IMG/VR virus record: IMGVR_UViG_3300047551_001827
Location: 1 to 33,164 of that record
Length of the DNA stretch: 33,164 bases
DNA from: a virus
Direction: 5' to 3' (one strand)
The notes under the pieces were generated by a model. The model was not told the DNA's origin and searched no databases. It saw nothing but the letters and a program-made list of their open reading frames with translations. Both the position numbers and the translations under genes were made by a program. Below are positions 1-33,164 of the stretch, piece by piece. Position 1 is the stretch's first letter, and the number at the start of each line of letters is the position of its first letter.

Positions 1-2
1 CA

Positions 3-2222
3 TTTACAGGCGGAGGTCTTAAGTTTTGGTTAGAAGGCTACTCCACTACTACTCAAGATACAGTTTCATTTACTCCTAAAGTAAGTGCTACTAACGTATG
101 TGCTGCTATTGTACCAAAAGGAACAGGTGCTATTGTTGCTTCTATTCCCGATGGAACAATAGTAGGCGGTAATGCAAGAGGACAATATGCGGTTGATTTG
201 CAAATATTGAGAAATAACGCTGCTCAAGTTGCAAGTGGTCGTGGTTCTGTTATAGGCGGTGGTGAAAGAAATAGATTGGATGCAAGTAATTTATGGTTTT
301 CGGAACTTTGTGTAATTGCGGGAGGACTTAATAATTATATTGCGGGAAATGTAACGGCAACTATTAGTGGTGGAAACACTAATTATTCTGCGGGTAATCA
401 CAACGTAATAGGTGGAGGTTTAAACAATACAATAAACACAAGCAACTTTGGACAATGTGTAATAAGTGGCGGTGGTTCTAATACAATCACAAAAGAATAT
501 GCTGTAATTAGCGGTGGAATATCTAATAGTATTAGTGGAACAGGCACTTATTCAGCCATTGTAGGGGGTGCTAGTAATACCGCATCGGGTAGTTTAAGTT
601 TTGTAGGGGGAGGACAATCAAATACGTCAAGCGGTAGTTGGTCAAATGTAAGTGGAGGAAAATCAAACACCGCAGGGGGATATTTTAATGTTATAGGTGG
701 TGGTTTTACAAATAGCGGAACTGCAAACGCAGCCGTAACAACTCAAAGCACAACAACTACAAGTGGAACTACCGCAGCGACACTTTCGGGTGCAAACGCA
801 AATATTAAAGTAGGACAATATATTACAGGAACAGGAATAGCCGATGACACATACGTTGCAGCAATTAGTGGAACTTCGCTTACTCTTTCTAAAAATGCAA
901 CTGCAAGTGGAACTAACACTCTTTCTTTCTTTACACCACACGGAGTAGTAGTAGGAGGAGGTAATAACCAAGCAACGGGTTCTTACTCTTTCATAGGTGG
1001 AGGAGGAGATGCAGGAACAGCAGCAAATAGAAACATAGCAAGTGGTGATTGGAGTGTGGTAGTTGGAGGACAACTTAACACAGCAGCAGGATTAGGTTCT
1101 TTTGTTGGAAGTGGTATATATAACCGAGCAAATGGATTACGTTCTGTAATTGTTGGTGGCGGATTTTCTAGTGGTTCTTCAAATAGAACTGAATCTTCTT
1201 ATTCATTTATAGGAGCAGGCTCAAGTAATACAATATCAAGTAATGGTTCTAATGATGGATATGCAGCAATTGTTGCAGGCAGTGGTAATACTATAGGTGG
1301 CGGTGGAGCAGCTGTTATTGTTGCAGGTGAAAGTAATAATATTTCTAAACCCGAAGTAAATAGTGGAAACTGGTGTTTTATAGGTGGAGGACAATATAAT
1401 AGAATCACTGGACCTTACTCTAATCATGGTTTCTTGGGAGGAGGTGCTTCTAATACTCTTGGCAATGGTTATGCTATGACTATTGTAGGAGGAGGAAACA
1501 ACACAACAAATGGTTCGGGTTCTTTTATTGGAGGAGGTAATCAAAATACTATTGGTTCTTATCCATCTGATGCTGCTCTTACGGGAGGTAGGTCAAATAC
1601 TATTTCTGCTAATGGTAACTATGGTCATATAGGTGGAGGACAAACAAATACGGCAAGTGCAACACATACAACTGTTGGGGGTGGAAATGGCAATACGGCA
1701 TCGGGTACAGTAAGTACAGTAACGGGTGGATTTTATGCCGTTGCAGATTTGTATGGACAACAAGCACACGCATCGGGAAGGTTTAGTGCAAGTGGTGATG
1801 CACAAGCACACGAACTTATTTGGCGTAGAGAAATTACGGGAACTGCTACAACCGAACTCTTTTTAGATGGTGCAAGTGTAGCAGCAATACTTCCGAGTAC
1901 AAATAGCGTATGGCATGGCATAGTAGATGTTGTAGCTATCTGTACTGTAGCAGGAGCTGGAACCACTGTAGTAGGTCACGTAGAAGCTACCTCATACAAA
2001 GTAACTATCAAGAGAATTGGAACTACTACCTCTTTGGTTGGCGGTGTTCAAGAGATTGGAATCACAAATGCCGATGCAAGTATGAGCACCGCTGCTTTTA
2101 TTATAACTAATAATGATACTAATGAAAGCTTACAAATTGCTTTTACTCCTCCTAGTACAGCTGGTTCGACCACAGTAATTCGTGCAGTCGCTACATTCCG
2201 TGGAACACAAATTAAATATTAA
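3..2222 (+). CDS. Tail fibre / receptor-binding beta-roll protein, 5' end outside window
   Basis: The frame is open back to the window edge, so the gene is 5'-truncated; the TTG at 198 is not a credible start. About 740 residues are visible. Most are repeats of the type S-V-I-G-G-G-x-x-N-x-A-S-G, the signature of YadA/haemagglutinin-like trimeric left-handed beta-rolls in phage tail fibres and bacterial adhesins. The run is interrupted around nt 724-930 by a Thr/Ala-rich beta module containing VGQYITGTGI and LTLSKNATASG. The C-terminus from about nt 1735 (YAVADLYGQQAHASG, then a beta-rich domain with TELFLDG) is the usual cap after such repeats in phage fibres. It precedes the holin block, as expected for a late adsorption gene. 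The role (host binding) is inferred from family resemblance. Confidence 0.85.
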   Translation, partial: FTGGGLKFWLEGYSTTTQDTVSFTPKVSATNVCAAIVPKGTGAIVASIPDGTIVGGNARGQYAVDLQILRNNAAQVASGRGSVIGGGERNRLDASNLWFSELCVIAGGLNNYIAGNVTATISGGNTNYSAGNHNVIGGGLNNTINTSNFGQCVISGGGSNTITKEYAVISGGISNSISGTGTYSAIVGGASNTASGSLSFVGGGQSNTSSGSWSNVSGGKSNTAGGYFNVIGGGFTNSGTANAAVTTQSTTTTSGTTAATLSGANANIKVGQYITGTGIADDTYVAAISGTSLTLSKNATASGTNTLSFFTPHGVVVGGGNNQATGSYSFIGGGGDAGTAANRNIASGDWSVVVGGQLNTAAGLGSFVGSGIYNRANGLRSVIVGGGFSSGSSNRTESSYSFIGAGSSNTISSNGSNDGYAAIVAGSGNTIGGGGAAVIVAGESNNISKPEVNSGNWCFIGGGQYNRITGPYSNHGFLGGGASNTLGNGYAMTIVGGGNNTTNGSGSFIGGGNQNTIGSYPSDAALTGGRSNTISANGNYGHIGGGQTNTASATHTTVGGGNGNTASGTVSTVTGGFYAVADLYGQQAHASGRFSASGDAQAHELIWRREITGTATTELFLDGASVAAILPSTNSVWHGIVDVVAICTVAGAGTTVVGHVEATSYKVTIKRIGTTTSLVGGVQEIGITNADASMSTAAFIITNNDTNESLQIAFTPPSTAGSTTVIRAVATFRGTQIKY

Positions 2223-2225
2223 TCT

Positions 2226-2233
2226 TATCTTTG
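2226..2233 (+). promoter_or_regulatory. Possible -7 element (TAnnTTTG) before the 99-aa gene
   Basis: TATCTTTG lies just after the fibre stop codon and 20 nt before the next ATG, matching the Bacteroidota -7 consensus. No TTG is found at the expected -33 distance, so this is weak. Read-through from the fibre gene is an equally good explanation for downstream expression. Confidence 0.3.
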
Positions 2234-2253
2234 AAAAATAAATAAATAAAATC

Positions 2254-2553
2254 ATGGCACTTAAAATTAATGCAGACGTTGTAACAAGTGATGGATTCAC
2301 TGTACAACCATTCGCTTTCCTTGACATTCAGTTGTACAAGCCTTTCTCAAGAGCTCTTTTGACTTACTACAAAGATGAAGCAGCTTATGTTGCAGGAAAC
2401 TCTCCTGTGAATGTAACTCTTCCTACTTTGGCAGAAGTTGAATTAACCTCTAGCGAATTCTTTGGTCCTAACTTGGCTAAACTTTTTCATGACAAAGCAA
2501 TCGAATTGATTGAAGAAGTAACCGGTCCTGGTACTGTTGAAATTGTAGAATAA
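2254..2553 (+). CDS. Small structural-region protein, unknown function
   Basis: This is a 99-aa soluble, acidic protein (MALKINADVVTSDG...) with no membrane segment or cysteine. It lies between the tail fibre (31 nt after its stop) and the holin, overlapping the holin start by one base (TAATG), so the two are translationally coupled. Position suggests a small virion or fibre-associated protein, but no domain is recognised and the role is inference only. The ATG follows an A/T-rich leader (AAATAAATAAATAAAATC), typical of SD-less Bacteroidota starts. Confidence 0.75.
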   Translation: MALKINADVVTSDGFTVQPFAFLDIQLYKPFSRALLTYYKDEAAYVAGNSPVNVTLPTLAEVELTSSEFFGPNLAKLFHDKAIELIEEVTGPGTVEIVE

Positions 2554-2957
2554 TGAAAACTACTACGTTGCTTTATATTACAACTACATTTTTCGCATTT
2601 CTAGGAAGCTATTTCCTCAAACTTGGTGCGGATAATGCTGAGCAGTATTTGGCCGTAGTTTCAGCGGTGATGATAGATGGGTTCTTTGGTGTTTGGGCTG
2701 GAATCAAAATCGAAGGATTTCAAACCAGAAAAGCAGTTAAAGTTCTAACAACTTTGTTTGTTTGGATTCTTCTTCTTACTGGTATTCTCTTAATAGAAAA
2801 AGGTTTCCAGGGAACTTCCTGGCTAAGTGAGACTGTCTGTGCTCCTTTTATTCTTTTCCAACTTATCTCGGCACTTAAAAATGCCTCTAGAGCAGGTTTA
2901 GTTCAAAACGAATTGCTCACTGTCATTCTTGACAAAATAGACAAGCACAAGGCATAA
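2553..2957 (+). CDS. Phage holin
   Basis: This 134-aa protein has about four predicted transmembrane helices (residues about 5-24, 30-52, 64-83 and 92-108) and a charged C-terminal tail (NELLTVILDKIDKHKA). Size, topology and the tail resemble holins of the phage_holin_4 type found in Bacteroidota phages, which permeabilise the inner membrane at the end of infection. It is coupled to the upstream gene by TAATG and is the last rightward gene before a strong terminator. No endolysin sits next to it; the only muralytic candidate in the window is at 25089-25673 on the other strand. The holin call rests on topology and position, not on a catalytic motif. Confidence 0.75.
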   Translation: MKTTTLLYITTTFFAFLGSYFLKLGADNAEQYLAVVSAVMIDGFFGVWAGIKIEGFQTRKAVKVLTTLFVWILLLTGILLIEKGFQGTSWLSETVCAPFILFQLISALKNASRAGLVQNELLTVILDKIDKHKA

Positions 2958-2960
2958 TGA

Positions 2961-2982
2961 GAAGGGGGATTATTCCCCCTTC
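2961..2982. terminator. Bidirectional hairpin terminator between convergent blocks
   Basis: A perfect 9-bp stem (GAAGGGGGA / TCCCCCTTC) with a TTAT loop lies between the rightward holin stop and the leftward gene ending at 2984. T-rich sequence follows on the + side. It would stop the late structural transcript and the long leftward transcript from running into each other. Confidence 0.85.
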
Positions 2983-2983
2983 T

Positions 2984-3424
2984 TCATTTCTCATATCTAT
3001 AGATTTCTTTAGAGATATCCATCTGTACATCTTCGTTGTACTGGTCAGTTACTAACTGTAAAAAGTTCTCTGAAAATTTGGAGAACTTTCCTTGTTTAAA
3101 CAGACTTATATCTCTTGAAAACATAATGTTGTATTTGAATACAAACATAAATCCTTCTGGAGTCTCATAATAATCATAGAAAGATTTAAAGTCTACCATA
3201 CTAGAAATAAACTCTACTACGGTTACTCCGTCTTTTTTGTTTTTAAAGTGATTGTCATTTATTCTAAAGTGAAAGAAGACACATCTGCGATACTTCTTTC
3301 TTGCTCCATAATCGTCTAAATATACTGATAAGAGTCCTACACTACGTAAAAGCCCTAAGCTTCCTTTTTGAAAGATTAAAGAGGAAAGTATACTAGTGGA
3401 ATAGTTTGTCACAGCTTCAACCAT
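2984..3424 (-). CDS. Hypothetical protein, last gene of the leftward polA unit
   Basis: A 146-aa protein of mixed alpha/beta character with many aromatic residues (YDYYETPEGFMFVFKYN) and no recognisable motif, signal peptide or membrane span. Its start overlaps the end of the PD-(D/E)XK nuclease gene by 16 nt, so it is probably co-translated with it. It is the final gene of the unit that begins at ninG and stops at the hairpin at 2961-2982. The function is not recognised. Confidence 0.65.
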   Translation of the reverse strand: MVEAVTNYSTSILSSLIFQKGSLGLLRSVGLLSVYLDDYGARKKYRRCVFFHFRINDNHFKNKKDGVTVVEFISSMVDFKSFYDYYETPEGFMFVFKYNIMFSRDISLFKQGKFSKFSENFLQLVTDQYNEDVQMDISKEIYRYEK

Positions 3425-4401
3425 TTCTTTCCTTTATTTAGATAGACATGCATAGGATAGTGCCACACGTTTGTTTCGGTATGCCATTTAAATCTTTTGA
3501 TAGCTTCAGCAAATCCGTCATAATATTTGTCTCCTTTGTAGCCACCTCGTTCTCCTAGTTCTAAGATGTCAGGAGAACAGATATATTCTTGCGGACTTCC
3601 TGGATACCTAAAAGACTCCACTACAAAAGAGAAATTATTTAAGGTGTATCCTTTTTCTACAAAGGACTTAATACAATCAGGCGGATTAGTCTGTAGTCCT
3701 TTCCAATAGAAAGCAGCTTGAAAGTAGTATCCCATTTTCCAAAATATCCATTCCCAATTATCTGTAGGACTTTCAGTTACCTTTAAGTCAACTGGATAAA
3801 TAGTCTTGGTATTGTGGTTTACGTGGATAAGATCCATCAAACCCTTGCAAGGCTCTTCGTCGTAAGTAAAGTTTAATTCTACTTGATAGAAGTTCTCTGT
3901 AGTTATGTTGTCTTGGTTAAAGTAATGTCTTACAAAATCATTATACCTAAGACTGTCTACTACGCTTTGGACTTTATTAAATTGTTCAGAGGTTAGAACT
4001 TTCTTTCCTTTATTGTTTACAAGAAAGTCATAATAGTCTTTTCCATCTTTATCAAATTTAGTTTTCAAAGCTGCAAGACTAATTTTAGCTCCTGTCTTTT
4101 GATAAGCCACTTCTTCGTCTCCTACAATAGAGAGATGCCAAGCATAATCTCCAACTTGTCCACTAGGTTTAATTAAGTCGGTAATCACGAATTGATCGTA
4201 AAATACCGACTCTCCTTGGGTAAGGATAAGATCGCAAGCGTCTCCTATCATTACATTTTCTGAAGGCTCTTCATCTTCTAATAGTTCTTGTCCTTCTTGT
4301 TCTTGTAATCGTTTAAGAAACAAGTTAGGATGAACTAAGATCTTTTTCAGTAGGGACTGATTAAGAGCCTTGTTTTCCAAATAGTTATTATCTATAATCA
4401 T
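3409..4401 (-). CDS. PD-(D/E)XK exonuclease, RecE/Cas4-like
   Basis: This 330-aa protein matches phage PD-(D/E)XK exonucleases (exonuclease VIII-like, DUF3799 type). Visible motifs are IGDACDLIL near residues 52-60, VELNF with E175, GLMD with D190, the core PVDLKV with D205-x-K207, and GYYFQAAFY from 224, the RecB-family Q/Y helix. Such enzymes resect dsDNA ends 5'-3' to give ssDNA for annealing or recombination. In this phage the likely partners are the Sak4-like ATPase (15315-15980) and NinG. The gene overlaps its upstream neighbour by 14 nt. A RecT-type annealase is not seen in the window. The exonuclease class is clear; the polarity is inferred from the family. Confidence 0.82.
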   Translation of the reverse strand: MIIDNNYLENKALNQSLLKKILVHPNLFLKRLQEQEGQELLEDEEPSENVMIGDACDLILTQGESVFYDQFVITDLIKPSGQVGDYAWHLSIVGDEEVAYQKTGAKISLAALKTKFDKDGKDYYDFLVNNKGKKVLTSEQFNKVQSVVDSLRYNDFVRHYFNQDNITTENFYQVELNFTYDEEPCKGLMDLIHVNHNTKTIYPVDLKVTESPTDNWEWIFWKMGYYFQAAFYWKGLQTNPPDCIKSFVEKGYTLNNFSFVVESFRYPGSPQEYICSPDILELGERGGYKGDKYYDGFAEAIKRFKWHTETNVWHYPMHVYLNKGKKWLKL

Positions 4402-4720
4402 ATTTTTTATACATTTTCTTTCTGAGCTTATACTCCAATCTTGCTACAGCGTTCCAAGCAACAGCAACATCATGTCCAAGCTCACTATCTTCACCATCCC
4501 TAAACAAGTGTCTAAGTAAAGCGTTATCATAAGAGGATACACCTCTTTCTTCTGCTAATCTAAACCAGTTTTCCCAATCGTCTTCCTTCTCGTATTTCTC
4601 ATGTCCCTCAAGACTTCTTCTTACCACTTCTTTAATGGCAAGAGGAAACTGAGTTCCTAAGACTGTAAAGTAAGGAAGCTTACCCTGGTCAAACTTTAAG
4701 TTTTCTTTTTCAAAACTCAT
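4388..4720 (-). CDS. dATP/dGTP diphosphohydrolase N-terminal-like (DUF5664) protein
   Basis: 110 aa with the DUF5664 pattern: FDQGKLPYF near the start, HEKYEKEDDWENWF in the middle, then YDNALLRHLFRDGEDSELGHDVAVAWNAVARLE. The E-x-x-x-D and LRHL...H/D...WNA helices resemble the MazG/HisE-like all-alpha NTP pyrophosphatase fold. The family (dGTP_diPhyd_N) is common in phages and has been linked to dATP/dGTP hydrolysis in phages that modify adenine. No PurZ or DatZ is in this window, so only nucleotide-pool trimming is proposed. The gene overlaps both neighbours by 4-14 nt. The family is recognised from the motif pattern; the substrate is inference. Confidence 0.65.
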   Translation of the reverse strand: MSFEKENLKFDQGKLPYFTVLGTQFPLAIKEVVRRSLEGHEKYEKEDDWENWFRLAEERGVSSYDNALLRHLFRDGEDSELGHDVAVAWNAVARLEYKLRKKMYKKYDYR

Positions 4721-5175
4721 TTCTTCACGTAATTGTAAGAGTCTGGAATATCTACTTCTAAGATATCTTTAGCAAAATTAACACATTTATCTATAAATTC
4801 TGCTACTTCTGATTTCTTTGCATGCTCCAGACTCATTGGTACTTTAATAGCTGTTTCACTTAAAGGCGAATAAATCTCTTCATAGAAATACATATCCTTT
4901 AAAAGTGTAACAATGTCATCTTTAGAATAAGTCTCTCCCTGCATTTCTTCAAACGCTTGTTTAATAATAGGAAGAACTACTCCAAAGAAATAACGAAGCT
5001 GGGGATTACTCTTCTTGTCTTCGCTTCTCACAAAACAAATCTCCACATCGCAATAGTTGTCGATTCCAAGGAGTTCCAAGAAATAACTTTGCATTAAATC
5101 TCGGTCTCCTTGAAGCTCAACTGTTCCATCAATTTTGCGATGCAGAGTCCCCGGAATGTAAACTCTGTTGATCAT
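4717..5175 (-). CDS. NinB-like recombination-associated protein (tentative)
   Basis: 152 aa. The central stretch NPQLRYFFGVVLPIIKQAF and the C-terminal SEVAEFIDKCVNFAKDILEVDIPDS recall phage proteins of the NinB / recombination-accessory type (an R-x-x-YFWGVVIP helix, then an E-FI-x-x-x-x-x-FA-x-E-L motif). In lambda, NinB binds ssDNA and assists recombination. NinG is encoded in the same unit here, which fits, but the similarity is weak and this may just be a conserved phage protein. Its first 47 nt overlap the 3' end of the upstream gene in another frame. Confidence 0.5.
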   Translation of the reverse strand: MINRVYIPGTLHRKIDGTVELQGDRDLMQSYFLELLGIDNYCDVEICFVRSEDKKSNPQLRYFFGVVLPIIKQAFEEMQGETYSKDDIVTLLKDMYFYEEIYSPLSETAIKVPMSLEHAKKSEVAEFIDKCVNFAKDILEVDIPDSYNYVKK

Positions 5176-5617
5176 ATAATCTTATTTTTCTATCTAATAA
5201 TTCTTCTTTGATTTCTGAATCATTGTCCCACTCTTCTCCTTCAAAGATATAACAATCTTTTTCATCGTCATAGTGGTAAAGATCAAAATCTTCATTGGTA
5301 AGATTTATTTCTGTACAAACTCCTTTATTACAAATGAGTTTTCCCTTGATCATCATACCAGGTTCATCATAATCTAAAGTTACTTCACAGCCAAAGACTT
5401 TAGATAAAGTCTCAGCTGTTTTAGTAGCAGGAGACCACTTTGTTTGAAATCCGTAACCTCCTCCATAATCATTAATGTCAAATAAATATCTATCGTCTTT
5501 GAGCCAGTCTAAACTTTCGCCATGACCGCTTTTTTCTTGACGATACATTAATTTTTCCATTACTTCATTTACTCTTTCAGAGTCTGAAGTTAAATAGTTA
5601 TCACACCAGTTTGGCAT
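5129..5617 (-). CDS. YubB/Api92-like ferredoxin-fold protein (DUF1281-type)
   Basis: 162 aa starting with MPNWCDNYLT, a characteristic opening of YubB/DUF1281 (Api92-like) proteins carried by phages and plasmids. The inner motif FQTKWSPATKTAETLSKVFG followed by Y-x-E-P-G-x-x-x-x-G fits the same family. The C-terminal 50 residues are acidic (ELLDRKIRLYDQQSLHSGDSA) and partly overprint the next gene (47 nt). Members lack a firmly known function; some sit in anti-restriction or DNA-transfer clusters. Confidence 0.65.
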   Translation of the reverse strand: MPNWCDNYLTSDSERVNEVMEKLMYRQEKSGHGESLDWLKDDRYLFDINDYGGGYGFQTKWSPATKTAETLSKVFGCEVTLDYDEPGMMIKGKLICNKGVCTEINLTNEDFDLYHYDDEKDCYIFEGEEWDNDSEIKEELLDRKIRLYDQQSLHSGDSASQN

Positions 5618-5622
5618 AAATT

Positions 5623-5859
5623 TTAATTTAAGTACTTGTCATCTTTAGACTTGCCAAACAAAGGACCCATGCTTATCTCGTCTTTAACTTCTTCTATCCT
5701 ACCAATAGGAGGATCAAACACTTGAAAGCTTTCTCTTTCAGCTAAGAAGTCTGCAATTTCATCAGACATTACATTTACATAGTGAATGTTTCCGTTAGGC
5801 AGAATTGCCATCATCATAAACATACAATCGTTTATGGTTATATCGTCTTTCTTTTTCAT
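5623..5859 (-). CDS. Hypothetical protein, 78 aa
   Basis: A small acidic protein with a Met-rich hydrophobic stretch (DCMFMMMAILPNG) and a C-terminal charged tail. No family is recognised. It sits 5 nt upstream of the YubB-like gene and 6 nt downstream of the 70-aa gene, in the middle of the polA unit, so it is very likely translated. The ATG has an A/T-rich leader (TTAAAAAGAA). Confidence 0.6.
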   Translation of the reverse strand: MKKKDDITINDCMFMMMAILPNGNIHYVNVMSDEIADFLAERESFQVFDPPIGRIEEVKDEISMGPLFGKSKDDKYLN

Positions 5860-5865
5860 TTCTTT

Positions 5866-6078
5866 TTAATTTATACAAACTACATTTGGTTCTCCGTCAT
5901 GATTTATTTCTAAATAACTTTGGTCTGGATTTTCTACAGACATAAGTGCTGGTGAAAACCAAACTGGTTGAAAGCTATTACCTTCATCATCTGAAGAGTG
6001 AATAACTAAAAAATCCCCTGCTTGGGGATTCTTTTCTAATAACTCGTTGAGTGCGTTTAAATATTCTTTTAGTGTCAT
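5866..6078 (-). CDS. Hypothetical protein, 70 aa
   Basis: A small acidic protein: an N-terminal helix (TLKEYLNALNELLEKNP), then a beta-rich part (GDFLVIHSSDDEGN, PVWFSPALM). This resembles widespread small phage proteins that begin with a T-x-x-E-Y/F helix and a D-x-x-V-x-x-x-x-D-x-E-G-N strand. Function unknown. It lies 7 nt from the alkB gene in the same unit. Confidence 0.6.
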   Translation of the reverse strand: MTLKEYLNALNELLEKNPQAGDFLVIHSSDDEGNSFQPVWFSPALMSVENPDQSYLEINHDGEPNVVCIN

Positions 6079-6085
6079 AAATTTT

Positions 6086-6541
6086 CTATTTCTTTTCTCT
6101 TAATACTATTGAGTAACGTTTGTCTGTTGCTTTTAAGTTGTGTTCCCACTTATGTCTCTTCTCTCCGCTAAACTTAACTAGAGAGTATCTAGGCAAAAAG
6201 TAAGATTCTATTTGATCTTCTAATCTAAACTGTAGAGTAGAGTCACTTAAAAGACTAATTACATAAATTGTTTCCCCGGCTAAAGGAGAGTCTATGTGCC
6301 AACCAATTTCTTGATTAGGCATATACTCGTTAATAGTCACGGAGTCAAAGCTTATGTCTTTTTTAAATCTATCAAAAATTTTAGGTATAGTTTTAGAAAC
6401 TATTCCTTTTCCATAAACCCTAGAAGAACCATATCTAATTACTTGGTTGCGATATTCTCCCTGTTGTGCCTTATTAGGCATCAGCTTGATTATCTCATCC
6501 TCAAACTCCTTGTCTACGTAATTAGGAATTACTTCAATCAT
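6086..6541 (-). CDS. alkB: AlkB-like 2-oxoglutarate/Fe(II) dioxygenase
   Basis: 151 aa, the size of a minimal AlkB core. The metal triad and 2OG site are intact: NEYMPNQEIGWHID gives H82-x-D84, H134 lies in RHKWEHNL, and R142/R148 form the R-x5-R motif of RYSIVLR. AlkB enzymes oxidatively demethylate N1-methyl-A and N3-methyl-C in DNA or RNA, and phage copies may repair the genome or act on RNA. With Ung and the SPL-like protein it is one of three repair enzymes in the window. It overlaps nothing and lies 8 nt from each neighbour. The substrate cannot be read from sequence. Confidence 0.85.
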   Translation of the reverse strand: MIEVIPNYVDKEFEDEIIKLMPNKAQQGEYRNQVIRYGSSRVYGKGIVSKTIPKIFDRFKKDISFDSVTINEYMPNQEIGWHIDSPLAGETIYVISLLSDSTLQFRLEDQIESYFLPRYSLVKFSGEKRHKWEHNLKATDKRYSIVLREKK

Positions 6542-6549
6542 ACTAATTC

Positions 6550-6810
6550 CTAGTTAGTAATTTTTTTGAGTTCTTCGTAAACTTCTTTCCAATCGTTGAG
6601 TCTTAGAGTCATTTCTTTTGCGTCATTTAAACAACCAGCAAAAGCAAGATCTTCTTGATACTTTCTAATAATTTGAGATACGTGGAATAAAGCTCCGTCT
6701 TTTGCAGAATTATGTCTTGTACCCCAAGCTAAATTTTCTGGAGTAAAATCATAGAATTGACTGTAAAGCTCATTTGCTTTCTTCTTCGCTTGTCCTTCTA
6801 TCAGTGTCAT
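6550..6810 (-). CDS. Small conserved phage protein (AK-x-x-AL-x-x-V-x-x-II type)
   Basis: 86 aa, helical: KKKANELYSQFYD..., then AKDGALFHVSQIIRKYQED. The pattern (Met-Thr start, A-x-EL-x-x-x-F, then AK-x-x-AL-x-x-V-x-x-II) is shared with the 73-aa protein at 19243-19464, so the two are probably distant paralogues of a widespread small phage family of unknown function. It overlaps the upstream gene end by 41 nt. Confidence 0.6.
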   Translation of the reverse strand: MTLIEGQAKKKANELYSQFYDFTPENLAWGTRHNSAKDGALFHVSQIIRKYQEDLAFAGCLNDAKEMTLRLNDWKEVYEELKKITN

Positions 6811-7069
6811 AGGTTATATTTAAAATAATTTTTCCTGGTTCAGAAGATATTGAAGCTACCTCTGTTCCTTTTAAGTCTGGAATAAGAGTACCTAATCTCA
6901 TTCCTACAAATAAATAAGGACCACCAGAAGGATCTGCACTATGCAACTCTCCTTCTGTATCGGTACTATACCATACGTAATCAGGATTATATCCTGTTAC
7001 AATTACCTTATCTTCTTGTAGGTCAAAGTTAATCTTGTCTCCGTAGCGATTGGTGTAAGTATGTTTCAT
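6770..7069 (-). CDS. Hypothetical protein, 99 aa, beta-rich
   Basis: A beta-rich soluble protein (MKHTYTNRYGDKINFDL, VWYSTDTEGELHSADPSGGPYLFVGMRLG) with a charged C-terminal tail that overprints the start of the next gene by 41 nt. Not recognised. The start overlaps the stop of the 90-aa gene by 4 nt (ATGA type), which supports the start at 7069. Confidence 0.58.
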   Translation of the reverse strand: MKHTYTNRYGDKINFDLQEDKVIVTGYNPDYVWYSTDTEGELHSADPSGGPYLFVGMRLGTLIPDLKGTEVASISSEPGKIILNITYDTDRRTSEEESK

Positions 7070-7338
7070 TTTTTAATTGTCTCTTCGTACATTTTATCTA
7101 GTATGTCGAAACTTATCTCCTCTTCAAAGTTAATAAAATTTTCAGACACATTTCTCCTTCTGAAACTTTCGTCTATTAACTTAATAAAGAAGTTGTTCTT
7201 AGCCTTTGCTTCTAAAGCAGCCTTTCTTATTTCTGGACTAACATCATGTTTGATAGCCTCATACATAATTGAAACTGCTTTAGAAAGCAAATAGGTTTTA
7301 CGAACATCTTTAAGAACTAGTTCTTCTTTAGTTGTCAT
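7066..7338 (-). CDS. Hypothetical helical protein, 90 aa
   Basis: Predicted almost entirely alpha-helical, lysine- and glutamate-rich, with LSKAVSIMYEAIKHDVSPEIRKAALEAKAKNNFF and FDILDKMYEETIKK. No family is recognised. Its start overlaps the stop of the 49-aa gene by 11 nt and its stop overlaps the 99-aa gene by 4 nt, giving a tightly packed unit. Confidence 0.58.
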   Translation of the reverse strand: MTTKEELVLKDVRKTYLLSKAVSIMYEAIKHDVSPEIRKAALEAKAKNNFFIKLIDESFRRRNVSENFINFEEEISFDILDKMYEETIKK

Positions 7339-7477
7339 CTTTTTTATCTAATAGTTCTTGTTTAGATAAGACAATGTGATCAAGAAGCTCTAAAGTAGCC
7401 CTATCTTTAATGTCAATTATGATAGAGTACTCACTTTCTCTTACACTAATTTTGAAGTCGTTTAAATTAAATTCCAT
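7328..7477 (-). CDS. Small ORF, 49 aa, unknown
   Basis: This ATG-to-TAA frame fills the only sizeable gap in this stretch. The peptide begins MEFNLNDFKISVRESEYSI and ends in a charged helix (LLDHIVLSKQELLDKKDDN). It overlaps both neighbours by 11 nt, the packing style seen throughout this unit, and has an acidic, balanced composition, so it is likely a real gene. Function not recognised. Confidence 0.5.
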   Translation of the reverse strand: MEFNLNDFKISVRESEYSIIIDIKDRATLELLDHIVLSKQELLDKKDDN

Positions 7478-7715
7478 CTAACTTAAGTACTTTGTTAAGA
7501 TTTACCTCTACGCAATCCTCTAGTTCTTGTCCTTCAAAAGTTTTTCCTAACATCCTATCAACAACTGTTCCTGAAGGGATGTATCTTTTCTCTACTACAG
7601 AGTAGTCCCCTTCAGTTTCTTCAAGGGGATAATACTCGGTATAAACTTTAACTTGTTTGCGAATTACTCGCATTCCCTCCATTGAGGCGGTTTCTCCTAA
7701 TATTGTTATTTTCAT
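7467..7715 (-). CDS. Hypothetical protein, 82 aa
   Basis: A small beta-rich protein directly downstream of the polymerase gene (7 nt gap): MKITILGETASMEGMRVIRK, then VEKRYIPSGTVVDRM. Not recognised. Its position next to polA hints at an accessory role in replication, but no sequence motif supports that. Confidence 0.55.
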   Translation of the reverse strand: MKITILGETASMEGMRVIRKQVKVYTEYYPLEETEGDYSVVEKRYIPSGTVVDRMLGKTFEGQELEDCVEVNLNKVLKLDGI

Positions 7716-7722
7716 ATCTAAT

Positions 7723-9705
7723 TTATTTTTTCCAGTAAGTTGCGATACAAGGTTCTGCTTTTAGAGGAACTCGTTTACAGAACTTGGCACCAGCTTTTTC
7801 CATAGCATCTACTAAAGCCTTTGTGGTTTGTTCTACAATTTCCTCTGGACATTCTATAACGTTTTCGTCATGGATTGTGTTTACAAATTTAACGATAAAA
7901 AGTAAATTATTTGGAATTAAATAATCTTGCCAGAAATAAACTCCAGAAAGTTTTGTGATTTCTGCCGAGCTGCCTTGAATAGGAAAGTTAAGACTCATCC
8001 TTTCTATCTCACCTTTCTTGATGAAATAGTTTCTTACCTTTTCTTTCATGTCTAGAAAGGTAGGAGAGCTAGATCCTTTCTTCTTGTACATTTTATATCT
8101 GTCCCAGAATTCTTTTGTAAACTCTTTTTCTTGTTCTACAAACTCGTCATAGTAGTCTACGTAGGATTTCTTTCCTGTCTCAGGTGCAATTAAAACGTAA
8201 CCGTTTTCTATTCCAAACTTCTTTACTTGATCAAAGTAATCTTGTAATCCAGGAAATGCCTCGAAGTATCCATTATAAACCTTTTCTGCTTCTTCTAGAG
8301 ATACGTTAAGTTGGTCTGCGATTGCTTTGGGTGTACCACCGTATCCGATAGCAAAACCTGCAACCTTTGCAGCTTGTCTTTTTCCTTTATGTTTCTTTTT
8401 AATCTCGTCAACTGTTAAGTTCTCAAGCTCAGAATACATTTTGGAAGCAACAAAAGAATGCATATCTGCAAGTCCTTTGTCGTAAAATTCTAATAAGTTT
8501 CTATCCATAGAACGATTGGCTAGAACAACTTGTTCTTGACCTGAATAATCTACTCCTATAATCATGTTACCAGGTTCTGCTATGAAACAACTTCTTGTCT
8601 CTTCGTCTGCTGGAATATTCTGCATATTGGGAAGATCTACTTTCATAATCTTATCCTTACCACCAGATGATAGTCTGCCGGTATTCATAAGCTGTTTATA
8701 TGAAGTATGAATCCTTCCGCTTACAGGATTAACTAACTTAAGCCAGTTATCGCCATAAGTTCCTATGTCCTTTTGACACTCTTTATACTTGCAATAAGTT
8801 TCTATAATTGGAAACTTTGAAGCAAACTTAAGAAGGTGTCCTTGTTCTACGGTATCTTTTGCGATTCCGCTTTCTATCACTGTTGTATTGACTCCTAGTC
8901 CTTTGAAGAAATCAATTACTTGTTTAGGGGAGTTCCAATTTATATTGGTTCCTATTCCTTGACTAAACAAGTCTGTTTGATTATCTATGAATCTGGTTAT
9001 TCCTTGGTCAAGAATAAACTTATTCAATTGATTTTCGTAAACCTTCATCTCCTCACGGACTTTATCTGTCTTAGCTTTCCATTTGTCTACGTCTAGTTTA
9101 ATTCCGCAATATTCGATATAAGCTAGAACTAAAACAAATCTATTGTCTAGCTCAATTGAGACTTTGAGTTCTTTCTCTTCTATAAATCTTTCTTGAATAG
9201 ATTTAATCTGGTGAAGATATCTTACATCTTCACAGCCATAAACTACAAGTCTTTCATTTATATTTCTAGAGATACTGTTTCTTACGTCTTTATCTAGAGT
9301 GACTCCAAGATAAGTTTCACACAAAGAAGCTAAACTAGCCTTATGATTGCTGATTCCAAGATATAGGGTACGTTCTGCAAGAAAGGTATCATAGATACTC
9401 GTGGGAACAATACGATTGTGATAGAGAAACCTAAGATCAAACTTACCATTCTGCATGATAAGAGTCTTAGTTTCAAGTAAGTTTTTAAATAATTGTATGT
9501 CAATGGTTAAACAGTCTATAAAAAATTGATTGTCTGAGTCACCCAACTGAAGACTAACTAAGTCTACAGTATAAGGATCGAAGCCAGTGGTTTCGGTATC
9601 CAAAGCTATTTCAGGTTTATCTTTAAAATAGTTTAGACACGCCTCTACCGTACCCATTTGAAATTCTTTAGACTCAATGGGTCGGTTACTAATAAAATAT
9701 CTCAT
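7723..9705 (-). CDS. polA: DNA polymerase I (family A) with 3'-5' exonuclease
   Basis: The replicative DNA polymerase, 660 aa. The N-terminal DnaQ-like proofreading domain has all three exo motifs: DTE at 36-38, N86-G-K-F-D90, and Y156-x-x-x-D160. The palm and fingers follow: motif A VDYSGQE (D386), motif B with R443, K447, F451, Y455 in KRQAAKVAGFAIGYG, and motif C IHDE (H612, D613). The 5'-3' exonuclease of bacterial Pol I is absent, as in phage replicases such as T7. F451 in the O-helix corresponds to Phe762 of E. coli Pol I, which discriminates against dideoxynucleotides. The start overlaps the ninG stop by 4 nt. All catalytic residues are present, so it should be active. Confidence 0.96.
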   Translation of the reverse strand: MRYFISNRPIESKEFQMGTVEACLNYFKDKPEIALDTETTGFDPYTVDLVSLQLGDSDNQFFIDCLTIDIQLFKNLLETKTLIMQNGKFDLRFLYHNRIVPTSIYDTFLAERTLYLGISNHKASLASLCETYLGVTLDKDVRNSISRNINERLVVYGCEDVRYLHQIKSIQERFIEEKELKVSIELDNRFVLVLAYIEYCGIKLDVDKWKAKTDKVREEMKVYENQLNKFILDQGITRFIDNQTDLFSQGIGTNINWNSPKQVIDFFKGLGVNTTVIESGIAKDTVEQGHLLKFASKFPIIETYCKYKECQKDIGTYGDNWLKLVNPVSGRIHTSYKQLMNTGRLSSGGKDKIMKVDLPNMQNIPADEETRSCFIAEPGNMIIGVDYSGQEQVVLANRSMDRNLLEFYDKGLADMHSFVASKMYSELENLTVDEIKKKHKGKRQAAKVAGFAIGYGGTPKAIADQLNVSLEEAEKVYNGYFEAFPGLQDYFDQVKKFGIENGYVLIAPETGKKSYVDYYDEFVEQEKEFTKEFWDRYKMYKKKGSSSPTFLDMKEKVRNYFIKKGEIERMSLNFPIQGSSAEITKLSGVYFWQDYLIPNNLLFIVKFVNTIHDENVIECPEEIVEQTTKALVDAMEKAGAKFCKRVPLKAEPCIATYWKK

Positions 9706-10352
9706 TTAATTAACGGATCAACAATTTGTTCGTATTTAGACTGAGCTTCTTTTAGTAACTCGTACTTTTGTTCTTGAGAGAAGTTTCCGTCTTGCACTCT
9801 ATTTAAGTAGTGCTTGAACACATCGTAAATTAATCTTCTGTCGTTATTGTTCATCTTCAAATGTTTAGCCGACAGCTCTAACATTTTTTCTGTATTCCCT
9901 TCTTCCCAAATCTTATTTAAAGATTTGCCTAAGTTCCAAACGTGGTGAGGTGTGTACATGTTACACACTTTGCACAAAGGAGCAAGGTTTCTAAGACTGT
10001 ACCTAGTTGGACCCTTAGTTCTTCCTACAAAGTGACCACATTGAGAGTACTTAGGTTCTAAGGGAATATCACAAGCGTGACATTTATTCTCATGTATAGC
10101 TCTAACTAACCAGGAGGTTACTTGATCTAATTTACTTTGAGTAATGGTTTCTTGCTTGATTCTTTTTTTGTACTCTTTGCGTATCTTTTGCTTTTCTTTC
10201 TTAGCCTTCACTACACAAGTAGCACATAATCTTTTGGTTTTGTTTGCCAGTGGTTTTACTTTACCACAATCTGAACAAGGCTTCTGAACTACCTCTTTGG
10301 TGACTTCTCCTTTAACAGGAATCTTTTTAGGTTTTGGTTTTCTACTTAGCAT
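9702..10352 (-). CDS. ninG: NinG/Rap-like recombination nuclease
   Basis: 216 aa from the ATG at 10352. A first zinc knuckle (C26, C29, C43, C46), a basic linker (KKEKQKIRKEYKKRIK) and then the NinG core: C91/C94, QCGHF (C105, H107), a YSLRN motif, and C127/C130 in CKVCN. NinG/Rap proteins are HNH-related nucleases that act on branched recombination intermediates. A longer reading from GTG at 10370 would run through the -7 promoter element, so the ATG is preferred; the predicted mRNA is then almost leaderless. First gene of the unit that carries polA, alkB and the exonuclease. Confidence 0.82.
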   Translation of the reverse strand: MLSRKPKPKKIPVKGEVTKEVVQKPCSDCGKVKPLANKTKRLCATCVVKAKKEKQKIRKEYKKRIKQETITQSKLDQVTSWLVRAIHENKCHACDIPLEPKYSQCGHFVGRTKGPTRYSLRNLAPLCKVCNMYTPHHVWNLGKSLNKIWEEGNTEKMLELSAKHLKMNNNDRRLIYDVFKHYLNRVQDGNFSQEQKYELLKEAQSKYEQIVDPLIK

Positions 10353-10359
10353 GCTTTTA

Positions 10360-10391
10360 CAAATATACACTCATTCTGTATAAAAGCAAAA
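10360..10391 (-). promoter_or_regulatory. Bacteroidota-type promoter for ninG-polA unit
   Basis: On the - strand, TTTTTG (ending at 10387), a 19-nt spacer and TATATTTG (10367-10360) match the -33/-7 consensus of Bacteroidota sigma factor promoters exactly. The ninG ATG begins only 7 nt after the last G of the -7 element, so the 5' leader is predicted to be a few nt or zero. Confidence 0.8.
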
Positions 10392-10419
10392 AGGAGGAGA
10401 ATTTCTTCTCCCCCCTTTT
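10388..10419 (-). terminator. Rho-independent terminator of the primase-Ung unit
   Basis: On the - strand an AAAAGGGGGGAGAA arm, a GAAA loop and TTCTCCTCCTTTTT form a strong hairpin (one A-C position in the stem) followed by a U-tract. It ends the transcript of the 155-aa gene; its T-run overlaps the -33 element of the ninG promoter. Confidence 0.85.
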
Positions 10420-10471
10420 ACTCAGATGGCGGCATGCAAGATGTCCTACAAAGATAAAGATAGATTTGTAA

Positions 10472-10939
10472 TTACCAAGAAGCTTGATAAGAAAAATCTG
10501 AATTATATCCTTTGGCCATTTCTTGAACGTAAGGTCTAAAGATCTCAATAGTTCTGTTAACCTCATCAAAATAATAGTCGTCGTACTCTTCACTACCAAA
10601 GAAAAATCCAGAAGTAGTTGGAAGAAGTTCTTCTGCTAAACTGTGATTACTGCTGACTTTTTTTAGAATGTCATACAAATCAGCTAAGTCTTCTGAACTA
10701 ACATAAATCTCTTGACACTCATCCCTTCCGTGTGCACAACGATTTACTATCCAGTTGTGAAGTGCGTTGAATTTTCTCCAATAAGCTACTTCTTCTGTAA
10801 TATGAGAAATCTTTTCTGTATCAATGTCAGTTACTACTTCTCCGCCTTTTTTAATTATAATTTCGTGACGTCTTTCAGGAGCTGTGTGTTCCCAGTTCTT
10901 TACATAGTTGTCACGATACATATACATGTCTAGTCCCAT
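10472..10939 (-). CDS. Conserved phage protein of the MGLDMYL type
   Basis: 155 aa. It opens MGLDMYMYRDNYVKNW and contains VAYWRKFNALHNWIVNRC, then SSEDLADLYDILKKV and LLPTTSGFFFGSEEYDDYYF. This run is shared by many phage proteins of unknown function that begin MGLDMYL and carry a YWRKANAIHNWF motif. It is the last gene of the primase/Ung unit, 4 nt after the DUF932 gene. The family resemblance is firm; the function is not known to me. Confidence 0.72.
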   Translation of the reverse strand: MGLDMYMYRDNYVKNWEHTAPERRHEIIIKKGGEVVTDIDTEKISHITEEVAYWRKFNALHNWIVNRCAHGRDECQEIYVSSEDLADLYDILKKVSSNHSLAEELLPTTSGFFFGSEEYDDYYFDEVNRTIEIFRPYVQEMAKGYNSDFSYQASW

Positions 10940-10943
10940 AGTC

Positions 10944-11762
10944 TTAAAGTGTTGGAATTAGATCTAAAGCTCTATTATTAATTCTATAGCCTGAACCTTC
11001 AACCAAAGACCTTCTCAAATCTTTCTGAGTATCTATATGGTTAGTGAACCTTGTTACTCCGTTAAAGAGTCCCCACTGAGTATAGCCGTGAATCTGTGTG
11101 TCAACAGCAATAGCTTCTTTAAGTTTAACTAAGCGGTTGTCTGAACGAGTATTCTCGTTTACTCCTAAGATAGCTCTGAGGAAATCATCATCCACCTTAG
11201 TAGGAATAATAGTGCCACTCATTTCTTCGAACTTTTCAACTAAGAGATTCTCTTCAAGCATACCAGCTTTCATTACTTCTACCATAGCTCTGATTTTATC
11301 AGCAGCTCCTTGGGTGTGTCTTACTCTTTCTAAGTCTCCCATAGCTTTAAAGAAAGTATTACGGCAAACAACTACTACATTAGTAGTGCCAAAGCCAATA
11401 GGACTTTGACCGTCATGAGAATTTAAAGCTGTAAGATACCTAAGCATATCGCTTCCACCTATCTTTTTGGTTTCAAGATCCAGCTGATAGTAAACTCTTT
11501 TACCACCAGATAGAGTACCACCTCTACTAACTTTTATTCCAACTGATTCTGCTGCTTCATAAAGAAGAGACAGAAGATCATAGTTCTGCATTATAGTGTA
11601 ACGACCTCCTACAGCTGCAAAGAATTCTCCGTTACCTTCACGGAATAATCCATAAGAGTCTGTTCTCCAACCGTCTTCGGTAACTAAAGGTTTTTTAACT
11701 ACGTTGTAGTTTGTTCCTGAACTAGCGAGTAGTTCGTTCATTGTTTGATTATTGAATGTCAT
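10944..11762 (-). CDS. DUF932 phage/plasmid-like protein
   Basis: 272 aa. Typical DUF932 (TIGR03299) features are YTIMQNYDLLSLLYEAAE, the beta core ALNSHDGQSPIGFGTTNVVVVCRNT, RHTQGAADKI, and the C-terminal TQWGLFNGVTRFTNH. The family is widespread in phages and plasmids, often beside replication or recombination genes; its biochemical role is not established. It overlaps the zinc-ribbon gene by 14 nt and is transcribed with ung and the primase. Confidence 0.88.
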   Translation of the reverse strand: MTFNNQTMNELLASSGTNYNVVKKPLVTEDGWRTDSYGLFREGNGEFFAAVGGRYTIMQNYDLLSLLYEAAESVGIKVSRGGTLSGGKRVYYQLDLETKKIGGSDMLRYLTALNSHDGQSPIGFGTTNVVVVCRNTFFKAMGDLERVRHTQGAADKIRAMVEVMKAGMLEENLLVEKFEEMSGTIIPTKVDDDFLRAILGVNENTRSDNRLVKLKEAIAVDTQIHGYTQWGLFNGVTRFTNHIDTQKDLRRSLVEGSGYRINNRALDLIPTL

Positions 11763-11961
11763 TTTCTTGGTTATTAAAATTGTTTTCTAATTTATCTTTT
11801 TTTAATGTAATTTTATCTGATCCACATCTAGGACATTCTTTAAATGACATTGATGCAATCTTTATCATTTGTCCTAAGTTCTCGTTTACTTCTTCTTCGT
11901 TAAACTCTTTGGTTTCTCCTAGAAGTTTACCGCAATCGTGGCAGATAGCTAAATATTTCAT
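11749..11961 (-). CDS. Small zinc-ribbon protein, 70 aa
   Basis: Two CxxC pairs (C7/C10 in ICHDCGK and C43/C46 in ECPRCGS) separated by an acidic helix suggest a single zinc ribbon. The tail after residue 50 is Asn/Lys-rich and overlaps the DUF932 start by 14 nt. A DNA-, RNA- or protein-binding adaptor is likely from the fold; the target is unknown. Confidence 0.65.
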   Translation of the reverse strand: MKYLAICHDCGKLLGETKEFNEEEVNENLGQMIKIASMSFKECPRCGSDKITLKKDKLENNFNNQENDIQ

Positions 11962-11970
11962 CTCTAATAA

Positions 11971-12654
11971 TTAATTAAGTGGATTCAACCACTGTACTTT
12001 GTCTCCGTTTAATTTAAAACAAATCTCGTCTATTTCAGACCACAACTTGTTGTGTTCCCATTTCTTTCCCGAATAGACTTCGGTTACGGGATGTGGTCTT
12101 TCTATTATGTAGTTAAAGAAAGTACTAATAACAGGTTTAAATCTTTGAGCATCTTTACCCAAAAGTACAAAGACTAATCCTGTATTATAATGTTGGATTT
12201 TTTGTAGCAAAGCTAAAGTAAAATCTTCCCACAACTGTACATGAGAACCTGGTTTGCCTTCTTCTACGGTTAAAGCAGAGTTTAAAAGCAAAACTCCTTC
12301 TCCTGGTAAAGCGTGCCAATTAACTTTTCCTTCTCCTAAATCTTCTTGCATACATCTTGAAAGGATTCTAAGTGAAGGAGGAACATAATTGGGATCTCTG
12401 GGTGCAAATGAGAGTCCACAAGCTACTGGTTCTCCCTTATACAAGTTAGGGTATGGATCTTGACCGATCCATATTACCCTTAACTTATCTAAAGGACACA
12501 TCCAAAAAGCCTTAAAGACTTCTTCAGACTTTGGAAAGACGTTTACTTTCTGTCTTCTCTCCGCTACTTGCTTCCCGATTTTCAGCAACAACTCCTCCTG
12601 ATCCTTCAGAAGTTTCGCCCAATCCTCCGGCAGTATTTGATTCAATATAGACAT
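11971..12654 (-). CDS. ung: Uracil-DNA glycosylase, family 1
   Basis: 227 aa, about the length of E. coli Ung. Motif A is GQDPYP (64-69, catalytic D66), followed by GLSFA, PPSLRI, VLLLNSALTV (N125) and the loop RPHPVTEVYSG, whose H188 matches the leucine-loop histidine (usual form HPSPLS). All key residues are present. The enzyme removes uracil from DNA. The N-terminal helix and VFPKSEEVFKAF align with bacterial Ung, so the start at 12654 is trusted even though the first 131 nt overlap the DnaA-like gene in another frame. A phage copy implies that uracil is unwanted in this genome, or that the enzyme attacks uracil elsewhere. Confidence 0.93.
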   Translation of the reverse strand: MSILNQILPEDWAKLLKDQEELLLKIGKQVAERRQKVNVFPKSEEVFKAFWMCPLDKLRVIWIGQDPYPNLYKGEPVACGLSFAPRDPNYVPPSLRILSRCMQEDLGEGKVNWHALPGEGVLLLNSALTVEEGKPGSHVQLWEDFTLALLQKIQHYNTGLVFVLLGKDAQRFKPVISTFFNYIIERPHPVTEVYSGKKWEHNKLWSEIDEICFKLNGDKVQWLNPLN

Positions 12655-13165
12655 TTAAATATTCGTTAAAATTTGACCAAAAATTATAATAAGGTTTCTC
12701 TACACTAATTCTGTCTTCTACACTACGTACAGAATGAATTACGGTACTATGGTCTTGGTCTCCCATAAATCTACCAATTCTCTTTAAGCTCCAGTTTGTA
12801 TTCTTTTTAAGCCAAGTAGATATGAATTGTCTAGCAGTTACAAGTTCTTGACTTCTTACTCCAGATATTATTGTAGGCCACTTATACTTAAAGAAGAACT
12901 CTACCAAGTGTTCAAAGTCTTTAAGCGATTCATTCTTTCCTACGTTTATATCAGAAATAGTAATTTGAATTCCTGGTCTTAATGTAAATTCTGAATAGAA
13001 CTCTGGTTGAAAGTAAATGAAAGCAGAATTTTCCATCATACAATCTTTTACAATGTCTGCTACTGTCTCTTTCATTTCAAAATACGGAACTTCTATTTTA
13101 AATTCCTGCTGCATTTTAGCTGCAATCTCTCTATATAATTTTCTCTCTCTTATGTAATTACCCAT
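12524..13165 (-). CDS. DnaA domain IV-like replication initiator candidate (no AAA+ domain)
   Basis: 213 aa. Residues 103-152 (RSQELVTARQFISTWL..., GRFMGDQDHSTVIHSV) match the DnaA C-terminal DNA-binding domain, including the signature G-x-x-DHSTV (bacterial GGRDHTTV) that contacts DnaA boxes. The N-terminal 100 residues show no Walker motifs, so this is a stand-alone domain IV. The last 43 residues are Gly/Ser/Glu-rich and are encoded over the 5' end of ung. It lies 1 nt after the primase gene, pointing to origin recognition or replication control. The domain is clearly recognised; the initiator role is inference. Confidence 0.75.
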   Translation of the reverse strand: MGNYIRERKLYREIAAKMQQEFKIEVPYFEMKETVADIVKDCMMENSAFIYFQPEFYSEFTLRPGIQITISDINVGKNESLKDFEHLVEFFFKYKWPTIISGVRSQELVTARQFISTWLKKNTNWSLKRIGRFMGDQDHSTVIHSVRSVEDRISVEKPYYNFWSNFNEYLNVYIESNTAGGLGETSEGSGGVVAENREASSGEKTESKRLSKV

Positions 13166-13166
13166 T

Positions 13167-14126
13167 TTATTTATTTGTTATCTCTAGTATGGTTTCTTTG
13201 CCTAATTCTTTAAATATGTCCGACGGGTCTTTAGGCAGACTCTTATCGTGAACAATACATTCTAATCCGTACATATCTGCCATCTTTTTACAGCCTATTT
13301 GTCCAGCTTCATCGTTATCGTACCACAATCTTATTCGTTTAAATCTTAACTTGAGGATGTTGAAAGCATTCTCGCTGATAGGAGTGTTCTCACTTCTTAC
13401 AGCTACAGCTGGTACTCCACAAGCATAAAGAGTCATACAATCTTTACGACCTTTGGTAATGATTAGCTCTTCTCCAGACTCAGGTATTTGATTCCAACCT
13501 TCTAATAGTCCGCCAAAGAAATTAGTTCTAAACTTATTTTTCTTACTTGCGAAAGGACGATAAAGTTTAATCTTATCTTTCTCTAGATACCGATAGCAAG
13601 GATCAAAGTCATTCTTAATATACCATAGCTTACCGTTAATCCAAGCCTTATCGACTTTTCTTACGTCATAAAACTCTAGTATGTCTGGAGTGATTCCGAA
13701 TTGTTTCCAGTATTCAAAGTCTTTAGATTTAAAATAAGTCAAAGTAACTCTGATGTCTGCTGGATTCAAAATGATTGGAGGCTTTTCTTCTACTCTTAAG
13801 GATTGGAGTTCTGTCATACTCAAGTCGTTAATCCTAAAGTCGGATTCTATCTTATAAAGTATGTCAGGAAACCCGTAACCCGTTCTGAGTTGAGCAACAT
13901 CCAACGGACTAAAATATACTTGTTCAGTTGCATAGTCTACGAAATAAAGATTTCCTTTCTGAGTCCATCTGAATACACAGCTGGCAGTTCTATCGTCTCT
14001 AAAAGGATTGATGTATTTTTTGCCTATCTTGACAGGTGCAAGATAGAACTCCATAATGTTCTGCTGTCCTATCAAATCATAAATTTTCTGGACTGTAGGA
14101 ATAGTTTCTATCTTAGTTATGTCCAT
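13167..14126 (-). CDS. DNA primase (DnaG-type, Toprim) with altered catalytic motif
   Basis: 319 aa. The N-terminus (INPFRDDRTASCVFRW, LYFVDYAT) resembles the primase zinc-binding domain but lacks the zinc cysteines. The Toprim domain covers about 219-305: ELIITKGRKDCMTLYACG, then LWYDNDEAGQ (D270, D272) and DPSDIF. The position of the conserved Toprim Glu (EGxxD) holds Lys (K225). TK-x-x-KD variants occur in other Bacteroidota phage primases, so this looks like a family trait rather than decay. It should make RNA primers with the DnaB-like helicase at 16322. First gene of its unit, with a promoter 4 nt upstream. Confidence 0.82.
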   Translation of the reverse strand: MDITKIETIPTVQKIYDLIGQQNIMEFYLAPVKIGKKYINPFRDDRTASCVFRWTQKGNLYFVDYATEQVYFSPLDVAQLRTGYGFPDILYKIESDFRINDLSMTELQSLRVEEKPPIILNPADIRVTLTYFKSKDFEYWKQFGITPDILEFYDVRKVDKAWINGKLWYIKNDFDPCYRYLEKDKIKLYRPFASKKNKFRTNFFGGLLEGWNQIPESGEELIITKGRKDCMTLYACGVPAVAVRSENTPISENAFNILKLRFKRIRLWYDNDEAGQIGCKKMADMYGLECIVHDKSLPKDPSDIFKELGKETILEITNK

Positions 14127-14130
14127 AAAG

Positions 14131-14138
14131 CAAAGGTA
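14131..14138 (-). promoter_or_regulatory. -7 element of primase promoter (leaderless)
   Basis: TACCTTTG on the - strand ends 4 nt before the primase ATG at 14126, so transcription should start at or next to the A of the ATG. The -33 position is T-rich without a clear TTG. It is preceded by the terminator at 14167-14187, which supports a fresh start here. Confidence 0.6.
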
Positions 14139-14166
14139 GTTAATTTAGTTTTAAATTAAAAATAAA

Positions 14167-14187
14167 AAGGGAGGGTTTCCCCTCCCC
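14167..14187 (-). terminator. Terminator of the Sak4/ssDNA-binding unit
   Basis: On the - strand GGGAGGG-GAAAC-CCTCCC is followed by TTTTTATTTTT: a compact GC-rich stem with a GNRA-like loop and a long U-tract. It separates the 273-aa gene from the primase promoter. Confidence 0.85.
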
Positions 14188-14206
14188 TTCTACACATATA
14201 TGGAAA

Positions 14207-15028
14207 TTAGAACAAACCTCCGGAAGTAGAACTTCCTGAAGTGGAGGGTGAATAGTTAGGCTCATCATCTACGGTGAAAGGATTTCCATCGTCAACAAAC
14301 TCCTTCAACAGGAAAGAGTCTCCATAGAAATCTTTGCAGCCATATTGACCTTGAAACTTCTTCTTTACATAATCTGTAATAGGAGAGTTCAAAGAAAGAA
14401 TACCTTTAGTAAATACGCTTTGAAATTTACCGTCACGAATAGTCAAAGGAATCTTAACTCCCATGCCTTTATCGTTAAGTGCTCCAAAGAAGTCTCTGAG
14501 TTCGCCAACTTTACCACTTGCTATTGCACTCCAAGAGTCAAGCACAAAAGGCTTTTCTTTTGGTCTTGCATTTGCATAAGATTTAAGAAGTTCATAAACA
14601 TCTTCTTCGCCAGTCTTTGCTTCACGAACAGACTTCATATCCAAACGATAGTTAGGATCTTTAGATTGTTGATCTTCACTCAAAGCTGCTAAGTCTACAG
14701 CCCAAGCAGTCTTTGTGAAGTTGTCAATATATTGACGCTTACCGCTATTTTGACCTACAACAGACTCGCTGTTTACCCAAAGACTAAACTTACCAAATAG
14801 TTCGGTGTCACAGCTTGGATGATTCTTATACCAGAAGTCAAGTCTCATCTTACCTTCGGTCTTATCATAAGCTGGATCTTTGATCTTGTCTAGATCTGTA
14901 TTAAAGAGTTTAGCCAAACCTTTTTCGTCTGGATTTACTGCTACGATTTGAACAGGAGCATAGCCTGTGTAAAGTTTCTTCTCAAAACTGCCTGAGTTTT
15001 CTTCTACGTCATTTAAATTAATTGCCAT
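14207..15028 (-). CDS. Candidate single-stranded DNA-binding protein
   Basis: 273 aa. Beta-rich N-terminal half with LYTGYAPVQIVAVNP, MRLDFWYKNHP, KFSLWVNSESVVGQNSGKRQYIDNFTKTAWA. The acidic, flexible C-terminus (DDGNPFTVDDEPNYS, Ser/Gly linker, final GGLF) is like the protein-docking tails of phage and bacterial SSBs. It is the end of a unit starting with the Sak4-like ATPase, beside the primase. No canonical SSB OB-fold motif is visible, so the call rests on tail, context and the aromatic-rich core. The strong terminator suggests substantial expression. Confidence 0.5.
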   Translation of the reverse strand: MAINLNDVEENSGSFEKKLYTGYAPVQIVAVNPDEKGLAKLFNTDLDKIKDPAYDKTEGKMRLDFWYKNHPSCDTELFGKFSLWVNSESVVGQNSGKRQYIDNFTKTAWAVDLAALSEDQQSKDPNYRLDMKSVREAKTGEEDVYELLKSYANARPKEKPFVLDSWSAIASGKVGELRDFFGALNDKGMGVKIPLTIRDGKFQSVFTKGILSLNSPITDYVKKKFQGQYGCKDFYGDSFLLKEFVDDGNPFTVDDEPNYSPSTSGSSTSGGLF

Positions 15029-15051
15029 TGTTTTTGTTATTTAAGTTTAAG

Positions 15052-15315
15052 TTATTTATTTTCATTGGTAAAAATAGGAGCATGATCTCCAGGCTCCATC
15101 GAATAAAGTTCTACGGTTGATTCTCCTCCGTTATTGTCGGGAGTCAGCATATCAATTGTGTCTTCAAGCGGTTCCCATGGATAATTAAATTCTCCTGTCT
15201 TTAGCTTGTTGACAGCTTCTTCTTTGGCTTTATCCAAAGACTCGGCTTCTATCTCAAACTTGGTTCTAAACCAAATAGTAGCCTTTTCGTCTAATTGAAA
15301 TTGAAATGTTTTCAT
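15052..15315 (-). CDS. Hypothetical protein, 87 aa
   Basis: A small acidic protein with FQFQLDEKATIWFRTKFEIEA and an alanine/glutamate helix (LDKAKEEAVNKLKTG), a layout common in small Bacteroidota phage proteins. Its ATG overlaps the stop of the Sak4-like gene by one base (TAATG), so it is translationally coupled. Function unknown. Confidence 0.65.
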   Translation of the reverse strand: MKTFQFQLDEKATIWFRTKFEIEAESLDKAKEEAVNKLKTGEFNYPWEPLEDTIDMLTPDNNGGESTVELYSMEPGDHAPIFTNENK

Positions 15316-15980
15316 TAGCTGTAATATTCGTCAATCTTTTCTGAAACCAGCTTCAAGTCATTAGGGATAAGAGTGTTGTCAAACATTCCCATTGGACTTT
15401 TAGCAGGACGTTTCTTAAATCTATTAGTCAAGAAGTGATATTCCATTCCGTTCTTTCCTTCATCTACATAAGTATAAAGACAGATAGTGAACAATCCTTC
15501 TAGATTAATATTGTTGTCCAACATTTTGCCGATTGTCTTCATTTTGTAGCTTACAATCTCTCCGCCATCTTCTACGGCTTCTGAGTGACCTAAGCAGAAA
15601 ACTTTCAAATCAGCTCTTAGTCCACGAACAGCAGACAAGATATTGAACATGTTTTGACCTATCTGAGAAAATTTGGTATAACCAATCTCAGTTGCTCTTT
15701 TCATAAACTCAAAGCCCATTACATACTGAATGTCGTCAATTACGATATTCTTTACGTGGTTTCCTTTGTCGCTAATGTTCTTAAGCAAGTCTACTATCTC
15801 TTTAGAAGTAGAGATTTCAACATAGTTCTTTTTCTCCAAGCTGTACATCTTTGAAGCTCCTTTAAAAGGCAATTCTTTACCGGCTACACCGATAATGATT
15901 GTTTCTTCGGGATTCAAAGTCCTGATGCTTGTTGATTTACCTTCACCTGAAGGTCCGATAATTCCGATTAATAGTGCCAT
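15315..15980 (-). CDS. Sak4-like RecA-fold ATPase (AAA_24)
   Basis: 221 aa. Walker A is GPSGEGKS at residues 9-16, Walker B is NIVIDDIQY with D82/D83, followed by a conserved histidine region (VFCLGHSEAV). Size and motifs match Sak4-type P-loop ATPases that promote single-strand annealing and work with phage SSBs and exonucleases. An upstream ATG at 16028 is in frame, but the ATG at 15980 puts the P-loop near the N-terminus as in the family and leaves a clean 2-nt gap to the previous stop, so it is preferred. A partner role with the exonuclease at 3409 and the ssDNA-binding candidate at 14207 is inferred. Confidence 0.8.
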   Translation of the reverse strand: MALLIGIIGPSGEGKSTSIRTLNPEETIIIGVAGKELPFKGASKMYSLEKKNYVEISTSKEIVDLLKNISDKGNHVKNIVIDDIQYVMGFEFMKRATEIGYTKFSQIGQNMFNILSAVRGLRADLKVFCLGHSEAVEDGGEIVSYKMKTIGKMLDNNINLEGLFTICLYTYVDEGKNGMEYHFLTNRFKKRPAKSPMGMFDNTLIPNDLKLVSEKIDEYYS

Positions 15981-15982
15981 AT

Positions 15983-16285
15983 TTAATTTTGTTTTCTTTT
16001 TTCTGAGGTTGTCCAGCCAAAGAAGCAAGTAAATTGTATTGCTGCTTTCATACAGGCTGGTTTGCTTTTAGTACTTAATGTCATGAGCTCTTTTCTAGCA
16101 CCGCTGGTTTTGTAGAGATAATCTGCTAACCAGTCTGTAAATTCATTTTCTTGCTCTTCTGTCCATCTATAATTTAAGTACCAATCATCTGTCTTAACGT
16201 ACTCGTCTGAATAGGTAATACCCGTTCCCTCAAACATTTTCTCTAATATAATCCTTAAGTGGCTACCTATTGGTTTGTCTCTCAT
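15983..16285 (-). CDS. Conserved phage protein, 100 aa
   Basis: Contains the block DDWYLNYRWTEEQENEFTDWLADYLYKT with downstream ACMKAAIQFTCFFGW. This Y-x-W-T-x-x-x-E-x-x-F-x-x-WL plus FGW pattern is frequent among short phage proteins of unknown function. First gene of the Sak4 unit, 17 nt after a -7 promoter element, with stop 2 nt before the Sak4 ATG. Confidence 0.65.
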   Translation of the reverse strand: MRDKPIGSHLRIILEKMFEGTGITYSDEYVKTDDWYLNYRWTEEQENEFTDWLADYLYKTSGARKELMTLSTKSKPACMKAAIQFTCFFGWTTSEKRKQN

Positions 16286-16302
16286 ATTTTTTGTTATTTA
16301 CT

Positions 16303-16333
16303 CAAATTTACGATAAATAATTTAACTTTCCAA
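16303..16333 (-). promoter_or_regulatory. Bacteroidota-type promoter for the Sak4/ssDNA-binding unit
   Basis: On the - strand TTG (16333-16331), a 20-nt spacer and TAAATTTG (16310-16303) match the -33/-7 consensus. It overlaps the 3' end of the helicase gene; the leader before the ATG at 16285 would be about 10 nt. Confidence 0.65.
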
Positions 16334-17452
16334 GTTAAATTGTTCTATTTTACTCTTATTTACATAATATTCATAGTTATTTCTGCTAGTACCCATGTTC
16401 TGTGCTTTTGGTAATTCCTCAAAGTGCGGAACACCTCTAGAGAAATATAGTCCTAATCTGCCTGATAAGCCAGACAAACGATCTTTTAAGAACCTTATGC
16501 TACGATAGTTATCTTGGAAGATATTAATGTCATATCCTTGGTGGACTTCTATGTCGTAACGAAAAGGAGCAAAGATACCTAAGACTACATCTGCTGATCG
16601 CTGGGTAGTCTTACAATCAGCCAAATCAGCTAGCGAAGGTTCTAGTTTAGCTTCAATCAATTCACCTCTATTAGTAAATTGTTGAGACTCGCCACTAGAA
16701 GCTTGCTGTTGGATAGGAACAAAGATTAAATTATATCTCTTACAGAATATCTCAAGACCATACTGATCTACAAAAAACGCCAAAGTCTCTCTTAAATCTA
16801 AAGTAACTCCTTTAAGAGACTCTGTGTGTAAAAGAGAAATATGATCTACGACTACAAAGTAGTAAACATCTTCTTTATGTTCGTAATAAAGAGGATACTT
16901 GTGTTCATCTCTTTCTTCGTAAATCATTTTACCTTTAGTTGGGTCCTCGAAATATCTTTCGATATGTTTCTTTATTCCTGTGGGATTAGAGATGTGGTCT
17001 ATAACTTCCACATGATCTTCAAAGAACTTTAAGAATCCTGAGTCTTTTGCTTCTTTGATCCACTCTAAAATTTGTTTTGGTACTACATACTTACCATAAC
17101 TCAACATCATTTCTGGAGTTACAATCTTTCTATGATTATAGTAGATTGCAATAGAGATTGCTTCTAGATAAAGCTTTTCTTTTGATTCTTCAAGTGCAAA
17201 CCAAAAGATTTTAGTTTTAAATGGCTTTTCTTTCCACTTCATATAAGTCGAAACGATAGTAAGCCATTTGGTAAACTTTGACTTTGCAATACCTGAAGAC
17301 GCAGTAACAAGATACATTTTGCCTTTAACCCAACCAGGATAATTATACTCGTCGGTTAAGCGGTCAAAACTCCAAGGTATAGAATTATAGTTACCGTCTA
17401 GACGATTCTGACGGTTCTCTTCTACCCTTTTGTATATCTCTTCAAACTGCAT
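16322..17452 (-). CDS. DnaB/gp4-like replicative helicase (RecA fold)
   Basis: 376 aa without an obvious DnaB N-terminal domain. The order IPWSFDRLTDEYNYPGWVKGKMYLVTASSGIAKSKF fits DnaB-type helicases (a D-x-x-T-GG-like region, then the P-loop). The Walker A is degenerate (A-S-S-G-I-A-K-S, K57). Walker B is FVVVDHISLL (D203), followed by the Gln/Ala-rich sensor IFVPIQQQASS, the LADLADCKTTQRSADVVLGI segment typical of DnaB (dLrdSgaIeqdADvv), and the terminal FLKDRLSGLSG. It likely unwinds the fork with the primase. The gene abuts the 168-aa gene by 1 nt overlap. Confidence 0.75.
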   Translation of the reverse strand: MQFEEIYKRVEENRQNRLDGNYNSIPWSFDRLTDEYNYPGWVKGKMYLVTASSGIAKSKFTKWLTIVSTYMKWKEKPFKTKIFWFALEESKEKLYLEAISIAIYYNHRKIVTPEMMLSYGKYVVPKQILEWIKEAKDSGFLKFFEDHVEVIDHISNPTGIKKHIERYFEDPTKGKMIYEERDEHKYPLYYEHKEDVYYFVVVDHISLLHTESLKGVTLDLRETLAFFVDQYGLEIFCKRYNLIFVPIQQQASSGESQQFTNRGELIEAKLEPSLADLADCKTTQRSADVVLGIFAPFRYDIEVHQGYDINIFQDNYRSIRFLKDRLSGLSGRLGLYFSRGVPHFEELPKAQNMGTSRNNYEYYVNKSKIEQFNLES

Positions 17453-17958
17453 TACAAGTCTCCTCCAAAACGATTCTCCGTTTTAGGCTTATTTCCTTCG
17501 TTAAGATAAGTTTCGCACCAAGTAGCTAGGTCTGAAGTCTCACTTCCCTTTTCGGTTCGTTTAAAGATAAAATAGTGAGCTTCTCTAATAAATTGTGGTT
17601 TACCCTGTTTTCTCCAATATCCGATATACATGTCGGTTGCTCCAAGAATTGTTTGTTTATCAAACTTAAATTCTCGAATGAACCTTGTCATCTTATCGGA
17701 TACTTGTTTAACAGAGCTTGTTTTTCCTACGATGCCTATGTTCTTTCTAGAAAATTTGTCAATGTATTGTGGTATCCAATCCGCTTCTGTTACTAGTCCA
17801 AGGGATTCAGATCCTTCAGCTCCTATTTTTTCTAGTGCGTCTGGTGTCCAATACCACTCGTTGTCTTTTTGGACTAGTAGTCCCAAAGCTTGCCACTCTC
17901 GCAATTTCTGTTCTGTCTCTAGTAGTTTCCAGAGTACTTCGTAAAATGTTAGTTTCAT
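17452..17958 (-). CDS. Hypothetical protein, 168 aa, helicase partner candidate
   Basis: A mixed alpha/beta protein: an N-terminal helical part (EVLWKLLETEQKLREWQALG), then a charged central domain (KFSRKNIGIVGKTSSVKQVSDKMTRF) and FILKR-like strands. No recognised family. It is coupled to the DnaB-like helicase (1-nt overlap) and has its own promoter-like sequence 25-55 nt upstream, so a loader or accessory role is possible. This is inference from context only. Confidence 0.6.
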   Translation of the reverse strand: MKLTFYEVLWKLLETEQKLREWQALGLLVQKDNEWYWTPDALEKIGAEGSESLGLVTEADWIPQYIDKFSRKNIGIVGKTSSVKQVSDKMTRFIREFKFDKQTILGATDMYIGYWRKQGKPQFIREAHYFIFKRTEKGSETSDLATWCETYLNEGNKPKTENRFGGDL

Positions 17959-18076
17959 TGTCTAATTTCGTTTGGGGGGTTTCAAAATTACGGATATAAA
18001 GCATTCTTGTCAAGTATTCTTTTTCAGTTTCTTCTGACTCTTCCTCATACCAGTAATCTAATTCTGATGGGTTCAT
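17816..18076 (-). CDS. Hypothetical protein, 86 aa, overlapping the next gene (uncertain)
   Basis: The start is coupled to the upstream 52-aa gene (ATGA overlap). Residues 1-43 (MNPSELDYWYEEESEETEKE...) look like normal phage protein; residues about 40-86 (RDRTEIARVASFGTTSPKRQ...) are basic and read in another frame across the first 143 nt of the 168-aa gene. Either it is a genuine overprinted gene or only an open frame over the leader that contains a promoter. Not recognised. Confidence 0.45.
   Translation of the reverse strand: MNPSELDYWYEEESEETEKEYLTRMLYIRNFETPQTKLDNETNILRSTLETTRDRTEIARVASFGTTSPKRQRVVLDTRRTRKNRS
17983..18013 (-). promoter_or_regulatory. Candidate promoter for the helicase pair
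   Basis: On the - strand TTG (18013-18011), a 20-nt spacer and TAATTTTG (17990-17983) fit the Bacteroidota consensus, 24 nt before the ATG at 17958. It lies inside the 86-aa open frame, which lowers confidence in one or the other. Confidence 0.5.
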
Positions 18077-18231
18077 TTTTTCTCATTAATTATAATCCAC
18101 CAATGATGATGTCCTACCACAAAAGATATTTGCGTATAAGTAGGGTTTCGAATAATGTTAAAGTAGGGAGTAGCAAATTGCCAATAGCCTTTTGGAAGAC
18201 TTGTTCCCCAACGTGTATAATTGATTTTCAT
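18073..18231 (-). CDS. Small ORF, 52 aa, aromatic-rich
   Basis: The frame runs from ATG at 18231 to TGA at 18073-18075 and overlaps the next start as ATGA. The peptide is unusually rich in aromatic residues and histidine (TRWGTSLPKGYWQFATPYF, VVGHHHWWIIINEKK). The HHHWW stretch could bind a metal or a membrane surface, but no family is recognised. It fills an otherwise empty 160-nt gap. Confidence 0.5.
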   Translation of the reverse strand: MKINYTRWGTSLPKGYWQFATPYFNIIRNPTYTQISFVVGHHHWWIIINEKK

Positions 18232-18237
18232 TTTATA

Positions 18238-18507
18238 TTAATCTAAAAATACTTTTAAGGTTCTACCTCCGTCTTGAAAACTCAGTTCAATAGAACTAAA
18301 ATCTCCTAACTCTTGGTATAAGGTAAGAAGTCTTCCTATCTCATATGTATTCTTTGCATGATTGATTACTTCAAACCTTGTTATCTCAACAGAATCAATT
18401 GCAGAAGATTCTTTTATCTTCTCATACTCACTTAGAATATACTCAAGCGGAGCATCTGGAGTAAAGTTTTCTTTTACCCATTTAATAAGTTCTTCGTCTT
18501 TCTTCAT
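18238..18507 (-). CDS. Small conserved phage protein, 89 aa (RFEVI...GRTLKVFL type)
   Basis: An N-terminal acidic helix, then TRFEVINHAKNTYEIGR and the C-terminal SIELSFQDGGRTLKVFLD. The pair RFEVI-(D/N)-H and QD-(D/G)-GRTLKVFL recurs in many small phage proteins of unknown function. Start overlaps the upstream stop by 4 nt. Confidence 0.65.
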   Translation of the reverse strand: MKKDEELIKWVKENFTPDAPLEYILSEYEKIKESSAIDSVEITRFEVINHAKNTYEIGRLLTLYQELGDFSSIELSFQDGGRTLKVFLD

Positions 18508-18728
18508 TTGTTACCTCCGCACATTTCATAAATTTCTTCTACGGACTCAGTTACATAGGCAGTAGTAACCATAGCACCTCTGCTTTCAATCTTAGTTACG
18601 ACTGCATTTTGTCCACTGGGGCTTCTGAGTGTAAACTCACTTGCTTTGATAATGCTTTCAGTTCCGATAAGTACGGATAACTCTTCACTAACCCAAGAAT
18701 GTGCTGTTAATTTAATTACGTTTTTCAT
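18504..18728 (-). CDS. Hypothetical protein, 74 aa
   Basis: A small beta-rich protein (MKNVIKLTAHSWVSEELSVL, then SPSGQNAVVTKIESRGAMVTTAYV) ending in EIYEMCGGNK. Not recognised. Tightly packed (4-nt overlap with the next gene). Confidence 0.6.
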   Translation of the reverse strand: MKNVIKLTAHSWVSEELSVLIGTESIIKASEFTLRSPSGQNAVVTKIESRGAMVTTAYVTESVEEIYEMCGGNK

Positions 18729-18739
18729 TTTGTTATTTG

Positions 18740-19018
18740 TTATTCGAATTCATATGAAACTTCTGTCACATAAAATGTTGAACCGTCCCAACCAGGAGAA
18801 CGCATATTCAATACATATATATCATAGTAACCATACGTATCTTCTTTTTCTGAATTGAATATGTAGTTCCAGTCGCTTATATCATCTTCTTCTCTCAATT
18901 CTAATTTTATATCTTCTTTGAAAAAATCTGTTAATCTTTCTTGTAATGTTTCAAGATTAAATCTTCCATGGATTAAGGATTCTAGATGCTCAACCACTTG
19001 TTTTTGTTTGTCTGTCAT
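18740..19018 (-). CDS. Hypothetical acidic protein, 92 aa
   Basis: Helical N-terminus (TDKQKQVVEHLESLIHGRFNLETLQERL), then an acidic beta part with two aromatic clusters (TYGYYDIYVLNMRSPGWDG). Not recognised. Part of the small-gene string upstream of the helicase. Confidence 0.58.
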   Translation of the reverse strand: MTDKQKQVVEHLESLIHGRFNLETLQERLTDFFKEDIKLELREEDDISDWNYIFNSEKEDTYGYYDIYVLNMRSPGWDGSTFYVTEVSYEFE

Positions 19019-19024
19019 GGTTAT

Positions 19025-19246
19025 TTATTGTTTATACAGTCCATCTTTTGCATCTTCATTCATAATGTCTATTATTAGTTGTTTTTGTTTTTGTTTGCTT
19101 AAAATGTGATTTGCAAACTCCGCCATTAAATCGGCTACTTCATAAGCGTTGCTATTTGTTCGGTCTGTGACCATTGGGTGATTCCAAATGTCTTTATTCT
19201 TTTGCAGCCATTCTTCGGCATCCGATCTGTCAACTTCGTGTGTCAT
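19025..19246 (-). CDS. Hypothetical protein, 73 aa
   Basis: Small and hydrophilic. The segment NAYEVADLMAEFANHIL is a motif seen in several small phage proteins. The C-terminal half is a Lys/Gln helix (SKQKQKQLIIDIMNED). Its start overlaps the upstream stop by 4 nt. Function unknown. Confidence 0.6.
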   Translation of the reverse strand: MTHEVDRSDAEEWLQKNKDIWNHPMVTDRTNSNAYEVADLMAEFANHILSKQKQKQLIIDIMNEDAKDGLYKQ

Positions 19247-19464
19247 AACTTTTCAACTTCCTTTTTTACTTGTTGCCAATAATCTATTGGAGTCATATCT
19301 GTATATCCATTTTCAGTCTTCTTGTCTGAAAATAATGGATTATTAGGATTTGAGTTAATTATCTCATCAACTGCAATCAATGCACATTCTTTTGCAAAGA
19401 AAGAATTGCCATTTGTTTGAGTAAATTTATTAACTAATTCTTCTGCTTTTTCTTTTGGTGTCAT
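19243..19464 (-). CDS. Small conserved phage protein (AK-x-x-AL-x-x-V-x-x-II type), 73 aa
   Basis: TPKEKAEELVNKFTQ and AKECALIAVDEIINSNP match a widespread short phage family of unknown function; the 86-aa protein at 6550-6810 has the same layout. The C-terminus (DYWQQVKKEVEKL) is typical of the family. It overlaps both neighbours by 4 nt. Confidence 0.68.
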   Translation of the reverse strand: MTPKEKAEELVNKFTQTNGNSFFAKECALIAVDEIINSNPNNPLFSDKKTENGYTDMTPIDYWQQVKKEVEKL

Positions 19465-19607
19465 TTTACTTCATTTACTGTTCTACATACTTCACACAAC
19501 CTTTTGTTATAAGGAGCAAGTCCTAACTTAGGTGTATGCATTGTTTCTTTTTTACAAGTGGGACAATACTGCTTGCTTCTTGTAGTTGCTACTGGATCTT
19601 TTTTCAT
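19461..19607 (-). CDS. Small zinc-ribbon protein, 48 aa
   Basis: An ATG at 19607 opens 48 codons ending in TGA that overlaps the next ATG (ATGA). Two CxxC pairs (YCPTCKKE at 15-18 and LCEVCRTV at 38-41) and a basic loop are the mark of a rubredoxin-like zinc ribbon. Likely a nucleic-acid or protein binding adaptor. It is the first gene of this unit and directly follows a terminator, so it may be expressed by read-through. Confidence 0.6.
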   Translation of the reverse strand: MKKDPVATTRSKQYCPTCKKETMHTPKLGLAPYNKRLCEVCRTVNEVK

Positions 19608-19623
19608 TTCTATTAAATTAAAA

Positions 19624-19647
19624 GTAAGGTCCCAAATGAGACCTTAC
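19624..19647 (-). terminator. Terminator of the SF2 helicase unit
   Basis: On the - strand GTAAGGTC, an 8-nt loop and GACCTTAC followed by TTTTAATTT. The 8-bp perfect stem overlaps the stop codon of the 188-aa gene, so termination is immediate. Confidence 0.75.
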
Positions 19648-20210
19648 TGAGTTAGCTTTTTGTACTCGCTTGTAATACTCTGCTGGAACTGTTTGTAGTT
19701 CTGAACAAACTCATCTAAAGACTCATAAGAATCATACTTCTCACGATGTAAGTATCCAAGACGATGAAAGAGTAGTCCTTTAATTTTCTCTAGTCTAATG
19801 GTTTGACAATGCGTATTTATTTCTACTGGTTCATAGTCATACATTACATTAAGTTGAGTTCTGTTTACATCTGTTTCTCCTTCAAAGTAAATAGAAGCAT
19901 TTCCACTACGAGGATTTTTAATGTAGTATTCTTCTCGGAACATTAGCTCAGTTCCTCTAGCAAAAATTTCTACAGGACTAAACTCATTGTTAAACTCGTC
20001 TATTTGTCTAAAGAAGTCTTGTTCTAGTTGTTTAGCTATAACTGCGTTAAAATCAAAGACAGACTTTTTAAATGCTTCTGTGTCGTCTATACCTTTCTTT
20101 ACAGCTTGTAGGGAGAAACGACTAGACGTTTCTACTTTAGGAGGATTTAATTTACTAAATTCCTTCTTGAGGTCTTCTATTAGGTTTTCTTGAAATTGTG
20201 TTAAATTCAT
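19644..20210 (-). CDS. Hypothetical protein, 188 aa
   Basis: A helical, charged N-terminal half (FQENLIEDLKKEFSKLNPP, AKQLEQDFFRQIDEFNNEF) followed by a beta-rich part (SASIYFEGETDVNRTQ-like strands) and a C-terminal helix. No recognised family. It is the second and last gene of the SF2 helicase unit (7-nt gap), so it may assist the helicase; this is inference. Confidence 0.6.
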   Translation of the reverse strand: MNLTQFQENLIEDLKKEFSKLNPPKVETSSRFSLQAVKKGIDDTEAFKKSVFDFNAVIAKQLEQDFFRQIDEFNNEFSPVEIFARGTELMFREEYYIKNPRSGNASIYFEGETDVNRTQLNVMYDYEPVEINTHCQTIRLEKIKGLLFHRLGYLHREKYDSYESLDEFVQNYKQFQQSITSEYKKLTQ

Positions 20211-20217
20211 TTTTCAG

Positions 20218-21267
20218 TTATTTAGGTTTTATCCATGTAATATTTTCTTGTCCGTAGTACTCTAAACCTTTTTTAGTCCAAGCTACGTCTCTTGTATTAT
20301 TCATACAGATTATGTGTAGTTCGGCTTTTTCTCCTTCTAAGAAATTAAGAGTTCTTGCGATTCTTTGAGCTGCCTTAGAAGAAGAAGCGTAAGTATGTAA
20401 GAGTACTGCTCTATTAAGATTAGGAAAAGTCACACCAGCGTTTAGCTGATTGATTGTGGCGAGGAAATTGATTTCTCCTGAATTAAACTTTTCTAAAGCT
20501 TCTTTATTGGTAGCTTCGGAGTTTTTTGAATGATAGGTGTAGCGACAAATCTCATTACATTGTTGAATAGTTTCTACAAAAACAAGACATCTGTCGAAGC
20601 TACTCAACAGTTCTCTAAGTTTAGCCCATTTAGTAGGACTACCGGCTATACTCTGGATTAGTTTAATCATCATAGCAAAGTTGTCGTTACAATGCATTTC
20701 AAAGAAATTAACTTTAGCTTTCTCACTCCAGAATCCGCCAGACTTTCTGGGAATATCTCTTTTCTCGCTTGGATCAACTAAGTGTACGTAGATATGATAA
20801 GGTTTATTTAAGATTCCTGTGGTCTCATCAATAGTCCTTTCATATCTTACAGGACACAAAGTCTCAATAAAAAATCTTTTTCTTGTTCCTTTACGTGGAA
20901 GCGTGCCTGTTAATCCGTTTAAAGTCTTAGGACGATTGCTCATTACAAAATTCCACTTAGCTTCAGAGAGCTGGTCTATTTCGTCTATTAGTACGCAATC
21001 GTAATCATTTAAGTCATGTTTGTCTAAACTAGCAAAAGTGGTAAAAGTGATATGACTAATATCAAAACCAAACTTTTCGCTATCAGACTTCCAAGCTTCA
21101 TAAATAGACTTGTTAGGATAAGCTACCAGAACTTCGTCATAGAAGTCTGCTACCTTTAATCCTACAACAGTCTTTCCTGATCTCATAGGCATAACAGCAC
21201 AACCGCTTCTTCCTTTTAAAGACTCGTAAGCCTCGTCTTGATATTGTTGTCTTATATCGTTACTCAT
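20218..21267 (-). CDS. SF2 DEAD/DEAH-like helicase
   Basis: 349 aa with the full SF2 motif order: Walker A MRSGKT (28-33), DEID (95-98) as motif II, LTGT (119-122) as motif III, an ATINQLNAGVTFPNLNRAVLL motif V region, and QRIARTLN (301-308) as motif VI, whose usual form is QRxGR. It is smaller than typical SNF2 or UvsW helicases. Phage SF2 enzymes of this kind remodel replication forks or recombination intermediates. Its promoter directly adjoins the terminator of the preceding unit. Confidence 0.9.
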   Translation of the reverse strand: MSNDIRQQYQDEAYESLKGRSGCAVMPMRSGKTVVGLKVADFYDEVLVAYPNKSIYEAWKSDSEKFGFDISHITFTTFASLDKHDLNDYDCVLIDEIDQLSEAKWNFVMSNRPKTLNGLTGTLPRKGTRKRFFIETLCPVRYERTIDETTGILNKPYHIYVHLVDPSEKRDIPRKSGGFWSEKAKVNFFEMHCNDNFAMMIKLIQSIAGSPTKWAKLRELLSSFDRCLVFVETIQQCNEICRYTYHSKNSEATNKEALEKFNSGEINFLATINQLNAGVTFPNLNRAVLLHTYASSSKAAQRIARTLNFLEGEKAELHIICMNNTRDVAWTKKGLEYYGQENITWIKPK

Positions 21268-21285
21268 TTTTTCTTTTAATTAAAA

Positions 21286-21313
21286 AGAAAGGAGAGCATT
21301 AGCTCTCCTTTCT
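21286..21313 (-). terminator. Terminator between peptidase and helicase units, abutting a promoter
   Basis: On the - strand AGAAAGGAGAGC, loop TAAT, GCTCTCCTTTCT, then TTTTTAATT: a perfect 12-bp stem with a U-tract. The -7 box TATATTTG ends 1 nt before its left arm, so transcripts from that promoter start within or at the edge of the hairpin. Confidence 0.88.
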
Positions 21314-21314
21314 T

Positions 21315-21346
21315 CAAATATACAAAACAAACTTAAATATGCAAAA
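21315..21346 (-). promoter_or_regulatory. Bacteroidota-type promoter for the SF2 helicase unit
   Basis: On the - strand TTTTG (ending 21342), a 19-nt spacer and TATATTTG (21322-21315) are a full -33/-7 match. A second -7-like box TAAGTTTG (21335-21328) lies just upstream without a -33 partner. The helicase ATG is 48 nt downstream, past the hairpin. Confidence 0.78.
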
Positions 21347-21358
21347 TAGATTTAAAAT

Positions 21359-22648
21359 TTAATCTAATAAGTCTGACTTAGTGTCAAACCAGTCTTCGGG
21401 TACATAATAATAAGAACCGCAATCTTCACAAGCTACTGTTCCGTTAATGTCTTCTACAATGTGTTCACTGAAACAGCAAGGACAATATCCATCCATTAGA
21501 CATTCTTCTACTTCCTTGTCTGTAACATCAATAGTTCCATCAGAAAAGATATGACGATAGTCTTTGTTCTCCTTGAGTTCTGTGTTTACAGTAAACGAGT
21601 TATTGTAACTTAAATTATCATAAACGTCATAGAACTCATCATAGCGATCATAATAAGTACTTTTAGTTTTGTAACTACTTCCGTAATCAATGCTCATAGC
21701 TCTGTGAAACCACTTTGTTCCGCCAAGCTGTACAAGACACTCATAACCAAAGTTAATAGAGTTCTCTAAAGCTTGAATAGAAGTGATCTCTTGATCAGAA
21801 TGCTCATCAAAATAGCCGGCACCGATATTACAACCGATACAATTTACTCCGCTAAGCTTTACGATTTCGCCTACGTCAGTAAAACTACCAGTACTTTCTA
21901 TTACGTGATACTTGTTCATTAGACCAGCAGCTGCATGTACAAACTCTGAACTACAAGTGTGAACTCCATTAGTTCTTGTGATTAGTTCTAACCCATTGTA
22001 AGAGTTGCGATCCATTTGAAAGATCATAGAACAATCCGCAAAGAACAGAGGATCAGCTTGTTTAGAACCTACGGCACCAATCTCTTCATCCTTGAAGAAG
22101 CCTAGTTTAATCGTATCTAAACGATCAAGCATCATCAAAGCAAAGAGATTACCATTCTTATCATCAAAGCCTACACCACACTGAAGACCAGTATCCATAT
22201 CCATACCATAAACCCATTTCTCATTTCTTTCGATTTTAAGATTAGGAGTATAGTCTTGATTGATGTCAGTATGACACACGACACAAGGATACAAATCAGC
22301 CTCACCTTTAACAACATAGATATTTCCATAGTGATCTACGGATATTTCTAGTCCTGGTTTCTGCTTAAGATAATCAAGTAGCCAAGCTACATAACGATCT
22401 TGATGTTGGGTTTTACTTGGACTCTGCTTATAAAGCAAAGTATAAAATAGATCCCAGTCTATCTTAATTTCGTTATCTAGTTTAGGAAACTCAGGTTTTT
22501 GGCTACTTTTATAGTAGCTGTTATAATATGAACTCATTGTTGTTGATTGGTTGGATTGTGTAACTTTCGTTGGTTGTACTGCTTTCGTTGATTGCTTGAT
22601 TTGCTTGGTTTTCTTGTATCTTGCTTTCTTCTTTCGTTTTCTGGACAT
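21359..22648 (-). CDS. M20/M42-like metallopeptidase with C-terminal zinc ribbon
   Basis: 429 aa. All ligands of a two-zinc clan-MH peptidase can be read: HTD (H126, D128), GFDDKNG (D162 bridging), DEEIG (E188/E189), MD (D213) and the distal YFDEHS (H283). The C-terminus adds a zinc ribbon (C389, C391/C392, C407, C410). The first 37 residues are Lys-rich (SRKRKKKARYKK) and overprint the end of the 608-aa gene; an ATG at 22537 (MSSYYNSYY) gives a 392-aa form with only 17 nt overlap, but the A-rich leader favours 22648. Clan-MH enzymes trim peptides or remove acyl groups; the phage substrate is unknown. It forms a two-gene unit with the 608-aa protein. Confidence 0.72.
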   Translation of the reverse strand: MSRKRKKKARYKKTKQIKQSTKAVQPTKVTQSNQSTTMSSYYNSYYKSSQKPEFPKLDNEIKIDWDLFYTLLYKQSPSKTQHQDRYVAWLLDYLKQKPGLEISVDHYGNIYVVKGEADLYPCVVCHTDINQDYTPNLKIERNEKWVYGMDMDTGLQCGVGFDDKNGNLFALMMLDRLDTIKLGFFKDEEIGAVGSKQADPLFFADCSMIFQMDRNSYNGLELITRTNGVHTCSSEFVHAAAGLMNKYHVIESTGSFTDVGEIVKLSGVNCIGCNIGAGYFDEHSDQEITSIQALENSINFGYECLVQLGGTKWFHRAMSIDYGSSYKTKSTYYDRYDEFYDVYDNLSYNNSFTVNTELKENKDYRHIFSDGTIDVTDKEVEECLMDGYCPCCFSEHIVEDINGTVACEDCGSYYYVPEDWFDTKSDLLD

Positions 22649-24347
22649 TTTCTCTTAATTTAACTTGTTCTAATAATTCATAGTAACGTTCTGACTCGGC
22701 TTCAACATATTCTCCTTCAATATATTCAATATCTTCAGAGTCTTTGTGATACCATTCTCCGTTTACTTCTACTGTGTAATCTCCGGTAAACTCATACCAC
22801 TGACCTTCGTGTCTAACTGCATAGTCGCAAATATCATCGTCTGTGTAATAGTTGCCTTCATAACTTTCAACTACATCGTCATTATGGGCATAATCTCCAT
22901 TATGAAGTTCTGTTACGTCATCTACGTGATAATATGCTTGTACATACTCACACCAAACAGCACTATCGCTAATAATACACTCGTCATCGTTTGTATGAGT
23001 ACAACAGTTAGAACACATGTACTCGCCTCTATAACGACCCATAGTAATTTCGTATAGACTGTCTGAGTTTTCATAACTTCCGCAATAGCTACATTCGCTG
23101 TTATCAGTATTACCTTCTGCATCTGTAAGCTCTTTGTCATAACTACTATTGCAATCATTAGACAAACCTCTGCCTGTATCTAGATATTTGAAAGTATCCA
23201 TATAAGGATAAGTGTCAAAATCTGTATGCTTTAGAGGTATAAACATATCTTTGCCTTTATTGTAACAATCATGGTAAGCTTCTAGTCTAGACCTCATAGC
23301 GATTTTGGTATTTTCGTCTATTGCATAGATTCTATCGTGCCATCTTTCAGTTTCACTTATGTTCCAAATCAAAGATCTAGCTGCAACTTTATCTTTCTTT
23401 AAGAGAATTGCAAGACTAATCTTGTCTGGATTTGCACAATAAATACCTAGATAAGGCTGACAATAAGAATAACGCATACAACTGCTACCTAACTCGCCAC
23501 TTTGCTGATAATAATTATCTTCGTGATAAGCCCAGCGAATCTTTTCTCCGCTAACTTCTTCAAAGATTAGATCACCAAGCTCACCGCACTCTTTAAAAGA
23601 TTCTAATTTGTAAAGAGAAACAAAATGTTCTAAGTCCTTAAAAGTAAATCTGTTTTCAAAGTCAAGAATAATCCTACGAATAATCTTACCTATAGAGCTA
23701 TGATAACGCTTATTAGGATTCCAAAAGTCTTCTTCTAAGTTTACTCCCATCTTTTCAAACATAGCTCCTCTAACACTGCCTTGAAGCATATAACGAATAA
23801 ATAGTTTAGATCCAATATAGGCATTTGGTCTACTATATCCTACAGCTCTAGCTATAATGTTATGGCGTTGTGCTGTTGCTTCAACAATAGGATAGATTGC
23901 TTCAACAAAGTCACGGATTCTAGACTCTATCAATTCTATGTTACTAATCTCAGACTCTTTAAAATACATAAAGTCTTGATAAATAGATATTGTATCAGTG
24001 TTTAAGGTTTGGTATCCGTGATTAAGAAAAACTTCTGCTGTAGTGCTATCGTTCTCTACTTGAGGAGGCCAATCTGAATCATGACCACTAAACATTTCAA
24101 AGCCTGCAGGATTAATATCGCAAGTAAATTGATTTAGTTTATAAATCTTTCTTTCTTCGTTTGTAATCCTTTCTATTCTGGGAATATCCAAATAACTAAT
24201 GTAAGAGGGATTGTCTCGGCTTATACCAATATAATTGATATTAAGTCCTTCAATCTCTTGTTCATTCAATTCTACTAACGCTTTAGCAATAGGAGAATCT
24301 ATTCTGTTAAGTTTGTCAATCAGTACTTCGTTTATTACTAATTTCAT
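22521..24347 (-). CDS. CMRY-motif phage protein with Cys clusters and C-terminal short repeats, 608 aa
   Basis: Three parts can be seen. Residues 1-270 are mixed alpha/beta. Residues 285-345 carry ELGSSCMRYSY, NPDKISLAILLKKD and ARSLIWNISE...HDRIYAI, a pattern shared by large phage proteins of unknown function (S-C-M-R-Y, then N-P-x-x-V-x-L-x-V-L, then A-R-x-L-x-W). Residues 415-470 hold CxxC-type clusters (CSYC, CSNCC), and 470-550 hold about five repeats of roughly 15 residues opening G-x-[WY]-Y and rich in Asp (YYHVDDVTE, GDYAHNDDV, GNYYTDDDI). The Gln/Asn-rich tail overprints the peptidase start. C290 may be reactive; that is inference. Confidence 0.62.
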   Translation of the reverse strand: MKLVINEVLIDKLNRIDSPIAKALVELNEQEIEGLNINYIGISRDNPSYISYLDIPRIERITNEERKIYKLNQFTCDINPAGFEMFSGHDSDWPPQVENDSTTAEVFLNHGYQTLNTDTISIYQDFMYFKESEISNIELIESRIRDFVEAIYPIVEATAQRHNIIARAVGYSRPNAYIGSKLFIRYMLQGSVRGAMFEKMGVNLEEDFWNPNKRYHSSIGKIIRRIILDFENRFTFKDLEHFVSLYKLESFKECGELGDLIFEEVSGEKIRWAYHEDNYYQQSGELGSSCMRYSYCQPYLGIYCANPDKISLAILLKKDKVAARSLIWNISETERWHDRIYAIDENTKIAMRSRLEAYHDCYNKGKDMFIPLKHTDFDTYPYMDTFKYLDTGRGLSNDCNSSYDKELTDAEGNTDNSECSYCGSYENSDSLYEITMGRYRGEYMCSNCCTHTNDDECIISDSAVWCEYVQAYYHVDDVTELHNGDYAHNDDVVESYEGNYYTDDDICDYAVRHEGQWYEFTGDYTVEVNGEWYHKDSEDIEYIEGEYVEAESERYYELLEQVKLRENVQKTKEESKIQENQANQAINESSTTNESYTIQPINNNEFIL

Positions 24348-24418
24348 AATTTTGGTTTTTTAATTAATTTTTAATTGGTTTTTTTCTTTGAGTTCTTGGT
24401 TTTTGTTTAAAATAAAAA

Positions 24419-24440
24419 GGGGAGCCATCTCTGACTCCCC
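24419..24440 (-). terminator. Terminator upstream of the 608-aa/peptidase unit
   Basis: On the - strand GGGGAGUC, a 6-nt loop, GGCUCCCC (one U-G wobble) and TTTTTATTTT. It ends the transcript of the 55-aa gene. The motif TAGTGTTTG sits just before the stem, an imperfect -7 (one extra base). Confidence 0.8.
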
Positions 24441-24464
24441 TCAAACACTATGAAAAATCACAAC

Positions 24465-24632
24465 TCAATCGGAGCTGTTTTCTCTTGACACTATGCAAGT
24501 ATACTTATCGTTATAGAATCTTATTTCTCTAACAAAAGTTCCGTATTCTTTCATAGGGTATTCTTTTAAATACTTTTCAATTTTAGCTTTTAGTGCTTCT
24601 TCTGTGTCTGCTGAAAGTTCTATGTAAATCAT
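24465..24632 (-). CDS. Small ORF, 55 aa
   Basis: ATG at 24632 to TGA at 24465. The peptide (MIYIELSADTEEALKAKIEKY..., REIRFYNDKYTCIVSREN) looks like a small alpha/beta protein with a Ser/Ala-flanked helix. It lies 18 nt after the 71-aa gene and before the terminator. Not recognised. Confidence 0.5.
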   Translation of the reverse strand: MIYIELSADTEEALKAKIEKYLKEYPMKEYGTFVREIRFYNDKYTCIVSRENSSD

Positions 24633-24650
24633 AAATCTAGCAATTAGTGG

Positions 24651-24866
24651 TTAAATCCAAGGTTCGTTTTTGATGTACTCTGGGTTTTTTCTTCTAATAA
24701 TAATGAAGTGGTAATAACCATAAGGTCCTTTATACAAATCTCCTACGTGTTTTTGGTCTACTTGATGCCAGGTATCTGTTGTGTAATCATAGTATTCATC
24801 GTTAACTAAGATCATATCATCTTCAGTCAACATGTGGTACATCGGGTTGTGAGAGTCGCGAATCAT
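24651..24866 (-). CDS. Hypothetical protein, 71 aa
   Basis: A small aromatic-rich, acidic protein (NDEYYDYTTDTWHQVD, KGPYGYYHFIIIRRKNPEY). Several in-frame Met codons lie near the N-terminus, so the start is uncertain; the longest form overlaps the upstream gene by 44 nt. Not recognised. Confidence 0.55.
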   Translation of the reverse strand: MIRDSHNPMYHMLTEDDMILVNDEYYDYTTDTWHQVDQKHVGDLYKGPYGYYHFIIIRRKNPEYIKNEPWI

Positions 24867-25086
24867 AGTTGTTTTCTTCTAAAGTTATTTCTTTTGGCAA
24901 AGTTAATGCAATTTCTCTAAGTTTCGCTTCTTGTTGAGCTTCTTCTAGTTCAATTGCTTCAATTTCGCTATCTACAATGTTTTGTGGAAGAGGACCTAAG
25001 ATTGTTTCAAAGACTGGATTTTGCCAAGCTTCTATTTCCAATCTTAAGTCTTCTGCCATTATTTCGGATTCAGGTTTAATCTGCAT
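24823..25086 (-). CDS. Hypothetical helical protein, 87 aa
   Basis: Glu-rich, with helical heptad-like stretches (SEIEAIELEEAQQEAKLREIALTL) that could form a coiled coil. The C-terminus (NNYDSRLSQPDVPHVD) overprints the next gene. It lies 2 nt from the glucosaminidase stop. Not recognised. Confidence 0.55.
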   Translation of the reverse strand: MQIKPESEIMAEDLRLEIEAWQNPVFETILGPLPQNIVDSEIEAIELEEAQQEAKLREIALTLPKEITLEENNYDSRLSQPDVPHVD

Positions 25087-25088
25087 AA

Positions 25089-25673
25089 TTACTTGTATTT
25101 TTGTTTTAGTTTTAACTCAATGTAGTGAACTCCTTTGTTATAGATTTCTTTGTCTGCTCCGTGATAAGATTTAGGAATCCAAGAATAGTAATCCATTCCT
25201 GCTTTTAATCCATTCCTATCTTGATAAGAGTTTACCATAAAATCTACTGAGTAAGTCCAATGCCTAAACCGAATGTATCCTTCGTGGTCTTTAAATCCAA
25301 AAAGATTATTAAATCTAGCCGAACTATTTGGTGAAAAGTTTCCTGATTCATATAAACCCTGAGCTGTAGTCTCGTAAGGATGAGTGCAACCCAACAGTTT
25401 AGTATATTCAAAGAAGTTTCTTTCAGTTAAATGGGAATCACGATAACTTATAACTTTAAGTTTTAATGCCATCGTGTCATACATTTTCATCATTAAACTA
25501 TCTTCCGCTAAATCTCTGCATACTACAGGATTAATAGTCCTGTAAACAGTATGCAGAGATAAAGTGAAAGAAATGCCAAACAGAAACCAGAGCAATCTAT
25601 TCTTATTACGCCACTTGGAGGTGATGTCCTCCACTTCTAGATTGTTTGTGATTTTTTTGATTTTTGCTTTCAT
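25089..25673 (-). CDS. Membrane-anchored glucosaminidase-like muralytic enzyme
   Basis: 194 aa. A hydrophobic segment at residues 27-46 (LLWFLFGISFTLSLHTVY) without a cleavage motif acts as a signal anchor. The catalytic domain resembles the glucosaminidase family (PF01832): AQGLYESG (E109 as the general acid), then FNNLFGFKD and WTYSVDFMVNSYQDRN, and a Y-x-x-K-x-Y terminal helix. Such enzymes cut the peptidoglycan glycan strand. The gene sits in the leftward early region, far from the holin, among secreted and membrane proteins, so it could be an endolysin or serve host remodelling. Its 5' end overlaps the 76-aa gene by 68 nt. Confidence 0.72.
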   Translation of the reverse strand: MKAKIKKITNNLEVEDITSKWRNKNRLLWFLFGISFTLSLHTVYRTINPVVCRDLAEDSLMMKMYDTMALKLKVISYRDSHLTERNFFEYTKLLGCTHPYETTAQGLYESGNFSPNSSARFNNLFGFKDHEGYIRFRHWTYSVDFMVNSYQDRNGLKAGMDYYSWIPKSYHGADKEIYNKGVHYIELKLKQKYK

Positions 25674-25836
25674 TGGTAGTTTGCTTTCTTAGGTTTAAAT
25701 GAAATTCATTAAAGACTTCTGGATCTACGTCACAACTAGGGTTAAGACGATGAAACCAATCTTCAAATCTTTCTGCTTCTTGAATTTCTTCTTCGTTAGA
25801 AGTAAACCAAGATTTAATTTTCATTATTAGATTCAT
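25606..25836 (-). CDS. Hypothetical acidic protein, 76 aa
   Basis: Central acidic stretch (SNEEEIQEAERFEDWFHRLNP) then DVDPEVFNEFHLNLRK and a Gln/Asn/Ser tail overprinting the glucosaminidase start by 68 nt. A second Met (MKIKSWF) at 25824 is a possible start. Not recognised. Confidence 0.5.
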   Translation of the reverse strand: MNLIMKIKSWFTSNEEEIQEAERFEDWFHRLNPSCDVDPEVFNEFHLNLRKQTTNESKNQKNHKQSRSGGHHLQVA

Positions 25837-26041
25837 TATTTTCAGATTTTAATTCTTTTAGATAGTCTTGAAACGTAGGATAGACAATTCCATCTTTGTT
25901 TGCAAGACGGCTACATTCAAATATATCATTAGAATGAGCTTCTTCAAAAGCTAACATAACAGGTTTAATGTTCTTTAAATCTTCTAAAGTAGCTCCGTTT
26001 TCTAATAAGTCGTAAATTGTTTCTACTGGGGTCTTAATCAT
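25814..26041 (-). CDS. Hypothetical protein, 75 aa
   Basis: A small acidic protein: VETIYDLLENGATLEDLKNIKP and LANKDGIVYPTFQDYLKELKSE. Not recognised. Overlaps the next gene by 23 nt and follows the secreted protein by 2 nt. Confidence 0.55.
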   Translation of the reverse strand: MIKTPVETIYDLLENGATLEDLKNIKPVMLAFEEAHSNDIFECSRLANKDGIVYPTFQDYLKELKSENNESNNEN

Positions 26042-26043
26042 AA

Positions 26044-26514
26044 TTATTCTGCTGGGGTTACATCTGATTCAATAAACTCATAAGCTTTGCTACTGCCCAT
26101 CATATTAAACTCATAAATGGTTGTTCCGCAGTAGTCGTCATCAAGTCTAATTTTAAACAGAGAAGTATTCTTAAAATAGGGAAGCATAATAGACTCTGCT
26201 AAATTTGCAGATAAGTAAACTTTCTTCTTGTCTGTTGACGTTACTCCTGTGTTTGAGAATGGTTCCCATCCACTAACTGTTTTAAATGTGTACTCTACTG
26301 TAGGGTTTTCTGTGCAAACATATCCTGTGTAAAGAAGAAGCAAAACTCCTCCATCAGACATCTTTGTCATTTTAATAAATTCTTTTCCTGTAGAACTATG
26401 ACAGATAGCTACCCTATAAGGATTATCAAACCCATTCTCTACTGTTTTAATTGTCCATTGTGCTTTACTTTGACTAAGTAAAGACATTAAAATTAAAAAT
26501 ATGTACTTTTTCAT
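26044..26514 (-). CDS. Secreted protein with signal peptide, 156 aa
   Basis: An N-terminal signal peptide (MKKYIFLILMSLLSQSKAQ, with likely cleavage after SKA) precedes a beta-rich domain with cysteines at CHSS, VCTEN and DYCGT that could form disulfides in the periplasm. No catalytic motif is seen. Export suggests a periplasmic or surface role in infection. Function not recognised. Confidence 0.68.
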   Translation of the reverse strand: MKKYIFLILMSLLSQSKAQWTIKTVENGFDNPYRVAICHSSTGKEFIKMTKMSDGGVLLLLYTGYVCTENPTVEYTFKTVSGWEPFSNTGVTSTDKKKVYLSANLAESIMLPYFKNTSLFKIRLDDDYCGTTIYEFNMMGSSKAYEFIESDVTPAE

Positions 26515-26516
26515 TG

Positions 26517-26768
26517 TTATTTCTTTTTAAATTGTTCAAACCATTCATCATCAGCATCTACCCAAGGTTTATCTCCTCTTGTATCTTTAGTAAAAAACTT
26601 TAACATATCTAATACTTCTTCCTCACTATACATTATTTCTGCTTGCTGGTTAATAATAGCTTCATAAATTTTAACTTGATTTCTATACAAAATAGCAAGC
26701 TTGTTTTCTATTACAGAGAACTCACACATTGAGCTTCCTAAAACTTCTTCAAGTGTTTCTTGTTTCAT
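26517..26768 (-). CDS. Hypothetical protein, 83 aa (WFEQFKK type)
   Basis: Contains MYSEEEVLDMLKFFTKD and ends in DADDEWFEQFKKK. The EEEV-x-x-(L/M)L and WFEQFKK ending is common in small Bacteroidota and phage proteins of unknown function. It overlaps the upstream 36-aa gene by one base (TGATG). Confidence 0.62.
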   Translation of the reverse strand: MKQETLEEVLGSSMCEFSVIENKLAILYRNQVKIYEAIINQQAEIMYSEEEVLDMLKFFTKDTRGDKPWVDADDEWFEQFKKK

Positions 26769-26878
26769 CAGTCAATTAAAAATAGTAAGACAAACATTGC
26801 TATAGCCCAATAGTTATGTCCTGTTAAGACAAAAGTTATTAAAGCGGCTATAACTGTAAGATAAAATACTGCTCTCAT
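26768..26878 (-). CDS. Small membrane protein, 36 aa
   Basis: ATG at 26878 to TGA at 26768-26770, coupled to the next gene as TGATG. Nearly the whole peptide is hydrophobic (FYLTVIAALITFVLTG, then WAIAMFVLLFLID), so two short membrane helices joined by HNY are likely. The coupling supports translation. Function unknown. Confidence 0.48.
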   Translation of the reverse strand: MRAVFYLTVIAALITFVLTGHNYWAIAMFVLLFLID

Positions 26879-26889
26879 AAAGTTTCGTT

Positions 26890-27303
26890 TTAATCTTGCT
26901 CTAATATGTCGTAATAAAGTTTATCTTGATAGATATCTAATACTTGGATTTGGGGAAGAAGAGTAAGCTTCCTAAGCTCTTTACTATATTGTTCTCTGCT
27001 ATGAATAGGATAATCAATAGTTCTTTCTGCTACAATGTCTTTGATTTTAATTCTAACTACATCATAAGTTGTAATGTACCCGGAAGACTTTGCTTTTTCA
27101 TAATCTGCTTCTGTTTCAAAAGTAAAATTATAATCTTTTTCATCAGAATCTTTTTCTAAATACCCAATAGGAAGAGCTTTAATCCATTCAGCTATTCTTT
27201 CAGCCCAATCTTCTTTTGGACAACGTGCTACTATTTCTCCGTTTACATAAACTCTCCATTCGTCTATGTTACTTACTGTGGCTTTTCTTACTTGTATGTT
27301 CAT
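26890..27303 (-). CDS. Hypothetical protein, 137 aa
   Basis: The ATG at 27303 (MNIQVRKATV) is preceded by AAAACTAAA and is preferred over an in-frame TTG at 27318. Beta-rich with NIDEWRVYVNGEIVARCP, an amphipathic helix (WAERIAEWIKALP) and acidic stretches. Not recognised. Confidence 0.6.
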   Translation of the reverse strand: MNIQVRKATVSNIDEWRVYVNGEIVARCPKEDWAERIAEWIKALPIGYLEKDSDEKDYNFTFETEADYEKAKSSGYITTYDVVRIKIKDIVAERTIDYPIHSREQYSKELRKLTLLPQIQVLDIYQDKLYYDILEQD

Positions 27304-27304
27304 T

Positions 27305-27478
27305 TTAGTTTTTATCAATTAAATGTTGTAAGTATTCTTTTATAAAAGATGGATCATAGCCTCCTTGTTCGTAGAGATCTTCAATAATAACTTCTATTAA
27401 ATTTTCAAAATCTTTTTTAAGATCTTGGTTCATGTCAGTTTCAATATTATTAAAATCAATTTCTTTTAAGTTTTCCAT
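27305..27478 (-). CDS. Small ORF, 57 aa, helical
   Basis: ATG at 27478 to TAA at 27305-27307. An acidic helical peptide: MENLKEIDFNNIETDMN, FENLIEVIIEDLYEQ, YDPSFIKEYLQHL. An AAAACTAAAACAAA leader stands before its start, like neighbouring genes, and its stop lies 2 nt from the next ATG. Not recognised. Confidence 0.52.
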   Translation of the reverse strand: MENLKEIDFNNIETDMNQDLKKDFENLIEVIIEDLYEQGGYDPSFIKEYLQHLIDKN

Positions 27479-27490
27479 TTTGTTTTAGTT

Positions 27491-27697
27491 TTAATTTTTG
27501 TTTTTTCTTTCATCTATATAGCTGATTATAAATCCTACTGCTACAATAAGATTCATTCCTATTGAAGTTAAGATTTCTGTTAAATCGCTATATACGTTCA
27601 TAGTTAAGTGTACATGTCCTACTACCCAGAATGGAATGGATAAGTTTTGACTTATCCAAACCACTAGGTAGCGTAACAAGTGTATAAGTTCTTTCAT
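27491..27697 (-). CDS. Small membrane protein, 68 aa
   Basis: One or two membrane segments: LIHLLRYLVVWIS and a clear helix GMNLIVAVGFIISYID, followed by a basic tail ERKNKN. It overlaps the SPL-like gene stop by 1 nt. Function unknown. Confidence 0.55.
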   Translation of the reverse strand: MKELIHLLRYLVVWISQNLSIPFWVVGHVHLTMNVYSDLTEILTSIGMNLIVAVGFIISYIDERKNKN

Positions 27698-28575
27698 TAG
27701 AAAATATATCTAATAGTGTTCCAAAGAATAATTTCATCGTGTAGTTCTGTCCACTGATCAATGTAACCCGCTTTTAGGCGGTGTTTGTAGCGGATATTTT
27801 CGCCACCGTACTCTGATATTTTATTTTCTTGTATTTCAGGTCGCCAAAGCAAATGTTCGCCAGGAATATCGTGCTTTAAGTTAAACCAATGTTTCTGCTC
27901 ATTATGAGTTAGAAAGATGACTTCTGCTTTAACTTTATCTTTATACTCAGGTTTGACTGCACGGTCTAATTGCATAAAGAGTTCTTTGTATGTATCTGTC
28001 CAGTTTTTTTCATAAATAACTGGACTAAAATTTACATGCACATCGTAGCCAGCTTCTATAAAACTGTTTATTGCCTCCATACGATTAAGTATAGGAGTAG
28101 TATTAGGCTCTAATAAATCCGCATAAGATTGTGGCATAAGACTAAATCTAATTCTAATCTTACCTTGGGGGTTGTACTCAAGTAAATTTTTATTTACATA
28201 TTTGGTTGCAAATGAACCCATAGCCCTTGGATGGTCTTTAAAGAAATTGAAAATACGTTTCCAATCGTAAAATTTCGCATGCAAACAAAAGTCTTCATTA
28301 CAAGAAATATCATAAGTTACTAATGACTCGTGAGTTTGATTAGGCTTATCCACAACCGCAAACATAGCGTGATTATTTATAGCCGTCAAAATATCTCCTA
28401 TGTTAGTTGCAACAGTTAATCCTTCTGGTTTATGGCGTTTCATATAACAGTAAGAACAGTTATAGAGACAACCATAACCAAAAGAAGGACTAATAAAATC
28501 TGTAGAACGACCTGACTGTCTAATAAGCATTGACTTACGATTGATGTGTTCAACCATACTTCCTTTTGTTTCCAT
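27697..28575 (-). CDS. Radical SAM protein of the spore photoproduct lyase family
   Basis: 292 aa. SPSFGYGCLYNCSYCYMKRH carries the radical SAM cluster motif C36-x3-C40-x2-C43 with the flanks seen in SPL-like proteins (G-CxxxCxYCY). Downstream strands FATKYVNKNLLEY, IRIRFSLMPQS and GYDVHVNFSPVIYEKNW fit the partial TIM barrel. SPL enzymes repair UV-induced thymine dimers in spores; homologues in non-sporing bacteria and phages are thought to repair UV photoproducts or act elsewhere. The match is to the family; repair activity is inference. With Ung and AlkB it would be a third repair chemistry. Confidence 0.78.
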   Translation of the reverse strand: METKGSMVEHINRKSMLIRQSGRSTDFISPSFGYGCLYNCSYCYMKRHKPEGLTVATNIGDILTAINNHAMFAVVDKPNQTHESLVTYDISCNEDFCLHAKFYDWKRIFNFFKDHPRAMGSFATKYVNKNLLEYNPQGKIRIRFSLMPQSYADLLEPNTTPILNRMEAINSFIEAGYDVHVNFSPVIYEKNWTDTYKELFMQLDRAVKPEYKDKVKAEVIFLTHNEQKHWFNLKHDIPGEHLLWRPEIQENKISEYGGENIRYKHRLKAGYIDQWTELHDEIILWNTIRYIF

Positions 28576-28583
28576 GAGTAAAG

Positions 28584-28757
28584 TTAGTGTAAAGACTTTA
28601 CAGCAAGAATAAATCCTAATATTCCGCTAAAAATGCTACTAGTGACTCCTACAGCAAAAACAATAGGATGAGGATTCATAACAACAAGTTGATGAATACA
28701 TAAATAGGAAAGCAACATAATTGTTACTCCCAAAAGTGCTTTAAAACTTTCAGACAT
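28584..28757 (-). CDS. Small membrane protein, 57 aa
   Basis: ATG at 28757 to TAA at 28584-28586, overlapping the upstream stop by 8 nt. Two hydrophobic segments (ALLGVTIMLLSYLCI and VFAVGVTSSIFSGILGFILAV) form a helical hairpin. It is one of several membrane sORFs in this region. Confidence 0.52.
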   Translation of the reverse strand: MSESFKALLGVTIMLLSYLCIHQLVVMNPHPIVFAVGVTSSIFSGILGFILAVKSLH

Positions 28758-29091
28758 GGGTTATTCTTTTAGGGATTGTAAATCTAGATTTAAGCCAATT
28801 TTCCAAAGTAAGGTAGTGATTGCGATAGCTGGTACGATACTCATAAAAGATTATCTCCCACATAAGATCGTTATCTACCAACTTTGCGTAAACTTCTCCT
28901 TGATAAAGAGAGACACCTTCATAAAATTCAGGATGACTAAATTCGTCTACTATTTCAAATTCTATTTCTGTTTCACAAAGATGTGCAGCAAAAGTATCTA
29001 ATACAGCAGAATCAACAGGATGTACTTTTAATTCTTTTTCATCAAAAGAAATATACCACTTTCTATCTTGGCATTGTAATTTACCTTTCAT
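28750..29091 (-). CDS. Conserved small phage protein, 113 aa
   Basis: Starts MKGKLQCQDRKWYISFDEKEL and contains VHPVDSAVLDTF and EIEFEIVDEFSHPEF; this layout (MKGKL opening, HP-x-D, then EFEIV) recurs in short Bacteroidota phage proteins without known role. A -7 promoter element lies 4 nt before its ATG, so its mRNA is predicted leaderless. Confidence 0.68.
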   Translation of the reverse strand: MKGKLQCQDRKWYISFDEKELKVHPVDSAVLDTFAAHLCETEIEFEIVDEFSHPEFYEGVSLYQGEVYAKLVDNDLMWEIIFYEYRTSYRNHYLTLENWLKSRFTIPKRITHV

Positions 29092-29095
29092 ATTT

Positions 29096-29103
29096 CAAAT
29101 ATA
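29096..29103 (-). promoter_or_regulatory. -7 element (TATATTTG), leaderless start of the 113-aa gene
   Basis: TATATTTG ends 4 nt before the ATG at 29091 and overlaps the U-tract of the terminator at 29111-29138. A -33 TTG is not clear. Confidence 0.62.
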
Positions 29104-29110
29104 ATAAAAA

Positions 29111-29138
29111 CCTGGAGAAGAAACTAATCTTCCCCAGG
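29111..29138 (-). terminator. Terminator of the 179-aa gene
   Basis: On the - strand CCTGGGGAAGA, a 6-nt loop and TCTTCTCCAGG (one G-U wobble) followed by TTTTTATT. A strong factor-independent terminator, directly followed by a new promoter. Confidence 0.82.
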
Positions 29139-29162
29139 CTACCTAATACAAATGATTTCTAA

Positions 29163-29702
29163 TTAGAATACTTCAGAAGCTGCTTGTTTCAAAGAAGTTA
29201 CAGACGCTTCTTTAAGCATAGAATCAATTGCCATATCCTTAACAGGAATATAAGCAAGAGTTATATCGTCAGAACTTCCGTCTTTGCGAGATTCAACCCA
29301 CTCATACTTAAAATAAATAGGTTCTCCGTCAGGAGTAACTATTTGAGAGCCGTTTACGCCTGCTTTCTTGGGACGGAAATAATTTTCTGTAGCAAAACCT
29401 TCATCGGTAGTTTCAACAAGACGAATCCTGTTAGCAATACCGGTTGCTTCAAACATATCAATATTTATTTTGATATGGTTTTCATAACCTTCTTTCAAAG
29501 TATCTACATTGATACCAATTTGAGAAGCCACTTCTTCAGAGAAGCTTACAACAACAGTTCTGCGATTCTTGTTACCGTTCATAAAGCTGATTAAAGAAGA
29601 GTTTCCTCCTTTTTGTTCCATCATTACGCTTACAGGACGAACTTTAGCGTTAGCATTAATCCAAGCAGCAACTGCAATTACGTTTAAATCGTTAGTTTTC
29701 AT
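29163..29702 (-). CDS. Hypothetical protein, 179 aa
   Basis: A soluble, beta-rich protein: KTNDLNVIAVAAWINANAK, MNGNKNRRTVVVSFSEEV, then FRPKKAGVNGSQIVTPDGEPI. No family recognised. It lies between a long A-rich leader and its own strong terminator, which suggests a well-expressed product. Some such proteins bind nucleic acids, but nothing specific shows it. Confidence 0.6.
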   Translation of the reverse strand: MKTNDLNVIAVAAWINANAKVRPVSVMMEQKGGNSSLISFMNGNKNRRTVVVSFSEEVASQIGINVDTLKEGYENHIKINIDMFEATGIANRIRLVETTDEGFATENYFRPKKAGVNGSQIVTPDGEPIYFKYEWVESRKDGSSDDITLAYIPVKDMAIDSMLKEASVTSLKQAASEVF

Positions 29703-29737
29703 TTTTTAATTTGTTTTAAATTGTTTTAATTTGTTTT

Positions 29738-30094
29738 TTAATTGTCTTTCTTTTTCTTGTAGTAATTTTTTCTTTTGTAAGGTCCTCTTTTAACTTTTGG
29801 TTTTTGAGGAGTTTCTGGTAAAACAGGTTTTGAAGCAAGATCAAAATCATCGTATTCTTTCAAATACTTTGATTCTTTTGCTTCTCTAGTAAAATTAATT
29901 GGTTTGTCTAAAAACCGAATAAGTAGATTGTCTATGGCAAACATAAACAACCAAATGCCTGCAACTGCAAAAGCAATTGCTTTCCAAGGATTAAAAGGAT
30001 TGGATAAACCAATGTTAAATCCCCAGAGTACAGCAATGAATACAAGCAATAATGAAAGTATTCTTACTGCCCACTTTAATTTATTGATACTCAT
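29738..30094 (-). CDS. Membrane protein with basic tail, 118 aa
   Basis: Two membrane helices (about 8-28 and 38-58), then a long soluble tail ending in VKRGPYKRKNYYKKKKDN, strongly basic and probably cytoplasmic. A membrane-tethered nucleic-acid or peptidoglycan binder is possible but not shown. Confidence 0.65.
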   Translation of the reverse strand: MSINKLKWAVRILSLLLVFIAVLWGFNIGLSNPFNPWKAIAFAVAGIWLFMFAIDNLLIRFLDKPINFTREAKESKYLKEYDDFDLASKPVLPETPQKPKVKRGPYKRKNYYKKKKDN

Positions 30095-30113
30095 AAGTTA
30101 GGGTTTTATTTAA

Positions 30114-30145
30114 GTTACCCCTCAGCACTACCTGGTCGGGGTAAC
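30114..30145 (-). terminator. Hairpin after the 137-aa gene, weak terminator
   Basis: GTTACCCC / GGGGTAAC is a perfect 8-bp stem with a 16-nt loop that itself contains a short CAG/CTG pairing. The following TTAAATAAAA is only partly U-rich, so it could be a terminator, a processing site or a regulatory element. Confidence 0.5.
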
Positions 30146-30156
30146 TATGAAATGCA

Positions 30157-30570
30157 TTAGAATTCTCTGCCTACAATTTGTTTAGTCAAGTCGTTATATC
30201 TAATTAAGATACGACTCATCCAATCAATCTTTGCTTTGGTCTTAGCAGAGGTAATTTCAGTTTCTAATTGATTAGCGTGTTTTAACTTGTCAATACCTTT
30301 TTGGGTATATCCGCTAATAATTAGAGTGAGAGATTCTTTCTTTAATTCAGAAATTTCTAACTCAACAGATTTAAAATAATCATTTAAGTTAGATTCGATA
30401 ATCTCTTCAAGAGTCTTAACAATAGGATTGTTAGCTTTTGGACTAACATACTCATCGGTAATTCTCCTGGGTTTAGTTTCAGGTTCAGGAATGTAATTCC
30501 TTTCTCTAACAGCAGTATAGACTTTACCGTCTATAATTACTTTCTTTGTGGGTTTAATGTACTTATTCAT
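30157..30570 (-). CDS. Hypothetical helical protein, 137 aa
   Basis: Basic N-terminus (MNKYIKPTKKVIIDGKVYTAV), then a long helical, possibly coiled-coil region (VKTLEEIIESNLNDYFKSVE, ELKKESLTLI). Not recognised. The ATG is followed 12 nt upstream by the stop of the 42-aa lipoprotein gene. Confidence 0.58.
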   Translation of the reverse strand: MNKYIKPTKKVIIDGKVYTAVRERNYIPEPETKPRRITDEYVSPKANNPIVKTLEEIIESNLNDYFKSVELEISELKKESLTLIISGYTQKGIDKLKHANQLETEITSAKTKAKIDWMSRILIRYNDLTKQIVGREF

Positions 30571-30582
30571 AGGTAGGTGTTT

Positions 30583-30711
30583 TTAAAATTGTAAGAATTT
30601 TCCACTGTAATACTTTCTGGTTGCTTTATTACAACCTTTAGTAGAACCGCAAGAAGTAACAGTAACCAAGATTAGTACAATAAGTACGATTTTCAAAATA
30701 TTATTTTTCAT
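30583..30711 (-). CDS. Small lipoprotein, 42 aa
   Basis: ATG at 30711 to TAA at 30583. A basic start (MKNNILK), a hydrophobic core (IVLIVLILVTVT) and the lipobox VTSC|GS, with C21 as the lipidated residue, give a classic lipoprotein signal; the mature peptide is only about 22 residues (GSTKGCNKATRKYYSG). A free, tiny lipoprotein resembles lysis or exclusion proteins, but the role is inference. Confidence 0.6.
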   Translation of the reverse strand: MKNNILKIVLIVLILVTVTSCGSTKGCNKATRKYYSGKFLQF

Positions 30712-30749
30712 AGTATGTTTAGTTTTAATTTTCAAATGAGTGTAGGTCT

Positions 30750-30800
30750 TACAAGGGGGCATTTGTTTGGGATATAAGTCCCTTTAAGCCTTGTAAGATA
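30750..30800 (-). other. Stem-loop next to the tRNA 3' end
   Basis: A 10-bp stem (TCTTACAAGG / CCTTGTAAGA) encloses an inner hairpin GGGA-CTTATA-TCCC. It begins a few nt after the tRNA 3' end in the direction of transcription. It lacks a U-tract, so it may guide tRNA 3' processing or be a small structured RNA. Not a second tRNA: no T-arm. Confidence 0.5.
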
Positions 30801-30805
30801 ATTAG

Positions 30806-30892
30806 TAGCCGGAGGAGGAATCGAACCCACCGTTTCTGGAATGAAAATCCAGCGTCCTTATATCCAAATGGAAACCACTAGACGATCCGGCC
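30806..30892 (-). tRNA. tRNA-Glu (UUC) with enlarged D-loop
   Basis: Acceptor stem GGCCGGA / TCCGGCT (G1-U72 wobble), anticodon stem CTGGA / TCCAG with loop TTTTCAT giving anticodon UUC, and TTCGATT in the T-loop. CCA is not encoded. D-stem GTCT / GGAC is present, but the D-loop is about 22 nt (usual 8-11) and holds a small TCCA-TT-TGGA hairpin. The T-stem has one mismatch. Total length is about 87 nt, 12 or so more than normal for this class. Confidence 0.78.
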
Positions 30893-30920
30893 AAATTTCT
30901 GTCAAACAGTTACTGAATAT

Positions 30921-31145
30921 TTATTCCTCTAACTTGTCAAATAAATTATTGTAAAATCTGTAAATACAGTCAAAAACAAGAACCCCCATAATAGGAATTG
31001 ATATAATCATAAGAATTTCTGCAACTGGATGAAACTCACTTTTACAGTGTTTAATGTAAGTCCATTCGTCAGGTAATAAAAATGGGCTTAAAAGTAAAAA
31101 GTAAGTAATAGTTGAAAATGTAAATTTTAATAATAGTTTTTTCAT
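30921..31145 (-). CDS. Small membrane protein, 74 aa
   Basis: Two membrane helices (about 5-24 and 44-63) around a short loop with HCKSEFHP; starts MKKLLLKFTFS. The leader AAAACTAAAACAA precedes the ATG. Function unknown. Confidence 0.6.
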   Translation of the reverse strand: MKKLLLKFTFSTITYFLLLSPFLLPDEWTYIKHCKSEFHPVAEILMIISIPIMGVLVFDCIYRFYNNLFDKLEE

Positions 31146-31162
31146 TTGTTTTAGTTTTAAAT

Positions 31163-31525
31163 TTATTCAAATTCTTTACAATAAAATACTACTTTACCAT
31201 CTTCGTAATAATCATCTATTACACCGTCTTTAGTTATGTAAACCTGTTCAAGGTCTTTTTTAACTATTGTTAAAACTACACCACAATCAGTCTTTATGAT
31301 ATGGTGTTTAATCGGCTTTTCACGATTAATTACATTGAAAACAAAAGTAGAATCATCCTTTGTAATAGGTCCAAATTTTGGATCAATACAAAGTTTTGGG
31401 AAACTATCAACTACCTTAGCAGTTTTAGAACTACAAGCCGTAGCCTGTAGTCCTAAACTGCACAAGATAATCAATCCCAGAGCACAATTGAGATTGAAAG
31501 TTTTCATAAAAATGCTTTTACTCAA
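31163..31525 (-). CDS. Lipoprotein, 120 aa
   Basis: A hydrophobic signal (ALGLIILCSLGLQ) ends in the lipobox ATAC|SS. The mature part is beta-rich with paired cysteines (KLCID, TDCGV, FYCKEF). An alternative start MKTFNLN lies 18 nt inside. Exposed at the outer membrane or periplasm. Function unknown. Confidence 0.68.
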   Translation of the reverse strand: MSKSIFMKTFNLNCALGLIILCSLGLQATACSSKTAKVVDSFPKLCIDPKFGPITKDDSTFVFNVINREKPIKHHIIKTDCGVVLTIVKKDLEQVYITKDGVIDDYYEDGKVVFYCKEFE

Positions 31526-31860
31526 GAGAATAAGATTTTAACAAGTTCTTTCTTCATATTCCTTGGCATCTTTCTAATCATGTCTTGAACGAATTCAAGA
31601 CGGTCTTGATCAGTTAAATCAGTGCTAAAGTCACGCCTTGCGTTCTTTTGATTGTTCAGAGTAACTACGCCATTTGCAGAAGCTACTGCAATCATAGTGT
31701 CTCTTGAACGCAATTTAGCGTAATAACGAGCAGAGCAAGAGTCTGCTTTTCTTCCTAATTGTTCTGCTGATAACTCAAAAGAGTAAGCAAGATTGTTAGG
31801 GTAAAGTGATACATTCTGTAAAATCACTTTGTCTTCTTCGGGTTGAAACATTTTTCTCAT
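31522..31860 (-). CDS. Myb/SANT-like DNA-binding protein, 112 aa
   Basis: FQPEEDKVILQNVSLYPNN, then FELSAEQLGRKADSCSARYYAKLRS: a three-helix SANT/Myb-like layout (EED...I, then A-x-x-LGR-(K/S)-x-x-(S/A)-C-x-x-RY) known from phage and plasmid regulators. The C-terminal half has a second charged helix (DMIRKMPRNMKKELVKILF). Probably a transcription regulator of the early region. It overlaps the lipoprotein start by 4 nt. Confidence 0.65.
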   Translation of the reverse strand: MRKMFQPEEDKVILQNVSLYPNNLAYSFELSAEQLGRKADSCSARYYAKLRSRDTMIAVASANGVVTLNNQKNARRDFSTDLTDQDRLEFVQDMIRKMPRNMKKELVKILFS

Positions 31861-31872
31861 GGTGTTTTTAAT

Positions 31873-31908
31873 TAATTTTTAGTTTTTAGTTTTTTTTTAG
31901 TTTTTAGT
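31873..31908 (-). repeat. A-rich AACTAAAAA repeat tract in leader
   Basis: On the - strand the leader of the Myb-like gene is made of about four near-copies of AACTAAAAA. Similar copies precede other starts (33012, 31145, 27478). Probably an SD-free translation-initiation region. Confidence 0.5.
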
Positions 31909-33012
31909 TTAATAAGGTAATACTTCTTCGGTTATTGTAGCCCATTCTTCAACAGTTTTAGGTGTAGGGTTTAGACTTTCAATCCAATTTTTCATTTGAT
32001 CTCTTAAATCTTGTGGCGAAGGATTGTTACACTTGCCTGACAATTGATTAAATTCAAATCCGTTTTGAAATAAACCTTTGTGGTGGTTTATTCCCAAAGT
32101 ATAATTAGATCCTTGGTAATTAACACTAACTACAATAAAAGATTGAGAAAGAATACTGTTCCAATAGTTTGTGTAAACACAATGGTGCATCATTCTTCCT
32201 TCTTGATAAACTTCTTTTTGTGATTTAAGAAGTCTGCAACCTTCTGGAAGATTAAGATTTAACTTTTCAAGCCATTCAAGAGGTTCATCAGACAAATCTT
32301 CTGATTCTAAATCCATCAGTTGAAGAGTAAAGTTGTTGTGTTCTTCTTCAATTCGTTTTGTAGACCAATTAAAATCTATTTTAGATTCTAAAATAATTGC
32401 TTGGTCCATCATGTCAAACAAACTACTGTTATAGGCTCCGTTTTCAGCAAAATAAAGAAGAAAGTGGTCAAAGTTCTTTGCAACTTTAATACCTTTCAAG
32501 AAAAGAGTTTTGGTAAAGTGTCCTGAATGATTATTAATGGCTTTTAAGAAAAACGCAGGAGAACCTTGAACTCTGTAAGCTTTCAAAATTGCTTTGGCTA
32601 AATCAGTAGGATTAGTAATCTTTCCTGCAATCACTTTTCCAAGAATAGCTGGTGTAACATAATTAAAATACACTGTATGAAACCATTCTTGTCCTAAAGC
32701 TTTAAAGAATTCATAATTAACCGGAAATTCATTTAGTTTTTTACCAAACCAAATCTTCATCTTACCTTTTGGATCAACAGTAAATCCGCTTTTCTTACCT
32801 TTTTTAAGAAAATAAACTTTACCTTTTGAGACACGGTATTCCGTGTTAGAGTAATGGATAGTTCCATCTTCTCTTTTTAGAATAGAAGAAACAAAACAAC
32901 CTACGCCTTGTATCTTCTTTGAATACGCTAAATTTTTCTTTACTCCTTCAGGCATAGCAAGAAACTCTTGCCACTCAGAATAAATTTTCTGTAATTCAAT
33001 TCTTTGTTCCAT
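31909..33012 (-). CDS. PcfJ-like protein, 367 aa
   Basis: The C-terminal third has the PcfJ signature: LLKSQKEVYQEGRMMHHCVYTNYW (H276, H277, C278), then SFIVVSVNYQGSNYTLGIN and the terminal FNQLSGKCNNPSP. The N-terminal part is lysine-rich and beta-rich with no clear domain. PcfJ proteins occur on conjugative plasmids and phages; their activity is not known. The family match is moderate. Confidence 0.7.
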   Translation of the reverse strand: MEQRIELQKIYSEWQEFLAMPEGVKKNLAYSKKIQGVGCFVSSILKREDGTIHYSNTEYRVSKGKVYFLKKGKKSGFTVDPKGKMKIWFGKKLNEFPVNYEFFKALGQEWFHTVYFNYVTPAILGKVIAGKITNPTDLAKAILKAYRVQGSPAFFLKAINNHSGHFTKTLFLKGIKVAKNFDHFLLYFAENGAYNSSLFDMMDQAIILESKIDFNWSTKRIEEEHNNFTLQLMDLESEDLSDEPLEWLEKLNLNLPEGCRLLKSQKEVYQEGRMMHHCVYTNYWNSILSQSFIVVSVNYQGSNYTLGINHHKGLFQNGFEFNQLSGKCNNPSPQDLRDQMKNWIESLNPTPKTVEEWATITEEVLPY

Positions 33013-33050
33013 AGTTTTTTAGTTAGTTTTTTAGTTAATCCCCATAAGGG

Positions 33051-33084
33051 AGGTGGGTTAGATTAAAAACACCTAAACCCACCT
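33051..33084 (-). terminator. Hairpin at the 3' end of the partial right-edge gene
   Basis: AGGTGGGTTAG / CTAAACCCACCT pairs with a one-base bulge around an 11-nt loop, and overlaps the stop of the partial gene. On the - strand no U-tract follows, so termination may be inefficient. Confidence 0.45.
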
Positions 33085-33164
33085 TTTGGACCGAATTTAT
33101 CGGTCAATTTCTTAACATAGGCTTTTGCAGTTTGCTGCATAACCCCTTCGCTTACTCTCTCTGG
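33063..33164 (-). CDS. Partial CDS, C-terminal 33 residues
   Basis: The frame is open from the window edge to TAA at 33063-33065. Residues include MQQTAKAYVKKLTDKFG, lysine-rich and helical. Too short to identify. It precedes the PcfJ-like gene in the same direction. Confidence 0.45.
   Translation of the reverse strand, partial: PERVSEGVMQQTAKAYVKKLTDKFGPKGGFRCF

Follow-up and report, generated by a model that had tools for sequence, protein, structure and literature searches.

If a phage encodes a peptidase whose gene overlaps that of a protein with no recognisable family, are the two parts of a single system, and what would such a system do in an infected cell? The question is raised by a 33,164-base viral record (the window, i.e., the whole stretch of DNA that was analysed), for which a sequence-only reading had proposed a dedicated phage system for processing proteins or peptides, composed of a metallopeptidase and a second protein that serves as a substrate, an inhibitor or a partner.

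Gene layout and the two proteins

As that reading had described, two overlapping genes lie between strong terminators (Table 1). The first encodes a protein with a Ser-Cys-Met motif (hereafter, the SCM protein) and shares 128 nt with the gene of the peptidase. The peptidase may alternatively begin at an in-frame ATG further inside, at 22538, and the genes would still overlap; the longer reading frame is kept in the close relatives L001 and L002. Both flanking hairpins have folding energies far lower than those of shuffled sequences.

Table 1. Coordinates of the genes, their sequence features and the flanking hairpins within the window.
Feature	Position	Strand	Evidence
Terminator hairpin, upstream of the pair	24417..24442	-	T-run after; -20.2 kcal/mol, z -4.3
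SCM (CMRY) gene, 5' member of the pair	22521..24347	-	ORF, 608 aa; homologue adjoins peptidase in 63 distinct loci
Predicted GNAT-like core (residues 212-405): R214, SCM, Y303, RxxxW, DRxY, PYxD conserved	23133..23714	-	AlphaFold, Foldseek, invariant columns
Ser-Cys-Met motif (residues 289-291)	23475..23483	-	Invariant in 41 relatives
C4 cysteine cluster, CSYC 419-422 and CSNC 445-448; probable zinc knuckle	23004..23093	-	
Acidic short-strand repeats G-x-[YW]-[YV] (residues ~471-550)	22698..22937	-	Repeat positions, AlphaFold strands
Clan-MH metallopeptidase gene	21359..22648	-	429 aa; phrog_4191 and PDB profile matches
Metal-site segment H126xD128 ... D162D163 ... E188E189 ... D213 ... H283	21800..22273	-	Invariant, 36-row alignment
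C-terminal zinc ribbon C389-x2-C392 ... C407-x2-C410	21419..21484	-	Conserved cysteines, 36-row alignment
Terminator hairpin, downstream of the pair	21284..21315	-	T-run after; -22.8 kcal/mol, z -5.9

Judged by its sequence, the peptidase is a two-metal enzyme of clan MH to which a zinc ribbon has been added, with the PepT and M42 aminopeptidases as its nearest relatives. Invariant clan-MH residues of the kind listed in Table 1 include the metal ligands and the general base. Across 36 relatives, most of which are 25-33% identical to the window protein, H126, D128, D162, D163, E188, E189, D213 and H283 are all invariant, and the ligand set of the clan (M20/M28/M42; HxD, D, EE, D, H and the general-base Glu) is complete. 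Cysteines C389, C407 and C410 of the ribbon are likewise invariant and C392 is nearly so, which bears out the claim that the enzyme keeps its two-zinc ligands and carries a ribbon; the pattern C..C-x-C..[CH] occurs in 59 of 62 paired peptidases.

Profile searches place the enzyme within the same clan. The window protein matches phrog_4191 ('peptidase'; E 1e-37, residues 66-363); against Pfam Peptidase_M20 it scores 13.9 bits, under the curated gathering score of 24.6, and no NCBIfam model, that of PepT included, is matched at E 1e-3. A profile of the peptidase family retrieves M42 MJ0555 (E 5e-7) and PepT (E 4e-6) from the PDB, and its individual members match the PepT-like NCBIfam model TIGR01883 (28/36), Pfam M42 (26/36), Pfam M28 and M20 (subsets) and, in two cases, the [LysW]-lysine hydrolase model (best E 1e-6). 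The distance from H126 to H283 is about 160 residues, of which D213 to H283 takes up 70, and, set against the sizes of the corresponding domains, this span is too short for the lid/dimerisation domain of PepT or the insert domain of M42 enzymes.

The SCM protein of the window matches no Pfam or PHROG model. Among 41 relatives, Y274, S289, C290, M291, R324, W328, D338, Y341, P381 and D384 are invariant; the SCM motif also occurs in homologues from autographiviral, Bradyrhizobium and Thermus phages, and the motif, the R and PYxD persist in the autographiviral proteins. The CxxC pairs (beginning at residues 419 and 445) and the acidic repeats of the original description are present as well. Four copies of the repeat, at 498, 515, 530 and 545, lie in the tail (0.3 expected from shuffles), where AlphaFold predicts high-confidence short strands (pLDDT ~80-91). 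Such tails average 24% D+E (n = 60) and often contain CxxC pairs, and the C-terminal parts as a whole vary widely among SCM proteins, from acidic repeats to DnaJ-like CxxC arrays and other sequences. Searches of the PDB, Pfam and PADLOC with sequence profiles of the SCM family returned nothing useful and no convincing Pfam family, some members match PHROGs of unknown function and nothing more, and the PADLOC anti-phage defence profiles matched neither the window proteins nor those of phage Buco at E 0.1. Kinship of the SCM core with PcfJ (PF14284), to which the HCV..Y motif of a PcfJ protein in the window had pointed, was not supported: when the SCM family alignment was compared by hhalign with this single PcfJ sequence, nothing matched.

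From structure prediction, we find the assignment of a GNAT-like fold to the SCM core fairly supported, albeit remote. The core is modelled with a pLDDT of 89 and a pTM of 0.77. The full-length and core models, built from overlapping alignments and not independent of each other, both show an order of elements (b1-a1-a2-b2-b3-b4-a3-b5) that agrees with the GNAT fold. The best Foldseek matches of both models in the PDB belong to the GNAT superfamily, with FemX first and MprF, an alanyl-phosphatidylglycerol synthase (A-PGS) and ATE1 among those listed, at E values of 0.0035-0.02 and query TM scores of 0.25-0.39, all below 0.5. The CoA pyrophosphate loop ([QR]xxGx[GA] after beta4) is not found after DRxY in the family alignment, and the model holds a single GNAT-like domain, preceded by a separate small N-terminal domain, rather than the two in tandem of Fem/MurM-type transferases. 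Given the weak E values, the TM scores below 0.5 and the missing loop, the resemblance is a remote one and no proof of acetyltransferase activity. This predicted core was overlooked when the protein was cast as substrate, inhibitor or partner; with such a fold, an enzyme or a recognition subunit appears more likely than a passive substrate.

Linkage and distribution of the two genes

Viral contigs were scanned with peptidase patterns alone, yielding 63 loci, and the SCM profile was then applied. The sequence-only reading had staked its two-gene unit on such a survey, which now supports it strongly: an SCM gene is present in every peptidase-centred locus with enough flanking sequence, and it adjoins the peptidase gene except in one megaphage-type locus, where the two are 4-5 kb apart. 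All scans pooled gave 63 distinct adjacent pairs with gaps of -137 to +53 nt, the SCM gene coming first in 57 and the peptidase gene in 6, with at least three changes of order on the peptidase tree; many of these loci come from related phages, and close clades inherit their gene order. As a control, flanking genes were clustered by blastp. The peptidases (38 loci) fell into one cluster and the SCM proteins (36 loci) into another, and no other family recurred in more than 5 of the 38 distinct loci, nor did any recurrent neighbour around them hint at a function. A fusion of the two proteins was not found among the scanned viral loci.

The full SCM alignment contained too few conserved blocks for scanning contigs in the opposite direction, and narrower alignments were used. 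A peptidase lay within 5 kb in 36 of 54 loci (not deduplicated) and was missing from that range in the other 18; among 17 contigs lacking one nearby, five have a peptidase elsewhere and 12, which are possibly fragments, have none. Scans in both directions thus reveal an asymmetric dependence: a peptidase implies an SCM protein, and an SCM protein often, but not always, implies a peptidase. Since some SCM loci are without a peptidase, SCM proteins may have uses that are independent of it. In a collection of bacterial and archaeal genomes, SCM patterns, which reach close relatives only, detected no relative, and the peptidase patterns, of the same reach, had a sole match, a 5-kb MAG contig that carries the pair and is probably phage.

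Sequenced phages extend this range. Among cultured phages, the pair corresponds to gp038-gp037 of Cellulophaga phi38:1, occurs in Pseudomonas C171 and Bradyrhizobium BDU-MI-1, and, in the autographiviruses Vibrio OWB, Pectobacterium PPWS1 and Shigella Buco, sits ahead of the primase in the same order in all three genomes. Gene records retrieved with the Buco proteins are equal in number for peptidase and SCM protein in Klebsiella (231/231), Vibrio (42/42), Escherichia (10/10) and Shigella (4/4) phages; for Pectobacterium the same search retrieved 51 records of the peptidase but none of the SCM protein, although one can be recognised by eye in PPWS1, so the zero reflects the sensitivity used. 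We place the autographiviral SCM proteins in the family because they share the pattern SCM...R...PYLDG and are matched weakly by hhalign (E 2.5e-4, probability 43%), and because Foldseek finds models from Buco, KpV48, DE17 and Nobby (E 5e-11 to 4e-7). In Thermus P74-26, the one record considered among ten from Thermus, the peptidase (gp54) and the SCM protein (gp1; hhalign E 3e-14) are unlinked, about 29 kb apart.

Both families are amplified in megaphages of 630-735 kb, each of which encodes 4-8 peptidases and 7-17 SCM proteins (peptidase/SCM: LR756504, 8/14; LR756501, 5/17; LR756502, 4/7; LR745206, 5/8), and of the 22 megaphage peptidases checked for motifs, most have the main ligand motifs. 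At the other end of the size range, KP34-like phages conserve KP34p10-p11 and PhiM1-like phages PhiM1_09-10, in both cases ahead of the primase and annotated as 'hypothetical' and 'putative peptidase'; the PhiM1-like genes are placed explicitly in the early region (PMC4411677, PMC6115819). The view that such an enzyme is not a standard phage part must therefore be corrected for these genera. Taken together, the functional linkage of the two genes is well supported, and their products almost certainly act together in infection.

Possible functions of the pair

We propose that the two genes form a conserved phage module, coupled in translation, whose products would modify and trim peptides or the N-termini of proteins inside the infected cell, probably at an early stage while the host is being taken over. 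The peptidase would be a two-metal aminopeptidase trimming from the N-terminus, and the SCM core a divergent acyl- or aminoacyl-transferase of GNAT fold acting on the same substrates, which the zinc knuckle and acidic repeats would select. Aminoacyl transfer is put forward on the strength of the fold resemblance to FemX, MprF and ATE1; a counterpoint is that no catalytic residue was recognised as common to this candidate transferase and a known aminoacyl transferase. That SCM proteins have diversified and outnumber peptidases in megaphages suggests that they set the specificity of the module. As a whole explanation, transfer plus trimming with a catalytic SCM core is the one we favour, tentatively and at somewhat less than even confidence. 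We think it rather unlikely that the SCM family constitutes a new class of aminoacyl-tRNA-dependent (Fem/ATE1-like) transferases that attach amino acids as tags to host or phage proteins or to peptides, a dedicated zinc aminopeptidase editing or reading the tag; if true, a tag-and-trim cycle run by phages would extend from small phages of Klebsiella to megaphages of 735 kb.

Alternatively, the SCM protein could be a non-catalytic adaptor of GNAT fold that presents selected peptides or host proteins to the peptidase, or controls it, binding through its variable C-terminal modules. The excess of SCM proteins in each megaphage, C-terminal parts that differ as widely as those of specificity subunits would, the missing CoA loop and the translational coupling all point this way, and we regard an adaptor as possible, if doubtful: the invariance of S, C, M, R, W, D and Y in the core across very diverged sequences looks more like an active site, SCM, R and PYxD are kept even in the autographiviral homologues, and some SCM arrays are without a detected peptidase. 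An improbable account is that the peptidase does no more than recycle short peptides into amino acids for phage protein synthesis, with the SCM protein as a folding or stability partner. Its nearest characterised relatives, PepT and the M42 enzymes, are indeed general peptide aminopeptidases, but salvage explains neither why SCM proteins have multiplied and diversified, reaching 17 copies, nor why the pair lies ahead of the autographiviral replication genes.

The acidic SCM tail, often bearing CxxC pairs and encoded beside an M20-clan hydrolase, also recalls the carrier protein LysW. On that model the GNAT-like core would load an amino acid or metabolite onto the acidic zinc-binding part of the SCM protein, for release by the M20-like enzyme. 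Two peptidases fit the [LysW]-lysine hydrolase model, but far more of them match the PepT-like one, and no gene family recurs nearby; we consider a carrier quite improbable. Least credible of all is the passive hitchhiking of two unrelated genes. Inheritance of gene order within close clades, from which many of the loci come, would favour it; yet the reversed order arose more than once, the two genes co-occur unlinked in P74-26, both families are co-amplified in megaphages, and no other neighbour is conserved.

Significance and comparison with known systems

The pair occurs in phages of many unrelated bacteria. Sequenced phages of Klebsiella and Vibrio retain it by the hundreds, Pectobacterium and Cellulophaga phages and environmental viral contigs have it as well, and in the largest phages its families have multiplied to more than 20 genes. 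Such breadth and multiplication imply that the module must matter to infection. In current annotation the SCM gene is 'hypothetical' and the second gene no more than a 'peptidase'; once the two are seen as a single module and the SCM half has a candidate fold, their function becomes directly testable in tractable phages such as phi38:1 and P74-26. The halves of the pair touch known PepT/M42-like and GNAT-like families. No described system equal to the pair was found in profile databases or in the open-access literature, including work on the genera of KP34 and PhiM1, on jumbo phages and on polyvalent proteins; absence from these sources is not proof of novelty.

LysW is a tiny stand-alone amino-group carrier, served by an ATP-grasp ligase and by the M20 hydrolase LysK. 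By analogy, LysW and LysK combine an acidic zinc-binding protein with an M20-clan hydrolase as the SCM protein and the peptidase do, but no ATP-grasp ligase recurs beside the phage pair. PepT (M20B) and the M42 enzymes have their metal ligands and general-base glutamate in common with the window peptidase, which differs in leaving no apparent space for a lid or insert domain, in its C-terminal ribbon and in falling under the Pfam M20 cut-off. FemX, the MprF/aPG synthases and ATE1, all aminoacyl-tRNA-dependent, rank among the structures closest in fold to the SCM core; they have no detectable sequence similarity to it, and Fem enzymes have two GNAT domains where the SCM protein has one that is GNAT-like. 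Close counterparts are the genes of the KP34-like and PhiM1-like phages, whose descriptions assign nothing past 'putative peptidase' (PMC4411677, PMC6115819). Whereas the three autographiviral peptidases are without the C-terminal zinc ribbon of the window enzyme, KP34p10-p11 and PhiM1_09-10 represent the same pair: phrog_4191 fits the window peptidase, and the SCM motif is shared.

Interrupted peptidase genes in relatives

Two separate insertions, both at active-site codons, split the clan-MH peptidase gene in a related phage (L029) and in a second relative (L006). The L029 insertion, which lies directly 3' of the DEEIG active-site codons and holds a LAGLIDADG-like endonuclease ORF, matches the Rfam model RF00028 (E 4e-16) and is a group I intron. 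The L006 insert, which separates two metal-site Asp codons (GFD|DK) and also contains a LAGLIDADG-like ORF, had no match in an Rfam search. In Pseudomonas phage C171, the peptidase gene is annotated in two pieces, gp21 and gp22, possibly as a result of frameshift or decay.

Features in the window and in related loci (L-number coordinates are locus-internal)
Feature	Location	Strand	Evidence
Radical-SAM protein resembling spore photoproduct lyase	window 27697-28575	-	Pfam SPL, E 6e-23
PcfJ-like protein	window 31909-33012	-	PF14284
Peptidase-gene interruption (group I intron)	L029:6914-8004		
Peptidase-gene interruption (insert)	L006:4745-5998		
Peptidase gene annotated in two pieces, phage C171	L095:5254-6056		
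SCM homologue	L090:3237-4961		
Multi-SCM cassette, 735-kb phage	L010:555-7197		

Identity of the SCM protein

GenBank labels of homologues of the Ser-Cys-Met (SCM) partner disagree ('putative structural protein', 'peptidase', and a 'putative GIY-YIG endonuclease' note) and look like misannotation. The HHCV..Y motif of the window's PcfJ-like protein bears a superficial likeness to the SCM motif; the kinship this suggested was not supported, with no profile similarity found when the SCM family alignment was compared with that single PcfJ sequence (hhalign).

Multiple copies and C-terminal ends

In the cassette of the 735-kb phage, three consecutive SCM genes are followed directly by one peptidase-like gene and then by another SCM gene, the fourth. 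Three other loci (L125, L127, L142) carry three to four SCM genes in tandem arrays, with no peptidase detected nearby. Some megaphage SCM and peptidase proteins (L011, L015, L164) end C-terminally in DnaJ-like CxxC arrays.
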